The notes under the pieces were generated by a model. The model saw only the letters and a program-made list of their open reading frames with translations, was not told the origin of the DNA and did not search any database. A DNA stretch of 64,000 nucleotides from Methylobacter sp. KS41 (GTDB lineage Bacteria > Pseudomonadota > Gammaproteobacteria > Methylococcales > Methylomonadaceae), in assembly GCA_002862125.1 (NCBI GenBank), contig PHSP01000003.1:1488001-1552000 (forward strand). Reading direction: 5' to 3'. Positions 1 to 64,000 of this stretch are shown piece after piece; the first letter of the stretch is position 1; each line of letters opens with the position of its first letter. The position numbers were made by a program, and so were the translations under genes.

Positions 1-2191
1 GCTGATAAGGCTTGTTGAGAACAGTTAGGATTTTAGCGCCGATCACTTCAGTCTGAGCCGCAGCTTCGATTTCTTCTTCACTCAAGTCTTCCAGCATTAT
101 CACGAATTCATCGCCGCCCAGACGAGCAACGGTATCTCCTTCGCGAACATTGGATTCAAGACGTTTCGCAACCTGCTGCAGTAGAAAGTCTCCCATGTCA
201 TGGCCGAGGGTATCGTTAAGCGTCTTGAAATTATCCAGGTCTATAAATAGCAACGCGCCTTTTCGGCCGCTACGATGGCTGAAAGCCAATGCAGGGTTTA
301 AGCGGTCCCGAAGCAAGCGCCGGTTGGGCAGATTAGTAAGGGGATCGTAGAAGGCCAGTTGTTTAATCTCGTCCTCGGCAGCTTTACGATCGCTGATGTC
401 GATATGCGTAGTAACGTAATGAGTGACAATACCCGCGGCATCATTTACCGCAGTAATAGTTAGCCACACGGGAAAGTTTTCACCGCTCTTGCGCTGGTCC
501 AGAATTTCACCCTGCCAGGTCCCTGTATGATTAATACTATTCCACATGGCGGCATAAAAGGTATCGCCATGCCGCTCTGATTTGAACAAGTCCATTTTAT
601 GCCCGACCATTTCTTCAGAGGCGTAGCCGGTTAAGTCGGTGAAGGCTTGGTTGATTCTTAGAATTACTGCCTCCGCATTGGTGATGGCCATTGCCGCATG
701 AGATTCAAAAGCACTGGCAGCCACTCGAAGCTCTGTTTCAACCTGCTTGCGTTCGGTAATATCCTGAATGGTGCCGACCAGATGCCTTGGATTGCCGGAA
801 TCATCACATTCAATGTCGCCATGAGCAACTACCCAGCGTGTTTCACTATCAGAGAGACGGATAATCATATACTCTAGCAAAAAACGTTCACGGCCACGGA
901 TTATCTCCTGATACCGGTGAAGGATACGCTGACGATGGTCAGGATGGATCAATGTCGCCCAATTAGGCATATTCCGTGTAAATGATGCGTTAATGCCGAA
1001 AATATGATCCAACAGCGGGGAGCTTTCCCATTGGCTGGTAACCGGATCAATTACGAAGAAGGCAATTCCTGCGGTTTCTTGAGCCAAAAGCAAAAGTTTT
1101 TCGTGACGGCTGGTTATTTTATTTTTTCGTTTCAGGGACCTATAAAAAAATAATAACGTTAAGCTGACAAGCCCGGTTACTAGAGTAATGCTCAAGGCGA
1201 TTTTTCTATATCGGCGCAGTTTTTCCTTAGCCGCCAAGGCGTTTTCCTCATAGCTGAAATTTTGCAAGAACTGATCGTTTTTAACCATGCCTGCTTTGAT
1301 GAATGTTTCAGTCATGTGCCGCCAGCGCCAGGGATTCATGTGTCCCAGATCAATTACGTCAGGTACGATCAATGAACGTACTGCCTCGGCTTCAAATTCA
1401 AGATGTTTCCTGGATTTGCTAACTTTGTATTTATTGATCAATAGATCAATAATTTCTTGCGGGTGGTTCATTGCGTAATACCATCCTTCCAGACTGGCCT
1501 GACGGAATGCTTTTACTCGCTCAGGATGTTGTTTAAGTTCCTTTTCAGTGGTAAATAAAATGTCACTGTAGAAATCGACTCCATAATTGCGCGGATTGAG
1601 TACGATAAACTCAACCCCTTCCTGCTCTAGAAAGAAAGGCTCATTGCTCAGATATGAATTAAACGCGTCGACTTTACCGTCAGCCAGGTCACGAATTTCA
1701 TAACTGCTTGGAATGACATGGATGCTGTTAATGTCAACGCCCTCATTATTGAACATGGCGACAAAATCAGCGTCAACAGCTTGCTCAAGCAACATGACTT
1801 TTTTTCCGGCCAAACCATCCGGTGAAGAAATTCCGGAATCTTTGCGTGCAATTAACACGGAAGGCGAGTGTTGGTAAATTGCAGCCAGGGCGACAAGAGG
1901 CGCGCCGCGTAAACGTTCCAATAATAATTCGCTATTGGCCTCGCCGTATTGGGCATAACCTTGAAGAACTTCCCGGACCGGTTTTTTTTCCGGGGAGCCG
2001 GCATGGATAGTGACGTCGAGCCCGGCATTTTTGTAATACCCTTTTTCCAGCGCAGCGTAATACCCGGCAAACTGAAATTGATGATGCCAGCGTAACTGTA
2101 AATGAATTGGCTCAGCCGCTACTGAAAAGCATGGACATATAAGTATCATAACAAGTATGACAGCGGTTCTTATGATATTGAGATAATGCAC
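1..2191 (-). CDS. Sensor diguanylate cyclase: THI5/NMT1-like periplasmic domain, TM, two PAS, GGDEF (partial)
   Basis: Reading the minus strand from a GTG at 2191 gives about 730 codons without a stop to the window edge, so the C terminus is missing. The first ~27 residues form a signal peptide, followed by a solute-binding fold of the NMT1/THI5 type (the segment FAGYYAALEKGYYKNAGLDV near residues 39-58 is its hallmark), a transmembrane helix near 328-347, two PAS domains (about 360-600) and a GGDEF domain. The GGDEF motif at about 692-696 is intact and is preceded by an RxxD product-inhibition site (REGD), so the protein should make c-di-GMP. An EAL domain could lie beyond the edge. GTG is chosen because a stop lies in frame upstream and it gives a good signal peptide. 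The ligand is unknown; the family binds pyrimidine-type thiamine precursors, nitrate, taurine and similar small molecules. Confidence 0.85.
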   Translation of the reverse strand, partial: MHYLNIIRTAVILVMILICPCFSVAAEPIHLQLRWHHQFQFAGYYAALEKGYYKNAGLDVTIHAGSPEKKPVREVLQGYAQYGEANSELLLERLRGAPLVALAAIYQHSPSVLIARKDSGISSPDGLAGKKVMLLEQAVDADFVAMFNNEGVDINSIHVIPSSYEIRDLADGKVDAFNSYLSNEPFFLEQEGVEFIVLNPRNYGVDFYSDILFTTEKELKQHPERVKAFRQASLEGWYYAMNHPQEIIDLLINKYKVSKSRKHLEFEAEAVRSLIVPDVIDLGHMNPWRWRHMTETFIKAGMVKNDQFLQNFSYEENALAAKEKLRRYRKIALSITLVTGLVSLTLLFFYRSLKRKNKITSRHEKLLLLAQETAGIAFFVIDPVTSQWESSPLLDHIFGINASFTRNMPNWATLIHPDHRQRILHRYQEIIRGRERFLLEYMIIRLSDSETRWVVAHGDIECDDSGNPRHLVGTIQDITERKQVETELRVAASAFESHAAMAITNAEAVILRINQAFTDLTGYASEEMVGHKMDLFKSERHGDTFYAAMWNSINHTGTWQGEILDQRKSGENFPVWLTITAVNDAAGIVTHYVTTHIDISDRKAAEDEIKQLAFYDPLTNLPNRRLLRDRLNPALAFSHRSGRKGALLFIDLDNFKTLNDTLGHDMGDFLLQQVAKRLESNVREGDTVARLGGDEFVIMLEDLSEEEIEAAAQTEVIGAKILTVLNKPYQ

Positions 2192-2600
2192 TTTCTCTGC
2201 TGAATGCCAAATTCTCTATATTCAAAATATGAGATTGCTAAATGAGGAAGCTTTCAATCTAAACAGATATGGAATCAAGTTTCTTGATGCCTAAGTCCTC
2301 GAAACTTCGGTTTTACCTAAAAACATTGAAGCCGACCGACTAACAAATAAACCAGTGTAGATATGCAAATCCAAAAAATCAGGTGCGTAAAAGAATTAGA
2401 CGTTTTTCGCTCTGATGAGAATTAACATGGCGCTCATGAACCATGCCGGAAACGACTTTAACACCAATCTTGGTCTCTTTCAATTCTAAATGAGCCTTGA
2501 GCGAGCACCGTATATCAGGCGCTTATGTGGTTGAACACCGCTAAATATACGCTTTGAGATGAGAAAATTGATCGTCAAGCTCAACTATAACCCGCGGCTC
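2192..2600. other. Intergenic region between two minus-strand cyclase genes
   Basis: 409 bases with no convincing gene. On the minus strand about 46 codons (roughly 2520 down to a TGA at 2379) stay open and read like protein (KETKIGVKVV), but there is no start with a ribosome binding site and I do not recognise it, so it may be the tail of a decayed gene. The promoter of the THI5-sensor gene should lie here. Confidence 0.4.
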
Positions 2601-4148
2601 TTATTTAGACTCTGTCACTATTCCTTTGCTTTGTTCTTTCGCCTGGTACATTCTTTTATCCGCTTTATCGAGCAATTCGCTCATCTCCGTGCCATCATCT
2701 GGATAAACCGCGATTCCTATGCTGATACTAATATTCAGTTCTATGCTTCGAATTAGGACTGGCTGTTTCAACTTTTCACGAATTTTCTCCGCAACCATTT
2801 CCGCATTTTCATAAGATGTATTCTCAAGCAGGATCACAAACTCATCGCCGCTGATTCTGCTCAAAGTATCCTCATTTCTGATGCACTCTTTTAGTAGACT
2901 GCCCAGGGTTTTGAGCAGATGGTCGCCAACCTCGTGACCATAGGTGTCGTTCACTTTTTTGAATCCATTTAGATCGAGAAACATGGTTGAAAATGTCAGG
3001 TCGCGACGCTGTGTCCGGGAACAGGCCTGACTGAAGCGATCCGCCAGCAGGGTTCTATTGGGAAGCCCTGTCAAGGCATCGTGCGTCGCCATATGGAGCA
3101 AGCGATTTGCGGACTCTCGCCTTTGTTCTTCCTTGCGTAAATATATGTTCAGAAAAAGCAGCAAAAGAGCAAGGAACAGCAGCGAGGTAGAGCCAGCTGC
3201 AATTAGTAGAGGCATGTCAAGATCAGACCAGCCCAGTTGCTTGTCCACTTTGATCGCAAATGGCTGACTTCGATAGCTTAGCTTCGTTTCGGAGCTAAGT
3301 TTGGGAAATAGCCTTGCTTCTAATTTGTCCGGAGGCATCGATGCTGGAATATGCAATAAAGAACCTTCAGGCTCATCGCTTGAATAGCTTTGGTGAAAAA
3401 GATTAAACTCAAAATTTCCCAGCAAGAAAGCGATCTTGTTATGGATCGCTTCTGCACTGACTTCTATTAGCGCCACCGCTTGTTTTCTTTTGGAAATAAC
3501 TCCTTTCGGCGGATCGGGAACCGGGTAAAATAGAATATATCCCAGTGACCCTTCGACAAGTTTAAACGGGGTAGTAGCTACCGGGGACTTCAGTTTCTTC
3601 GATTGATTAAGCGCGTCGCGTAGAAAAGGTTCCGAGTCCATATCCACGCCGATCAATTGCTTGGTGTCGGGAGTCATCGGTTCTATAAAAATAATCGGGT
3701 CATATACCGGTTTTTTTTTGACCGCTTGCCAAGCGAGGCGGTCATTCACGTAATCGAATGCTTTCACTTTGTACTGGGGATACCAGTATCGTTTTTGTCT
3801 CGTAATAAACTTCGCTAAATCATTTCGTTTAACGGTAAGCGCTACTTCGAGCGCATTAATATGAGGGTAGCTGGCAAGAATTTGCCGTGCATAACGGGAT
3901 GCGCTTTCCCTGTCGGCATCCTCAATGGCGCTCAGAAACGCGCCAAAACCCTCCAGAACAGACTCGTTATCCCGGGCGATGAGTTCAACGCTATCGTGCA
4001 ATTGCAGAACCTTTTGATTGAAAGCAATTTCAGCATCATGCAGCGTTAATTTGAATACCAGACCCATCATGACAGACGATATTGCTGCCCAAGCCAGGAA
4101 AATGAAGCCGTAAATCCAGAAAGGTTTTATATTAAACATGTTTGGCAA
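2601..4148 (-). CDS. Membrane diguanylate cyclase with CHASE-like sensor domain
   Basis: The 515-residue protein has a transmembrane helix at about 10-33, a periplasmic region (about 40-305) that resembles a CHASE sensor (FGAFLSAIEDADRESASRYA then PVYDPIIFIEPM and PVATTPFKL), a second helix at about 310-335, and a GGDEF domain from about 350. The signature motif is SGDEF at 433-437 rather than GGDEF, with an RxxD inhibitory site (RNED) at 424-427. SGDEF variants of this family are known to be able to retain activity, so c-di-GMP synthesis is likely but not certain. It lies on the same strand as the THI5-sensor cyclase, separated by 409 bases, so the two are probably transcribed separately. 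CHASE domains bind small extracellular ligands; which one cannot be read from sequence. Confidence 0.85.
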   Translation of the reverse strand: MPNMFNIKPFWIYGFIFLAWAAISSVMMGLVFKLTLHDAEIAFNQKVLQLHDSVELIARDNESVLEGFGAFLSAIEDADRESASRYARQILASYPHINALEVALTVKRNDLAKFITRQKRYWYPQYKVKAFDYVNDRLAWQAVKKKPVYDPIIFIEPMTPDTKQLIGVDMDSEPFLRDALNQSKKLKSPVATTPFKLVEGSLGYILFYPVPDPPKGVISKRKQAVALIEVSAEAIHNKIAFLLGNFEFNLFHQSYSSDEPEGSLLHIPASMPPDKLEARLFPKLSSETKLSYRSQPFAIKVDKQLGWSDLDMPLLIAAGSTSLLFLALLLLFLNIYLRKEEQRRESANRLLHMATHDALTGLPNRTLLADRFSQACSRTQRRDLTFSTMFLDLNGFKKVNDTYGHEVGDHLLKTLGSLLKECIRNEDTLSRISGDEFVILLENTSYENAEMVAEKIREKLKQPVLIRSIELNISISIGIAVYPDDGTEMSELLDKADKRMYQAKEQSKGIVTESK

Positions 4149-4718
4149 ATAGGATTTTTATGTCGGTGTTCGCTGTTTCGGGTCGCTAAAGAGGCATGAA
4201 CTAAATTATTCTTCCTCGCAGATTAGTCCTGCCTGGCTTAACCGGCTATAAATTCAAATGATACAGTAGGCAGAAAGGTTAGGTGACATTTTTTCTCGCT
4301 AAAGAAATCGGTCAATCCTGCCTGCCTGTCTTTCCTTTATCCAATTTTAACCGTTGGAGAAACCGGGAATTAATATTCACTAAAAAAGGATAAGCATGAT
4401 TGCAAGATTATTATCAACATTAACTGCCGACCTATAGACGCGCAAGGGGCAACGCGTTAATGCCTGAAAAGCTGAAGTTCAGCCTGATGCATAAATGAAG
4501 CTTCGAATTCTTCTGAACCGGGCTTTTGTTTTATTAGAAGAAAATATAGACGTGATAATAAAAAAATGGGCATAAGTTTGGAAATATTTAAACAGATTTT
4601 TTTTAAAATTTAATATAAGCGAATGTACCGGAATCGATTGACGGGGTTGCTGGAGCCGTTCATGTATAATTCGCGCCATAACGGATTTTCCGGTTTCACA
4701 GCAGAAGCACAATAAATA
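4149..4718. other. AT-rich divergent intergenic region
   Basis: 570 bases separate the minus-strand cyclase from the plus-strand flippase. The stretch 4540-4620 is very AT-rich. A 13-codon ORF starting at the ATG of 4396 follows an AGGATA sequence but is too short to call. Both flanking genes must have their promoters here. Confidence 0.5.
4638..4670 (+). promoter_or_regulatory. Possible sigma70 promoter of the flippase gene
   Basis: A perfect TATAAT lies at 4665-4670, 48 bases before the ATG at 4719, with TTGACG at 4638-4643. The 21-base spacer is longer than the usual 16-18, so the -35 assignment is doubtful; the -10 element is the better part of the call. Confidence 0.4.
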
Positions 4719-6200
4719 ATGGGCATTATAAAAAAACTTGCATCTCAAACAGCAATCTACGGCATCAGCAGTATTTTCGGCCGCTTCCTCAATTACCTGT
4801 TAGTACCGCTTTATACCTATTACTTCTCCGCCGCACAATATGGCGTGGTATCAGAGTTTTATGCCTACGCCGGATTTTTTTCGGTTTTACTGCTGTTCGG
4901 GTTTGAGACCGGCTATTTCCGGTTTCGAGACAAGGAGCATACCGGCCGCGATGTTGCTTATTCAACGGCGCTGATTTTCGTTGTATTGGTTAATCTGGGG
5001 TTCTTTCTGGGTATTCTGCTCATTAATAAAAGGCTTTCAACAGCGTTGAACTACGCTAATCATCCTGAGTATGTGCTGTTTTTTACCCTGATTTTAACCC
5101 TCGATGCAATTGCATCCATTCCATTTGCCCGGTTGCGCGCGGAAGACAAGGCTTTTCGTTTTGCCGGAATCAAGGTAACTGAAATACTGATGACAGTACT
5201 GCTCAGTCTGTTTTTTATTGTTTATTGTCCCAAGGTTTACGCTGAAAATCCGCAGTCATGGATAAGCAAAATTTATGATCCGGATATTGGCATTGGTTAT
5301 ATTTTTATCGCCAACCTGATTGCCAGCCTGTTCAAGTTTTTGTTGCTGTTACCCCAGTTAACCGGGCTGGTCTGGGGGTTTGACCGGCAGCTGTTCGGCA
5401 GAATGATCCGTTACTCGCTGCCCATGGTGGTGATTGGTTTTGCGGGAATCATCAATGAAATGCTTGACCGCGCTTTGCTGAAATACATGTTGCCTTATGA
5501 TCTGCACTCTAACATGAGGATGTTGGGTATTTATAGCGCCTGCTACAAGCTGTCCATTTTAATGTCGTTATTTATTCAGGCTTTCCGCTATGCCGCCGAA
5601 CCTTTTTTCTTTGCCTATTCAGACAACAGCGATGCCCGTACAGTTTATGCCAAGGTGCTTAAGTTTTTTGTAATATTTTGCGTTTTCATTTTCTTACTGG
5701 TGACGCTGTTTATCGATTTTTTCAAATATTTTGTTGGGGAAGAGTTTCGAGCCGGTCTTGAAGTCGTGCCGGTTTTACTGCTAGCAAATTTGTTCCTGGG
5801 CATCTATGTCAATTTGTCGATTTGGTACAAATTGACCGATCGTACACTAATGGGCGCCTTTGTTTCTTTAGGCGGAGCGGCGCTGACGATTGCGCTCAAT
5901 ATTTGGTGGATACCCGAGTTCGGTTATGTCGGCTCGGCATGGGCGACACTGGCATGCTATGCAAGCATGGCGGTAGTGTCTTATTTGCTGGGGCGGCGCT
6001 ATTATCCTGTTGCTTACGATGTTAAACGCGTGCTCGGTTATATAATGCTTGGCGTCGGTTTGTATGGTGTTCGCGAACAGTTGCCTGTAGGCACCGGATG
6101 GCAAACGCCGTGGTTATTGTCCATCGAGTTGATGTCAATTTATATCCTGGTAACAGCGCTGTTCGAGGGGCGCCAGCTTAAGGTAATTGTTAAACGCTAG
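4719..6200 (+). CDS. Polysaccharide/oligosaccharide flippase (Wzx-like, MOP superfamily)
   Basis: A 493-residue polytopic membrane protein with about 12-14 hydrophobic helices throughout. The N terminus (LASQTAIYGISSIFGRFLNYLLVPLYTYY) is the typical opening of polysaccharide biosynthesis flippases, which move undecaprenyl-linked sugar units across the inner membrane. The length matches the family. No glycosyltransferase or polymerase genes lie next to it, so the transported glycan (O-antigen, capsule or exopolysaccharide) cannot be named. The AI-2E permease gene follows after 70 bases on the same strand and may be co-transcribed. Confidence 0.85.
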   Translation: MGIIKKLASQTAIYGISSIFGRFLNYLLVPLYTYYFSAAQYGVVSEFYAYAGFFSVLLLFGFETGYFRFRDKEHTGRDVAYSTALIFVVLVNLGFFLGILLINKRLSTALNYANHPEYVLFFTLILTLDAIASIPFARLRAEDKAFRFAGIKVTEILMTVLLSLFFIVYCPKVYAENPQSWISKIYDPDIGIGYIFIANLIASLFKFLLLLPQLTGLVWGFDRQLFGRMIRYSLPMVVIGFAGIINEMLDRALLKYMLPYDLHSNMRMLGIYSACYKLSILMSLFIQAFRYAAEPFFFAYSDNSDARTVYAKVLKFFVIFCVFIFLLVTLFIDFFKYFVGEEFRAGLEVVPVLLLANLFLGIYVNLSIWYKLTDRTLMGAFVSLGGAALTIALNIWWIPEFGYVGSAWATLACYASMAVVSYLLGRRYYPVAYDVKRVLGYIMLGVGLYGVREQLPVGTGWQTPWLLSIELMSIYILVTALFEGRQLKVIVKR

Positions 6201-6270
6201 GGTTGTCATAAAGTTGACTCTGAGCGAATGCTAAAATACTGCGCAGTTTTTAAAACATCTTTCATAGGCT

Positions 6271-7335
6271 ATGCCAAATAATCTGCAAGTGCGCGCTCGT
6301 TTCATCGGTGGTCTCATTTTAGTGTTGCTGGGGGGGTGGGTTTTACACAGTTTTCTCGCGTTGCTGGCTTGGGCCGTGGTGCTAGCAATTTCCACCTGGC
6401 CCGTTTATCAACGGTTATTGGCTTCTGATGATCTGCATGGAAAAATCACCTGGGTTGCTTTGTGGCTTACTTTGTTGATTGGGGCGATTATTTTGGCCCC
6501 ATTGGCTTATGGCTTGAGCCGATTGCTTCAAGAGGCGCAATCACTCGGTCAACTTCTCACTAATGCGCAAAATGTTGGTATTCCATCGCCAGCCTGGCTG
6601 GAAACCCTGCCAATCATTGGTCATTGGTCCAAAGAGTTTTGGATGAAAATGTTGGGTAGTTCAGAAGCCGCAAATGAATCCTTGCACTGGTTGGGCACAG
6701 GCAGTGCAGTTACTTTCACCAAAGATTTTGCCAGCCAGCTTGTGCAGCGATTCTTTGCTTTTCTGACCATTCTTCTGGTGTTGCTTTTTGTTTATCAACA
6801 TGGCGATGGCTTGGCCCGTCAGGTCTTGGCGAGCAGCCTTAAATTGTTTGGAGAAAGGGGTTTTCGCTATGCATTGCATGCGACAGCTGCCGTACGCGCC
6901 ACGGTTAACGGTATGATGCTGATCGGTCTGGGAAAAGGATTATTAATGGGTTGTGGTTATGCGCTTGCCGGCTTAAGCAATCCGGCAATGTTAGGAGCGT
7001 TAACCGGAATTTTTGCCATGATTCCCTTCGCGGCTAAACTGATTTTCGGTGCTTGCGCTCTGGTACTGGTGGCTGAAGGCCACATGGCTGCGGGCGGCGC
7101 GCTGTTTGTGTATGGTATGGTTCTTACTCTGGTGGCGGACAACTATGTGCGCCCGGCGTTAATCGGCGGAGCAGTCAGACTGCCTTTTGTATGGACGCTG
7201 CTGGGGATTTTTGGCGGCGTGGAGAACTTTGGTTTGCTGGGATTATTTTTGGGGCCAACACTGATGGCTGTGTTAATGTCGATCTGGCGTGACTGGATTG
7301 AGGAAATGAACCAACAGGAAGATTCAGAAGCATAA
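6271..7335 (+). CDS. AI-2E family transporter
   Basis: A 354-residue inner-membrane protein with about 7-8 helices and the conserved AI-2E/UPF0118 core: a run around VRATVNGMMLIGLGKGLLMG, then the closing segment YVRPALIGG...LPFVWTLLGIFGGVENFGLLG. Members of this family are secondary transporters, some moving autoinducer-2 and some acting as sodium/proton antiporters, so the substrate is not defined here. It sits between the flippase and an OmpA-type lipoprotein gene. The ATG at 6271 begins right before the first hydrophobic helix and gives the usual family length. Confidence 0.85.
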   Translation: MPNNLQVRARFIGGLILVLLGGWVLHSFLALLAWAVVLAISTWPVYQRLLASDDLHGKITWVALWLTLLIGAIILAPLAYGLSRLLQEAQSLGQLLTNAQNVGIPSPAWLETLPIIGHWSKEFWMKMLGSSEAANESLHWLGTGSAVTFTKDFASQLVQRFFAFLTILLVLLFVYQHGDGLARQVLASSLKLFGERGFRYALHATAAVRATVNGMMLIGLGKGLLMGCGYALAGLSNPAMLGALTGIFAMIPFAAKLIFGACALVLVAEGHMAAGGALFVYGMVLTLVADNYVRPALIGGAVRLPFVWTLLGIFGGVENFGLLGLFLGPTLMAVLMSIWRDWIEEMNQQEDSEA

Positions 7336-7465
7336 TAAAAGTAATCGGACAAAAGTTTTCTAGTGCATTTTACTTGCGGTCATGGACGCAACTAAAATCG
7401 TGTTTTAAACTTCTACGTTGACTTCGTCTGAAGGCTTGCAGTAATCAGTAAAGGACTTTGCAATT

Positions 7466-8236
7466 ATGAAAAAAAGACTATTAATTTTATGGATCAGTCC
7501 GGTACTTTTGACGGCTTGTATCACCGGTCCTTATAAAGGAGAATCCACAATCAGCAATGCAGCCAAAGGCGGGGGATCAGGCGCAGTCGCGGGTGCGGGC
7601 GCTGGAACATTATTTGGCGGCAACGATCTCAAGAATGCCGGAACTGGCGCTTTAGCAGGCGGCGCTATTGGCGCTTATATGGATAGTCAGCAACAGGAAA
7701 TGCAGCAGTCCTTACAGGGAACAGCTATTGAAGTTAAAAGGACGGCAGAAGATACGCTCAGTTTAAATATGCCAAGCAGCATTGCTTTCGCTTATAATTC
7801 AGCAACTTTAACACCCCAGGCGCAAACCGCACTGGACTTTGTGGCGAAGGTGTTAAATCACTACTCCGATTCAAAGATCACCATAGCCGGATATACCGCT
7901 GATACAGGAAGTGATGGTTTTAATCTTAAACTGTCTGAACAAAGAGCAGCCAGTGTCTCTACATATTTATCTTTACATAATGTCGATTATACACGTCTTA
8001 CCCAACGGGTAATGGGGGAAAGCATGCCGGAATTACCCAATACCAGCGAGGCGAACCGGGCGCAAAATAGCTGTGTAGAGTTAGTTATTGTCGCGGATCA
8101 AAATGCCGGCGCTCAGCAAGGAACTACCCCGCAACAGCAGGATTATCTACAACAACAAGGCAATCCTCAACAGCATGATTATCTGCAACAACAGGATGAA
8201 CTTCTACAGCAAGGCTATCCGCAACCGCAATTTTAG
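7466..8236 (+). CDS. OmpA/Pal-type outer-membrane lipoprotein with glycine zipper
   Basis: The 256-residue product has a lipoprotein signal with lipobox LLTAC (lipidated Cys18), a glycine-zipper membrane segment (about 35-70, GSGAVAGAGAGTLFGG), and an OmpA-like peptidoglycan-binding domain (about 100-205) with the LSEQRAASV helix carrying the conserved Arg. It would anchor the outer membrane to peptidoglycan, like YfiB-type proteins. Odd points: the usual NRRVE near the domain end reads NSCVE, and the C-terminal 45 residues are a glutamine-rich tail with repeated DYLQQQ units. An upstream AAGGAC sequence about 12 bases before the ATG is a plausible ribosome binding site. Its gene stands alone. 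Confidence 0.85.
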   Translation: MKKRLLILWISPVLLTACITGPYKGESTISNAAKGGGSGAVAGAGAGTLFGGNDLKNAGTGALAGGAIGAYMDSQQQEMQQSLQGTAIEVKRTAEDTLSLNMPSSIAFAYNSATLTPQAQTALDFVAKVLNHYSDSKITIAGYTADTGSDGFNLKLSEQRAASVSTYLSLHNVDYTRLTQRVMGESMPELPNTSEANRAQNSCVELVIVADQNAGAQQGTTPQQQDYLQQQGNPQQHDYLQQQDELLQQGYPQPQF

Positions 8237-8499
8237 GATGGCTTTGGTAGACGGTGAAGGAGTCACAATCAAGGGGCGGTTAGTGAATTTCAAGTCAGAC
8301 TTTAAATTGCTGCGAATAACCTGGACAGTTAGGCATGAGGTTGTTCATGGTTGCAATGAAGGGCAAAGAGTTTACTTTGAAATGCAATCGCTTTAGCGAT
8401 TGGCCGTCAAACCATATTGTTTAGCATAACGGGGCAATTATTCAAAAGGAAAGACTGGCGGTCCTATTTCATTCGAGACGTGGATTGAACGGCCTCCGT

Positions 8500-9237
8500 T
8501 CACGGTTTAACCGAGCTGACCAGTGCGTTCACGCCATCCCGGAAGTGCAAAGCGGTATCGCGGAATCCAATTTCGGCCATTGCGTCCAGAGCAAGTTGCA
8601 GTCGCATGATGTGATCCTCGGATTCATCGCTAAACAAATGGACGATCCACTGTTCCAGCAGATCGGGACGGTTCATTTCAAGGAAAACCCGGAAATAGTC
8701 TTTTACCTCCTCCTGGGTATTTCTGAGATGCTCATTCGCATCATCAACGGCATAACGGTCGCCGTTAATAAATAGGCCGCCGGGTTTTAGAACGCGTAAA
8801 ATTTCTTCAAGCACCTGCCGCCGGTATCCGTTCAGAAAATTGTGCAGCGCATAAGCGCTGGCGACGATATCGACTGAACCCGCTTGAATTCCTTGCAAAT
8901 GGGACAGCGCATCGTTTTCGATCAAATGCAGCTGGCCTTTCTCCAGAGCCTTGGCCAGGTTTTGTCGGGCCTGGGAGAGCATTGCCGGCGCATTATCGAT
9001 GCCGGTTATTTCAATATGATCCCGGTAAGCCAGCAGGTGCGCTGTCGTTATGCCTGTGCCGCAGCCTATTTCCAGCAGATTCAGATGTGTATATGGATAA
9101 GCGGGCATCCAGCTGCCGATAAATGCTCCGACTCTGCGGCTCATCTCTGCGGCGGATGGGCAAATTTGCTTGAGCATGTCATACTCGTCGGCAATCGGAC
9201 CGTGAAAAAGATGCTCTGCTGTATGTTTTTGTACCAT
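8500..9237 (-). CDS. Class I SAM-dependent methyltransferase
   Basis: The protein has a Rossmann-type methyltransferase fold: motif I LLEIGCGTGI, an acidic residue at the end of strand 2 (ITGIDNAPAML), motif with NDAL for the adenine side, and VASAYALHNF...LRVLKPGGLFINGD for motifs IV-VI. It resembles small-molecule methyltransferases of the UbiE/BioC type, but the substrate is not identifiable. The frame is open up to an ATG at 9327 (275 residues); I prefer the ATG at 9237 (245 residues) because AAGGA precedes it, though closely, and because homologous folds start near here. It is monocistronic and divergent from the small membrane protein gene. Confidence 0.8.
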   Translation of the reverse strand: MVQKHTAEHLFHGPIADEYDMLKQICPSAAEMSRRVGAFIGSWMPAYPYTHLNLLEIGCGTGITTAHLLAYRDHIEITGIDNAPAMLSQARQNLAKALEKGQLHLIENDALSHLQGIQAGSVDIVASAYALHNFLNGYRRQVLEEILRVLKPGGLFINGDRYAVDDANEHLRNTQEEVKDYFRVFLEMNRPDLLEQWIVHLFSDESEDHIMRLQLALDAMAEIGFRDTALHFRDGVNALVSSVKP

Positions 9238-9327
9238 TATCCTTAAAATCTCTTGGGTCTTGGCTTGTTGCCGGATATAACTATTTTCACCTGATTTGAG
9301 CCGAATTATCAAGCGTTGCCAGGTCAT

Positions 9328-9675
9328 TTTTGTGCAAGATGATACATTTTGCAGTGTAAAAGAGCCGCAAATTATTTCTCATTCAGCGTCCCGTGTTCCA
9401 GTTAAATTTAACAAAACGTGGATTCAACTCCGCACTGCAATCCTAGCAATCATGAGACCTGTTGCAAAAAATCCAGTTGTTTAACAACCTTAAATTTTTC
9501 TAGCAGGATAAATTCAAAAAAATTTTACTTATCGGGTTGGATTTTTTACACTGATTCTATTTGCTCAATTCCATAGACGTTTCCAAAAACAATAGTAACA
9601 GAGTTAAATCAATGAAAGCATTTACAATAACAGCGACGACCGATGAGGCAGTCACAACGATGATCAGGTAGGAAT
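9328..9675. other. Divergent intergenic region with nested inverted repeat
   Basis: 348 bases without a gene between the methyltransferase and the DUF6524-like gene. It contains the palindrome-rich element at 9466-9547 described separately; otherwise nothing recognisable. Confidence 0.5.
9466..9547. repeat. Nested inverted repeat, possible MITE or cruciform
   Basis: Outer arms AAAAAATCCA (9466-9475) and TGGATTTTTT (9538-9547) are perfect inverses. Inside are a 13-base palindrome GTTGTTTAACAAC (9476-9488) and inner arms AAATTTTT and AAAAATTT. The whole 82-base unit can fold on itself. No target duplication was found beside it, so whether it is a miniature transposable element is open. Confidence 0.45.
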
Positions 9676-10071
9676 ATGTTCGGGATACTGATACGCTTTC
9701 TAGCGGCCCTGATACTGGTCTTTGCCACCTGGAACCCCACGGGCTGGTCCTTCGTTCATTGGCTTTTGAGCACACTGCCCAACGTGACTGCCGGTCTGGT
9801 CTTCGCTGGGGTGGTTCTGGTAATCGGCTGGTTCCTCTTCTTGCATGCAACACTGGAATCACTGGGTCTGTTGGGGATTATTCTGGCCCTGGCCTTTTTT
9901 GGCACGCTCACTTGGCTGGTATTTGACTTAGGTTGGTTGTCAACTGGCCAGGGTGTGTTGAGCTATGTGGTCCTGGTGGTTACCGCGGCTATCCTCGCTG
10001 TCGGCATGGCCTGGTCGCATATCTGGCGCAGGCTTTCGGGGCGGGTTGAGCTGGAGGATGATCACCAGTAG
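9676..10071 (+). CDS. Small four-helix membrane protein (DUF6524-like)
   Basis: 131 residues with four hydrophobic helices (about 3-20, 38-56, 61-80, 94-112) and a short charged C-terminal tail. The sequence resembles the uncharacterised DUF6524 family as I remember it; no function is known. GTAGGAAT directly before the ATG at 9676 is a good ribosome binding site, which supports a real gene. It is monocistronic and convergent with the debranching enzyme gene. Confidence 0.7.
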   Translation: MFGILIRFLAALILVFATWNPTGWSFVHWLLSTLPNVTAGLVFAGVVLVIGWFLFLHATLESLGLLGIILALAFFGTLTWLVFDLGWLSTGQGVLSYVVLVVTAAILAVGMAWSHIWRRLSGRVELEDDHQ

Positions 10072-10170
10072 AACATGTTGGTGGTGCGCTTAAAGCTATT
10101 TACTATAGCCGTCACATAAGCTTATCAAGGCCTTCAACAAGCAAATTCTTTGCATGATCCAATTATGATT

Positions 10171-12258
10171 TTAACGTCCTATCAGTACGACCACTGTTCT
10201 TGCTCCAACCATGTAGTGATCCTGGTCATCTAAAGCTTGTAGATTTTCGTTGTCAATAATAGCAATTTCTCCCGGTAAACTGGTGTCGATAAACCGGCGC
10301 CATTTTTTATTATCAAGGTTAGGGATCTGGAATGTCAAAGCTTCCCAATAGGCATTGGCTATGAGGTAGATATCGGGAGACTCGCCGCTGGTATTACGGC
10401 CAAACATATGCGCAGCTATGCTGCGCGATTCAAAACTCCAGTCAGGCTGGTTCAGTTGAAGTCCATGCCAAAAGATTTGCAGGCCAAGTCCTTCTTTGAC
10501 AGTGAAACTGTCATGCCGTAATAATTCATGGGATTTTCTAAAAGCGATTAGCAAACGAAAAAAACGGAATAAGTTCTTGTTGCCGGTCAGCCCCTGCCAA
10601 TTTAGCCAGCTGATGTTATTGTCTTGACAATATGAATTGTTATTGCCTTTTTGCGTGCGGCCCATTTCATCCCCTGCTAAAATCATGGGAACACCGCGAG
10701 AAATTAACAATAATGTGGCTAGATTTAGAACCTGACGTTCACGCAAGCTATTAATATATGGGTCGCTTGTGTCACCTTCTACGCCACAATTCCAACTGAG
10801 ATTATTATTTTCTCCATCGCAGTTGTTTTCGCCATTTGCCCAGTTATGTTTGTCGTTATAGCTAACCAGATCGTGTAATGTGAAACCATCGTGACTGGTA
10901 ACAAAATTGATGCCGTGGCTGGGATCTCTCCCGAATTGGTAGAGATCGGAACTTCCCGCGAGCCGGCTAGCCAGCCTTCCCGCCATGCCCGGGTCGCCCT
11001 TGACAAAGCGCCTGACATCATCGCGAAAATGGCCATTCCATTCCGCCCATCTACCAAAGTTCGGAAAACTTCCAACCTGGTATAATCCGGCTGCATCCCA
11101 GGCTTCCGCAATCAATTTGGTGCTGGCAAGAACCGGGTCGCCGGCAATTTGTTCCAACAGCGGCGGACTTTCCAACACTCTGCCCTGCTGATCACGGCCA
11201 AGTATGGATGCCAGATCAAAACGAAAACCGTCGACATGCATTTCCATAACCCAGTAACGCAAACTATCCATAATGAAGTTCCGCACATAGGGATGATTGC
11301 AGTTTATGGTATTACCGCAACCCGAAAAATTCATGTAACTGCCATCTTCAGAAAGCATGTAGTAAGTGCTGTTGTCTATTCCTTTCAAAGAGTATATGGG
11401 CCCTCTGCTATCGCCTTCGCCGCTGTGGTTGTATACCACATCGAGAATGACTTCAATGCCGGCTGCATGGAGCGCCTTGACCATATCCTTAAATTCACTG
11501 ATCTCGCTACCGGGTAATTTTCCGGCCGAATAAGCCTGCTTGATGGCAAAAAAGGATAAGGGATGATAACCCCACAAATTACGAAGCGCTGAACCAGTTT
11601 CCGGATTAATACGGTCGATTTCCAGCTCATCGAATTCGGTGATTGGCAACAGCTCTACGGCGGTGATGCCCAGTTCAACCAGATAAGGTATTTTCTCGAT
11701 TAAACCACGAAAAGTGCCTGGATTATTTACTTTTGAGGAAATATCCCGGGTAAAGCTGCGTACATGTAATTCGTAGATAATAGAGTCCGCAAGAGGCCGG
11801 TTAATGGGTTGATCAAATTCCCAATCGTATTCCTTGTTGACCAGGATAGCTTGGCGAAATAGCGATTTTGGGGGGCTCGAATCCGCCCAGGTAGCGCGGC
11901 TGCTTAGAGCAATCGCGTAAGGGTCAGCCATTAACAATTTTGGATTATAACGATGCGGAAGGTCATTCGGGCCGTCGATTTCATAGGCATATTCGACGCC
12001 TGGATCGAGCCCGGCAATAAACACATGCCATATATCACCGGTGCGGTTAATTTTGTTATCCAATGGAAAAGCCGCAATTTCTTGCTCTTCACCAGGAAAA
12101 AAAAATACCAAAACAACCCCGGTGGCATGGCGCGCGTAAATCGAAAAGTTAATGCCGCCGCGTTCAACGGTGGCTCCAAACGGCAAGGCATGGCCCCGTT
12201 GAATACTAAAATCCAGCGTAATTAAGTCGAGAAAACTCTCTAGTGATGTTAATGACAT
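10171..12258 (-). CDS. glgX: Glycogen debranching enzyme (GlgX/isoamylase type)
   Basis: A glycoside hydrolase family 13 enzyme that removes alpha-1,6 branches from glycogen in the cytoplasm. An N-terminal CBM48 domain (GATVERGGINFSIYARHATGV) is followed by the catalytic barrel with DVVYNHSGEG, the nucleophile region VDGFRFDLAS, the acid/base Glu in LIAEAWDAAG, and the third carboxylate in TSHDGF; a beta-sandwich ends the protein. With the ATG at 12258 it has 695 residues, close to GlgX/TreX enzymes; the frame also opens from 12315, but the first 19 residues of that version look random. No other glycogen gene is adjacent. Isoamylase or TreX are the alternatives. Confidence 0.85.
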   Translation of the reverse strand: MSLTSLESFLDLITLDFSIQRGHALPFGATVERGGINFSIYARHATGVVLVFFFPGEEQEIAAFPLDNKINRTGDIWHVFIAGLDPGVEYAYEIDGPNDLPHRYNPKLLMADPYAIALSSRATWADSSPPKSLFRQAILVNKEYDWEFDQPINRPLADSIIYELHVRSFTRDISSKVNNPGTFRGLIEKIPYLVELGITAVELLPITEFDELEIDRINPETGSALRNLWGYHPLSFFAIKQAYSAGKLPGSEISEFKDMVKALHAAGIEVILDVVYNHSGEGDSRGPIYSLKGIDNSTYYMLSEDGSYMNFSGCGNTINCNHPYVRNFIMDSLRYWVMEMHVDGFRFDLASILGRDQQGRVLESPPLLEQIAGDPVLASTKLIAEAWDAAGLYQVGSFPNFGRWAEWNGHFRDDVRRFVKGDPGMAGRLASRLAGSSDLYQFGRDPSHGINFVTSHDGFTLHDLVSYNDKHNWANGENNCDGENNNLSWNCGVEGDTSDPYINSLRERQVLNLATLLLISRGVPMILAGDEMGRTQKGNNNSYCQDNNISWLNWQGLTGNKNLFRFFRLLIAFRKSHELLRHDSFTVKEGLGLQIFWHGLQLNQPDWSFESRSIAAHMFGRNTSGESPDIYLIANAYWEALTFQIPNLDNKKWRRFIDTSLPGEIAIIDNENLQALDDQDHYMVGARTVVVLIGR

Positions 12259-12702
12259 AAGTAATTTTTTGAAACAGCAAATTGTAGCCAGATTGGTGGT
12301 TTGGTTTCGCCTCAAAGTTTGTCAGACTGGGGGGAAATTTGCAATTTCTAGTGAATGTAAGCCCGTTGAGATGCTGTGACGCGTCACTGCCAAAATGCTA
12401 TGTGACTATCCAACCTCAAATTTAAGGAAGACAAATGGAGGTTATTTTTTGCGAGTTACCTAATTATATGGCCTCTGCAAAAGCGTCAATGTCTGACTGG
12501 GGCTGACATCAAGAAATTTAGACGTAAAAGAAGTACGGCTGCGTATTTTGTATAAGTCATTTTACACGCTCCTTAAAGGAGTTAAATAGTGATTAAATCA
12601 GAACGGGTACGAGCAACCAAGTTTCCAATTCATCATAAGTAAACCCATAGCTCTGCGGGAGGTTTGCTTATTAATTTTGAAAATAAATATAAAACTTACA
12701 AT
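12259..12702. other. Divergent intergenic region
   Basis: About 440 bases between the debranching enzyme and a glycosyltransferase, AT-rich, without a gene. It holds a 13-base perfect palindrome CTCCTTAAAGGAG near 12570, which could be an operator, and nothing else I recognise. Confidence 0.4.
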
Positions 12703-13806
12703 ATGTTCGAAAACCAGGCCTCATCAAAGAATGGACGAGCCTCAAAATTAGTGTCCGACCAGGTAACGCTTTCTATCATTGTACCGGTTTATAATGAAGA
12801 GATGGTGCTTCCCGAATTCCACCGCCGGATTACTTTCGTTTTGGATAAAAATAATATAAACGCAGAACTTATTTATGTTAATGATGGAAGCAAAGATGGG
12901 ACAAAATCAATTATTTTAGCATTACGAAAAAATGATCCCAGAGTTTCCCTGATAGATTTGAGCCGGAATTTCGGAAAGGAAATCGCGATGACAGCCGGCC
13001 TTAATTACAGCAAAGGATCAGCGGTTGTTGTCATTGATGCGGATTTACAGGATCAGCCGGAATTAATCCCGGAACTGATGCGGGGATGGCAGGAAGGATA
13101 CGATGTTGTTTATGCCAAACGCACATCAAGGGAGGGCGAATCATTTTTAAAAAAAGCAACTTCGCACCTGTTCTTCCGGATTGTCAAAAAGCTTAACCAA
13201 GTGGATATTCCTGTTGATACGGGCGATTTTAGACTCTTAAGCAGACGCGCGGTGGATGCGCTCAATTTATTACCTGAGAATCACCGGTTCATGAAAGGCT
13301 TGTTTGCATGGATAGGGTTTTCCCAAATAGCAATCGAATATAAACGCGACCCGCGTTTTGCCGGCGACACTAAATGGAGTTATTGGGAACTTTGGGATTT
13401 TGCGTTGGAAGGCATAACCTCTTTCACGATAGCGCCTCTTAAAATTGCCAGTTATATCGGCCTAACGGTCGCTTCCGGCTCCTTCGTCTACGCTATCTGG
13501 ATTTTTTATAAAACGCTGGTTTTTGGTGATCCCGTGTCCGGTTATCCAACCCTGATAATTATCATTTTGCTCCTGGGAGGACTTCAACTAATGACTTTAG
13601 GCATAATCGGTGAATATTTGGGACGCATGTTTAATGAAACTAAGCGCCGCCCGCTATATTTTGTCCAGGATTATTATGTTTCGAACATTCAAGACACTAA
13701 AATCCGGAAAAGCAATGATATACAAAGCCATCATATATCGGGGTTTGACATGCAGCGCTTAAAAAGCTGGAGGAGACACACGGCTGTTACAAACTACAGC
13801 CGATGA
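12703..13806 (+). CDS. Family 2 glycosyltransferase acting on polyprenyl phosphate (GtrB/DPM1-like)
   Basis: The catalytic GT-A domain shows IIVPVYNEE, YVNDGSKDGT, the SRNFGKE segment and the metal-binding DADLQD, and is followed by two transmembrane helices near 255-275 and 290-315 that end in GEYLGRMFNETKRRP. This is the architecture of undecaprenyl-phosphate sugar transferases, which charge a lipid carrier with glucose, mannose or aminoarabinose precursor at the inner membrane. I use the ATG at 12703 (367 residues); the frame extends 13 codons upstream only from a TTG. A cell-surface glycan modification role is inferred; no partner gene is adjacent. Confidence 0.8.
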   Translation: MFENQASSKNGRASKLVSDQVTLSIIVPVYNEEMVLPEFHRRITFVLDKNNINAELIYVNDGSKDGTKSIILALRKNDPRVSLIDLSRNFGKEIAMTAGLNYSKGSAVVVIDADLQDQPELIPELMRGWQEGYDVVYAKRTSREGESFLKKATSHLFFRIVKKLNQVDIPVDTGDFRLLSRRAVDALNLLPENHRFMKGLFAWIGFSQIAIEYKRDPRFAGDTKWSYWELWDFALEGITSFTIAPLKIASYIGLTVASGSFVYAIWIFYKTLVFGDPVSGYPTLIIIILLLGGLQLMTLGIIGEYLGRMFNETKRRPLYFVQDYYVSNIQDTKIRKSNDIQSHHISGFDMQRLKSWRRHTAVTNYSR

Positions 13807-13836
13807 ACCGTCAATTTCACCATCATAGATAGAAAG

Positions 13837-14205
13837 TTATTCTTTCAGCCCTATGGTCTCAACCCGGTTAACGACGGCAAGAGTTATTTTGCCTTCCTGA
13901 GCCAGCCAGCCAATGCTCCGTTGGATGATTTTTTCATCTTCGCTAAGCTCCTTAATCAATTTTGCAACCGAGGTAGCGCCATTTTCATCCAGGTAATGCC
14001 AGATGCTGCCTGCGGTCAAGCCGACGGATTCAGACATAGGCATTTCCGGCGTTGCCGCAGCCGGTTTGGGAGCTGTAGCTTTTGCCTTTTTAAGCGGGCT
14101 CTGATCCGGGCTTGGTTTTATAGGGGTTCCTTTAGTGACTGCGCTTTCAACAGGTTTTTCAGCTTTAGGCACTGCCTTTTCGGTGGTGGTTTTTGATTTT
14201 TTCAT
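13837..14205 (-). CDS. Winged-helix domain protein with basic Ala/Pro/Lys N-terminal tail (DUF2582-like)
   Basis: 122 residues starting at MKKSKTTTEK. Residues 1-60 are a low-complexity Lys/Pro/Ala/Thr tail, reminiscent of histone-H1-like tails; residues 65-122 (VGLTAGSIWHYLDENGATSVAKLI...IGWLAQEGKI) match the small winged-helix family DUF2582. It probably binds DNA, but the target is unknown. The open frame extends to 14262, but the added residues are hydrophobic and look unrelated to this family. It converges with the glycosyltransferase gene, 30 bases apart. Confidence 0.75.
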   Translation of the reverse strand: MKKSKTTTEKAVPKAEKPVESAVTKGTPIKPSPDQSPLKKAKATAPKPAAATPEMPMSESVGLTAGSIWHYLDENGATSVAKLIKELSEDEKIIQRSIGWLAQEGKITLAVVNRVETIGLKE

Positions 14206-14521
14206 AATGAAATTATTAATATAAAGGACAAAAATGAGTATTAACCGTTCAGATACTAACACACTCCTTTCGGTTGAGTTATTTTACTCGAGTTTCGGAA
14301 TATAAATAAAAGCTGATATCCCTTAAACTTTGACTACGGAAATAACGAAATGTAAATCCCCGTTACTAAAATCCAGGCGTTACCTAAAAATAGAATCTAT
14401 AAACTAAAGTTTCGGAGTTGAAATATACTAACAAGTTACTGATAAACAAGGAAAGAAGAGCCATAAAAGGGTATAACGATGGCTAGTTGAAGACCGCATT
14501 AAACCCAAGTAGGACGCTCAG
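14206..14521. other. Intergenic region ahead of the IS4-like remnant
   Basis: 316 bases without a gene. The sequence AACTAAAGTT at 14402-14411 recurs inverted at 15405-15414, and may mark the left end of the decayed insertion sequence; the bases before it hold nothing I recognise. Confidence 0.4.
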
Positions 14522-15414
14522 ATGAATCGCGTCACAAAAATCATAGAACTACCAGCATTAACCGTCGATCTTCTGAAGGCGAACGGCGTATTAATCCATA
14601 ACGTTTTTGCCCGGTTATGGAAGGAAACCGGAATGCAGGCGGTTCTAAGTCGCGCGGGCTTTACTAAACGGTCCGGCACATCGATGAGCGGCGTCATGTT
14701 TAGTTTAATGCTCTGGTTGTGGCTGCAGAAAGAATCCATTGGCATGTTTGCGCGGGAATGCTTGCAAGGTGCGATGGGTAAGGATGTGCTCTATGATACG
14801 ATGAACCGGGGAGACCTGAATTGGCGTAAGTTCCATGAACAGGTTGCTCACAAGACAGTTCAGACGGTTAAGACATCCGGCAAAAAAGCCTATGTGGTCG
14901 ATGATACGGCGGCGCAGCGGTTTGGCAAGAAGCCCGCCCGGGTATCTCGAGCCATTTCGACCATACCAGCGGACGGCATATGATGGGACGGCAAGTGCTG
15001 ACCCTGGGCTTAAGTTGTGATGAAAGAAGCGAAGCAGCGCCTGGGTTTCCTGAAAGAGCAATGCAATCACTGTGCGGCCTATATTGCTTCCATCCATTTA
15101 ACGGCAATCCGGTTTTGTTTGCTGGTGATCGCCAAACAGACACAAGAGGCGGCGAATATCGCATTAATGCGACAGAAGCTGTGCAGCAACAGTACGGACA
15201 TTAGCTTTGCCAGCAAACTGTGGCGGCTGTTTCGCGCAGTAATCACCGGTGCATTGGATGAGCTGAGAGTCATCTTAGGCGATACAGCCACCTTGGTGAT
15301 GGAAACCATTGATGCACACATACAGCGCTTATTTACGCAAATCCTGCAACTTGATCCCAGAACGCTCCGGCTTGAGGCTTTGTAAATCAATGGCATATGG
15401 CGACAACTTTAGTT
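14402..15414 (+). mobile_element. Degenerate IS4-type insertion sequence
   Basis: The fragment is bounded by AACTAAAGTT (14402-14411) and its inverse AACTTTAGTT (15405-15414), the inner flanks also being alike (TCGG versus GTCGCC read inward). About 1.0 kb remains, against roughly 1.4-1.5 kb for an intact element of this kind. No target-site duplication can be made out at the proposed ends, so they are tentative. Confidence 0.5.
14522..15385 (+). pseudogene. IS4-type transposase, frameshifted and internally deleted
   Basis: The N-terminal part (14522 onward, MNRVTKIIELPALTVDLLKA) runs through VLYDTMNRGDLNWRKFHEQV to the first catalytic Asp region AYVVDDTAAQRFGKK. Near 14942 the reading frame shifts: the expected SSHFDHTSGRHMMGRQVLTL continues in another frame. 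After TLGL the central part is lost, and the C-terminal part (15017-15385, MKEAKQRLGFLKEQCNHCAA) resumes in a third frame. The three pieces together cover about 290 residues of what should be about 450, so the enzyme is dead. Confidence 0.75.
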
Positions 15415-15820
15415 ATTTAATAATTTTGTACGGTTTTTTTCGAATCCCGTGAACACCCGTCAGAGAATCAGTTAAAATCTGACAATGTTAATTCAATTCA
15501 GTACAGCCTCTTCACGCGCAAAAAGCCTGCATCATTGTCAGGCCGCTCAATCAGGCATCAGTCAGAACAAGCATCCATGCAAACGTTAAGCCTCAGCCGA
15601 CCAGTCGGCTTAACAAAAGAGACCTGGTTTCTGACAAATGCCCTGCCTGTTCGCGTTTTTGCAACAATAGCGGGCTGAACTGAAACCGCCATTAATAATC
15701 TCGTATGCGAAAGCCAGTGAGGGTTATAATACCAAGCTACAAAATGAGAACAAGTTGATCCTGGCGCGCGTCGAGTTAGAAAATGCGGACTAAGGCTAGT
15801 TAATTAATTGGAGCTTGATC
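15386..15820. other. Intergenic region ahead of the hyp genes
   Basis: 435 bases without a gene. A TATAAT at 15725-15730, about 90 bases before hypB, is the best promoter-like element; its -35 partner is poor. A decayed stretch after the IS remnant shows nothing recognisable. Confidence 0.4.
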
Positions 15821-16672
15821 ATGTGCAACACCTGTGGCTGTAATATTACTCCGGGCAACCGCCCGCTGATTTTAGCGGAAAAACCAAAAAATGGCGTGAC
15901 TACGGTTTCTGTGCTGCAAAATCTGTTGTCCAAAAACAATCACCAAGCCGGACATAATCGCGCTCGTTTTGACGCCCAAAAAGTGCTGGTGATTAATTTA
16001 ATGTCGTCACCGGGGTCGGGCAAGACGGCGCTGCTCGAAGAAACCATAAAACGTCTGCGCGGCGCCTTAAAAATCGCTGTCATCGAAGGCGATCTGGAAA
16101 CCGAAAATGATGCCCGGCGGATTCAGGCGCAAGGCGCGCCCGCTTATCAAATCATCACCGGCAGCGCTTGTCATCTGGATGCCCATCTGGTGCATAACGC
16201 GCTGCATCACATGACCCTTGATGATCTGGATGTGTTGTTTATTGAAAATGTGGGCAATCTGGTCTGCCCTGCCAGCTTTGACCTGGGCCACCATCGCAAT
16301 GTCGTGTTGCTGTCGGTGACCGAAGGCGATGATAAACCGGCAAAATACCCGGTCATGTTCCGTGCGGCGGATTTGATGTTAATCAGCAAAACCGATTTAC
16401 TGCCCTTTCTGGATGATTTTTCACCGTCCAATGCGGAACACAATCTGCACAATCTTGCCAATGACGCCCCCGTCATAGCTTTCAGCTCAAAAAACGGTGA
16501 CGGCCTGGATGCCTGGATAGCCTGGCTACAGGCTGAAATAGAAACTTACCGGGCATTGTTGCTTAAGCAACAAACCCAGCGGCCCAAAGTGCAAATTGAG
16601 GGACAGTTGCTTCATGCCCAACCCGGCGCTACGAAGTTTTATCCCGTCAGCCATAAAGCGGCCCATACTTGA
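15821..16672 (+). CDS. hypB: Hydrogenase nickel incorporation GTPase HypB
   Basis: HypB delivers nickel to NiFe-hydrogenase precursors using GTP. The 283-residue product starts with the high-affinity metal motif MCNTCGC, and the GTPase domain shows the P-loop SSPGSGKT, IEGDLETENDARR, a metal-binding region GSACHLDAHLV, and ENVGNLVCPASFDLG with the conserved Cys. There is no His-rich nickel-storage stretch. The ATG at 15821 is preceded by GGAG nine bases upstream; an in-frame TTG six bases earlier is not needed. hypD follows after 9 bases, so the two are co-transcribed. Confidence 0.95.
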   Translation: MCNTCGCNITPGNRPLILAEKPKNGVTTVSVLQNLLSKNNHQAGHNRARFDAQKVLVINLMSSPGSGKTALLEETIKRLRGALKIAVIEGDLETENDARRIQAQGAPAYQIITGSACHLDAHLVHNALHHMTLDDLDVLFIENVGNLVCPASFDLGHHRNVVLLSVTEGDDKPAKYPVMFRAADLMLISKTDLLPFLDDFSPSNAEHNLHNLANDAPVIAFSSKNGDGLDAWIAWLQAEIETYRALLLKQQTQRPKVQIEGQLLHAQPGATKFYPVSHKAAHT

Positions 16673-16681
16673 GAATATACG

Positions 16682-17797
16682 ATGCCTGCTGACGCAAAAC
16701 AAATACTGGAAAAAATCCGCGAATTGCCCCTGCCTGGGAACGTGCGGATCATGAATGTTTGCGGCGGGCATGAACGGTCTATTTCCCTGGCGGGCTTGCG
16801 CACCGCTCTGCCCCCTGACATTGAGTTGATTCCGGGGCCGGGTTGTCCGGTGTGCATCTGTCCAGAAGAAGATATTTACCAAGCCATGCACATCGCCTTA
16901 AATGAAGATGTCGTATTGCTGGCGTTCGGCGATATGTTGCGCGTTCCCGTTAATGTTCCTAAAGCCGCCATTCGCTCATTGGAGCAGGCCAAAGCCGCAG
17001 GCGCGGACATCAGACCCATAGCTTCCCCCACCGAAGCGGTAACCATCGCCGCCGCTAACCCTGAAAAAACCGTGGTGTTTTTTGTCGCCGGCTTTGAAAC
17101 CACCTGCGCCCCCGTTGCCGCGATGCTCGCCGAAGGGATTCCCGGTAATTTATTGCTATTGATGAGCGGCCGGTTGACTTGGCCCGCCGTTGCCATGCTG
17201 CTGGATTCCGGCGCTCCGGCCTTTGATGCGCTTATCGCGCCCGGCCATGTCGCTACTATCATGGGCTCTGAGGAATGGCGGTTTGTTGTTGATCAACATC
17301 ATCTTCCAGCAGCAATCGCCGGATTTACGCCTGAAAGTCTGCTTGCCGCCACTTACTCCGTACTGCGGCAGCTTATCGAACACAAGGTGTTTCTTGATAA
17401 CTGCTACACCCAGGTTGTCAAACCGGGCGGCAATCGCATGGCGCAGCAGCTTTTAAATTCTACCCTGATGGTTGTTGACGCAGCTTGGCGAGGTATCGGC
17501 GTTATTCCAAAATCCGGCCTTGAACTCAACCCAAAATTGGCTGCGCACAACGCCCGGTTACGTTTTCCTGAATATGTAGATGAAGCCCGGAAAAAAGCCG
17601 GTGCAATGCCGCCCGGTTGTGATTGCGCAAAAGTGGTTTTAGGCAAAATCAAGCCCACTGGATGCCGACTGTATGGCCAATCCTGCACGCCCCGGAATCC
17701 GGTCGGACCCTGCATGGTCTCAGACGAAGGCGCTTGCCGTATCTGGTGGTCAGCCGGGATACGCAAAGCAACCGGTGAACAGGCTAGCGTTGCCTGA
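16682..17797 (+). CDS. hypD: Hydrogenase Fe(CN)2CO assembly protein HypD
   Basis: HypD is the iron-sulfur scaffold, working with HypC, on which the Fe(CN)2CO group is built. The 371-residue protein shows the conserved NVCGGHE, GPGCPVCICP (active-site Cys pair), FFVAGFETT, and near the C terminus the 4Fe-4S ligands and loop CDCAKVVLGKIKPTGCRLYG followed by GPCMVSDEGAC. All motif cysteines appear present. It lies between hypB and hypF in one operon. The small hypC gene, which normally precedes hypD, is not in the nine bases between hypB and hypD nor elsewhere in this operon. Confidence 0.95.
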   Translation: MPADAKQILEKIRELPLPGNVRIMNVCGGHERSISLAGLRTALPPDIELIPGPGCPVCICPEEDIYQAMHIALNEDVVLLAFGDMLRVPVNVPKAAIRSLEQAKAAGADIRPIASPTEAVTIAAANPEKTVVFFVAGFETTCAPVAAMLAEGIPGNLLLLMSGRLTWPAVAMLLDSGAPAFDALIAPGHVATIMGSEEWRFVVDQHHLPAAIAGFTPESLLAATYSVLRQLIEHKVFLDNCYTQVVKPGGNRMAQQLLNSTLMVVDAAWRGIGVIPKSGLELNPKLAAHNARLRFPEYVDEARKKAGAMPPGCDCAKVVLGKIKPTGCRLYGQSCTPRNPVGPCMVSDEGACRIWWSAGIRKATGEQASVA

Positions 17798-17812
17798 GTC
17801 CGGCGCTAATCA

Positions 17813-20080
17813 GTGAGCGAGGTGCAGGCGAACCATATCGTCATTACCGGCCGCGTCCAGGGGGTCGGCTTTCGTCCCTTCGTCAGCCGTATCGCCCATG
17901 AATTTGGATTAGCGGGTTGGGTGCGTAATCGCAGCGGCCAGATAGAGATACTGGCGGAGGGTTCCGGCGAAGCCCTGACAGCTTTCAAAAACGCGCTGCT
18001 TATGCGGGCGCCGCCGCTAGCTCAACCGGAATATCATCACGTTTCTCCAACAGCTCCTTGCGGCCGCTCCGGCTTTATCATTGAAGGCAGCGAAGCGGAC
18101 GATAATGCAGATGCGCATATTCCACCTGACTACTTCGTCTGTGACGACTGTCTCGCCGAAATGCAGAATCCTGCGGAAAGGCGCTACCGCTACCCTTTCA
18201 TCAATTGCACCCAGTGCGGCCCACGCTACACCCTCATCGACAAACTGCCTTACGACCGCCCTAATACCTCCATGGCCGGCTTCGAACTGTGCGCCGATTG
18301 CCGGAGCGAATACGACAATCCGCTTGACCGGCGTTACCATGCCCAACCCCTGGCTTGTCCGCGCTGCGGCCCCAGTCTCATCTTTCGCAGGCCTGGTTAT
18401 CCCGACCTGCGCGGCAACGAGACAGCGATAGCCGCCTGTCTGGAGTCATTACGCAAAGGGTTGATCGTGGCAGTCAAAGGCGTTGGAGGATACCACCTTC
18501 TGTGCGATGCAACTAAACCGGGCCCTGTGATCCGGCTCCGGGAACGAAAATCCCGGCCTCACAAGCCTTTGGCTCTGCTGGTGCCCTGGCGCGGCAAGAA
18601 CGGACTGGAACTGGCGAATCAATTGGCGGATCTGGATGAGGCTGAAAAGCAACTGTTGCGCTCGCCGCACCGCCCCATTGTGCTGGTTCGAAAACGCGCC
18701 GGTTCGGCGCTGAACGAAGCCATTGCGCCTGACTTGGCCGAAGCCGGTATCATGTTGCCGTACAGTCCCTTGCACTATCTACTGGCTGATGGTTTTGGCG
18801 CACCTCTGGTAGCTACCTCTGCAAACTTAAGCGGCGAGCCAGTCCTGACCGGTGCGAATGAAGTGGAATCGCGGCTTGGCCGGGTCGCCGATGCCTTCCT
18901 GCACCACAACCGCCCGATACGGCGTCCGGCGGATGATTCAGTTTACCGCCTCATTGCTGGTAAATCCCGCCCGGTCCGGATTGGCCGCGGCATCGCGCCG
19001 GTTGAGCGAAAACTACCGTTCCGGCTTGAACGACCGCTATTGGCAGTGGGCGCCGATCTCAAAAACACTGTCGCACTGGCTTTCCGTGATCGCGTGGTCA
19101 TATCCCCGCATATCGGCGAACTCGATTCAGTTAGAGGCATGCATGTATTCGAGCAGGTGATCGCCGACTTAAGGCAACTCTACGATGTCAGTCCACAATC
19201 GGTAGTTTGCGACGCACATCCTGGCTACCATTCCAGCCGTTGGGCCAAGAAGCTGGGCCTGCCGGTCATTCCGGTTTTTCATCACCACGCCCATGCATCG
19301 GCGTTGGCCGGGGAACATAAACTGGATGGACAACTGCTGGTTTTCACTTGGGATGGCGCAGGCTATGGGCAAGATGGCGCTATATGGGGCGGCGAATCTT
19401 TACTCGGCAGTCCTGGATGTTGGCAGCGGGCTGGTTCTCTAAGGCCATTTTTTCTGCCGGGCGGCGACAAGGCTGGCCGGGAGCCTTGGCGTTCCGCCTT
19501 GTCAATCTGTTGGGAACAGGGCATGAATTGGCTGGAATGCCCACGGGATACAGAACTATTACGTCATGCCTGGGAGCGGCGCATCAACTGCCCCGCCGCC
19601 AGTTCAGCCGGCCGTCTGTTTGACGCCGCCGCCGCGCTGTGCGGGGTCGCTGATTATTCCACCTATGAGGGCCATGCCGCCATGCGGCTTGAAGCTATAA
19701 GTGGATCCGGCGCCGAAGCCATCCACTTGCCGCTTTTAAAGAACCCGGCCGGAGTTCTCATAAGCGACTGGCGCCTTCTTCTGCCATTTTTGCTGAACCC
19801 TAAAGTGAGCGCTGAAGAACGAGGTTCGGTATTCCACGCCAGTCTGGCAAACGTCATTGCCGTTCAGTCAAAAGCAGTACGCGAGCAGCACGGCATCACG
19901 CGTGTCGGACTCTCCGGCGGTGTTTTCCAGAACCGGCTGCTGACCGAGCTAGCGTTGTCAGCATTGGCAAAACTGGGTTTTGAAGCTTATCTTCACGAAG
20001 CTATTCCTTCCGGTGATGGAGGAATCAGCTTCGGACAGATAATAGAGGCAGGAAGCAAACGGCCATCGGCATTACCTTGA
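17813..20080 (+). CDS. hypF: Carbamoyltransferase HypF
   Basis: HypF makes the cyanide ligand precursor from carbamoyl phosphate and passes it to HypE. The 755-residue protein has in order an acylphosphatase domain (GVGFRPFVSRIA), two zinc-finger segments (CDDCLAEM...CTQCGPRY and CADCRSEY...CPRCGP), a YrdC-like domain (KGVGGYHLLCDA) and a Kae1-like domain with the metal-binding HHHAHASAL and the WDGAGYG loop. The start at 17813 is a GTG, 15 bases after hypD; this is the only candidate before the conserved acylphosphatase core. HypE, its partner, is not encoded in this window. Confidence 0.95.
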   Translation: MSEVQANHIVITGRVQGVGFRPFVSRIAHEFGLAGWVRNRSGQIEILAEGSGEALTAFKNALLMRAPPLAQPEYHHVSPTAPCGRSGFIIEGSEADDNADAHIPPDYFVCDDCLAEMQNPAERRYRYPFINCTQCGPRYTLIDKLPYDRPNTSMAGFELCADCRSEYDNPLDRRYHAQPLACPRCGPSLIFRRPGYPDLRGNETAIAACLESLRKGLIVAVKGVGGYHLLCDATKPGPVIRLRERKSRPHKPLALLVPWRGKNGLELANQLADLDEAEKQLLRSPHRPIVLVRKRAGSALNEAIAPDLAEAGIMLPYSPLHYLLADGFGAPLVATSANLSGEPVLTGANEVESRLGRVADAFLHHNRPIRRPADDSVYRLIAGKSRPVRIGRGIAPVERKLPFRLERPLLAVGADLKNTVALAFRDRVVISPHIGELDSVRGMHVFEQVIADLRQLYDVSPQSVVCDAHPGYHSSRWAKKLGLPVIPVFHHHAHASALAGEHKLDGQLLVFTWDGAGYGQDGAIWGGESLLGSPGCWQRAGSLRPFFLPGGDKAGREPWRSALSICWEQGMNWLECPRDTELLRHAWERRINCPAASSAGRLFDAAAALCGVADYSTYEGHAAMRLEAISGSGAEAIHLPLLKNPAGVLISDWRLLLPFLLNPKVSAEERGSVFHASLANVIAVQSKAVREQHGITRVGLSGGVFQNRLLTELALSALAKLGFEAYLHEAIPSGDGGISFGQIIEAGSKRPSALP

Positions 20081-20504
20081 CACGCAAGTCATCTCCAGCG
20101 ACGAGAGAAGTGTGAAACCGGCAAGCCCTGCACCGGAACGTTTCGTGTAAACAGGATTTTTAAAAATTTTATCACGCATTTATGCAACGCGTTCAAATAA
20201 TGCCTTGCGCCCACCGCGCTCGATCTGACTTCGCCTAACGTTGCTCTTCAGTTCCTGATTTTTTGAGAAATTTGACTTCAGTAAAGCCTGGTTGAAACTG
20301 TATAGTTATTATGAAGCTGGAATATCGTTGATTCGGCTTGAACCCTATGCTTTAATTAGCCCGGCTGGAAAGACAGGAAAAAAGCCGGAACACCCGGAGT
20401 CAGGGAGCGGCGACTAAATTATCCGCTTAAAAGTGCAGGCTGAAAGCACTTCAGTAGTAGAGTTTATATCTTTAATTTGTTTATTGATAAAATGAGTCTC
20501 TCTG
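20081..20504. other. Intergenic region upstream of the nuo operon
   Basis: 424 bases between hypF and nuoA without a gene. It should contain the nuo promoter; I see no convincing -35/-10 pair. A short stem (AAGTGC at 20432 and GCACTT about 9 bases further) is present. Confidence 0.5.
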
Positions 20505-20924
20505 ATGATGAATAACTCCGAAGCTATTTTCACCGCGAATCTTCTCCCTCTGATCATCTATTTCGCAGCCGTGCTTGCCATTACCGGCGCCATGCTCGGA
20601 GGTGCGCACTTCCTGGGGCAGAGGCATCGCGCTAAAGCAGCCGATGAACCCTTTGAATCGGGTATTGTGCCGGCTGGCGATGTGCATATCCGCTTTTCCG
20701 TTCAGTTTTATCTACTCGCCATCTTTTTTGTTATTTTTGATATGGAAAGCGTTTTCCTGTTTGCCTGGTCAGTGGCATTACAGGAATCCGGCTGGCCCGG
20801 TTTCATCGAAGCGCTGATCTTCATCAGCGTCTTAATTGCCGGTCTGATTTACCTTTGGGCCATAGGCGCTCTTGATTGGCGTACCGTCAGGCAGCGCATG
20901 GACTCATCCAACAGCAGATCATAG
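20505..20924 (+). CDS. nuoA: NADH-quinone oxidoreductase subunit A
   Basis: First gene of the complex I operon. NuoA is a small membrane subunit of three helices; here 139 residues with [38 protein letters not shown], including the conserved FESG and the helix-embedded acidic residues. It lies near the quinone channel and takes part in conformational coupling. Two ATGs in tandem (20505 and 20508) can serve as start. The next gene nuoB begins 8 bases downstream. Confidence 0.95.
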
Positions 20925-20932
20925 AAAAAATT

Positions 20933-21574
20933 ATGCCTTGGAATCTAACTAAAGCAGAGACTGATCCCGCTCCTCAATCCGGACAGCAAACCTATGAAGA
21001 GGCGTTGCGCCGTAATTTCTTGTTCGCCAAGCTGGAAGACATGGTCGCCTGGGGACAATCAAATTCCGTCTGGCCATTTAACTTTGGCTTATCTTGCTGT
21101 TACGTGGAGATGGCGACCGCGTTCACCAGCCGTCATGACATTGCCCGTTTCGGCTCTGAAGTGATCAGGGCTTCTCCCCGGCAGGCGGACCTGATCATTA
21201 TTTCAGGCACCGTTTTCCGGAAAATGGCGCCGGTTGTCAAGCGGCTTTACGATCAATTGCTTGAACCGCGCTGGGTCATTTCCATGGGTTCCTGTTCCAA
21301 TTCAGGCGGCATGTATGACATTTACAGCGTCGTGCAAGGAGTGGACAAATTTTTACCTGTGGATGTATATGTTCCGGGCTGTCCGCCACGGCCGGAGGCC
21401 TTGCTGCAAGGATTGATGCTGTTGCAGGATTCGATAGGCAAGGAAAGACGTCCCCTAAGCTGGGTTGCAGGCGATCAAACTGTCATCAAGCCCGCAATCC
21501 AGCCCAGTTACCGTGATTTGCTGACTGATGAAAGGATGCGTACTTTACAGTTGAGAAGTCCTGATGAGATATAA
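20933..21574 (+). CDS. nuoB: NADH-quinone oxidoreductase subunit B
   Basis: NuoB carries the terminal 4Fe-4S cluster N2 that reduces quinone. The 213-residue protein has the tandem Cys motif GLSCCYVEM, the [10 protein letters not shown] segment, [12 protein letters not shown] and [12 protein letters not shown], which supply the N2 ligands. The frame is open further upstream, but the ATG at 20933 (MPWNLTKAE) avoids overlap with nuoA and matches family length. Confidence 0.95.
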
Positions 21575-21616
21575 GCTGCTTCAAAACAGTATGGCGGATG
21601 AACCGGGAGGTGTGCA

Positions 21617-23392
21617 TTGGAAAGCAGTGCTGGCGTAAGCGTTACCGCCGCCGCGCCGCCGGTTGTTCGCGAATTGACAGAACGGACAGGTTTGCATGAC
21701 TTTACCATTCAGCCTACCGTTGACGGCATAACCACGATCTGGATTCCCAAGCAGAGCCTGCGCGGAATACTCCGCTATTTAAAATCGCAGGCAATTTCTC
21801 CTTATGCCTTACTGTTCGACCTGACGGCCATCGACGAACGCCTGCGCAGCCACCGGCAAGGGCTCCCCGGCAGTGAATTTACCGTTGTCTATCACCTGCT
21901 CTCGTTTGACCGGAATGAAGACATCCGTATCAAGATAGCTTTATTTGAAACCAGTCTCCTCCTGCCGACAATCAGTGATATTTGGTCCTCGGCCAATTGG
22001 TACGAACGCGAAGTATGGGATATGTTCGGCATCGTCTTTGAAGGTCACCCGCATCTCAGGCGCATTATCATGCCGCCAACCTGGCAAGGACATCCGCTGC
22101 GTAAGGATCATTATGCCCGCGCTACTGAAATGGAGCCCTATAGCCTTCCCGACGAACGTCAGGAGATCGAACAGGATGCCTTGCGTTTCGTGCCCGAGGA
22201 TTGGGGTATGCGGAGGCAAAATGAAGACAGCAGCTTCATGTTCCTGAATATGGGCCCTAATCATCCCAGTGTGCATGGCGCATTTCGCATCGCTTTGCAA
22301 CTGGATGGCGAAGAGATTATCGACGCGCTGCCCGATATCGGTTATCACCATCGCGGCGCGGAAAAGATGGGGGAACGCCAGTCCTGGCACACTTATATAC
22401 CATACACTGACCGGATCGATTATCTGGGCGGCTCCATGAACAATCTGCCTTATGTGCTTGCCGTCGAGCAACTGGCCGGCATCCAGGTTCCGGAACGGGC
22501 GCAGGTCATTCGCGTGATGATCAGTGAATTCTACCGTCTTGCCAGCCACCTGTTGTTTTACGGCACCTACGCCCAGGACGTGGGACAGATGTCGCCTATC
22601 TTTTACATGTTCATCGACCGTGAAAAGGTCTTCGACATTATGGAATCGATTTCCGGCGCCCGCATGCATTCCAGCTACTTCCGGATCGGCGGTGTCGCGA
22701 TGGATTTGCCGAAGGGCTGGGAAAAAAGTATTCGTGAGTTTATCAACTATTTACCCGCCCGCCTGGATCATTATGACAAGCTGGTGATGCGCAACAGCAT
22801 CCTCAAGCGCAGGACCCAGGGCGTCGGCGCTTATAACACAGGGGAAGCAATGGATTGGAGCGCGACCGGGGCAAACCTGAGAGCCACCGGCTTTGCATGG
22901 GATTACCGCAAGGCGCGGCCTTACTCAGGCTATGAAAACTACGAATTTGAAATACCCACGGGAAAGCGCGGCGACTGCTATGATCGCTGCGCCGTACGGA
23001 TCGAGGAAATGCGCCAAAGCATACGCATTATCAAACAATGCCTGGAAAATATGCCGGAAGGCCCCTATAAGGCCTGTCACCCTCTGACTACGCCGCCGCC
23101 TAAAGCTCGAACGCTGCATGATATAGAAACCCTGATCCAGCATTTTCTCAATTCGAGCTGGGGGCCGGTGATTCCACCCGGTGAGTCTTGTGTAACCATC
23201 GAGGCCACTAAAGGCCTGAATGCATACTATTTGACCAGCGATGGCGGCACCATGTCGTACCGCACCCGGATCCGCACGCCCTCCTTCCCGCATTTGCAAA
23301 TGATACCGTTGATGAGCCGGGGCATGATGGTCGCCGACCTGATTGCGGTATTGGCCAGTATAGATTTTGTCATGGCTGACGTGGATCGCTGA
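21617..23392 (+). CDS. nuoCD: Fused NADH-quinone oxidoreductase subunits C/D
   Basis: The 591-residue protein joins NuoC (about 1-185, ending in RKDHYA) and NuoD (about 205-591, [15 protein letters not shown] and [15 protein letters not shown]). NuoD forms the quinone-binding cavity with NuoB. The fusion is typical for Escherichia-type complex I and is rare in alpha- and betaproteobacteria. The start is TTG at 21617, with a strong GGGAGG six bases upstream; no ATG exists before the conserved sequence, so this rare start looks genuine. Confidence 0.95.
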
Positions 23393-23393
23393 A

Positions 23394-23885
23394 ATGAATA
23401 TACACACAGAAAAACCGGATTTTGAAGGGTTAAGTCCCGCGGAAATTCAGGAGATTAATGCTGAATTCAGTCATTACGAAGATAAAACCGCCGTCTCCAT
23501 CGAGGCGCTCAAAATCGTTCAGAAACACCGTGGCTGGGTTTCCGACGAATGCCTTGTTGCCGTGGCCGGATTATTGGACATATCAACCGCGCAACTGGAA
23601 GGGGTGGCGACCTTCTATAATCTGATTTACCGTCAGCCTGTCGGGAAAACAGTCATTCATTACTGCAACAGCGTTACTTGCTGGATGCTCGGCGCAGAGC
23701 AGGTGCGCGAGCGCTTGTGCCGGCATTTGAATGTCGAATTGGGCGAAATGTCCGCGGACGGCGAATACACTATTTTGCCGATCGTCTGCCTGGGCGCCTG
23801 CGACCATGCGCCGGTCGTGATGGTTGGCAACGAACTTAGGCAGGACATCAGTGATGACGCAGTTAACGAGATTCTCCGGAGGTGA
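23394..23885 (+). CDS. nuoE: NADH-quinone oxidoreductase subunit E
   Basis: A thioredoxin-fold subunit of the NADH-oxidising arm with 2Fe-2S cluster N1a. The 163 residues include VATFYNLIYRQPVGKTVIHYCNSVTCWMLGAE and ILPIVCLGACDHAPVVMV, giving the four cluster cysteines (CNSVTC and CLGAC). The ATG at 23394 comes one base after the nuoCD stop, indicating translational coupling; a longer frame from a TTG is not required. Confidence 0.95.
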   Translation: MNIHTEKPDFEGLSPAEIQEINAEFSHYEDKTAVSIEALKIVQKHRGWVSDECLVAVAGLLDISTAQLEGVATFYNLIYRQPVGKTVIHYCNSVTCWMLGAEQVRERLCRHLNVELGEMSADGEYTILPIVCLGACDHAPVVMVGNELRQDISDDAVNEILRR

Positions 23886-23891
23886 GGCGCT

Positions 23892-25181
23892 ATGGAACAA
23901 ATGGCTAAGCCGCTAACTAAAAATATCCGCCCGGATCGCGCTTTTGCTACGCTTGCCGATTACGAAAGCACTGGCGGTTATGAAGGGCTGCGTAAGGCAA
24001 TCACTCAATTGCAGCCGAAAGACGTGCAGCAATGGGTTAAGGATGCCGGTTTGCGGGGACGGGGCGGAGCGGGATTTAGCACCGGCCTCAAATGGAGTCT
24101 GGTTCCGATGGATGCCGAATCATTCCAAACCCGCTATCTGGTCGTCAACGCCGATGAAATGGAGCCGGGAACATTCAAGGATAGATTGCTCCTGGAGCGG
24201 GACCCGCATCAGTTGCTTGAGGGAATAATTATTGCGGCCTATGCCATTCAAGCCCATGTTGCCTATATCTTTCTACGGGGAGAATATCATCTTGCCGCGC
24301 TGCGCCTCGAAAATGCCTTACTTGAAGCCGGGTCCAAAGGATATCTGGGTAAAAATATTCTAGATTCGGGTTTCAATCTGGAGATAATTCTACATACCAG
24401 CGCCGGACGCTATATCTGCGGCGAGGAAACCGCTCTGCTCAACGCCCTGGAGGGCAAGCGGGCCAACCCTCGCGCCAAGCCCCCTTTTCCTCTGGTCAGC
24501 GGGCTCTGGGGCAAGCCGACAGTCATCAATAACGTGGAAACCTTATGCAATGTTCCGCATATTTTACATTACGGGATCGAGTGGTACCGCAGTTTGGCGC
24601 TAGGCGCCGATCAGGGAACCAAATTATTCGGAGCCAGCGGACGCGTTAAGAATCCCGGTTTATGGGAGCTGCCGATGGGCACCCCCATCCGGGAAATCAT
24701 TGAAGAATATGCCGGCGGCATGCGGGACGGATATAAGCTGCGAGGCTTTTTGCCAGGCGGCGCTTCAACCGATTTCATGCTGCCGGAGCACCTGGATGTG
24801 GTCATGGATTTTGACGCCATAGCCAAAGCCGGCAGCCGCATGGGAACCGGGACTCTCATTATTCTTGACGACCTTACCTGCCCAGTGCAAATGGTCCTGA
24901 ATCTGGAAGAGTTTTTTGCCCAGGAATCTTGCGGATGGTGTACGCCGTGCAGGGACGGTTTACCCTGGACGGTGACATTGCTGAAAGATATTATCGCCGG
25001 ACAAGGCCGCATGGAAGACCTTGATGCATTGTCCGGATTAACCCGCATGCTGGGACCCGGAAATACCTTTTGCGCCTTAGCTCCGGGAGCCATGGAGCCT
25101 TTGCAAAGTGCGCTTAAGTATTTCCGCGAGGATTTTGAACGCTACATAACCGGCAACAACGCCGTAATGGAGTCTGTGTAA
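23892..25181 (+). CDS. nuoF: NADH-quinone oxidoreductase subunit F
   Basis: The FMN- and NADH-binding subunit, entry point for electrons. The 429 residues show the NADH/FMN loops [16 protein letters not shown] and [13 protein letters not shown], the ICGEETALL segment, and the cluster N3 motif [11 protein letters not shown] (C347, C350, C353) with the fourth ligand C394 in [18 protein letters not shown] sequence overlapping the nuoE stop is a strong ribosome binding site for the ATG at 23892. Confidence 0.96.
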
Positions 25182-25182
25182 A

Positions 25183-27924
25183 ATGGCCCGCATTGAAATT
25201 GACGGTGAGTCTTATGAAGTTGAGGATGGCGACAATCTGCTGTCCGCCTGTTTATCCCTGGGCCTGGATCTTCCATATTTTTGCTGGCATCCGGCAATGG
25301 GATCGGCGGGGGCCTGTCGGCAATGCGCAGTCATCCAGTACAAGGATGCGGAAGACAGCCGCGGGCGTTTAGTCATGGCGTGCATGACCCCGGTAACCGG
25401 TTCAATGCGGGTTTCCATAGCTGCGGAACAGGCGCGCGAATTTCGCAGTGATAATATTGAACTGCTGATGATTAATCATCCTCATGATTGTCCGGTATGC
25501 GAAGAAGGCGGCGAATGCCATCTCCAGGATATGACGGTCATGACCGGGCATACCTTTCGACGCTACCGGGGCCGGAAACGAACCCATAATAACCAGAATC
25601 TCGGACCTTTTATCAATCACGAAATGAACCGCTGCATCGCCTGCTACCGGTGCGTAAGATTTTATGGCGAGTATGCCGGAGGCCATGATCTTCAGGTCTT
25701 CGGCGTCCATAACAACGTCTATTTCGGCCGTTTCGAGGATGGCGCGCTGGAAAGTGAATTCAGCGGCAATCTGGTGGAAGTCTGCCCCACCGGCGTCTTC
25801 ACCGACAAAACCTTTAGCGCCCATTACTCAAGAAAATGGGATTTGCAGACCGCCCCTTCAATCTGCGTGCATTGCAGCCTGGGTTGCAACATCGCCCCTG
25901 GTGAACGCTATGGAGAACTCAGGAGGGTTATCAATCGCTATAACGGCGATGTTAACGGTTATTTTCTCTGTGACCGGGGGCGTTTCGGTTACGGTTTTGT
26001 CAACAGCCCTGAGCGTATCCGGAAACCATTGCTCAAGGGTCATCCGGAAATCACCGCCGCCATGGCGGAAAAGCATTTCCATGATGTGCTAAAAGCCGCC
26101 AAGGCTACAATCGGCATAGGCTCGCCACGCGCCTCCCTGGAGGCCAATTTTGCTCTACGCACGCTGGTTGGCGAAGAAAATTTCTTCCTTGGCCTGGATG
26201 ATACGGAACATACTTTACTTGAAACTATTACCGGCATGATGCGTAATGGCGGCATCCATTCCCCTTCGCTGCGTGAGGTTGAACAAGCCGATGCCGTATT
26301 GATTCTCGGCGAGGACGTTACCCACAGCGCGCCCAGACTGGCGCTTTCGTTGCGGCAAGCGGCGCGTAATGCCGCTTTTGCCCTGGCCGGCACGATGCAC
26401 ATCCCTCTCTGGCAGGATGCATCGATCCGGCAAATACAAAGTCAAGCCCGGAGCCCGTTATTCATCGCCAGCATCTGCGCCACTCGCCTCGATGATATAG
26501 CAACCGACACTTATCAAGGAGGACCGGAAGATATTGCCCGCCTCGGATTTGCTATCGCCCATCACCTGAATCACGAATCACCTGAGCCTGCCGGTCTTGG
26601 CAATGCGGAAAATTCTCTGGCTGCTGCCGTTGCGGCAGGCTTGAAACTGGCGAAACGCCCCCTGATAGTATCGGGAACCAGTTGTTCAAGCCTCGCCGTC
26701 ATTCAAGCGGCATACAATGTTGCCAAGGCATTGCCGGGACAAAACCCGCAGTTGACTTTTACCATGCCGGAATGTAACAGCCTTGGTTTGGCAATAATGG
26801 GTGGAAAACGTTTGCAACAAGCTTTCGAGAGAATGAATGAAAATCTGGCGGACAGCGTAATTATACTTGAGAACGATCTCTACCGCCGCGCTCCGGGCCC
26901 AAACGTGGACCTGTTTCTGAAAACCGCCGCCCATGCTGTGGTCATCGACAGTTTGATAAATGCAACTGCCGAGAAAGCCGGTTTGCAATTGCCAGCGGCA
27001 GCTTTCGCCGAATCCGAAGGAACCCTGGTTAATAATGAAGGACGAGCCCAGCGTTTTTTCCCGGTTTACCCCGCACCTGAACCGGCGCGAGGCAGTTGGC
27101 AGTGGTTGACCGGCGCCTTGGAAAATTTTCAATGGCGGCATCACGATGACCTTACTGCGGCTTGCGCAATAACATTTCCCGCTCTCGCCGCCATAACCGG
27201 AGTTTCTCCGGGCGCGGATTACACAATTAAAGGCTGCAAAATCCCTCGTCAGCCTCACCGGTATAGCGGGCGAACCGCCATGCATTCCGACATTAATGTC
27301 CGCGAACCCGGTCAGCCTCATGACGCTGAAACGCCTTTCTCTTTTTCCATGGAAGGCGCCATGGCGCAAGTCCCGCCCGGATTATTGCCGGTCATTTGGG
27401 CCCCAGGGTGGGACTCAAATCAGTCGATTAACAAATTCCAGGAGGAAACCGGCGGCCATCTGCGTGACGGGGACGCCGGGGTGCGGTTAATTGAGAAATC
27501 AGGTTCGCTTGAATGGTTCCGTGATATTCCGGCGGCATTCAAACCCCAACAAGAAGTGTGGCGAATCATCAGATTACCGCACATTTTCGGCAGTGAAGAA
27601 TTGAGTCTGCATTCACCATCAATTGCTGAACGGCTCTCAAGCTCTTGCCTATTTATGAATCCGCTGGACGCCGGAACCTTGGGAGTCAGCGCAGGGGAGC
27701 AAGTCGCGATCATCAATCTTGCCGGTTCGCCGGAAGACAGTGCAAGGGATGAGGATGAGCTCATCGACCTTGAGGAAAACTCTGTTTTGGAAATTGTGGC
27801 GCAAATCGATAAAACCTTGCCTCGCGGTTTGCTTGTCATAACGGCAGGCCTGCCTGAATTCCAATTTATAAATTACTGGACTCAGGTCACTTTAAAGAAA
27901 ATTCATCAGGAGGGGCTCTCATGA
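25183..27924 (+). CDS. nuoG: NADH-quinone oxidoreductase subunit G
   Basis: The largest peripheral subunit (913 residues, close to the 908 of E. coli), carrying several iron-sulfur clusters. Ligands seen: N1b C34, C45, C48, C67; N5 H99, C103, C106, C112; N4 around CIACYRC and CPTGVF; and the extra distal cluster N7 with C228, C231, C235 and C263. The rest is a molybdopterin-oxidoreductase-like scaffold without cofactor. It begins one base after the nuoF stop, with GGAG upstream. The N7 motif marks it as the E. coli type. Confidence 0.96.
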
Positions 27925-28877
27925 ATTCAGGCCTGGGCGATGCCGCAGACATTTTCGGCATTCTGGTTTCGGTGATCATCGTTGCGGCAATGCTGATCTG
28001 GGTGGAGCGCCGCCTCTTGGCGGTCTGGCAAGACCGGCTGGGTCCCAACCGGGTCGGGACATTCGGTTTAATGCAAGTAGTCGCCGACATGATTAAAATG
28101 TTTTTCAAGGAGGACTGGATACCGCCCTTTTCCGACAAACTGGTATTTGTCCTGGCTCCCACTATCGTGTTCATTACCATGCTTACCGGTTTTGCCGTCA
28201 TCCCTTTTGCGCCGGGCGTCGGCATCATCGATTTTAATTTTGGTTTGCTTTATTTCCTGGCGCTATCCTCGTTGTCTGTCTACAGTGTCGTACTGGCCGG
28301 CTATGCCTCCAATAACAAATACTCGCTGCTCGGCGCTCTCCGGGCAGCGGCGCAGACCGTCAGCTACGAGGTTTTTATGGGAATTTCCATCATGGGCGTC
28401 GTGATGCTGTCCGGTACTTTTAATTTAAGGGAGATTGTTGAAGCCCAACGGAGCGGCTGGTTTATTATTCCCCAGTTTTTTGGCTTTCTCATCTTCCTCG
28501 TCGCCATTGTCGCCGAAAGCCGCCGGGCGCCTCTTGATCTGCCGGAAGCTGAACAAGAGCTGGTGGCCGGTTTTCATACCGAGTATTCCGGCATGAAATT
28601 CGGCATGTTCTTCGTCGGCGAGTATCTCGGTATTACGCTTAGTTCGGCGGTCATTGTGACGCTATTTTTCGGCGGCTGGCTTGGCCCCTGGCTGCCGCCG
28701 TTGATCTGGTTTTGCCTGAAAACCGCCATTGGCATCTTGTTTTTCATACTGCTCCGCGGAGCGTTGCCGCGCCCGCGCTATGATCAGCTGATGACTTTCG
28801 GCTGGAAAGTGCTGTTACCCGCTGGGCTATTGAACCTGCTGGTTACCGGAGCGGTTCTTCTGTCATTGCACGGTTAA
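27921..28877 (+). CDS. nuoH: NADH-quinone oxidoreductase subunit H
   Basis: A membrane subunit of 318 residues and about eight helices that links the quinone site to the proton-pumping arm. Recognised by [20 protein letters not shown] near the N terminus, the acidic loop [20 protein letters not shown], and the closing [13 protein letters not shown]. The ATG overlaps the nuoG stop (ATGA), which suggests coupled translation. Confidence 0.96.
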
Positions 28878-28893
28878 GGAATAGGAAAAGGCG

Positions 28894-29409
28894 ATGTTAA
28901 GTCAACTACGATCATTATGGGAAGTTCTAAAACATACTTTCGTCAAACCGGATACAGTGGAATACCCGGAACAAAGACGAGAGCTGTTTCCACGTTACCG
29001 GGGACGCATCATTTTGACCCGCGATCCGGACGGCGAAGAACGCTGCGTCGCCTGCAATCTTTGCGCCGTTGCCTGTCCCGTCGATTGCATCGCCTTGCAG
29101 AAAGCCGAAGATGAAAACGGGCGCTGGTATCCCGGTTTTTTCCGCATCAATTTTTCCCGTTGCATCATGTGCGGATTTTGTGAAGAAGCCTGTCCAACCA
29201 ATGCCATTCAACTAACGCCGGATTTTGAGATGTGTGAATATGACCGGCAAAACATGGTTTACGAAAAGCAGCATTTATTAATTGATGGGACCGGAAAGTA
29301 TCACGATTATAACTTTTACCGGGTCGCCGGCATGACGATCGGGGGTAAAACCAAGGGCCAGGCTGAAAACGAACTTCCGCCTGTCGATGTTAAAACCTTG
29401 TTACCCTGA
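28894..29409 (+). CDS. nuoI: NADH-quinone oxidoreductase subunit I
   Basis: An 8Fe ferredoxin-like subunit carrying clusters N6a and N6b, which pass electrons to N2. The 171 residues contain the two motifs [15 protein letters not shown] and [15 protein letters not shown], with all eight cysteines, and the FRINFSRC lead-in. The start at 28894 lies 16 bases after nuoH with GGAATAGGAAAAGG as binding region. Confidence 0.96.
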
Positions 29410-29422
29410 TGGAGAGCGCCTT

Positions 29423-29941
29423 ATGACGTTGATTATATTTTATATCACTTCCGCCGTCGCCATTTTCGCTACGGTGATGATGATCACCCGGCTCAATGCA
29501 GTTCATGGCTTGTTGTACCTTATTTTATCCCTGCTCTCCGTCGGCGTTATATTCTTTCTGCTGGGAGCGCATTTTGCAGCAGTGCTGGAAGTCATTATTT
29601 ATGCGGGGGCCATTATGGTTTTGTTTGTTTTCGTCATCATGATGCTTAATCAGGGACAAGCGACCATTGATGAGGAAAGAGCCTGGCTGGAACCGGGAAT
29701 CTGGATCGGTCCATCGCTTCTGGCTTCGATTTTGTTCGCCGAAATGATGGCGGTCATAATGCTTGGCGGCAGCGCCGCAACCGGCCTCGTAGTGAATTCC
29801 AAGCAAGTCGGGGCCGCATTATACGGACCCTATCTGCTGGCGGTGGAATTGGCCTCTATGCTGCTTCTCGCCGGATTAGTTGGCGCTTATCACCTGGGCA
29901 AACCGATGCTCAAGAAAACAAAGTCCGGGACGAAATCATGA
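29423..29941 (+). CDS. nuoJ: NADH-quinone oxidoreductase subunit J
   Basis: A five-helix membrane subunit of 172 residues with the conserved helix-3 segment [23 protein letters not shown], which holds the pi-bulge important for coupling. The ATG at 29423 follows GGAGAG just after the nuoI stop; an upstream TTG in frame would overlap nuoI and is not favoured. Confidence 0.95.
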
Positions 29942-30246
29942 ACGAAATCCCGATGGAGCTTGGCCTGTTGCTGTCTGTTGTGCTTTTTGTTCTGGGCTTA
30001 ATCGGAGTGCTGGTACGGCGTAATCTGATCATGATTCTGATGTCCCTGGAAGTCATGCTCAACGCAACCGGACTGGCTTTTATTGTAGCCGGTTCCCGTT
30101 GGGGTCAGGCGGATGGGCAAATCATGTTCCTGCTGATACTGACCCTCGCCGCGGCGGAAGTAGGTGTCGGCCTAGGACTCGCACTGCAGATTTTTCACCG
30201 TTTCCATACCCTGGACGCGGATTCAGTTAGCGAGATGAAAGGATAG
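29938..30246 (+). CDS. nuoK: NADH-quinone oxidoreductase subunit K
   Basis: The smallest membrane subunit, 102 residues and three helices, Mrp antiporter-related, with the functional glutamates in [17 protein letters not shown] and [14 protein letters not shown]. It overlaps nuoJ by four bases (ATGA). Confidence 0.96.
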
Positions 30247-30255
30247 GAGTTGAAA

Positions 30256-32091
30256 GTGATTGAATTGCTGGGGTGGGTTCCGCTGTTTCCGTTCCTGGGA
30301 TTTTTAATCCTGGTATTTGCCGGTGAACGGCTTTCAAAACCTATTATTCCTTGGGTGGGCGCCGGAAGTGTCGGTATTTCAGCATTATTGACGGCTTTGA
30401 TCGGAGCAGAATTTCTGCGTGGAACGATGGAGCCCTACCGGATGTTTTCGGGCTACTGGATGGCGCTAGACGACATGTCCGTACCTTTCGGCTTCTATCT
30501 TGATGCTTTGTCGATGACAATGCTGTTTGTCGTGAGCGGCGTCGGTTTTTTGATACATGTGTATTCCGCCGGATTCATGGAGTCCGATCCCGGCTACGCA
30601 CGTTTTTTCGCTTATATGAATCTGTTTGTATCGGCCATGCTGGTGCTGGTGCTGGCGGACAATCTGGTGCTGCTTTACCTGGGCTGGGAAGGTGTCGGAC
30701 TCGGCAGCTATCTGTTGATCGGCTTCTGGTATGAAGATCCGGACAACGGCCATGCCGCGCGGAAAGCGTTTGTGATGACCCGCATCGGCGATACATCAAT
30801 GGCTCTGGGTCTATTTTTACTGTTTACGCACTTGCATACCTTTGATATTCAGTTCTTAATGATCCGGGCCGGGAACGAATGGACGCCGGGCACTTGGCTG
30901 CCTGTTGTTTCGGCAGCTCTGTTGTTGGGCGGCGCGCTTGGAAAATCCGCGCAATTACCTTTGCAGACCTGGCTGCCCGACGCCATGGCCGGTCCTACGC
31001 CGGTCAGCGCGCTTATCCATGCCGCTACCATGGTTACCGCCGGAGTCTATCTGATTGCCCGCACCCATGACTTGTTCTTGCTCGCGCCATCGGTTCAATT
31101 TGCGGTCGGAATAATCGGGGCGATCACTTTATTGATAGCCGGATTTTCCGCTCTTGCTCAGACAGACATCAAACGCATACTGGCTTATTCAACCATCAGC
31201 CAGATCGGTTACATGTTTCTTGCATTAGGGGTCGGCGCATGGTCAGCGGCGATTTTTCATCTGCTGACTCATGCTTTTTTCAAAGCGCTATTGTTTCTCG
31301 CCGCAGGCGCGGTTATTTTCTGTTTTCACCACGAGCACAATATTTTCAAGATGGGCGGACTTCGTAAACCCATGCCCCTGACTTTCTGGAGCTTTATGAT
31401 TGGCTGCGCCGCTTTATCGGCGCTGCCGTTTACTTCCGGTTTTTATAGCAAGCACGAGATTTTGCTGGCTGCCTTTGAGGTCTCTCCTGTTCTATGGGCG
31501 GCAGGTTGCCTGGGCGCCTTGATTACCGGGATCTACAGCTTCCGTCTGGTATTTGTGGTTTTTTTCGGCACCCAATCCCAGTCCGTTGAAAAGGGAATTG
31601 GCTGGCGTATGGCCGCTCCGTTAGTGTTGCTTGGTATTCTGGCGTTATTTGGCGGCCTGTTACAGATTCCCATGGATTCAGTTTTTCCAGGGTCAGCCAA
31701 CACGGATACAGATCACGCCTTTAATCTTGTTTCGGCTTTAACCATTGCCGCGCCTTTTGCCGGCCTGTTGATTGCGGTTCTGTTCTATCTAAGCGGTACT
31801 TTTTCCGCTCAACGTCTTGCCAATTACGGCTGGGCCAGACTAGTCAGGCAGTTTTTTCTTAGCGGCTGTGGTTTCGATGCGATCTACGCCAATTTGCTGG
31901 TGCGGCCTTTTGTCAGCATCGCCAAACTGAATAAAAACGACGTGGTAGACCTTCTCTATCTCGGTATCGCATGGCTCAGCCGAGAGTTCCACCGTATAGC
32001 CCGCACCTCTCAGACCGGGCGGGTCCGCTGGTATGCCTCTTCCATGGCGTTAGGCGCCGTGTTCATCCTCGCGATAGGATTACTGTCATGA
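30256..32091 (+). CDS. nuoL: NADH-quinone oxidoreductase subunit L
   Basis: The distal antiporter-like proton-pumping subunit, 611 residues as in E. coli (613), with the long lateral helix at the C terminus. Conserved segments are NLVLLYLGWEGVGLGSYLLI with the key Glu, LPLQTWLPDAMAGPTPVSAL with HAATMV, and the lysine-bearing QTDIKRILAYSTISQIGYM. I choose the GTG at 30256 because AGGAG ends five bases upstream; the TTG at 30250 in the same frame overlaps that binding site. Confidence 0.93.
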   Translation: MIELLGWVPLFPFLGFLILVFAGERLSKPIIPWVGAGSVGISALLTALIGAEFLRGTMEPYRMFSGYWMALDDMSVPFGFYLDALSMTMLFVVSGVGFLIHVYSAGFMESDPGYARFFAYMNLFVSAMLVLVLADNLVLLYLGWEGVGLGSYLLIGFWYEDPDNGHAARKAFVMTRIGDTSMALGLFLLFTHLHTFDIQFLMIRAGNEWTPGTWLPVVSAALLLGGALGKSAQLPLQTWLPDAMAGPTPVSALIHAATMVTAGVYLIARTHDLFLLAPSVQFAVGIIGAITLLIAGFSALAQTDIKRILAYSTISQIGYMFLALGVGAWSAAIFHLLTHAFFKALLFLAAGAVIFCFHHEHNIFKMGGLRKPMPLTFWSFMIGCAALSALPFTSGFYSKHEILLAAFEVSPVLWAAGCLGALITGIYSFRLVFVVFFGTQSQSVEKGIGWRMAAPLVLLGILALFGGLLQIPMDSVFPGSANTDTDHAFNLVSALTIAAPFAGLLIAVLFYLSGTFSAQRLANYGWARLVRQFFLSGCGFDAIYANLLVRPFVSIAKLNKNDVVDLLYLGIAWLSREFHRIARTSQTGRVRWYASSMALGAVFILAIGLLS

Positions 32092-33584
32092 TACTGCCTG
32101 CACTGATTGCCGTGTTGATTGCGGGCGGATTTACGGCCTGGTTTTCAGAAAGTAAAAATCCGGATGCTCCACGCTGGGCGGCCGCCATTACCCTGATCAT
32201 CGAAGCGGTGCTCGTAGCCGGTCAATTTGTGGGAACAGAACATACTGACCCCATGTCCGCCAGTCTGTCGCCTGCCTGGATTGCCGGTTTTGAGCGGCCA
32301 TGGATTTCCCGGTTTGGCATTGGTTTTCACCTCGCAATGGATGGTGTCAGTCTGTTGTTGATAGCCTTGACGGTCTTACTCGGCTTCATGGCGGTCAGCA
32401 GTTCCTGGACAGAAATTAAAAGCCGTCAGGGTTTCTTTTTCTTTAATCTGTTGACGTGTCTGGCCGGTACTGTCGGCGTCTTTTTAGCGGTCGACCTGTT
32501 CCTGTTCTTTTTTTTCTGGGAATTGATGATAATCCCGATGTATTTTTTGATCAGTATCTGGGGTCACGAAAACCGGACTTATGCGGCGATAAAATTCGTC
32601 ATTTTCACGCAAGTGAGCAGTCTTCTGATGCTGGTGGCGATTGTCGCTTTAGTGCTGATCAGTCATGACCATGCGGGTGAATATACGTTCGACTATTTCA
32701 AATTGCTGAACACCAAGATTGACCCTGACGTCGCATTTTGGCTTATGCTGTGCTTTTTTACCGCATTTACCGTCAAGTTGCCGGCAGTGCCTTTTCATAC
32801 CTGGCTGCCGGACGCCCATACTCAGGCTCCAACCGGAGGCAGTGTTATTCTGGCTGGGGTTTTGCTTAAAACCGGAGCTTACGGTTTACTGCGCTTCGTC
32901 ATTCCATTGTTTCCTGAAGCGGCGCATCAGTTTGCTCCGGTAGCCATGACCATGGGTGCGGTAAGCGTGCTTTATGCAGCGGTGATGGCTTTCGCGCAGT
33001 CTGATCTTAAACGGCTGATTGCCTATACCAGTATCAGCCACATGGGCTTTATCCTGCTGGGGATATTTTCTTGGAATTTCCTCGCCATGCAAGGCGCGGT
33101 CATTACAATGCTGGCCCACGGCATTAGCGCCTCGGCGTTATTTATGATAGCCGGCGCTCTGCAGGAACGTCTGCATACACGGGAGATGGGAGTCATGGGA
33201 GGGCTTTGGCCCGCATTACCCCGGTTATCAGCTTTTGCACTTTTCTTTGCGCTGGCCTCGTTGGGGCTGCCCGGACTGGGGAATTTTATCGGCGAATTTC
33301 TGGTGTTGCTGGGAGCTTTTAAGGTGAGCGCTTTATTGACTTCCGTGGCCGCGCTGGTTCTTATTTTATCCCCGGTATATTCCCTGGTCATCATACAAAA
33401 AGCCTTTCATGGCCCCATGCAAAATCATTCTTCTTTATCCGATTTCAATCGGCATGAGTTGGCCTCAATGGGTTTGCTTGTGCTCACCACGCTTTGGCTG
33501 GGTCTAGGTCCCCAGGCAGTGTTGAACCTCTCGGCTCCGGCGTGTAAGCAAATAATGCAAGATTTTGTTGCGATGGAGCACTGA
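32088..33584 (+). CDS. nuoM: NADH-quinone oxidoreductase subunit M
   Basis: An antiporter-like proton-pumping subunit of 498 residues and about 14 helices. Diagnostic segments are FFFWELMIIPMYFLI with the functional Glu, LPAVPFHTWLPDAHTQAPTGGS, and QSDLKRLIAYTSISHMGF. The ATG at 32088 overlaps the nuoL stop by three bases. The frame is open 39 codons further into nuoL, but that part is a shadow of the nuoL C terminus. Confidence 0.95.
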   Translation: MILPALIAVLIAGGFTAWFSESKNPDAPRWAAAITLIIEAVLVAGQFVGTEHTDPMSASLSPAWIAGFERPWISRFGIGFHLAMDGVSLLLIALTVLLGFMAVSSSWTEIKSRQGFFFFNLLTCLAGTVGVFLAVDLFLFFFFWELMIIPMYFLISIWGHENRTYAAIKFVIFTQVSSLLMLVAIVALVLISHDHAGEYTFDYFKLLNTKIDPDVAFWLMLCFFTAFTVKLPAVPFHTWLPDAHTQAPTGGSVILAGVLLKTGAYGLLRFVIPLFPEAAHQFAPVAMTMGAVSVLYAAVMAFAQSDLKRLIAYTSISHMGFILLGIFSWNFLAMQGAVITMLAHGISASALFMIAGALQERLHTREMGVMGGLWPALPRLSAFALFFALASLGLPGLGNFIGEFLVLLGAFKVSALLTSVAALVLILSPVYSLVIIQKAFHGPMQNHSSLSDFNRHELASMGLLVLTTLWLGLGPQAVLNLSAPACKQIMQDFVAMEH

Positions 33585-35035
33585 TGAACGGTAACCAACT
33601 TATCGGCCTTGCGCCTATTATCACCCTGTCCACTGCTTCAATAGCGGTAATGCTCGGCATTGCCATTAAACGTAACTTTGTCCTAACCTGCAGCATTACT
33701 GCTTTTGGCATCATAATATCTCTGCTGGCAGTGGCCGTCGCCTGTCAAGAAAGCCCCATTCAGGCGACCTTACTGATCCGTATGGATAATTACGCTTTGT
33801 TTTTTATGGCCCTACTCCTGCTGGCGAGTCTTGCTGTGTTGGGATTTTGCTATGACTATTTCAAGAATTTTGAAGGCGACAACGAAGAACTCCTGCTGCT
33901 TTTGCTAACTGCGCTGCTTGGCGCTTTCGTGCTGGTCTCCAGCAGTCATTTCGCTAGCTTCTTCCTGGGTCTTGAAACGCTTAGCATCTCTCTGTTTGCG
34001 CTGATCAGTTATCCGCTCAATCAAACACGCCCCCTGGAGGCAGCGATCAAATATTTGATCTTGTCCGGTGTTTCTTCCGCATTTCTGCTCATGGGCATGG
34101 CGTTGATTTATGCGCAAAGCGGTGAACTCTATTTCAAGGATATTGGCAACTTTATCGCCAATCAGCCGGGTATGAATATCATGATGCTAAGCGGCGTCAT
34201 TCTCATCGTGGCCGGACTCGGTTTCAAACTTTCCCTGGCGCCTTTCCATTTATGGACGCCGGATGTCTATCAAGGCGCGCCTGCGCCTATAACGGCATTT
34301 ATCGCGACCGTTTCAAAAGGGGCTGTTTTCGTCGTGCTGCTGAGGTATTTTGTCAGTTCTCATAATTATGTTTACACGCCGTTAGTGACTGTCTTCAGCG
34401 TCATTGCCGTGCTATCCATTCTGGGAGGCAATCTGCTGGCTTTGCTGCAAAATAATGTCAAACGCCTGCTGGCCTATTCGTCCATCGCCCATATCGGCTA
34501 TCTGCTGGCCGCATTCATCGCCGCCGCAAGCATTGCTCCATCACTGGCGATAGAGTCCGTTACTTTTTATCTCCTCGCTTATTTCATTACCACGATCGGC
34601 GCATTCGGGGTCGTTTCGCTACTTTCAACACCCGAAACAGAAGCCGACGATATTTCATCTTATCGCGGATTGTTTTGGCGGCGGCCTTGGCTGGCGGCGG
34701 TTTTTACCCTGATGCTCCTTTCTCTGGCGGGTATTCCGCTGACAGCCGGTTTTATCGGCAAATTCTATATTTTTACAAGCGCTGCTGATAGCCGTTTATG
34801 GGGCCTGCTATTCGCTATTATCATTGGCAGCGGACTGGGGCTTTATTATTATTTGAGAATTATCGTTGTGATGTCGATGAGCGGCGAAGCAACGGTAATT
34901 AAATCAGTAAATCCAGATAAAGACCGCATTTCCAAGGCTACACTCGCCGTTTTAACAATACTGCTGGTTTGGTTTGGAATTTATCCCGGGTTTTTGATAA
35001 ATGTCATTCAGTCAGTCTCCCTTTCTCTGGGATGA
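33584..35035 (+). CDS. nuoN: NADH-quinone oxidoreductase subunit N
   Basis: The last subunit gene of the operon, 483 residues, third antiporter-like membrane subunit. It shows FFLGLETLSISLFALISY, LSLAPFHLWTPDVYQGAPAP and the lysine segment QNNVKRLLAYSSIAHIGYL. Its ATG shares one base with the nuoM stop (TGATG). Downstream only 77 bases remain before the oppositely oriented znuD gene; a weak stem around 35050-35065 is the only terminator candidate. Confidence 0.96.
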   Translation: MNGNQLIGLAPIITLSTASIAVMLGIAIKRNFVLTCSITAFGIIISLLAVAVACQESPIQATLLIRMDNYALFFMALLLLASLAVLGFCYDYFKNFEGDNEELLLLLLTALLGAFVLVSSSHFASFFLGLETLSISLFALISYPLNQTRPLEAAIKYLILSGVSSAFLLMGMALIYAQSGELYFKDIGNFIANQPGMNIMMLSGVILIVAGLGFKLSLAPFHLWTPDVYQGAPAPITAFIATVSKGAVFVVLLRYFVSSHNYVYTPLVTVFSVIAVLSILGGNLLALLQNNVKRLLAYSSIAHIGYLLAAFIAAASIAPSLAIESVTFYLLAYFITTIGAFGVVSLLSTPETEADDISSYRGLFWRRPWLAAVFTLMLLSLAGIPLTAGFIGKFYIFTSAADSRLWGLLFAIIIGSGLGLYYYLRIIVVMSMSGEATVIKSVNPDKDRISKATLAVLTILLVWFGIYPGFLINVIQSVSLSLG

Positions 35036-35112
35036 TTATTAACGGAAGCCGCTCTAAAAGAGTGTTGATTTAGTGACTGTGATTTGATTGTAACGGACCA
35101 GCGCAACAGCAG

Positions 35113-37212
35113 CTAATAACTAATCCGAATGCCTATCTCAGCTCCGCGTCCAGGTTCTGGCGAAAAATTGCGCAGATACGAGGTCGAGTTGCGGATATTT
35201 TCGTTGAGCAGGTTATTGGCCTTGGCGAACAGCATGACTTTGGCATCGTGGAAATCCTCAATCAGATACTGACCGCTGAGAGTCAGCAAATAATATCCTG
35301 CCGTTGCAGTATCATTGGCGCCTGGATCGTTCTGGGCTTGGGCTCGGGTAAAGCGCAGATTACCCGACCATTGTTGCTTGGTATAGTCCCATTGAAAGCC
35401 GAAGCGTAAAGGCGGCATGCGCGGCACGTTGCCGCCGTTGACGAATGTGCCCCTGGTGTAGTCACTAAACAAGGTGAGATCAACCGACCCGTAGTGATTT
35501 TCCATCACAGGAAAAATTAGCTTGCTTTCGTAGCCTCTGAAAATGGCATCTGCCTGATAACTCTGAACCACAGCTGTACAATTGGTGTCCTGCGGCGGAC
35601 AAGGGTCTGCGGCGCCCGTATCCGGGTTTTGCTGGACGAATTGACCGGTGCGTTGCTGGTAAATATAGTTGTTCGACCAGTTACTAAATAAATCCAGCTC
35701 GGCCTGCACCCACCCGGCTTTGAATTTATAGCCCAGATCCAGGTTGTAGGAGGTTTCCATCTGCAGGTTGGGGTCGCCTTCCTCAAAGCTGCGGGTCGCA
35801 TCGTGAAAGCCGTGGGACAGCAGTTCCTGAACCTGGGGGGCGCGCTGAGAGCGGGTGAAAGCCAAATTGAGGCTGTTGCGTTTATCGGCTTTCCACAAAC
35901 CCGAGGCAGAAGCGCTGATAGGAGTATAGTTATAGGATGAACTGATTGGTAAGTCATTTGGCGATTCATAGTTGGTGCTGGTTTGCGGATCAATAGAACT
36001 TTTTTCAACCCGCGCCCCCAGTTGATAAGTCACCGGCCCAGCATTAAATGACTCGAGGCCGAATATTCCGTAACTGCTGATTTGTGATTGCGGCACGATG
36101 GTTTGTGCGCCAGTAAAGTCGAAGGCGGCAAATTGACTCGATAGCGCTTGAAAACCGAGTGAGCCCCGAAATGGTCCGATAGGGTTGTGGGCGAGTTCCA
36201 TTCGGCCTTCGTAGGATTTATTGCTGAATGCCGTTCCGGGTTCACCGCCATCCAGTTCAGTGTGATAATAATCGATATAGCCAAGGCGCATGCGCAGCGA
36301 ATCGGCAAAACTGAAGGGTTTTTTCAATTCGCTCTTAAAATCGTACCGCGTTTGCTCCAGGTTGATACGGGTGTTGGGGCCGCCACTACCGTCCGGAGGA
36401 ACACCGTAATTGTTATGCAACTGATTGATGGCGATGCCGGCAAATCCCGGATCGCCCACCAATGAAACGCCCGCTGTCCCGTTGAAGGTCTGGGTATTGG
36501 TATTGGGAATCACCCCATGAGAGTTTTGAATAACATGCAGTGATGGATCGGTGGTTTCCGCGGCTTTTACATCAATGGCCTGACCGCCGATGCTCATATT
36601 ATTACTGTCGCGATATAATCCATCCAGATGAAAAGCAACATGCCCTGTCCCACCTTCGGCCTTCAGCCCTGTGCTGGTTTCGCTTGACACCGAGTTGTAG
36701 CTCTGCTCGAAAGCGCCGCCAAACGGCTTGGCCGGCATGAAACTAGGAACGCGGTTGTCGATAACATTAACCACGCCGCCCATCGCCCCGCTGCCATACA
36801 ACAGAGTAGCGGGCCCGCGCAGCACTTCAATGCTATCCACCATAAACGGTTCGATGCTGGTGGCATGATCCGGGCTCAACTGCGACACATCATTACTGCC
36901 GATGCCATTGGATAATACCCGGATTCTCGGCCCGCTTTGCCCCCGTATGACCGGTGTGCCGACGCCGGGACCGAACGTCTGACTGCTAAGCCCCTGCTCC
37001 TGTTCCAAGGTATCGCCGACAGTATGGCCCATTTTCATGACCAGTTCGTCACCCTCCAGTACGGTCACGGGGATTCCGATCTTAGAGAATTTTTGCTTTA
37101 AAGGCGTAGTGACAATCACCGGCTCCAGTTCAATGGCCGATTGCTCATCTGAATGAGCAGGCAAGGCAAAGGTTGAGGCGGATGCAGCCAGCAAAAATAG
37201 TTTTTTGTACAT
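35113..37212 (-). CDS. znuD: TonB-dependent zinc receptor, ZnuD-like
   Basis: A 699-residue outer-membrane receptor: signal peptide to about residue 21, TonB box-like ELEPVIVTTPL, a plug domain (to about 170) and a 22-strand barrel ending in aromatic Y. The plug sequence GIGSNDVSQLSPDHATSIEPFMVDSIEVLRGPATLLYGSG is close to Neisseria ZnuD, which imports zinc or haem. The reading of zinc is supported by the adjacent zur gene and by a Zur-box-like palindrome 29 bases upstream. One extracellular-loop region holds CPPQDTNC, a likely disulfide. Another metal or haem cannot be excluded. Confidence 0.85.
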   Translation of the reverse strand: MYKKLFLLAASASTFALPAHSDEQSAIELEPVIVTTPLKQKFSKIGIPVTVLEGDELVMKMGHTVGDTLEQEQGLSSQTFGPGVGTPVIRGQSGPRIRVLSNGIGSNDVSQLSPDHATSIEPFMVDSIEVLRGPATLLYGSGAMGGVVNVIDNRVPSFMPAKPFGGAFEQSYNSVSSETSTGLKAEGGTGHVAFHLDGLYRDSNNMSIGGQAIDVKAAETTDPSLHVIQNSHGVIPNTNTQTFNGTAGVSLVGDPGFAGIAINQLHNNYGVPPDGSGGPNTRINLEQTRYDFKSELKKPFSFADSLRMRLGYIDYYHTELDGGEPGTAFSNKSYEGRMELAHNPIGPFRGSLGFQALSSQFAAFDFTGAQTIVPQSQISSYGIFGLESFNAGPVTYQLGARVEKSSIDPQTSTNYESPNDLPISSSYNYTPISASASGLWKADKRNSLNLAFTRSQRAPQVQELLSHGFHDATRSFEEGDPNLQMETSYNLDLGYKFKAGWVQAELDLFSNWSNNYIYQQRTGQFVQQNPDTGAADPCPPQDTNCTAVVQSYQADAIFRGYESKLIFPVMENHYGSVDLTLFSDYTRGTFVNGGNVPRMPPLRFGFQWDYTKQQWSGNLRFTRAQAQNDPGANDTATAGYYLLTLSGQYLIEDFHDAKVMLFAKANNLLNENIRNSTSYLRNFSPEPGRGAEIGIRISY

Positions 37213-37586
37213 CTGCGTTCCAAATTAATTATTTTAATTTATGTTATAACATTACATTTGTAAATCAACAAACGATTACACTTCTTCAGTCTCGGCTCAT
37301 AAGCTAACTTTCAATCTGGAAATGAGCGTAATCGGTGCTGTACAGTGGCTCGCTGGAGCATGTTTTAATGATAACCCTATCATCCAGGATGTGGAGCCAT
37401 TGCCAGTCGCTTGGACATGATCTCCTACCGCGCCTATTGATTAGAAAAAAGCGCGTATTTTATTCATAGGTTTTTAAATGAATTAATTGAAAAATGTCAT
37501 CTATGAGTCTATTCCCAGCGGCATCGTGAATATTATAAGTAACATTATAATGACGCACTGGATGAGCCAAAATACCATCATCAGCT
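37213..37586. other. znuD-zur intergenic region
   Basis: 374 bases with no gene between znuD and the end of zur. It contains the Zur-box-like palindrome at 37241-37252 and, at 37531-37550, the direct repeat ATTATAA-GTAAC-ATTATAAT whose right half is also palindromic. The stretch in between shows nothing recognisable. Confidence 0.5.
37238..37256. promoter_or_regulatory. Candidate Zur operator in front of znuD
   Basis: The perfect 12-base palindrome ATGTTATAACAT (37241-37252) lies 29 bases before the znuD start. It resembles the TGTTATA-n-TATAACA form of Zur sites in related bacteria. Binding there would repress znuD when zinc is plentiful; this is inferred from family knowledge. Confidence 0.55.
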
Positions 37587-38093
37587 TTAATCGCCCATCG
37601 TCTCAGCACATTTTGAACATTTTCCCAAAATTTCAATGGCTTTGCTATGAACCTTGAAATCCGCCTGTTCGATTTCTCGTGACAACGCTTGCATCACTTT
37701 AGGAGCCGACCTTTCTTCCACTTCCTGACAGTCATTGCAGATCAGCAATAACAGTTCATGCTGATGCCACGAGCAATTGCAACCGACAAATGCATTGAGG
37801 CTCTCCACCCGATGAATCAGGCCCTGTTCGATCAAAAAATCCAGTGCGCGGTAAATCGTTGCGGGTTTTGCGGCATTTTGCTGAGGCCTGATACGATCCA
37901 GTAGATCATAAGCTTTGACGGCTTTGTGGCTATCCCAGATCAGTTCCAGAACTTGATGGCGAATGGGCGTTAATTGTACGCCGCGCACCTTACATAACTG
38001 CGCGGCAGTGCTTAATGCCTCACTGACACATTTTTGATGATCGTGTCCCGAAAAATGAGAAGGATTGTGGCTTAATTCGGCAGGAGTATTCAT
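37587..38093 (-). CDS. zur: Zinc uptake regulator Zur (Fur family)
   Basis: A 168-residue Fur-family repressor. The DNA-binding part (LTPIRHQVLELIWDSHKAVKAYDLLDRIRP then KPATIYRALDFLIEQGLIHRVESLNAFVGC) is markedly like E. coli Zur. The structural zinc ligands are CNDC and CSKC near the C terminus; a His-containing region (SWHQHE) fits the regulatory site. With zinc bound it should shut down zinc import genes such as the adjacent znuD. The start at 38093 gives the family length with a short His-rich leader. The znuABC transporter itself is not in the window. Confidence 0.9.
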   Translation of the reverse strand: MNTPAELSHNPSHFSGHDHQKCVSEALSTAAQLCKVRGVQLTPIRHQVLELIWDSHKAVKAYDLLDRIRPQQNAAKPATIYRALDFLIEQGLIHRVESLNAFVGCNCSWHQHELLLLICNDCQEVEERSAPKVMQALSREIEQADFKVHSKAIEILGKCSKCAETMGD

Positions 38094-38117
38094 TGTACAG
38101 AATGCTTATCAAAAGGT

Positions 38118-38136
38118 AACGTTATATTATAGCGCT
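38118..38136. promoter_or_regulatory. Candidate Zur operator in front of zur
   Basis: GTTATATTATAGC at 38121-38133 matches the palindromic GTTATAnTATAAC core with one mismatch, 28 bases before the zur start. It suggests autoregulation of zur. Confidence 0.5.
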
Positions 38137-38239
38137 TATTTTTCGATGTCAATGCTACTAATTTCACGCATGTTAGGAGCACATAAGCTGTCCGGTTTTC
38201 ATACTATACCCCGTAATTGGCAAAAAATCCAAGTAGTTC

Positions 38240-38249
38240 ACCTTAACCC
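38240..38249 (+). repeat. Target-site direct repeat, copy 1
   Basis: ACCTTAACCC directly to the left of the first ISAs1-family element. The same ten bases recur at 39453-39462 and 40663-40672. Length fits the 8-10 base duplication known for ISAs1 elements. Confidence 0.85.
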
Positions 38250-39452
38250 CAGGGCAATCGCACTTAAAAACACTTGAAAATAGAATTTAGATGAGGTAAT
38301 AAGTCTATCATTTTGATTCTAAATGATTGCAAAACCTACACCATCTATAATTCATCACTTTTCGAGTATTAAAGACCCGAGGGTAAACAGACAAAAGAAG
38401 CATCAGTTGCAAGATATTTTCTTTATCAGCATCTGCGCTGTGATTTGTGGAGCTGATAACTGGGTTGCTATTGAAGAATTTGGACGTGCAAAAGAGGAGT
38501 GGTTTACTGAAGTGCTTGGTTTAAAGCATGGCATACCCTCGCACGACACCTTTGGTGAAGTTTATGCCGCTATTGATACCGAACACTTTAGCAGCTGTTT
38601 TTCTCGCTGGATTGCTGACCTAGCCAAGCTAACCGAAGGCGAAGTGATTGCGATCGATGGCAAGTGCTTAAGGCGCAGCATAGACAAGGCTTCAAAAAAA
38701 GCCGCTATCTACATGGTCAGTGCCTGGGCGCAACAGAATAACCTGGTTTTAGGCCAAGTTAAAGTTGACGATAAATCGAATGAAATCACGGCTATTCCCA
38801 AGTTACTGTCACGGCTGGATATAGCGGGAGCAGTGATTACTATCGATGCGATGGGTTGCCAAAAGAAAATAGCCGAACAGATTAAACGACAAGGCGGCGA
38901 TTATGTGTTTAGCCTGAAAGGCAATCAGGGTAATCTGCATGACGATGTTAAAACATTTTTTACTTCGTCTTTATCCCAGCTGGTTACCGCTGTTAGCTAT
39001 GAAGGTGAGCATGGCCGAATCGAAACACGTTCGATTCGAGCAACCGCCGATATAGCCTGGTTACAAGAGCGGCATAATTGGGACAGTCTGCAAAGCATTA
39101 TCGCCGTCACTGCCAAAAGAGAAATCGGCGACAAAGTTACTGAGGAAACACGCTATTTTATCAGCAGCCTTAATGCGAATGATCCAAAGCGATTAGAGCG
39201 TGTGGTGCGAGCGCATTGGGCAATTGAAAACAATCTTCATTGGGTTCTTGATATTGCCTTTGATGAAGATAGCAATCGAGCTCGCAAGGGGCATAGCGCT
39301 GCGAACCTGGCGGTGATACGGCATATCGCTCTGAATCTGATCAAGACTGAAAAAACAGCTAAGGTCGGCGTCAAGATCAAACGATTAAAGGCCGGATGGG
39401 ACAACGATTATTTACTTCGTGTCATGGGGATAATTTAAGCGCGATTGCCCTG
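38250..39452 (+). mobile_element. ISAs1-family insertion sequence A, intact
   Basis: A 1203-base element with 19-base terminal inverted repeats: left CAGGGCAATCGCACTTAAA (38250-38268), right inverse CAGGGCAATCGCGCTTAAA (39434-39452), one mismatch. It encodes one transposase and is flanked by the 10-base repeat ACCTTAACCC on both sides. It lies about 150 bases upstream of zur. Confidence 0.9.
38323..39438 (+). CDS. ISAs1-family DDE transposase (element A)
   Basis: Full-length 371-residue transposase with an N-terminal DDE-associated domain (DPRVNRQKKHQLQDIFFISICAVICGA) and a DDE catalytic domain: first Asp in AIDGKCLRR, second in TIDAMGCQKKIAEQI with the downstream GGDYVFSLKGNQGNLH, and the Glu in HWAIENNLHWVLDIAFDEDSN. 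It looks functional. The stop falls just inside the right terminal repeat. It is only moderately similar to the transposase of the neighbouring element B. Confidence 0.93.
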   Translation: MIAKPTPSIIHHFSSIKDPRVNRQKKHQLQDIFFISICAVICGADNWVAIEEFGRAKEEWFTEVLGLKHGIPSHDTFGEVYAAIDTEHFSSCFSRWIADLAKLTEGEVIAIDGKCLRRSIDKASKKAAIYMVSAWAQQNNLVLGQVKVDDKSNEITAIPKLLSRLDIAGAVITIDAMGCQKKIAEQIKRQGGDYVFSLKGNQGNLHDDVKTFFTSSLSQLVTAVSYEGEHGRIETRSIRATADIAWLQERHNWDSLQSIIAVTAKREIGDKVTEETRYFISSLNANDPKRLERVVRAHWAIENNLHWVLDIAFDEDSNRARKGHSAANLAVIRHIALNLIKTEKTAKVGVKIKRLKAGWDNDYLLRVMGII

Positions 39453-39462
39453 ACCTTAACCC
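39453..39462 (+). repeat. Target-site direct repeat, copy 2 (shared)
   Basis: ACCTTAACCC, the only sequence between the right end of element A and the left end of element B; it serves as flanking repeat for both. Confidence 0.88.
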
Positions 39463-40662
39463 CAGGGCGAGCGCATATAAATGCTTAAGAAAATATTACC
39501 TTAGCGCGATATTCATCATTCCAAGCCGCTTTACGACGTTTTTTGGCAAGGCTTAGTGAAGAACTCTCCCGTTCAAACAGATTCAGGCACAAGTGGCGGA
39601 GAGTGGTCATAATCGCGGGGCCATTGCCTCTGCGAATACGACTGGCATCCTCGCCAAAAATGACATCCAAGCGCCAGTGCAGACGGTTCTCCACGCCCCA
39701 GTGTCCCCGCACAGCTTGCGCAAACGTCTTTGCCTCAGCAGCAATCGAGTTAATGAAGTAACGGCGTTCAAGCGTTTGCGTGCCGCCTTGTCGGCATTCC
39801 CGTTCCGCCATGCCGATACTTCGAAGGCCCTTCCAATTTTGCGGGTCGGGTAAGGTGCGCAGGTCATCAGTAATCCAGTAGCGTCTGACCTCAAGTCGGC
39901 CATGATTTTTATCCGCTTCTTCCGTGAAGGCGTGAGCGACGCCTGTAAAATGATGAGCGCACGCGGTGGTAAAAAAGTCCTCAACAGCTTCATGTAAGTT
40001 GCCCTGATTGCCTTTCAAGCCAAGCACATAATCGCCACCCTGATCAATGATCTGTCCGGCAATGGCGCGTTGGCAGCCCATGGCGTCAAGAGTCACGATG
40101 CAGCCTTTCAACGCTAAGAGTTCTAGGAGTTTCGGGATGGCGGTGATTTCATTGGATTTCTCATCAGTGGCTTCTTGACCTAGCGCCAGCCTATTCTCAC
40201 ACGCCCAGGCGCTAACCATGTGTAATGGATTTCGCTGGTTTTTGCGATCGCGCGAACCTTTTGCGGTCTTGCCGTCTACAGCGATGATTTCGCCTCCGGT
40301 ATGCCCGGTCACTGCCTGTGCCCAATTCATAAAACAGTCCCGGAATTTCTGCGGCGATAACCGGCATGGCACATAGGCAATGCAATCATGCGAAGGAACG
40401 CCATTAGCCAATGGGATACACTGGCGTAACCACTCCAGCTGTTCTTTGCCAAAATCCTCAATGGCTTCCCAGCCATCAGAACCACTGGCTACGGCACAAA
40501 TAGCGAGAACAATAATGTCGATTAAGGCATGGCATTTGTTTCTTTCAATTCGGTGATCGGGTAGCGAAGAGAAATGGGTTGTTAAATCGGGTATCACGAG
40601 AGCCTTTTAATGTTGTTTCTCGTGATATTTTCCTAACTTATTGTTTATATGCGCTCGCCCTG
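39463..40662 (-). mobile_element. ISAs1-family insertion sequence B, intact
   Basis: A 1200-base element with terminal inverted repeats CAGGGCGAGCGCATATAAA (left, from 39463) and its inverse ending at 40662. The transposase is on the minus strand. Flanked by ACCTTAACCC on each side. Its end sequence differs from element A after CAGGGC, so it is a different IS and not a copy. Confidence 0.9.
39485..40597 (-). CDS. ISAs1-family DDE transposase (element B)
   Basis: 370 residues, full length. N-terminal domain DHRIERNKCHALIDIIVLAICAVASGSDGW, then AVDGKTAKGSRD, TLDAMGCQRAIAGQI with GGDYVLGLKGNQGNLH, and HWGVENRLHWRLDVIFGEDASRIR for the catalytic acidic residues. All appear present. It shares the family plan with element A but many positions differ, so the two elements arrived independently. 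Confidence 0.93.
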   Translation of the reverse strand: MIPDLTTHFSSLPDHRIERNKCHALIDIIVLAICAVASGSDGWEAIEDFGKEQLEWLRQCIPLANGVPSHDCIAYVPCRLSPQKFRDCFMNWAQAVTGHTGGEIIAVDGKTAKGSRDRKNQRNPLHMVSAWACENRLALGQEATDEKSNEITAIPKLLELLALKGCIVTLDAMGCQRAIAGQIIDQGGDYVLGLKGNQGNLHEAVEDFFTTACAHHFTGVAHAFTEEADKNHGRLEVRRYWITDDLRTLPDPQNWKGLRSIGMAERECRQGGTQTLERRYFINSIAAEAKTFAQAVRGHWGVENRLHWRLDVIFGEDASRIRRGNGPAIMTTLRHLCLNLFERESSSLSLAKKRRKAAWNDEYRAKVIFS

Positions 40663-40672
40663 ACCTTAACCC
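40663..40672 (+). repeat. Target-site direct repeat, copy 3
   Basis: ACCTTAACCC directly after the right end of element B, identical to copies 1 and 2. Confidence 0.85.
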
Positions 40673-40680
40673 AGACAAGG

Positions 40681-40698
40681 TCTAAACGATCTAAACGA
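40681..40698 (+). repeat. Tandem 9-base direct repeat
   Basis: TCTAAACGA occurs twice back to back (40681-40689 and 40690-40698), eight bases after the insertion-sequence cluster. It could be an operator or chance. Confidence 0.5.
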
Positions 40699-40818
40699 AA
40701 ACACTACCAAGGAGATGATTATTCAGAGCGCAAACCAGAGTAAGATTTAACCGCCGACGCGACAACTAGATTGACAATTTCCATCCTGCTCGTCCTCCAC
40801 GATGCCGGAACAATATAG

Positions 40819-41196
40819 CTATTGTTGTTTCAACAGGTAATCCGCCAGTTTCAAACTATGCTTCACAATATTCCTCGGGTAACTGTAAATCGCCGGTCCA
40901 TAGGCAGTGTCAACATATTCAACATTAAACGCCGTATGGTGAAAGCTGATATTACTGGGATAACTATATATTGCCGGTCCGTAGGCTGTGTTCACATAAA
41001 TAATTTCTGCGTTCTGAACTTTCGTGGCCGGAGCCGGATTGGGCGCATACCCGATGTCTTGAGCATAAGCCCGATTGTTATAGATCAAGGCGCCACCGCC
41101 GTCTGTCGTTTCGGCCTTAATGCCGGTTGCGTTCAAAACGCCGATGGTCAATACTGTAATTACCGCGATGATGTGTGTTATGGATTGTGTTTTCAT
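40819..41196 (-). CDS. Small exported protein with two TAYGPAIYSYP repeats
   Basis: 125 residues with a signal peptide (about 1-28, cleavage near IKAE). The mature part carries two nearly identical 17-residue units, YVNTAYGPAIYSYPSNI (67-83) and YVDTAYGPAIYSYPRNI (94-110), separated by ten residues and followed by a short helical tail. I do not recognise the family. A strong ribosome binding site (GAGGAGAG) stands seven bases before the ATG. The gene is monocistronic; a Tyr/Pro-rich exported repeat suggests a structural or binding role in the periplasm or envelope, which is a guess. Confidence 0.7.
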   Translation of the reverse strand: MKTQSITHIIAVITVLTIGVLNATGIKAETTDGGGALIYNNRAYAQDIGYAPNPAPATKVQNAEIIYVNTAYGPAIYSYPSNISFHHTAFNVEYVDTAYGPAIYSYPRNIVKHSLKLADYLLKQQ

Positions 41197-41695
41197 GATC
41201 TCTCTCCTCTAAATTACTCGTTTACTCACGCCGGTTAGCCCTTTTTTAATTTTTAGGGCTTTGTCCTGCATGACGAGCACTATAGAGAGAGAAAGAGTTA
41301 TATGTAAAATCGATTGTTTATATATTTAAAATAGATAATATCAATCGTAATATGAACAAAGCTGGACAGTCTCCGTTAGAAGCGTTAGATTTCAGTTAGC
41401 TTCTTGCAGCGCTTTCATGTCCTTATTTTTATGATCGATACATAGTGAAATGGTTAAGACTTGGCGCACTAACTTAGGGCAATTCTGGATTGAGCTGCCC
41501 AGATTTCGCGCATAATCGCATGTGCCAAAAACTTTAATTTAGCAACAGATAATGACCTATGAAACAAGCTGATTATGATGGGACTGGCGTACTCCCGATG
41601 TCAGTTGAATGAATTGACCTGATCCGTTGTTCATCTGTACAAATCAGTGTTCATTAGTGGCTCAACAACCTTATTCAGGGGGGGGTTAAACATAA
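41197..41695. other. Divergent intergenic region
   Basis: About 500 bases between the small exported protein gene and the kinase gene. A stem of AGCCCT and AGGGCT (about 41237-41258) with a T/A-rich loop lies in the presumed 5' leader of the minus-strand gene. The end carries an eight-G run (about 41678-41685) just before the ATG at 41696. No gene is seen. Confidence 0.5.
41236..41258 (-). promoter_or_regulatory. Hairpin in leader of the small exported protein gene
   Basis: AGCCCT and AGGGCT arms around an A/T-rich loop of about 11 bases, some 40 bases upstream of the minus-strand ATG at 41196. It may be an RNA stem-loop in the leader or an operator; no poly-U run follows in the minus direction. 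Confidence 0.3.
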
Positions 41696-41707
41696 ATGGC
41701 GTGATTT

Positions 41708-44700
41708 TTGCTGCATTCAAATGAAAGCTGCTCAATACTTACAGAGAATATCCATATCAATCACAGAGCCTCAAAAATACGCCGGGATTATAACGCCTGG
41801 GTTGCCAATGAAATGTTGGAAGACTATGCGCTTAGATTTGCACCGCGCACATTCCGGAAATGGTCGGAATTTCAAGTCGCTAATACCGCATTCGGCTCTA
41901 CGTCTTTTTTGGTGCTGGAAGCGATCGGGGGTTTTCTATCCATCAATTACGGTTTTACCAATGCCTTTTGGGCGATTCTGATTGTCGGCATTATTGTTTT
42001 TATTACCGGTTTGCCCATCAGTTATTACGCCGCGCGTTACAATATCGACGTTGATTTGCTAACACGCAGCGCTGGTTTTGGCTACATCGGCTCTACCGTC
42101 ACGTCATTGATCTATGCTTCTTTTACCTTCACGCTATTCGCGCTCGAAGCGTCCATCATGTCCCTGGCTATCGAGCTGTATTTCCATATCCCGCTTTCCA
42201 TAGCACATTTTATCAGCGCAGTCATAGTCATTCCTCTGGTGACTTTTGGAGTTACGACTATCAGCCGGTTGCAGCTTTGGACGCAACCGTTGTGGCTGGT
42301 TCTGCTGATTACCCCTTATATTGCCGTATTCATTCGCGAACCGGAGTCGATGATGACTCTGCAAGCCTACTTCTGGATTGCAGGCAGCGGACATGGCTTT
42401 GACTGGTTGTTGTTCGGCAGCGCGACCACCATCGCCTTCTCGATGGTAGCTCAGATCGGAGAGCAAGTTGATTTTTTGCGGTTTATGCCGGAGTTGACTG
42501 ATAAAAACCGGCTGCGCTGGTGGCTGGCGACCATAAGCGCAGGCCCTGGATGGATTATATTCGGTATGGTCAGGCAACTGGGCGGCGCTTTGCTTGCTCA
42601 TCTTGCTGTTCGTCATGGCATAACGCCGGTGCATGCGCATGAGCCTACGCAGATGTATCTGGCGGCTTATGGTGAATTATTCGGTAATACCGGTTTAGCC
42701 TTATCGGTTACTTGCCTGTTTGTAGTGGTGTCCCAGATAAAAATCAATGTCACCAATGCCTATGCGGGTTCGCTTGCCTTGTCGAACTTTTTTTCGCGTC
42801 TGACTCACAGTCATCCTGGACGGGTTATATGGCTGGTTTTTAATGTTTCCATAGCCCTCTTGCTAATGGAATTCGGCGTATTTGGCGCTTTGGAAAAGGT
42901 ATTGGGATTATTTTCCAATATGTCGATAGCCTGGATCAGCGCGGTTGCGGCGGAATTTCTGATTAATAAACCGTTAGGATTGAGCACTAAAGCGGTTGAA
43001 TTCAAGCGCGCCTATCTGCCTGATCTCAACCCGGTTGGCATACTGTCCACGCTGTGCGCTTCCCTGGTATCGATTTTGGCCTATCTGGGGTTATTCGGTG
43101 TCTTCGCACAGGCATTTTCAGCGTTTATTTCCCTGGTCCTGGCCTTTTTGCTTGTCCCGTGTATCGCCTTTATCAACGGAGGCGAGCGTTATCTTGCCCG
43201 TGACAGCAGTCTTAAGAATCACTCCTTGCTCAGCCGGTGCAGTATTTGCGAAACTCATTTCGAGCGGGAAGACATGGCTTATTGTCCAGTCTATGAAGGC
43301 AGTATTTGCTCGCTTTGCTGCACGCTGGACTCGAATTGTATGGATGCTTGCAAGCCGGGCTTCCGGCTGGATGATTATCTGCATCGTTTTGCCGGATACT
43401 GTTTGCCGGGTTGGTTGAATCTGGGCGTACGGCTGCGCTTGATACGCTTTAGTCTGTTGTTTTTATTTCTGACCGTTTTAACCAGTGTGTTTGTCGGGAT
43501 TATTTATTATCAGGATTTATTGACTGCCGAACATTATCCGCATTCCTTTCACCTGTTGCTGGAAAATTTTGTTAAAGTTTACGCCTCATTACTGGTATTT
43601 ATCGGTTTATGTACCTGGTGGCTAATTCTGAATGACGAAAGCCGGCGCGTGGCGCATGAAGAAATAGCCAAGCAAACTCAGCGGTTATTGATGGAAATTG
43701 CTGAACATGAAAAGACCGACGCCAAGTTGCAACAGGCGCTTAAAATGGCGGATCGTGCAAATACTGCAAAAAGCCGTTTCCTTAGCAGTATGAGTCATGA
43801 AATACGCACACCCTTAAACAGTATTATCGGCTACGCCTATATTTTGCAAAAAGATCCGGAAATACCCGCTCATAGAAGGCAGGCGGTGGATATTTTAAAA
43901 CGTAGCGGCGATCATTTATCAGCGCTGATTGAAGACATTCTGGATATTGCCAGGATCGAAGCCGGTAAATTTGAGTTGCGCAAAGAGCCTATCGATTTCC
44001 CCAAATTCATTGGTCACTTAGTCAGTATTTTTAAGCCGCAAGCTGAAGAGAAGGGCTTGTCCTTTTACTGTCAAATCGTCAACACGCTGCCTCAACGAGT
44101 TCGTGGAGATGAAAAGCGGGTTGGGCAAATATTGATTAATCTACTTGGCAACGCGGTCAAGTTCACCGCATCTGGCGAGATCGTATTTCGTATTAGTTAC
44201 AGTTGCGGAGTAACGACATTTCAGGTCGTCGATACCGGCCCTGGTATACACAATGATCAATTGCAAAACATTTTCCAGCCGTTTACGCAATTACCAAATG
44301 AGAATCTAGGCTCCGGCAGCGGCTTGGGATTAACTATCAGCAAAATCCTTTGCGAAATAATGGGTGGAGATCTGGCTGTTGTAAGCGATCAGGGCCAAGG
44401 CTCCGTATTTACCGTACGACTGCTCCTGCCCAATCTGGGCGGTGAACAGAAATACTTTCAGGAAGAAGACATCAACGGTTATCAAGGAAAAAATCAGAAA
44501 ATTCTTATTGTCGATGATCAACCCGAACACCGGCAGTTGATTATGTCTATTTTACGGCCTTTGGGCTTTGGCATGATCGAGGCCGGTTGCGGCGAAGAAT
44601 GCCTCAATCAGGTTCAAAAGCACTTGCCTGACCTCATTCTGCTGGATTTATCCATGCCTGGGATTGATGGCGCGGAAACAGCGCATCAACTGCGTCAAAA

Positions 44701-45112
44701 AAACTATGCCATGCCCATAGTGGTCTTAAGCGCAAACGCTTACCCTTCGAACCGGCTTAGCGCCATTAATGCCGGTTGTAATGACTTTTTATCCAAGCCC
44801 ATACAAGTGAGTGAATTACTCAGCAAACTAAAACTGCATCTGGCTCTGAAGTGGTCTTATCAGGAAGATGCGCCAACATTGCAAAGCACTCATCAGCTGC
44901 CTCCATTTGAAAACATTCAGGAGTTAACCGGTTTTGTTCGAATTGGCGATTTATTAGGACTTAATCATCACCTGCGCGAGCTAATTCAGCAGCATCCTGA
45001 ATATACCCATTTCGCCCAAGAGGTTATGAGGCTGGCTGGCGAATTCCGGCTGGTAGAAATCAAAAAACTACTGCATATTGCTAGTGAGGAACTAACCAGT
45101 AATGACGGGTAA
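41708..45112 (+). CDS. NCS1-permease-linked hybrid sensor histidine kinase
   Basis: A 1134-residue membrane protein. Residues ~40-500 are a nucleobase:cation symporter-1 type permease (about 12 helices; KWSEFQVANTAFGS...GGFLSINYG). Next is a Cys-rich segment (511-549: CSIC, CP, CSLCC, C, C), two more helices (~578-640), a HisKA domain with phospho-accepting His697 in MSHEIRTPLNSIIG, an HATPase domain (GSGSGLGLTISK) and a receiver domain with Asp980 (LILLDLSMPG). The permease probably acts as the sensor. Its partner regulator gene overlaps the stop by 11 bases. Start is uncertain: TTG 41708 lacks a binding site, whereas ATG 41696, well placed after an AGGGGGGGG run, is in frame but hits TGA at codon 3. 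Confidence 0.85.
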   Translation: MLHSNESCSILTENIHINHRASKIRRDYNAWVANEMLEDYALRFAPRTFRKWSEFQVANTAFGSTSFLVLEAIGGFLSINYGFTNAFWAILIVGIIVFITGLPISYYAARYNIDVDLLTRSAGFGYIGSTVTSLIYASFTFTLFALEASIMSLAIELYFHIPLSIAHFISAVIVIPLVTFGVTTISRLQLWTQPLWLVLLITPYIAVFIREPESMMTLQAYFWIAGSGHGFDWLLFGSATTIAFSMVAQIGEQVDFLRFMPELTDKNRLRWWLATISAGPGWIIFGMVRQLGGALLAHLAVRHGITPVHAHEPTQMYLAAYGELFGNTGLALSVTCLFVVVSQIKINVTNAYAGSLALSNFFSRLTHSHPGRVIWLVFNVSIALLLMEFGVFGALEKVLGLFSNMSIAWISAVAAEFLINKPLGLSTKAVEFKRAYLPDLNPVGILSTLCASLVSILAYLGLFGVFAQAFSAFISLVLAFLLVPCIAFINGGERYLARDSSLKNHSLLSRCSICETHFEREDMAYCPVYEGSICSLCCTLDSNCMDACKPGFRLDDYLHRFAGYCLPGWLNLGVRLRLIRFSLLFLFLTVLTSVFVGIIYYQDLLTAEHYPHSFHLLLENFVKVYASLLVFIGLCTWWLILNDESRRVAHEEIAKQTQRLLMEIAEHEKTDAKLQQALKMADRANTAKSRFLSSMSHEIRTPLNSIIGYAYILQKDPEIPAHRRQAVDILKRSGDHLSALIEDILDIARIEAGKFELRKEPIDFPKFIGHLVSIFKPQAEEKGLSFYCQIVNTLPQRVRGDEKRVGQILINLLGNAVKFTASGEIVFRISYSCGVTTFQVVDTGPGIHNDQLQNIFQPFTQLPNENLGSGSGLGLTISKILCEIMGGDLAVVSDQGQGSVFTVRLLLPNLGGEQKYFQEEDINGYQGKNQKILIVDDQPEHRQLIMSILRPLGFGMIEAGCGEECLNQVQKHLPDLILLDLSMPGIDGAETAHQLRQKNYAMPIVVLSANAYPSNRLSAINAGCNDFLSKPIQVSELLSKLKLHLALKWSYQEDAPTLQSTHQLPPFENIQELTGFVRIGDLLGLNHHLRELIQQHPEYTHFAQEVMRLAGEFRLVEIKKLLHIASEELTSNDG

Positions 45113-46043
45113 ATATTCTCATATTAACGGTATCGTCATGATTATCGATGATACTCCAGGCAATCTGGCGTTATTAACTGAAACGCTGTCAGAAGCCGGA
45201 TACCGCGTATTGGTCGCCACGGATGGAGCATCGGCATTGGAGCAAATTGCTTATCTGACACCGGATATTATTCTGCTGGATGTTTTGATGCCGGGCATCG
45301 ATGGTTTTGAAACGTGTAACCGGCTTAAATCCGAACCCGAAACGGCCAACATCCCAGTTTTATTTATGACTGCGTTAAGCGAACTGGATGATCTGTTGCG
45401 TGGATTTGGCGAAGGCGCAGTTGATTACCTCGTAAAGCCGCTGCGTCCGCCTGAAGTGCTGGCGAGGTTGGATGTTCAGCTGAGTCAGTCCAGGAATTTG
45501 CGTCGAGTCGAAAATTTTTTAAACAATAGCCCATTTTCCGCCTTAGCCATAGATTCATCCGGTAACATTACCTGGTTGACTCCCGAAGGCGCACGCTGGA
45601 TGGACGAATTTCAGCAAAAACACATGTTAACCGGTAAATATGAATTGAATTCGCCGTTACCCAAACCGATACTTGAATGGGTTAAACAAAGCTTGGCGGT
45701 TGCTGAGAAACCGGAAGAGAGATCGTTTGAAAGCTACCGGGCAGGCATCAGTTTTTCTGTAAAAATAACGCCGTGTCAAAAAACGGGTGAATATTTTCTC
45801 ATATTGGAAAAAAATACGAGGGAATGGGATATTGATTCGGTAAAAACCTCCATGGGACTGACTTTTCGAGAAGCGGAAATATTGATGTGGATTTCCAGAG
45901 GCAAGACCAATAAAGAAGTTGGTGTTATTTTGGGCAGTAGCCCGCGAACAATAAATAAACACCTGGAACATATTTTTGAAAAACTTGGCGTCGTCACCCG
46001 TGCCGCGGCGGTCTCAATTGTTTTACAACGAACTTCAATTTGA
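45102..46043 (+). CDS. LuxR-type response regulator
   Basis: 313 residues: receiver domain (about 10-125) with acidic pocket IIDD and phospho-acceptor Asp60 in IILLDVLMPG, a middle region resembling a PAS domain (NNSPFSALAIDSSGNITWLT), and a C-terminal LuxR/GerE helix-turn-helix (LTFREAEILMWISRGKTNKEVGVILGSSPRTINKHLEHIF). It should be phosphorylated by the permease-linked hybrid kinase encoded just upstream, whose last 11 bases it overlaps. Its targets are not evident; no transport or catabolic operon follows. Confidence 0.9.
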   Translation: MTGKYSHINGIVMIIDDTPGNLALLTETLSEAGYRVLVATDGASALEQIAYLTPDIILLDVLMPGIDGFETCNRLKSEPETANIPVLFMTALSELDDLLRGFGEGAVDYLVKPLRPPEVLARLDVQLSQSRNLRRVENFLNNSPFSALAIDSSGNITWLTPEGARWMDEFQQKHMLTGKYELNSPLPKPILEWVKQSLAVAEKPEERSFESYRAGISFSVKITPCQKTGEYFLILEKNTREWDIDSVKTSMGLTFREAEILMWISRGKTNKEVGVILGSSPRTINKHLEHIFEKLGVVTRAAAVSIVLQRTSI

Positions 46044-46142
46044 CATGCCGGGTTTAACCCTGAGGCCTGAGTTTTGTTAATGAATTTTGATCGGCAACCG
46101 CGATAAGACGAAATCTTCTTGAAAAACGCAAAACATCAAACA

Positions 46143-46607
46143 ATGAACCATAAATCTTATAACCCGTCCGACGAAAATCAGATTAGCCTGTTAATAACTA
46201 TTGGCGTCTCTAAACTTTTAAAAAACAGTGTTATTTTTATTCATGCGCTGGCATTGGCCGCATGTTTCGCCAATGCTTTGAATGTAACTGTTAAGGTGGC
46301 TTTATGTGCATTAATCGTCATGCATTGCCGCTTAACTGTAAGGCGCTTAAACGCTGAAAATCACACCATCAGGTATACCGAAGCGCTAGGTTGGGAGCTG
46401 TCAGGAGGGCGTGACTTTTCTTCAATTCAGATTATGAAATCAACCGTTATTACAACACAGGTACTGTTTTTACATTTTAAATACTCGTTTCAAGCTCAAT
46501 CCTGGAAGTCTTGCCATATTAAAACGCTTCTGGTCTTAAAGGATGCGTTTGCCGAGGAGGATTATCGATTTCTTATCGTAAAATTGAAAACAACAGCAAT
46601 TAAATAG
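46143..46607 (+). CDS. YgfX-like inner-membrane protein
   Basis: 154 residues with a cytoplasmic N terminus, two close transmembrane helices (about 32-65) and a C-terminal cytoplasmic part. The IFIHALALAACFANAL...VMHCRLTVRRL pair and the final LLVLKDAFAEEDYRFLIVKLK fit the YgfX (CptA) family, which usually pairs with SdhE; no sdhE gene is adjacent. I use the ATG at 46143; the frame opens from a TTG eight codons earlier, and neither start has a clear binding site. Function here is uncertain. Confidence 0.55.
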   Translation: MNHKSYNPSDENQISLLITIGVSKLLKNSVIFIHALALAACFANALNVTVKVALCALIVMHCRLTVRRLNAENHTIRYTEALGWELSGGRDFSSIQIMKSTVITTQVLFLHFKYSFQAQSWKSCHIKTLLVLKDAFAEEDYRFLIVKLKTTAIK

Positions 46608-46742
46608 GCGCAAATCAAAATGTCTCTGATAAAATATATAAAAATAAATTCAGGCGAACTCAGTTTGATAGATTAATGATTTGTGTTGACTTCTAATTGC
46701 AGTTATCTTAAGCGGCTAAAATAAATAATAAGGAGAAATCGG

Positions 46743-46982
46743 ATGTCAAAAGGTCAAAACTTGCAGGACAATTTTTTAAATACCCTTAGAAAGGAGCATA
46801 CGCCTGTATCAATCTTTCTTGTTAATGGTATAAAGTTGCAGGGGAAAGTAGACTCATTCGATCAGTATGTGATCATGCTGAAAAATACGATCAGCCAGAT
46901 GGTTTATAAACATGCCATATCAACTATAGTGCCAAGCAAAGCTGTAAAAATAACGCGTGATGACGAAGCCGGCGAAGAGTGA
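46743..46982 (+). CDS. hfq: RNA chaperone Hfq
   Basis: 79 residues of the Sm-like hexameric chaperone that pairs small RNAs with mRNAs. It has the N-terminal [30 protein letters not shown] (proximal-face residues) and the diagnostic YKHAIST. The C-terminal tail is short and acidic. AAGGAG six to nine bases before the ATG is a strong binding site. hflX follows after 54 bases, as in many gammaproteobacteria. Confidence 0.97.
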
Positions 46983-47036
46983 ATGCTTTCTTGTTGCCGC
47001 GCGGTATTTTTATAGGGTCATTTATGGAGTATTTTA

Positions 47037-48311
47037 TTGTTTGATCGTCCCGACTCAGGTGAGCGAGCTGTTCTTGTTCATCTAACTTTTCATTCCGGGC
47101 AGGAAGATCTTTTAGAATTAAAAGAATTGGCTAAGTCAGCCGGAACCGATCCTGTTTATGTAGTCACAGGCAGTCGAAAACGTCCCGATCCAAAATATTT
47201 TGTCGGCAAAGGCAAGCTCGATGAGCTTAAAACAGCGGTAGAAGCTTACTCTGCCGATGTTGTTTTATTTAATCACCCGCTTGCACCCAGTCAGGAAAGA
47301 AACCTCGAAGGCGCTTTGGGTGTTCGCGTGGTTGATAGAAACGGCTTGATTCTTGATATATTTGCGCAACGCGCGCAATCCTTTGAAGGCAAGCTGCAAG
47401 TTGAGCTGGCGCAATTGAAACACTTATCAACCCGGCTGGTAAGAGGCTGGACGCATTTGGAGCGGCAAAAAGGCGGCATTGGCCTGCGCGGTCCGGGTGA
47501 AACCCAGCTGGAAACCGATAGACGCTTATTGGGTCTGCGAATTAAGCAGATTCAGCAGAGATTGGACAAGGTCGATAAGCAACGGCATCAAGGACGTAGT
47601 AAACGTAAAAAGGCCGAGGTTCCATCCGTTTCTCTAGTGGGTTACACCAATGCAGGCAAATCCACGTTATTCAATGCACTTACCGGCGCCGATATCTTCA
47701 CGGCTGATCAGCTGTTTGCAACCCTGGATCCTACCTTGCGCAGCTGTAAGTTGCCTAATAGCAGCGAGATTGTTCTTGCTGATACTGTCGGCTTTATCCG
47801 TCATTTGCCGCATGAATTGGTGGCGGCATTCAGGTCGACCTTACAGGAAGCCAGTGAAGCCGATTTATTACTGCATGTAATTGACGCATCTAGCGAGGAT
47901 AGGGATGAAATTATTACGCAAGTTAATCAGGTTCTTGAAGATATAGAGGCTGACAAAATCAGGCAAATTGAAGTTTTCAATAAAATTGATTTATTGGATA
48001 ACATTCAGCCGCACATTGATCGGGATGAAGCTGGAAATCCGGTCCGGGTCTGGTTATCCGCCGGAAATGGAGCGGGTGTCGATCTGCTTTTTCAAGCGTT
48101 GGCGGAACTGTTTTTGATTACCAAAGTAAAAAAACGCTGTTATTTACAAGCTGATCAAGGCAATATCAGGGCAAAATTATTTTCTTGCGCAAAAATAATT
48201 GACGAGCATATTGATGAATCAGGTGTGAATGAATTAGTCATTGAAATTGATGTAAGACACTTGGGCTTGTTAAAAGAAGTCAAAAATGAAGAAATCGCAC
48301 TGAAAAATTAA
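47037..48311 (+). CDS. hflX: Ribosome-splitting GTPase HflX
   Basis: A 424-residue GTPase of the Obg-HflX group that splits stalled ribosomes under stress. It shows the HflX domain (DPVYVVTGSRKRPDPKYFVGKGKLDEL, then GPGETQLETDRR), the G1 loop GYTNAGKST, DTVGFIRHLPHELV (G3) and NKIDLLD (G4). The start is TTG at 47037, seven bases after GGAGT; no ATG is available upstream of the conserved sequence. Part of hfq-hflX-hflK-hflC. Confidence 0.93.
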   Translation: MFDRPDSGERAVLVHLTFHSGQEDLLELKELAKSAGTDPVYVVTGSRKRPDPKYFVGKGKLDELKTAVEAYSADVVLFNHPLAPSQERNLEGALGVRVVDRNGLILDIFAQRAQSFEGKLQVELAQLKHLSTRLVRGWTHLERQKGGIGLRGPGETQLETDRRLLGLRIKQIQQRLDKVDKQRHQGRSKRKKAEVPSVSLVGYTNAGKSTLFNALTGADIFTADQLFATLDPTLRSCKLPNSSEIVLADTVGFIRHLPHELVAAFRSTLQEASEADLLLHVIDASSEDRDEIITQVNQVLEDIEADKIRQIEVFNKIDLLDNIQPHIDRDEAGNPVRVWLSAGNGAGVDLLFQALAELFLITKVKKRCYLQADQGNIRAKLFSCAKIIDEHIDESGVNELVIEIDVRHLGLLKEVKNEEIALKN

Positions 48312-48439
48312 CAGGGCTTAATCACTATGTGTGAGGCCTAGAGTCTTGCGCTTTTCGTCTTTTTAGAGATTTACGATAGAATATCTATAAACATCCTCCG
48401 GGATAAATTAATTCAAGTAATCCAATATGGAGTGTAAAT

Positions 48440-49657
48440 ATGTCGTGGAATGAGCCGGGCGGGGATAAGAAAGACCCGTGGAGTGGTCGAGGAGACCAGA
48501 AAGGACCACCTGATTTAGATGAAGCAATACGTTCATTGCAAGAAAAATTAGGCAAATTTTTTGGCGGGGGCAATGGCGATAATGAAGGTTCTCCCAGAAA
48601 TTTCTCGTTTGGCAATTCGACGAAAAGCCTGGGTTTTCTTGCCGCCCTCGTTATCATTTTGTGGGGATTAAGCGGGTTTTATATTGTCGATGAAGGTAAT
48701 CATGGCGTTGAAACGCGGTTTGGTAAATATATCGGCACCACGCAATCCGGTTTAAACTGGCGTTTTCCCGCGCCGATTGAGCAGGTTGATATTGTCAACG
48801 TAAAACAGCAACGTTTCATCGAAATTGGTTATCGTAGCGGCGGGAGCGAGCAAGTCACAGGCTCGGTGCCCAAAGAAGCCTTGATGTTGACCAAGGATGA
48901 AAATTATGTGGATGTCCGGCTTGCTGTTCAATACCAGGTCAAAGACGCTAAGCAATTTATCTTCAATGTTGTCAATCCTGCCTTAACTTTAAAGCAAGTG
49001 ACTGAAAGCTCATTACGTGGCGTGGTTGGCAGTAGTGCAATGGACTTTGTTTTGACTCAGGGGCGTAGTGAAATTGTCACTCTGATTAAAAAGGAACTCC
49101 AGGAGGTCATGGATAGCTATCAATCAGGCATCCAAATCACCAGTGTTAACCTGCAGGATGCCCAGCCGCCGGAACAAGTGCAAAATGCGTTTGAAGATGC
49201 TATTAAGGCGCGTGAAGATCAGCAACGCTTGATTAATGAAGCCGAGGCCTATTCTAATGACGTTGTGCCGAAAGCTCGCGGCGCCGCCGCCAGAAAGATG
49301 CAAGAGGCTGAAGGTTATAAAGAGCAGGTGATTGCTCAGGCAGAAGGTGAGACCAACCGTTTTTCCAAATTACTTGCCGAGTACCTTAAAGCACCCGAAG
49401 TGACCCGCAAACGTCTTTATATCGAATCTATGGAAGCCGTGCTATCTGAAACCAGCAAGGTTTTGGTTGATACTAAAGGCAATGATTTATTATATTTGCC
49501 GTTAGATAAAATCATGCAGAATCAACCTTCTTTGGCGTCTTCACCTATGAACTCACAGCCAAGTACCCCCGATCAATCCACGTCCCAGCCAGCTGTGCCT
49601 CAAGAGCAAACTGTTGAACGTACTTCAATTCGCAGCCGTGAAGCAAGGGGACGCTAA
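48440..49657 (+). CDS. hflK: FtsH protease regulator HflK
   Basis: 405 residues: a Gly-rich cytoplasmic N terminus (MSWNEPGGDKKDPWSGRG), one transmembrane helix (~55-80), and a stomatin/prohibitin (SPFH) domain facing the periplasm. Together with HflC it forms a large cage around FtsH and restrains its degradation of membrane proteins. The C terminus is a Pro/Ser/Gln-rich tail. The stop overlaps the start of hflC by one base. Confidence 0.95.
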   Translation: MSWNEPGGDKKDPWSGRGDQKGPPDLDEAIRSLQEKLGKFFGGGNGDNEGSPRNFSFGNSTKSLGFLAALVIILWGLSGFYIVDEGNHGVETRFGKYIGTTQSGLNWRFPAPIEQVDIVNVKQQRFIEIGYRSGGSEQVTGSVPKEALMLTKDENYVDVRLAVQYQVKDAKQFIFNVVNPALTLKQVTESSLRGVVGSSAMDFVLTQGRSEIVTLIKKELQEVMDSYQSGIQITSVNLQDAQPPEQVQNAFEDAIKAREDQQRLINEAEAYSNDVVPKARGAAARKMQEAEGYKEQVIAQAEGETNRFSKLLAEYLKAPEVTRKRLYIESMEAVLSETSKVLVDTKGNDLLYLPLDKIMQNQPSLASSPMNSQPSTPDQSTSQPAVPQEQTVERTSIRSREARGR

Positions 49658-50514
49658 TGACACCGAATAAAATATTATTAGGATTGGCCGCACTATTGCT
49701 TGTTGGCTCGATGAGTGTATTTACCGTTAGTCAAACGGAAAAGGCGATTAAATTTCGCCTTGGTGAAATCGTAAAGAGCGATTACACTCCCGGACTGCAT
49801 TTTAAATGGCCGTTTATCAACAATGTAAAGAAATTTGATGCGCGCCTGCAAACCATGGATTCGAAACCTGAGCGTTTTTTAACCGCCGAAAAGAAAAACG
49901 TCATTGTTGATTCTTTTGTCAAGTGGAAGATCGGTAATGTAGCTACTTTTTATACAGTTGTCGCCGGCGATATAGACCAGGCCAATTTACGTCTTGATCA
50001 AATCATTAAAGATGCTTTCCGGAGTGAATTCAGCAAACGCGACATCAAGCAGCTGATTTCAACGGATCGTAGCGCCATACGTGAAATTTTAACCAACAAC
50101 TCAAAAACCGTTGCAGCCGATTTAGGCATGGAAATAGTTGATGTGCAGGTGATGCGCATTGACCTGCCTCCAGAAGTCAGTAGTTCGGTTTTCCGTAGAA
50201 TGGAAGCTGAACGTGAACGCGTGGCGCGTGAGTTTCGTTCTCAAGGCGCGGAAGCTGCGGAAAGAATTCGTGCCGATGCCGATAGACAGCGCGTCGTTAC
50301 GCTAGCTAATGCATTTCGTGATGCGGAAACGCTGCGAGGAGAGGGTGATGCAATTTCAGCGGATATTTATGCCAAGGCTTATGGCGCGGATACTGATTTT
50401 TTTAGCTTTTACCGTAGTTTGAATGCTTATAAGAAAACCTTTTCAACCCAGGGCATGATGGTTCTGGAGCCTGACTCCGATTTCTTTCAGTATTTTAAGA
50501 AGCAAACCAAGTAG
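49657..50514 (+). CDS. hflC: FtsH protease regulator HflC
   Basis: 285 residues with an N-terminal signal anchor (LLGLAALLLVGSMSVFTVSQTE) and an SPFH domain; partner of HflK. Motifs include RLGEIV...PGLHFKWPFI and the coiled-coil RMEAERERVAREFRSQGAEAAERIRADADR. The ATG overlaps the hflK stop (TAATG), and a rho-independent terminator follows 50 bases after the stop. Confidence 0.96.
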   Translation: MTPNKILLGLAALLLVGSMSVFTVSQTEKAIKFRLGEIVKSDYTPGLHFKWPFINNVKKFDARLQTMDSKPERFLTAEKKNVIVDSFVKWKIGNVATFYTVVAGDIDQANLRLDQIIKDAFRSEFSKRDIKQLISTDRSAIREILTNNSKTVAADLGMEIVDVQVMRIDLPPEVSSSVFRRMEAERERVAREFRSQGAEAAERIRADADRQRVVTLANAFRDAETLRGEGDAISADIYAKAYGADTDFFSFYRSLNAYKKTFSTQGMMVLEPDSDFFQYFKKQTK

Positions 50515-50566
50515 CAAAAAATATAGGGTTCTACACAGGCAACCCAAACTGCATTTGAAAATATTA

Positions 50567-50594
50567 AAACGCTCCGCTTGCGGGGCGTTTTGTT
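50567..50594 (+). terminator. Rho-independent terminator after hflC
   Basis: A 10-base stem AAACGCTCCG / CGGGGCGTTT (one G-U pair) with loop CTTG, followed by a T-rich stretch (TGTTTG). It ends the hfq-hflX-hflK-hflC transcript, so hisZ just downstream may depend on read-through. Confidence 0.75.
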
Positions 50595-50597
50595 TGA

Positions 50598-53109
<2,512 letters not shown>

Positions 53110-53471
53110 TGAGCGGGCTTTAACAGCAGTTAGTTTTACAAGTGTTTGGGTCATTGGTAGCCATTTTTCACTTGAGGCAGATTCATAGTTTACAAATAAG
53201 ATTAATCTGTGAATCTGCGGCGGTTTATTATTTATGAATTGCCTGGGTCTGCTTCCTCAAGGGTTCGGTTTTTTAAGAACCAGAGCGCTTAAGCATTATT
53301 TATGGTTAAGTTTGCCCCCCTTGAAAGCAGTTTCATCACGATGAATCAAGGATATTGCGCCAAGTTATATTGAGCGAAAAAATTCATCAATCCTGCTCTG
53401 CCAATTTTATTAATCAAGCGTTACAATGCATATAATCAACTTATATAGTCATTTTTCAAGCGGGCGGGCTC
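53110..53471. other. Intergenic region after purA
   Basis: 362 bases without a gene. A TATAAT at 53431-53436, 36 bases before the phosphatase start, is the likely -10 of the next gene; its -35 region is poor. Nothing else was recognised. Confidence 0.45.
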
Positions 53472-53972
53472 ATGGAAAAAATAAAAGTTCTTTTTGTATG
53501 TATGGGTAATATTTGCCGGTCACCGACGGCTGAAGGCGTTTTTACAAAACACATCAAGGAGCAAGATTTAGAAGAGTGTTTTATTATCGATTCAGCGGGT
53601 ACTCATGCCTATCATATTGGCGAGCCGCCAGATCAGCGCGCCCAAAACGCGGCGCTGGAACGGAATATCGAGCTAACCCATTTACGGGCAAGAAAAGTCG
53701 AAATGGAAGATTTTGAGGATTTTGATTTTTTACTGGCAATGGATGATGATAATTATGCCGCGCTGATGAATTCCTGTCCTGAGGAATATAAAGACAAGAT
53801 CAGTTATTTTCTAGATTACGCTCCGCATCTGGATACGCGCGAGGTGCCTGATCCCTACTATGGCGGAAAATATGGTTTTGAGCGGGTATTGGATCTGACC
53901 GAAGCGGCTTCAGCCGGTTTTTTGTCAATGCTGCAAAAAACCGGGAGCATCAATCAAAAGACTAAGCAATAA
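53472..53972 (+). CDS. Low-molecular-weight protein tyrosine phosphatase
   Basis: 166 residues with the active-site loop VCMGNICRSPTAEG (Cys and Arg of C-x5-R) near the N terminus and the general-acid Asp in VPDPYYGG. Such enzymes dephosphorylate tyrosine on kinases or sugar-transfer enzymes involved in polysaccharide export; others are housekeeping. No tyrosine kinase gene is adjacent. The next gene begins eight bases downstream. Confidence 0.93.
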   Translation: MEKIKVLFVCMGNICRSPTAEGVFTKHIKEQDLEECFIIDSAGTHAYHIGEPPDQRAQNAALERNIELTHLRARKVEMEDFEDFDFLLAMDDDNYAALMNSCPEEYKDKISYFLDYAPHLDTREVPDPYYGGKYGFERVLDLTEAASAGFLSMLQKTGSINQKTKQ

Positions 53973-53980
53973 GGTGAATT

Positions 53981-54700
53981 ATGGCGATAGTATCGAATTC
54001 TGTCGGGTATCTGGACGATGGGGTCTTGCTGGAAGCTTTTTTTGCTTATAATGATTCATTTTCTGGCCGCAGGCCCGCTGTTTTAATTAATCATACCTGG
54101 GTTGGCAGGGATGATTTCGTTGCAGAAAAGGCTAAAAAAATCGCGTCTTTGGGTTATGTCGGATTTGCAGTCGATATGTATGGCAAAGGCGTTTTAGGTT
54201 CAAGCGTTGAGGAAAATGTAAAGCTTATGCAGCCCTTTATGGATAGCCGGGAAATGCTGCAAAATCGTATGAAGGCAGCTTTTTACGCAGTGAAATTAAT
54301 GCCCTGGGTTGATGACAGTAAAATTGCCGCGATGGGTTTTTGTTTTGGTGGATTATGTTCGCTTGATTTAGCCAGAACAGGCGTCGACCTGAAAGGCGCG
54401 ATCAGCTTTCATGGTTTGCTGGGTGCGCCGGGCAATACCGAGGGCAATATTATCAAGGCAAAGATTTTAGCCTTGCATGGGAATGATGATCCATTGGTTC
54501 CAGCTGAACAAGTGCTTGCCTTTGAGCGGGAGATGACGGCAGCCGGCGCTGACTGGCAGCTCCATGCCTTTGGCAATACCATGCACGCATTTACCAATCC
54601 GGCCGCAAATAATCCGGATTTTGGCACGGTCTATCAGCCTGATGCAGACAGGCGCTCTTGGTTGCTGATGGAAAATTTCCTGACTGAAATCTTTGCTTAA
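53981..54700 (+). CDS. Dienelactone hydrolase family protein
   Basis: 239 residues of the alpha/beta hydrolase fold. The nucleophile is Cys in GFCFGG, the family signature of dienelactone hydrolases, with Asp in GNDDPLV and His in MHAFTNP completing the triad. Real substrates in non-aromatic degraders are usually unknown, and no chlorocatechol genes are present, so an esterase/thioesterase housekeeping role is possible. RBS AAGGTG precedes the ATG; co-transcribed with the phosphatase gene. Confidence 0.88.
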   Translation: MAIVSNSVGYLDDGVLLEAFFAYNDSFSGRRPAVLINHTWVGRDDFVAEKAKKIASLGYVGFAVDMYGKGVLGSSVEENVKLMQPFMDSREMLQNRMKAAFYAVKLMPWVDDSKIAAMGFCFGGLCSLDLARTGVDLKGAISFHGLLGAPGNTEGNIIKAKILALHGNDDPLVPAEQVLAFEREMTAAGADWQLHAFGNTMHAFTNPAANNPDFGTVYQPDADRRSWLLMENFLTEIFA

Positions 54701-54720
54701 CTATTAAAGCGTCAACACCT

Positions 54721-54749
54721 TCGACTCACTAACGACTATTTGCTATAAT
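54721..54749 (+). promoter_or_regulatory. Extended -10 promoter upstream of gyrA
   Basis: TGCTATAAT (54741-54749) is a perfect extended -10 element, 122 bases before the gyrA ATG. The matching -35 region, 17 bases upstream, reads TCGACT, which is weak but typical for extended -10 promoters. Confidence 0.6.
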
Positions 54750-54870
54750 CTTTAAGCTTTTTAAGTCATCCAGTCGCGCTTAACGCAGGGAATCAGCAAC
54801 GGTGCGCTTGTTTTTAGTCAATAGACCATGCCGGTAAATTGTAATCGGTACACAGTTTATATAGGGATCA

Positions 54871-57507
54871 ATGTCAAACTTCGCAAAAGAAATTATTGCT
54901 GTTAATCTCGAAGACGAGATGAAACAGTCCTATCTCGATTACGCCATGAGCGTTATAGTTGGTCGAGCCCTTCCTGATGTCAGAGACGGCCTTAAACCAG
55001 TGCATCGCCGCGTGTTATATGCGATGAGTGAGTTAGGTAACGACTGGAATAAACCATACAAAAAATCAGCGCGTATTGTCGGCGATGTCATCGGTAAATA
55101 TCATCCGCATGGCGATACCGCTGTTTATGACACGATGGTTCGCATGGCGCAGCCTTTTTCCATGCGCTACATGCTGATCGACGGGCAGGGCAACTTCGGC
55201 TCGGTCGATGGCGATCCGCCTGCCGCCATGCGTTATACCGAAGTGCGCATGGCGAAAATAGCCCATGAATTGCTGGCTGATCTTGATAAAGAGACGGTTG
55301 ATTTTATCCCCAACTATGATGAATCCGAGACACAGCCCGAAGTATTGCCAACCCGTGTTCCGAATTTGCTGGTAAATGGTTCATCGGGTATTGCCGTTGG
55401 CATGGCGACCAATATACCCCCGCATAATCTGGCTGAAGTTGTCAGTGCCTGTCTGGCAATGATTGATAATCCTGATGTGACTGTTCATGACTTGATGGGC
55501 TATATTCCGGGACCTGATTTTCCTACGGCCGCCATTATTAACGGCGCGTCGGGTATTTATAATGCCTACACGACCGGGCGTGGCAAGATTTATTTACGTG
55601 CGCGTTGTCATTTTGAAGATATAGGCGATAGCAGCCGCCAAGCGATTGTTACTACGGAATTGCCCTACCAGGTAAACAAGGCCACTTTGCAAATTAAAAT
55701 TGCCGATCTGGTCAAGGAGGGCAAGCTTGAAGGGATTTCCGCGATTCGTGATGAGTCGGACAAAGACGGCATGCGTTTGGTGATCGAGTTGCGCCGCGGT
55801 GAAATGGCGGAAGTTGTGCTGAATAATCTTTACAAGCAGACGCAATTCCAGACGGTATTCGGCATTAACATGGTCGCTTTGCTGGATGGACGCCCGCATT
55901 GCATGAGTCTTAAGGAGATAATCCGCGCGTTTATTGATCACCGGCGGGAAATTGTTACCCGCAGAACGATTTATCTGCTGCGTAAAGCCCGTGAAAGAGC
56001 TCACGTCCTGGAAGGTCTTGCGGTTGCTCTGGCGAATATTGATGAAATGATCGAATTGATCAAAACATCCAGTAACCGGGATGAAGCCAAGGAAGGCCTG
56101 TTGGCGCGGACCTGGAATGCTGGACTGGTTGCGTCCTTGCTGGAACGAGCCGATGCCGCTCGCTCCAGGCCCGATGATTTGGCTGTGGAATTTGGTATTC
56201 ATGAGGGCATTTACCGGCTCTCTGAAACTCAGGCTCAGGCTATTCTTGATTTGCGCCTGCACCGCTTAACAGGCCTTGAGCAGGATAAAATAGTAAATGA
56301 ATACAAACAGTTGCTTGAACAAATTGATGAGTTTCTGGCAATTCTGGGTAGTGATGTCCGGCTGATGGAAATTATCAGGGAAGAATTGGTTGCTATCAGG
56401 GAAGAATATTCAGACTCGCGCCGCACTGAAATTATGCAGAATCATTCAGACTTGTCCGATAGTGATTTGATTACTGAAGAAGATATGGTTGTTACCATGT
56501 CCCATGAAGGTTACGTTAAATCCCAGCCTTTGAGCGATTACAAAGCGCAACGCCGCGGCGGGCGAGGAAAATCAGCGACAGCTACTAAAGAATTGGATTA
56601 CGTTGAAAAGCTGATCGTTGCCAATACCCACGATACTATTTTATGTTTTTCCTCGTTAGGTAAAGTCTATTGGCTTAAGGTGTATCAGTTACCTGTCGCC
56701 AGCCGGGCGGCGAGAGGCAAGCCTTTTGTTAATTTGTTGCCGCTGGATCAGGATGAAAAAATTAATGCTTTACTGCCTATTCGAGAATTTACTGAAAATA
56801 AATTTATTTTTATGGCAACTTCCGCCGGTACGGTTAAAAAGACCCCGTTAAGCGAATTCGAGCGTCAACGCGCCAGCGGTAAAATTGCCATCGATTTAAG
56901 GGAAGGCGATACCTTGGTCGGTGTAGCCGTAACTGACGGACAGCAAAACGTTTTATTGTTTGGCAGCACCGGTAAAGCTGTTTGCTTTAATGAAGAGGAT
57001 GTGCGCTCCATGGGAAGAACTGCTTCCGGCGTGCGTGGTATGCGCTTACAGGAAGGGCAGAAAATTATTTCCCTGATTATTGCAAGCGAAGGTACGGTGC
57101 TGAATATTACCGAGAATGGTTATGGCAAGCGTACCAAGCTTGAAGAGTTTACCTGCCATAAACGCGGCGGACAGGGCCTGATTGCCATACAAACGTCCGA
57201 ACGCAACGGTTCGGTGGTAGGCGCTGTATTGGTTAATGATAATGACGAAATCATGTTGATTACCGATGGCGGCACCCTGGTCCGTACCCGCGTTGATGGT
57301 ATTTCGGTAGTCGGAAGAAATACCCTGGGCGTAACGATTATTCGATTAGATAAAAAAGAAAAAGTCATCGGTGTTGACAGGATTGAAGGATTGGCTGGCG
57401 AAGATGACGATGATAGCGTAGTTTATGCCGATAGTGTATCGGAAGCGGATGCGGTGTTGGACGATGATGCAGATTCAGACGATAGTACGGATAATGAAAT
57501 GGAATAA
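54871..57507 (+). CDS. gyrA: DNA gyrase subunit A
   Basis: 878 residues. The breakage-reunion domain has the catalytic Tyr122 in [10 protein letters not shown] and the DNA-binding [11 protein letters not shown] segment; the C-terminal beta-pinwheel has the GyrA box QRRGGRGK needed for DNA wrapping, which identifies it as GyrA and not ParC. Position 83 is Thr and 87 is Asp (E. coli numbering); Thr83 is the natural residue in some gammaproteobacteria. The C terminus is an Asp/Ser-rich acidic tail of about 45 residues. Confidence 0.97.
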
Positions 57508-57598
57508 GGTGAAGAACAAGTTTCGCTGGATGCCAAGACCCCTCTTCTAGTACGCGGCTAAGGTATTTCCATTTTATAAATTTAACCAAGAGAAAATT

Positions 57599-58678
57599 AT
57601 GTCAAGAGTTTTTAATTTCAGCGCAGGACCGTCAGTATTCCCTGAGCCGGTTTTGCAGCAAGCGCAACAAGAAATGCTGGAATGGCGCGATAGCGGCATG
57701 TCAGTGATGGAAATGAGCCATAGAGGCAAGCATTTCTTGATGATTGCCGAAGAACTGGAAAGTGATTTAAGAAGTTTGATGGCCGTTCCTGATAATTATA
57801 AAGTGTTGTTTTTGCAAGGTGGCGCAACTGCACAGTTTTCATTGATACCGCAAAATATTTTGAATGGTAAAACCAAAGCTTGTTACATAAAAACAGGCGC
57901 GTGGTCAGAGAAGGCCATTAAAGACGCACAGAGTTATTGTGATGTAATCGTCAGCGCCAGTTCGGAAGATACAAATTTTACCTCTATCCCGGATGCATCC
58001 GCCTGGACGCTGGATGAGCAAGCAGCTTATTTGCACTATACCTCTAACGAAACCATCCATGGCGTGGAATTTCAGGAAGTACCCGATGCTAAAGGCTTGA
58101 CGCTGGTATCGGATATGTCATCCAACATTTTATCGCGGAAGATTGATGTCAGTCAGTACGGGTTGATTTATGCAGGCACTCAAAAAAATATGGGTCCTGC
58201 GGGTGTTACCGTAGTTATCGTCAGAGACGATTTAACCGGTCATGCCGGTAAATCAACGCCTTCCGTATTTGACTATGCAAGCCAGGCAAAAAACCAATCG
58301 ATGCTAAACACGCCTGCAACCTACAATTGGTATCTGGTTGGTCTGGTGCTCAAGTGGTTAAAAACTCAAGGGGGTGTTGAATCAATTGAGCAACGCAATA
58401 TTGCCAAAGCGGCAAAACTTTATCACGCTATTGATCAATCGAATTTGTATTCCAATCCGGTTGCGCCGCCATTCCGTTCCCGCATGAATGTGCCGTTTAT
58501 TCTGGCGGATGAAAGTTTGGACAAGCCATTTCTTGCGTCAGCGGAAGCGAATGGTCTGTTTGAGTTAAAAGGGCATCGTTCAGTGGGTGGCATGCGGGCA
58601 AGTATTTACAATGCCATGCCGGAGGCTGGCGTGCTGGCTTTGATTGAATTTATGGCTGAATTTGAACGTACGCATTAA
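57599..58678 (+). CDS. serC: Phosphoserine aminotransferase
   Basis: PLP-dependent enzyme of serine (and pyridoxal) biosynthesis. 359 residues with NFSAGPSVFPEPVLQQAQ, the GGATAQFSLIPQN loop, HYTSNETIHGVEF, and the Schiff-base lysine in YAGTQKNMGPAGVTVVIVRDDL. RBS AAGAGAA precedes the ATG at 57599. It heads the serC-pheA-hisC-tyrA/aroA-cmk-rpsA run, a conserved gammaproteobacterial supraoperon. Confidence 0.97.
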   Translation: MSRVFNFSAGPSVFPEPVLQQAQQEMLEWRDSGMSVMEMSHRGKHFLMIAEELESDLRSLMAVPDNYKVLFLQGGATAQFSLIPQNILNGKTKACYIKTGAWSEKAIKDAQSYCDVIVSASSEDTNFTSIPDASAWTLDEQAAYLHYTSNETIHGVEFQEVPDAKGLTLVSDMSSNILSRKIDVSQYGLIYAGTQKNMGPAGVTVVIVRDDLTGHAGKSTPSVFDYASQAKNQSMLNTPATYNWYLVGLVLKWLKTQGGVESIEQRNIAKAAKLYHAIDQSNLYSNPVAPPFRSRMNVPFILADESLDKPFLASAEANGLFELKGHRSVGGMRASIYNAMPEAGVLALIEFMAEFERTH

Positions 58679-58710
58679 ATCAAGCAATAGACGAATACAG
58701 AGCGGTAATA

Positions 58711-59796
58711 ATGTCATCAGTCACGCCCCTTTCTGAATTAAGAGATAAAATTGATGCAATCGATGAGCAGATCCTGCAGTTGATTAATCAACGTGCGTCT
58801 TATGCCGTGGAGGTTGCCAAAACTAAAATTGCTCAAGGCGAGCAAGGAACTTTTTATCGTCCGGATCGGGAGTCATTGGTTTTAAGACGGATTATTGAGT
58901 TAAATCAGGGCCCGTTATCTGATCATACCGCTACGCGTTTTTTTAGAGAGCTAATGTCCGCTTGTTTAGCGCTTGAAAAGCCGATGGATATCGCTTTTTT
59001 AGGTCCTGAAGGCACTTTTACTCAGCAGGCCGCTTACAAACACTTTGGGCATGCCGTTAACACGGTCCCGGTTACAACAATAAACGAGATATTTAGCGTT
59101 GTCGAGCTTAGCCATTGCCAGTTTGGCGTGGTTCCGGTCGAGAATTCCACTGAGGGTGTCATTAGCCATACATTGGACAGATTTTTAACATCACCGCTGA
59201 AAATATGCGGTGAAGTTGAAATCAGAGTCCATCAAAACCTGATGGGACACGCAACCAGCCTGACAGAAATTGCCGAGGTTTTTTCTCATCAGCAATCACT
59301 GGCTCAGTGCCGGCATTGGCTGGACAAGCATTTACCGGATGCCCGGCTCACTGCTGCCAGCAGCAATGCCGAGGCGGCGCGATTAGCATCCGTTAATAAA
59401 CGAAGCGCTGCGATTGCGGGTATTGTTGCGGCTGAAGTTTATAATTTATCGATTATTGAAAAAAATATTGAGGACGAGTCGAATAACACTACCCGATTCA
59501 TGATTATTGGGCAACAATCTCCATCTTCTACGGGCAACGATAAAACCTCACTGGTGGTATCAACCGGTAATCAGCCTGGAGCATTGCATAAAATACTTGA
59601 GCCTTTTGCAAAATTTGGCATAGGCATGACCAATATTGAATCCAGACCATCGCGTCAGGGTTTATGGGAGTATGTTTTTTTTATAGATATAGAAGGCCAT
59701 AGCGAAGATAAAGGTGTCGCCCAGGCTTTAGAAATGGTTAAAGACAGCGTTAACATGTTCAATTTATTGGGTTCTTATCCCAAAGCTGTTCTATAG
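58711..59796 (+). CDS. pheA: Bifunctional chorismate mutase/prephenate dehydratase
   Basis: 361 residues: chorismate mutase (AroQ type, ~1-90, LRDKIDAIDEQILQLINQRA), prephenate dehydratase (~95-275, FLGPEGTFTQQAA, VPVENSTEGVISHTLD, with NTTRFMIIG) and ACT domain (~285-361, GALHKILEPFAKFGIGMTNIESRPS) for phenylalanine feedback. It commits chorismate to phenylalanine. No leader attenuator was found in the 32 bases before it. Confidence 0.96.
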   Translation: MSSVTPLSELRDKIDAIDEQILQLINQRASYAVEVAKTKIAQGEQGTFYRPDRESLVLRRIIELNQGPLSDHTATRFFRELMSACLALEKPMDIAFLGPEGTFTQQAAYKHFGHAVNTVPVTTINEIFSVVELSHCQFGVVPVENSTEGVISHTLDRFLTSPLKICGEVEIRVHQNLMGHATSLTEIAEVFSHQQSLAQCRHWLDKHLPDARLTAASSNAEAARLASVNKRSAAIAGIVAAEVYNLSIIEKNIEDESNNTTRFMIIGQQSPSSTGNDKTSLVVSTGNQPGALHKILEPFAKFGIGMTNIESRPSRQGLWEYVFFIDIEGHSEDKGVAQALEMVKDSVNMFNLLGSYPKAVL

Positions 59797-59858
59797 ACTG
59801 TTTTCTTTCTCAATTTATTCACGCTGCTCTGATACTAAAATCACCCTATTTAAATTCC

Positions 59859-60971
59859 ATGAATAACAACGGTAATATTTACAATCTTGCGACAGCGGGT
59901 GCGCAGCGGCTTATTCCGTATAAAGCAGGCAAGCCGATTGAAGAGCTCGAGCGGGAACTGGGGCTTACCCAGGTTATCAAGCTGGCTTCCAATGAGAATC
60001 CTTTAGGTCCTGGAAAAAAGGCCTTGGCAGCTATTCAGGCCGCTTTGCCATCTTTGGCTCTATATCCCGATGGCAGCGGCTTTACGCTTAAACTGGCATT
60101 AGCTGAAAAATATGACGTCGATGTGAGTCAGATAACACTGGGCAATGGCTCTAATGAAATTCTGGAGTTGGTAGCCAGGGCGTTTTTAACTCCGGAGCAT
60201 GAAGTTGTTTTTTCTCAGCATGCCTTTGCCGTATATCCTATAGTTACTCAAGCCGTAGGCGCTACAGCAGTAGTTGCGCCGGCATTAAATTATGGTCACG
60301 ACTTGAATGCTATGCTGCAAGCTGTAACCGGAAAAACCCGGCTGGTGTTTATCGCTAATCCCAATAATCCAACAGGTACTTTGTTAAGCCAGGCGGATAT
60401 TGAGCGTTTTATTGGCGCATTGCCTGACACTTGCGTATGCGTGCTTGACGAAGCGTATTTTGAATTTGTTGGCGGCGATGAGTCAATCAATTCTATCGAT
60501 TGGTTAAAAAAATTTCCTAATTTATTGATTACAAGAACTTTTTCTAAGGCCTATGGATTGGCCGGCTTGCGCATCGGTTATGGTTTGTCCAGTCCGGAGC
60601 TTGCCGATATTCTTAACCGGGTGCGGCAGCCTTTTAATAATAATTCGCTGGCGTTAGCAGCGGCACAAGCGGCTTTGTGCGATGACGAGCATTTGCAGCA
60701 AACCATTGCCGTGAATGCTCAAGGTATGCAGCAACTAACTAAAGGTTTTATAGATCTGGGTCTGGAATGGATTCCCTCGGCGGGAAATTTTGTTTTGCTG
60801 GATTTGAAACAAGCGGGACAGCCCGTTTATGAGGCCTTGTTACGTAAAGGGGTTATTGTCAGACCCGTGGGTGTGTATGAGTTGCCTAATCATTTACGCA
60901 TTAGCATAGGTACAGAGGCGGAAAATCAACTTTTTCTCCAGGCGTTAACCGATACGCTGGCTAATGTTTAA
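59859..60971 (+). CDS. hisC: Histidinol-phosphate aminotransferase
   Basis: 370 residues of the class II aminotransferase fold, with KLASNENPLGP, NANNPTGT-like IANPNNPTGTL, the PLP lysine in TRTFSKAYGLAGLRIGYG, and RPVGVYELPNHLRISIGT. In this aromatic context such enzymes often also transaminate aromatic amino acids. The stop overlaps the next gene by eight bases. Confidence 0.93.
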   Translation: MNNNGNIYNLATAGAQRLIPYKAGKPIEELERELGLTQVIKLASNENPLGPGKKALAAIQAALPSLALYPDGSGFTLKLALAEKYDVDVSQITLGNGSNEILELVARAFLTPEHEVVFSQHAFAVYPIVTQAVGATAVVAPALNYGHDLNAMLQAVTGKTRLVFIANPNNPTGTLLSQADIERFIGALPDTCVCVLDEAYFEFVGGDESINSIDWLKKFPNLLITRTFSKAYGLAGLRIGYGLSSPELADILNRVRQPFNNNSLALAAAQAALCDDEHLQQTIAVNAQGMQQLTKGFIDLGLEWIPSAGNFVLLDLKQAGQPVYEALLRKGVIVRPVGVYELPNHLRISIGTEAENQLFLQALTDTLANV

Positions 60972-63165
60972 CCGGCTTTGTATTATCGGCGTTGGCTTGA
61001 TCGGCGGTTCAATCGCCCGCGCCGCCAGACAAAATGGATTAAGCAAAAGCATTGTTGGTTATGGCCGCCAGCAGGATATGCAAAATCTGGCAACTGCAAA
61101 ACGGCTAGGTGTTATTGACAACTATTATTTGCAGATAGAGCAAGCCTTGCAAGGTGCAGACTGCGTAGTCATTGCCACGCCTGTTGCCTCTGTCGAAAGC
61201 ATTTTTGCATTGCTTAAGCCGTTTTGGTCGGAACATACCATTTATACAGACGTAGGCAGCACCAAGGGCAGTATTGTTTCAGCCGCGCAACGGGTTTTCG
61301 GAAATGTTCCCGATAATTTAGTGCCGGCTCATCCCATTGCCGGGGCGGAACAAAGCGGTGTAGAGGCGTCCTTGGATGATTTGTTCCTGAATAAGCGCCT
61401 TATTATCACTCCGCTTGATAATACACGAGCGGAAGCCTTGCATAAAATTCAATGTTTCTGGGAGCGGTGCGGGTCTGTGGTATCGGTGATGGATGTAAAA
61501 CGCCATGATGCGGTGTTGGCGGCAACCAGCCATTTGCCGCATATTCTTGCCTTTGCTCTAGTGGATATGCTGGGTCACAAGGATGAACAGGGTGAAATTT
61601 TTAAATACGCGGCAGGCGGCTTTAGAGACTTTACACGGATTGCATCCAGCGATCCGGCAATGTGGCGGGATATCTGTTTCGCCAATAAAAATAAAATAAT
61701 CCCTCTGATTCAACAAACAAAGGACCAACTGGATAAAATACAGCGCTTGCTGGAAAATGATGACGGCCAGCAGCTTTTAGCAATCTTTGCGTATGCCAAC
61801 ACTGCACGGCAACGCTTTCTCAATCAGTTTGAAGGAAATATGTCAAAATCAATCACATTTCAAGTCCAGCCAGGGGGCAAGTTACAAGGTGAAGCGCGAG
61901 TGCCGGGAGATAAATCCATATCGCATCGATCAATTATGCTGGGTTCGTTGGCTGAAGGCATTACTAACGTTAAAGGCTTTCTTGAAGCCGAGGATGCTCT
62001 GGCGACTTTACAGGCATTTCGTGACATGGGCGTGGAAATTGATGGCCCGGTTAATGGCTGTCTGACTATTCATGGTGTTGGCAAGAATGGTTTAAAAGCG
62101 CCTAAAAATGAGCTGTATCTTGGCAACTCGGGTACATCCATGCGTCTGTTGAGCGGATTATTGGCGGGGCAGCCGTTCAATTCAGTGTTGACTGGCGATA
62201 AGTCTTTATCCGGAAGGCCGATGAAGCGTGTCACTGAGCCGCTGGCGGCGATGGGCGCCGATATAAAAACCACTGAAAAGGGGACTGCTCCGCTATATAT
62301 TACCGGCAAGTCAGGGCAGTTGAAGGGTATAGATTATGTTATGCCAATGGCAAGCGCACAAGTAAAATCCTGTTTGTTGCTGGCGGGCATGTATGCCGAA
62401 GGCGAAACCAGCGTCACTGAACCAGCGCCGACACGCGATCATACTGAACGAATGCTGTCCGGATTTTCCTATCCCGTCAAAAAAGAAGGCAGCAAAGTTA
62501 CTGTTACGGCTAATGGGCATTTAAGCGCGGCGGATATTGATGTGCCGAGCGATATTTCCTCGGCGGCATTTTTTTTAGTCGGAGCGTCGATTGCCCCCGG
62601 TTCTGATTTGTTATTAAAACATGTGGGCATTAATCCTACTCGTACCGGTATTATTGATATTCTCAGATTGATGGGTGCAAACATCGAAGTGCTTGATGCG
62701 CGCATTGTCGGCGGCGAGCCGGTTGCTGATCTTCATGTTGTCTACAGTCCTCTAAAAGGAATTGATATTCCCGAGGAATTAGTGCCATTGGCTATTGATG
62801 AATTTCCTGTGTTGTTTATTGCGGCAGCCTGTGCAAATGGACAAACCCGGTTAAGCGGCGCGGAAGAGCTTAGAGTTAAGGAGTCTGACCGTATTCAGGT
62901 CATGGCGGATGGCTTGCAAATATTGGGCGTGGACGCGCGACCGACTGCGGATGGTATGATTATTCAAGGCGGTTCAATAGGCGGTGGCGTAGTAACATCA
63001 CATGGCGATCATCGCATTGCCATGTCTTTTTCGATTGCTGGATTGCGCGCCGATGCCCAGATCACTGTTCTGGATTGCGCCAATGTGAATACATCCTTTC
63101 CCGAGTTTAAAGATCTGGTTAGGCGTCTGGGTTTGGCTTTGGCTTTGGTCTGCGAGGAATCCTGA
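60964..63165 (+). CDS. tyrA-aroA: Fused prephenate dehydrogenase / EPSP synthase
   Basis: 733 residues. The first ~285 are a prephenate dehydrogenase (NAD loop IGVGLIGGSIARAAR, HPIAGAEQSG, ATSHLPHILAF) for tyrosine biosynthesis; from M293 the rest is 5-enolpyruvylshikimate-3-phosphate synthase (RVPGDKSISHRSIMLGSLA, GNSGTSMRLLSG, PTRDHTERML, RVKESDRI). Such a fusion is known from pseudomonads and relatives. An internal ATG at 61840 preceded by AAGGA could allow a separate AroA. Start ATG overlaps hisC; stop overlaps cmk by one base (TGATG). Confidence 0.95.
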   Translation: MFNRLCIIGVGLIGGSIARAARQNGLSKSIVGYGRQQDMQNLATAKRLGVIDNYYLQIEQALQGADCVVIATPVASVESIFALLKPFWSEHTIYTDVGSTKGSIVSAAQRVFGNVPDNLVPAHPIAGAEQSGVEASLDDLFLNKRLIITPLDNTRAEALHKIQCFWERCGSVVSVMDVKRHDAVLAATSHLPHILAFALVDMLGHKDEQGEIFKYAAGGFRDFTRIASSDPAMWRDICFANKNKIIPLIQQTKDQLDKIQRLLENDDGQQLLAIFAYANTARQRFLNQFEGNMSKSITFQVQPGGKLQGEARVPGDKSISHRSIMLGSLAEGITNVKGFLEAEDALATLQAFRDMGVEIDGPVNGCLTIHGVGKNGLKAPKNELYLGNSGTSMRLLSGLLAGQPFNSVLTGDKSLSGRPMKRVTEPLAAMGADIKTTEKGTAPLYITGKSGQLKGIDYVMPMASAQVKSCLLLAGMYAEGETSVTEPAPTRDHTERMLSGFSYPVKKEGSKVTVTANGHLSAADIDVPSDISSAAFFLVGASIAPGSDLLLKHVGINPTRTGIIDILRLMGANIEVLDARIVGGEPVADLHVVYSPLKGIDIPEELVPLAIDEFPVLFIAAACANGQTRLSGAEELRVKESDRIQVMADGLQILGVDARPTADGMIIQGGSIGGGVVTSHGDHRIAMSFSIAGLRADAQITVLDCANVNTSFPEFKDLVRRLGLALALVCEES

Positions 63166-63821
63166 TGCCTATCCCTGTCTTGACTATTGATGGTCCTAGT
63201 GGCGCCGGCAAAGGCACAGTCAGCCGGTTGGTGGCAAAAAAACTGGGCTGGAACTATCTGGACAGCGGTTCAATTTACCGTTCTTTGGCTATTGCCTTGC
63301 AGCAGACGTCCGCCGGCTTGAAAAATGTAACCGAGATTGTTAGGGTTGCGCAAGCCATGGCGTTAGACTTTGAGTGCGGCGATGAGTTGATCGTTAAGCT
63401 CAACGGCGAAGATATAACCGGCCGGTTAGGGCTTGAAAGCACAGGCAGCGCCGCTTCACAAATTGCCGCTCTGCCAGAGGTTCGCCGGGTGTTATTACAG
63501 AAGCAGCAAGATTTCAGGCGGCTTCCGGGATTGGTTGCTGATGGCCGTGATATGGGCACAGTCGTTTTTCCAGATGCTGAAAATAAGGTGTTTTTAACGG
63601 CCAGCGCAGAAAAAAGAGCTGAAAGACGATATAAACAGTTGATGGAAAAAGAAATTGATGTTAATCTTGCAGAATTAATAAAAGAAATAGATGCGCGTGA
63701 CCGCCGCGATATGGAACGAGAAGCCGCTCCATTAGCTATGGCGGCGGGTGCGCTTTATATTGATACTTCCGACATGACTATAAATGCCGTGGTTGAAGAA
63801 GTTCTGAATTTAATCCGTTAA
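63165..63821 (+). CDS. cmk: Cytidylate kinase
   Basis: 218 residues, P-loop NTPase that phosphorylates CMP and dCMP. It has GPSGAGKGTVSRLVAKKLGWNYLDSGSIYR and the DGRDMGTVVFPDA segment plus the AEKRAERRYKQL lid. The ATG overlaps the tyrA-aroA stop. rpsA follows after 96 bases, the classical cmk-rpsA arrangement. Confidence 0.96.
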   Translation: MPIPVLTIDGPSGAGKGTVSRLVAKKLGWNYLDSGSIYRSLAIALQQTSAGLKNVTEIVRVAQAMALDFECGDELIVKLNGEDITGRLGLESTGSAASQIAALPEVRRVLLQKQQDFRRLPGLVADGRDMGTVVFPDAENKVFLTASAEKRAERRYKQLMEKEIDVNLAELIKEIDARDRRDMEREAAPLAMAAGALYIDTSDMTINAVVEEVLNLIR

Positions 63822-63917
63822 GGATTTTTGTCTGGCCGCATTATGTAATTGTGGTTTTTTTTAACTTTGATAAAGAAAAGGTTTGTTCGAGTTTCGACAA
63901 ACTTGGGAAATAATAAA

Positions 63918-64000
63918 ATGAGCGAAAGCTTTGCTGCATTACTCGAAGAAAGTTTAACCAAGACCAAAATGAGTCCTGGTGCCATGTTGATGGGTACAGT
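63918..64000 (+). CDS. rpsA: 30S ribosomal protein S1 (5' end only)
   Basis: The first 27 codons are visible (MSESFAALLEESLTKTKMSP), matching the N terminus of S1, the ribosomal protein that unfolds mRNA for initiation; the rest lies outside the window. Its position after cmk supports the call. A run of T residues and an AT-rich 63845-63915 leader precede it, as is usual for the autoregulated rpsA leader. Confidence 0.93.
   Translation, partial: MSESFAALLEESLTKTKMSPGAMLMGT

Follow-up and report, generated by a model that had tools for sequence, protein, structure and literature searches.

What does a histidine kinase sense when its input domain looks like a nutrient transporter, and which genes answer to it? 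Both questions are raised by a gene pair in Methylobacter sp. KS41, on contig PHSP01000003.1 at positions 1,488,001–1,552,000; this whole stretch of 64,000 nt is referred to as the window. An initial annotation had read the first gene as a nucleobase permease joined to a histidine kinase through a cysteine-rich linker, with an overlapping LuxR-type regulator and no target operon nearby.

A transporter–kinase fusion and its response regulator

The first gene, an open reading frame at 41708..45112 on the forward strand, encodes an NCS1-type transporter/hybrid histidine kinase of 1134 amino acids. Its start had been placed at 41696; the ATG there runs into an in-frame TGA at 41702 (MA*), leaving the TTG at 41708 as the first usable start, and residues 1–17 fall outside most homologue matches. 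The protein begins with an NCS1-fold transmembrane module (residues ~38–492; 41819..43183), recognised by BLASTP, hhalign, Foldseek and VIA. The linker to the kinase comprises a segment with eight invariant cysteines (residues 511–549; 43238..43354), defined by alignment and model, and two long helices (residues 572–606 and 611–643; 43421..43636) taken from the secondary structure of the model. The helices probably form a hairpin, presumably lying in the membrane, that leads to the kinase. Pfam places HisKA at residues 687–753 (43766..43966; PF00512, E 6.2e-21), with the H-box motif from residue 696, HATPase_c at residues 800–907 (44105..44428; PF02518, E 1.9e-24) and a receiver domain with Asp980 at residues 932–1041 (44501..44830; PF00072, E 9.8e-28), all on the forward strand. 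Residues 1042–1134 contain no Pfam domain over cut-off. The fusion of a transporter module to HisKA, HATPase and receiver domains is real: Pfam bears out the signalling part, and sequence, profile and structure the NCS1 part.

The second gene (45102..46043, forward strand) overlaps the kinase gene by 11 bases and encodes a response regulator of 313 amino acids, in which Pfam finds REC at residues 12–123 and a LuxR-type GerE domain at residues 252–306, separated by a middle region. Its helix-turn-helix residues are strongly conserved among 48 aligned homologues. Of the REC-PAS-LuxR order initially proposed, REC, LuxR and the overlap stand, and the PAS domain falls below cut-off (PAS_10, E 0.19). 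A motif check found the H-, N- and G-boxes and the two phospho-acceptor motifs. The pair has the make-up of a hybrid kinase/LuxR-type two-component system: HisKA, HATPase and REC, intact boxes and an adjoining REC-GerE partner.

The input module resembles NCS1 transporters

A Pfam search with residues 1–494 returned no family at E ≤ 10, no protein of the KS41 genome matched PF02133 at E ≤ 0.001, and phmmer of the N-terminal part of the kinase against the PDB gave no matches. Although the Pfam profile search was blank, three other approaches bore out the NCS1 reading. By BLASTP, residues 38–464 align with a Paracoccus permease at 25% identity over 442 columns (E 1e-21), and that permease itself matches PF02133 (E 9e-9). 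Profile–profile comparison by hhalign of 47 homologues with four NCS1 proteins gave 99.0% probability (E 8e-18, 398 columns). With the AlphaFold model (pLDDT 81.4, pTM 0.82) as query, Foldseek ranks one to five all went to CodB and Mhp1 (CodB E 5.6e-8, Mhp1 1e-7). In VIA the best structural match was CodB (Z 32.9, 3.5 Å, 397 aligned); two Mhp1 entries reached Z 27.2 (2x79: 4.0 Å, 429 aligned), the best other row scored Z 24.7 and the third Mhp1 entry, 2jln, Z 24.6. We conclude from homology and the predicted fold that the N-terminal module is a divergent NCS1 module. No SSS (SLC5) domain is matched by Pfam, which says little by itself since Pfam misses NCS1 here too; sequence and fold place the module in NCS1 and not in SLC5.

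We compared individual positions in an alignment of 16 proteins: six kinases, seven free-standing transporters of the subfamily and three canonical NCS1 proteins. Position 147 in TM3 is Glu in 6/6 kinases and 7/7 subfamily transporters and Gln in 3/3 canonical proteins; in the phmmer alignment it pairs with Mhp1 Q121. At the position of K345 in TM8 the kinases and their two nearest transporters have Lys, the other five transporters Arg and the canonical three C, S or G; the position lies near Mhp1 S312/T313, where the register is uncertain by one residue. We take Q121, S312 and T313 of Mhp1 to be substrate- or sodium-binding positions. E71 in TM1 is invariant in 54/54 aligned kinases; the seven subfamily transporters have F, V, L or I. 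Compared with Mhp1 and CodB, then, the fold is common to both and the TM3 and TM8 positions can be aligned, whereas PF02133 fails on the kinase module, Glu replaces Mhp1 Q121, Lys or Arg stands near Mhp1 S312/T313 in the kinases and the subfamily transporters, and Glu71 occurs only in kinases.

A bolder reading, which we offer tentatively and consider rather doubtful, would make these proteins a widespread new class of transceptor kinases. The module would be a retired NCS1 urea/amide permease in which E71 neutralises K345 near Na2, so that ligand drives the kinase and not transport, with the transporter's zinc finger providing the coupling.

A conserved cysteine segment links the module to the kinase

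The eight cysteines (residues 511, 514, 526, 534, 537, 538, 544 and 548; C-x2-C-x11-C-x7-C-x2-CC-x5-C-x3-C) do not vary across an alignment of 54 sequences, which includes the window's and covers gamma-, beta- and alphaproteobacteria, cyanobacteria and one myxobacterium. As modelled, the segment forms strands and a short helix; folded alone it reached pLDDT 72.2 and pTM 0.52. Pfam found nothing below E 0.5 in the segment and linker (CRIPT, E 0.51, non-significant), and the profile of the family had a single, non-significant match in the PDB, again CRIPT at the Cys segment (E 2.1). Fold matches were largely zinc-binding fingers (PHD, RING, FYVE, ZZ), non-significant at best (Foldseek E 0.2, VIA Z 4.1). 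On the strength of these weak matches the modelled segment likely binds zinc; for a two-zinc cross-brace, the comparison offers the eight invariant cysteines and the same sub-significant fold matches.

Proteins that lack a kinase can have the segment too: a shorter form makes up the C-terminal tail of some free-standing transporters. Five of the positions are present in the tail of a Streptomyces transporter (L189; 41% identity to the kinase module) and four in that of an Acinetobacter transporter (L033); transporters from Paracoccus (L159) and Streptomyces (L186) carry a tail with two CxxC pairs, and the transporters of L187, L188 and L190 have none of the positions. The initial annotation had seen paired cysteines, whose conservation is now evident, and suggested metal or redox sensing, a role that the shorter forms on transporter tails do not bear out. 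Could the segment nevertheless sense redox state or a metal and so gate the kinase? Eight invariant cysteines would suit such a sensor, as would the four or five positions retained in the two closest free-standing transporters. We think it quite improbable: a kinase need not accompany the segment, the folds closest to it, all of them weak matches, are for the most part structural zinc fingers, and in six annotated kinase loci no gene for metal or redox functions turns up repeatedly, although isolated ones do, for instance that of an ArsR/SmtB regulator in L037. The distribution of the cysteines points to a part of the transporter module with a structural or coupling role.

Kinase genes recur beside urea and formamide genes

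Within the window's order, a search with the first 644 residues of the kinase found matches in 130 of 251 genomes. At least 586 relatives were confirmed in named genomes, the 80 carried forward including cyanobacteria and a Polyangium, and 535 plasmid records had a match, 342 of them from Klebsiella. Judged by record titles, relatives occur in at least three phyla, as well as on many Klebsiella plasmids.

The initial annotation had suggested surveying the neighbours of homologues for transport or catabolic partners. In 87 named loci (80 of the at least 586 relatives and seven plasmid records), searched by tblastn, a regulator-like match was present in 81, counting a match anywhere in the stretch, and urt, fmdA or urease genes were present in 73, making urea transport, formamidase and urease genes the recurrent partners. 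By gene, urt was found in 65 loci, UrtA in 62, FmdA in 28 and urease in 24; the FmdA count misses other formamidase types, as in Klebsiella L035, where a formamidase is annotated and the FmdA query was blank. Relative to these genes the kinase may be divergent, on the same strand or convergent. In the remaining 14 loci the stretch examined showed none of these genes; some are short contigs, but L088 and L145 (cyanobacteria), L106 (Azonexus), L115 (Rhodocyclaceae), L148 (Polyangium) and L033 (Acinetobacter) are long.

The association extends to whole genomes. UrtA was over cut-off in 113/129 kinase genomes of the order, and not so in the other 16, versus 8/122 of the others (Fisher p 9e-43, a statistic that ignores kinship); 129 of the 130 matching genomes had individually listed matches, and G200 was counted among the 122. 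Among the listed kinase matches, 100 of 150 lie ≤15 kb from urtA or fmdA on the same contig. KS41 has one UrtA, in a porin-like–urtABCDE–ureDAB(C) cluster on contig C1, which is not the kinase's contig, and no FmdA match in its genome. Its UrtA–E pass the NCBIfam cut-offs, as does the FmdA of a relative for formamidase. For the porin-like protein a match to ExtI stayed under the cut-off; against the PDB its best E was 0.28, and the product of a neighbouring 265-aa gene had no phmmer match.

The nucleobase proposed as ligand thus gives way, the recurrent neighbours being genes for urea and formamide uptake and hydrolysis, and we reject a purine or nucleobase regulon because urt, fmdA and urease recur in the kinase loci instead. 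The statement that no target operon lies nearby holds for this window, not for most relatives, and KS41 has such an operon, with a candidate operator, on C1. Two IS elements at 38240–40672 were considered and rejected as the cause of the separation: window segments 40786–41398 and 41453–41800 align with two relatives in which the kinase is likewise separated from the operon, an arrangement that therefore looks older than the IS elements. From these gene associations, the regulon of the kinase is very probably urea/formamide assimilation.

A ligand other than urea or formamide itself is conceivable: a small ureide or amide (allantoin, hydantoin, acetamide or guanidine) that yields one of them. 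Mhp1 is a hydantoin transporter, and of six annotated free-standing relatives three carry the label allantoin permease and one that of cytosine permease, with hydantoinase genes next to four of the six. The recurrence of urt, fmdA and urease at the kinase loci counts against this, weakly, as these were the genes surveyed there. We regard such a ligand as improbable.

A palindrome accompanies the kinase at urt promoters

A shared LuxR-type site, which the initial annotation had proposed to look for, was found at many urt promoters, and it is presumably bound by the regulator. The dyad TAC-N10-GTA occurs in 28/52 non-redundant intergenic regions, with 0.5 expected, and overlapping dyads build the palindrome ATACGTCA-NN-TGACGTAT, a 7-2-7 inverted repeat of the kind typical of NarL-type regulators. 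With ≤3 mismatches it is present in 45/61 regions: 34/36 urtA–kinase, 10/10 porin–g265 and 1/1 fmdA–g265 regions, and none of the 13 ureA–kinase regions or the one hypOB3b–kinase region.

Because the motif was derived from those same regions, a matrix was tested on held-out genomes. It was trained on 35 of the 36 urtA–kinase regions, none labelled Methylococcales, and applied to 24 hand-picked stretches from 23 kinase genomes of the window's order in which urtA is not near a listed kinase; some of these genomes (e.g. G146, G235) have a second kinase. L202, with a kinase near urtA, was scanned and left out of the count. Upstream of urtA, 19/24 stretches had a site of 12.7–29.4 bits and L197 one of 8.8 bits; L176, L194, L200 and L061, which have no site, offer about 1.6, 0.5, 1.0 and 0.9 kb, cut by contig ends. 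In genomes with UrtA and no kinase, 0/8 stretches, likewise picked by hand, exceeded 0.4 bits, four of them (L166, L171, L172 and L201) having less than 2 kb upstream of urtA. In 400 simulated regions the 99th percentile was 9.8 bits and the maximum 17.0, a value that several of the test sites (12.7–15.3 bits) do not reach, so that single sites of ~13–15 bits are not decisive; recurrence and doubling are. The held-out results indicate that the palindrome stays with the urt promoter and is not found where the kinase is absent.

In KS41, overlapping sites at C1:2394477–2394510 lie between the divergent 265-aa gene and the porin-like–urt–urease operon; the porin-like ORF, taken at its longest, starts about 90 bases away and the 265-aa gene 60. 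They score 12.6 bits (at 9478 in L058) and 4.8 bits (at 9494). The site is three mismatches from the consensus; seven such places occur genome-wide versus 16 for the reversed control pattern, and the argument for KS41 consequently rests on the site's position, its doubling and the relatives. Upstream of the kinase in the window there is nothing comparable (best −6.9 bits). Separately, an operator-like match at 47796–47813 lies inside ORF 47037–48311, presumably hflX, and was rejected as evidence: a similar match in the corresponding ORF of L060 makes it probably coding.

In the Acinetobacter locus L033, the kinase is divergent from a free-standing transporter of 548 aa, 42% identical to its sensor (E 4e-137), and the one strong site of the 21.9-kb stretch (17.7 bits) is found between the two genes. 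The stretch has no urt, FmdA or urease match. The arrangement would link sensor and transporter paralogues under one candidate operator. An amino-acid-type ABC transporter follows in this locus. Besides L033, 10 of 27 further loci have a site ≥11.7 bits and 17 do not, the latter including the urt-bearing L036, L092, L099, L119, L127, L128 and L142; in L099 and L128 urtA is near the end of the stretch.

A model for urea and formamide sensing

The architecture, NCS1 homology and fold, cysteine conservation, genomic association, and the palindrome with its dependence on the kinase are seen in silico. We think it likely that they belong to a urea/formamide two-component system, in which an NCS1-type amide transceptor kinase acts through its regulator, on the palindrome, on an operon for uptake and hydrolysis. 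Urea and/or formamide, or a close analogue, would bind the NCS1 module in the membrane as in a permease, the ligand here being deduced from the targets. The ligand-induced change would pass through the cytoplasmic Cys finger, possibly holding zinc, and the helix hairpin to the kinase. Once phosphorylated, the LuxR-type regulator may bind the palindrome and, if activation is the direction, switch on urea/formamide uptake and hydrolysis genes: porin-like–urtABCDE–ureDABC in KS41, and urtABCDE–fmdAB or fmdAB–urtABCDE in others. The sensor may also retain some transport. A review reports induction of the fmd operon of Methylophilus methylotrophus by formamide and urea (PMC10781810).

The same regulon could serve another signal. 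The kinase would then respond to the nitrogen status of the cell, or to flux, by way of the finger, the hairpin or an unseen partner, leaving the NCS1 module as no more than a membrane anchor or a transporter. A CbrA variant without its transporter domain still signals, for which reason a review, as excerpted, judges an intracellular signal likely (PMC7918813), and the M. methylotrophus fmd operon is described as ammonia-repressed (PMC10781810, in part). In the 47-sequence alignment, however, 111 of 134 invariant columns (hand count) fall in residues 38–492, which together with the Acinetobacter kinase–transporter pair suggests a conserved binding function; a signal of this other kind seems to us unlikely. 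The proposed urea/formamide transceptor is further open to direct test, as the candidate operator gives access to both ligand and regulon, and the free-standing counterparts allow swaps between sensor and transporter.

Relation to known systems

Our search of the open-access literature found no study of an NCS1–kinase fusion or of a kinase controlling urt or fmd, and the family appears, within that literature, to be a previously undescribed kind of sensor. Both urea and formamide serve as nitrogen sources in the environment, and no described membrane sensor for urt, fmd or urease was found in that literature. One Ectopseudomonas genome does have a hybrid kinase and a LuxR regulator next to its second urtABCDE (PMC13296017). 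Urt–formamidase clusters are described in PMC13060141 and PMC13209695, neither of which uses the terms 'histidine kinase' or 'response regulator' in its main text.

The M. methylotrophus fmdCABDEF cluster likewise combines porin, formamidase and amide/urea uptake genes and is induced by formamide and urea; it differs in having a putative positive regulator inside the operon, and the sections of PMC10781810 available mention no kinase. The SLC5/STAC kinases (CbrA, CrbS/MxtR, RpuS) likewise fuse a transporter-fold input to a histidine kinase, and CbrA is described as transporting histidine (PMC13022988, excerpt). CrbS, too, is a hybrid kinase, and its LuxR-type partner needs an imperfect inverted repeat (PMC5715377, excerpt). 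Excerpts of both papers give these kinases an SLC5 module of 13 helices and a four-helix STAC linker; here the input is an NCS1 module and the linker, as modelled, an eight-Cys segment and a probable helix hairpin, and operator and regulon differ too. Ks-Amt5 is likewise a nitrogen-source transporter turned sensor and fused directly to a kinase, which binds without transporting, its transport being reported lost; it belongs to the Amt family, lacks PAS, HAMP and STAC domains, and its response regulator is unidentified in the portion of PMC5764959 available. The KS41 kinase is most likely a new variety of transporter–kinase transceptor, NCS1-based and linked by a Cys finger, and its family would add NCS1 to the transporter folds, SLC5 and Amt, known as kinase input modules.

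Genes flanking the kinase in Methylobacter sp. KS41

Between the TTG at position 41708 of the window and the conserved N-terminus of the transporter-kinase near residue 25 (41708-41786), there is no in-frame ATG, GTG or further TTG. Judged from the sequence, translation may start at TTG or another unusual codon. Further upstream, the stretch 38240-40672 holds two adjoining transposase genes, with matching end repeats (TTAACCCCAGGGC...). The first (38323-39438) encodes DDE_Tnp_1 and DDE_Tnp_1_assoc domains and the second (39485-40597) resembles it by eye; the region is apparently a back-to-back pair of related IS copies. Immediately 3′ of the LuxR-type regulator gene lies a gene for a CptA-toxin-like membrane protein (46119-46607; PF07254, E 7.7e-8).

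Neighbours of related kinases

Some relatives of the kinase adjoin urease or formamidase genes. In loci such as L108, L110 and L130, ureABC and the kinase gene are divergent, and a scan of 13 such ureA-kinase intergenic regions for the candidate urt operator palindrome returned no site with three or fewer mismatches. These loci could possibly use another site or a regulator of different specificity. In genome G177, a formamidase gene (C2:751092-752224) lies ~1.2 kb from a kinase gene; it was matched as two overlapping pieces and possibly carries a frameshift.

Beside the porin-like-urt-urease operon of the KS41 genome itself (L058, contig C1), positions 8620-9417 encode a 265-amino acid protein with a lipoprotein-like start, for which searches of Pfam, NCBIfam and PDB gave no match at the thresholds applied. 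Its relatives adjoin a porin-like-urt or fmdA operon together with a kinase gene in 13 of the 87 named loci.

Free-standing relatives of the transporter module

Two plasmids carry relatives of the transporter module as free-standing proteins. On a Paracoccus ferrooxidans plasmid (L190, 2989-7236), one annotated as an allantoin permease is followed by two signalling genes, one for a dCache-type sensor kinase not joined to the permease and one for a sigma-54 regulator, and hydantoinase genes adjoin. A Streptomyces plasmid (L186, 2998-4980) encodes a fusion protein that joins an NCS1-like permease, whose tail has the form CxxC...CxxC, and an SCP2 sterol-carrier domain (PF02036, E 1.9e-5).
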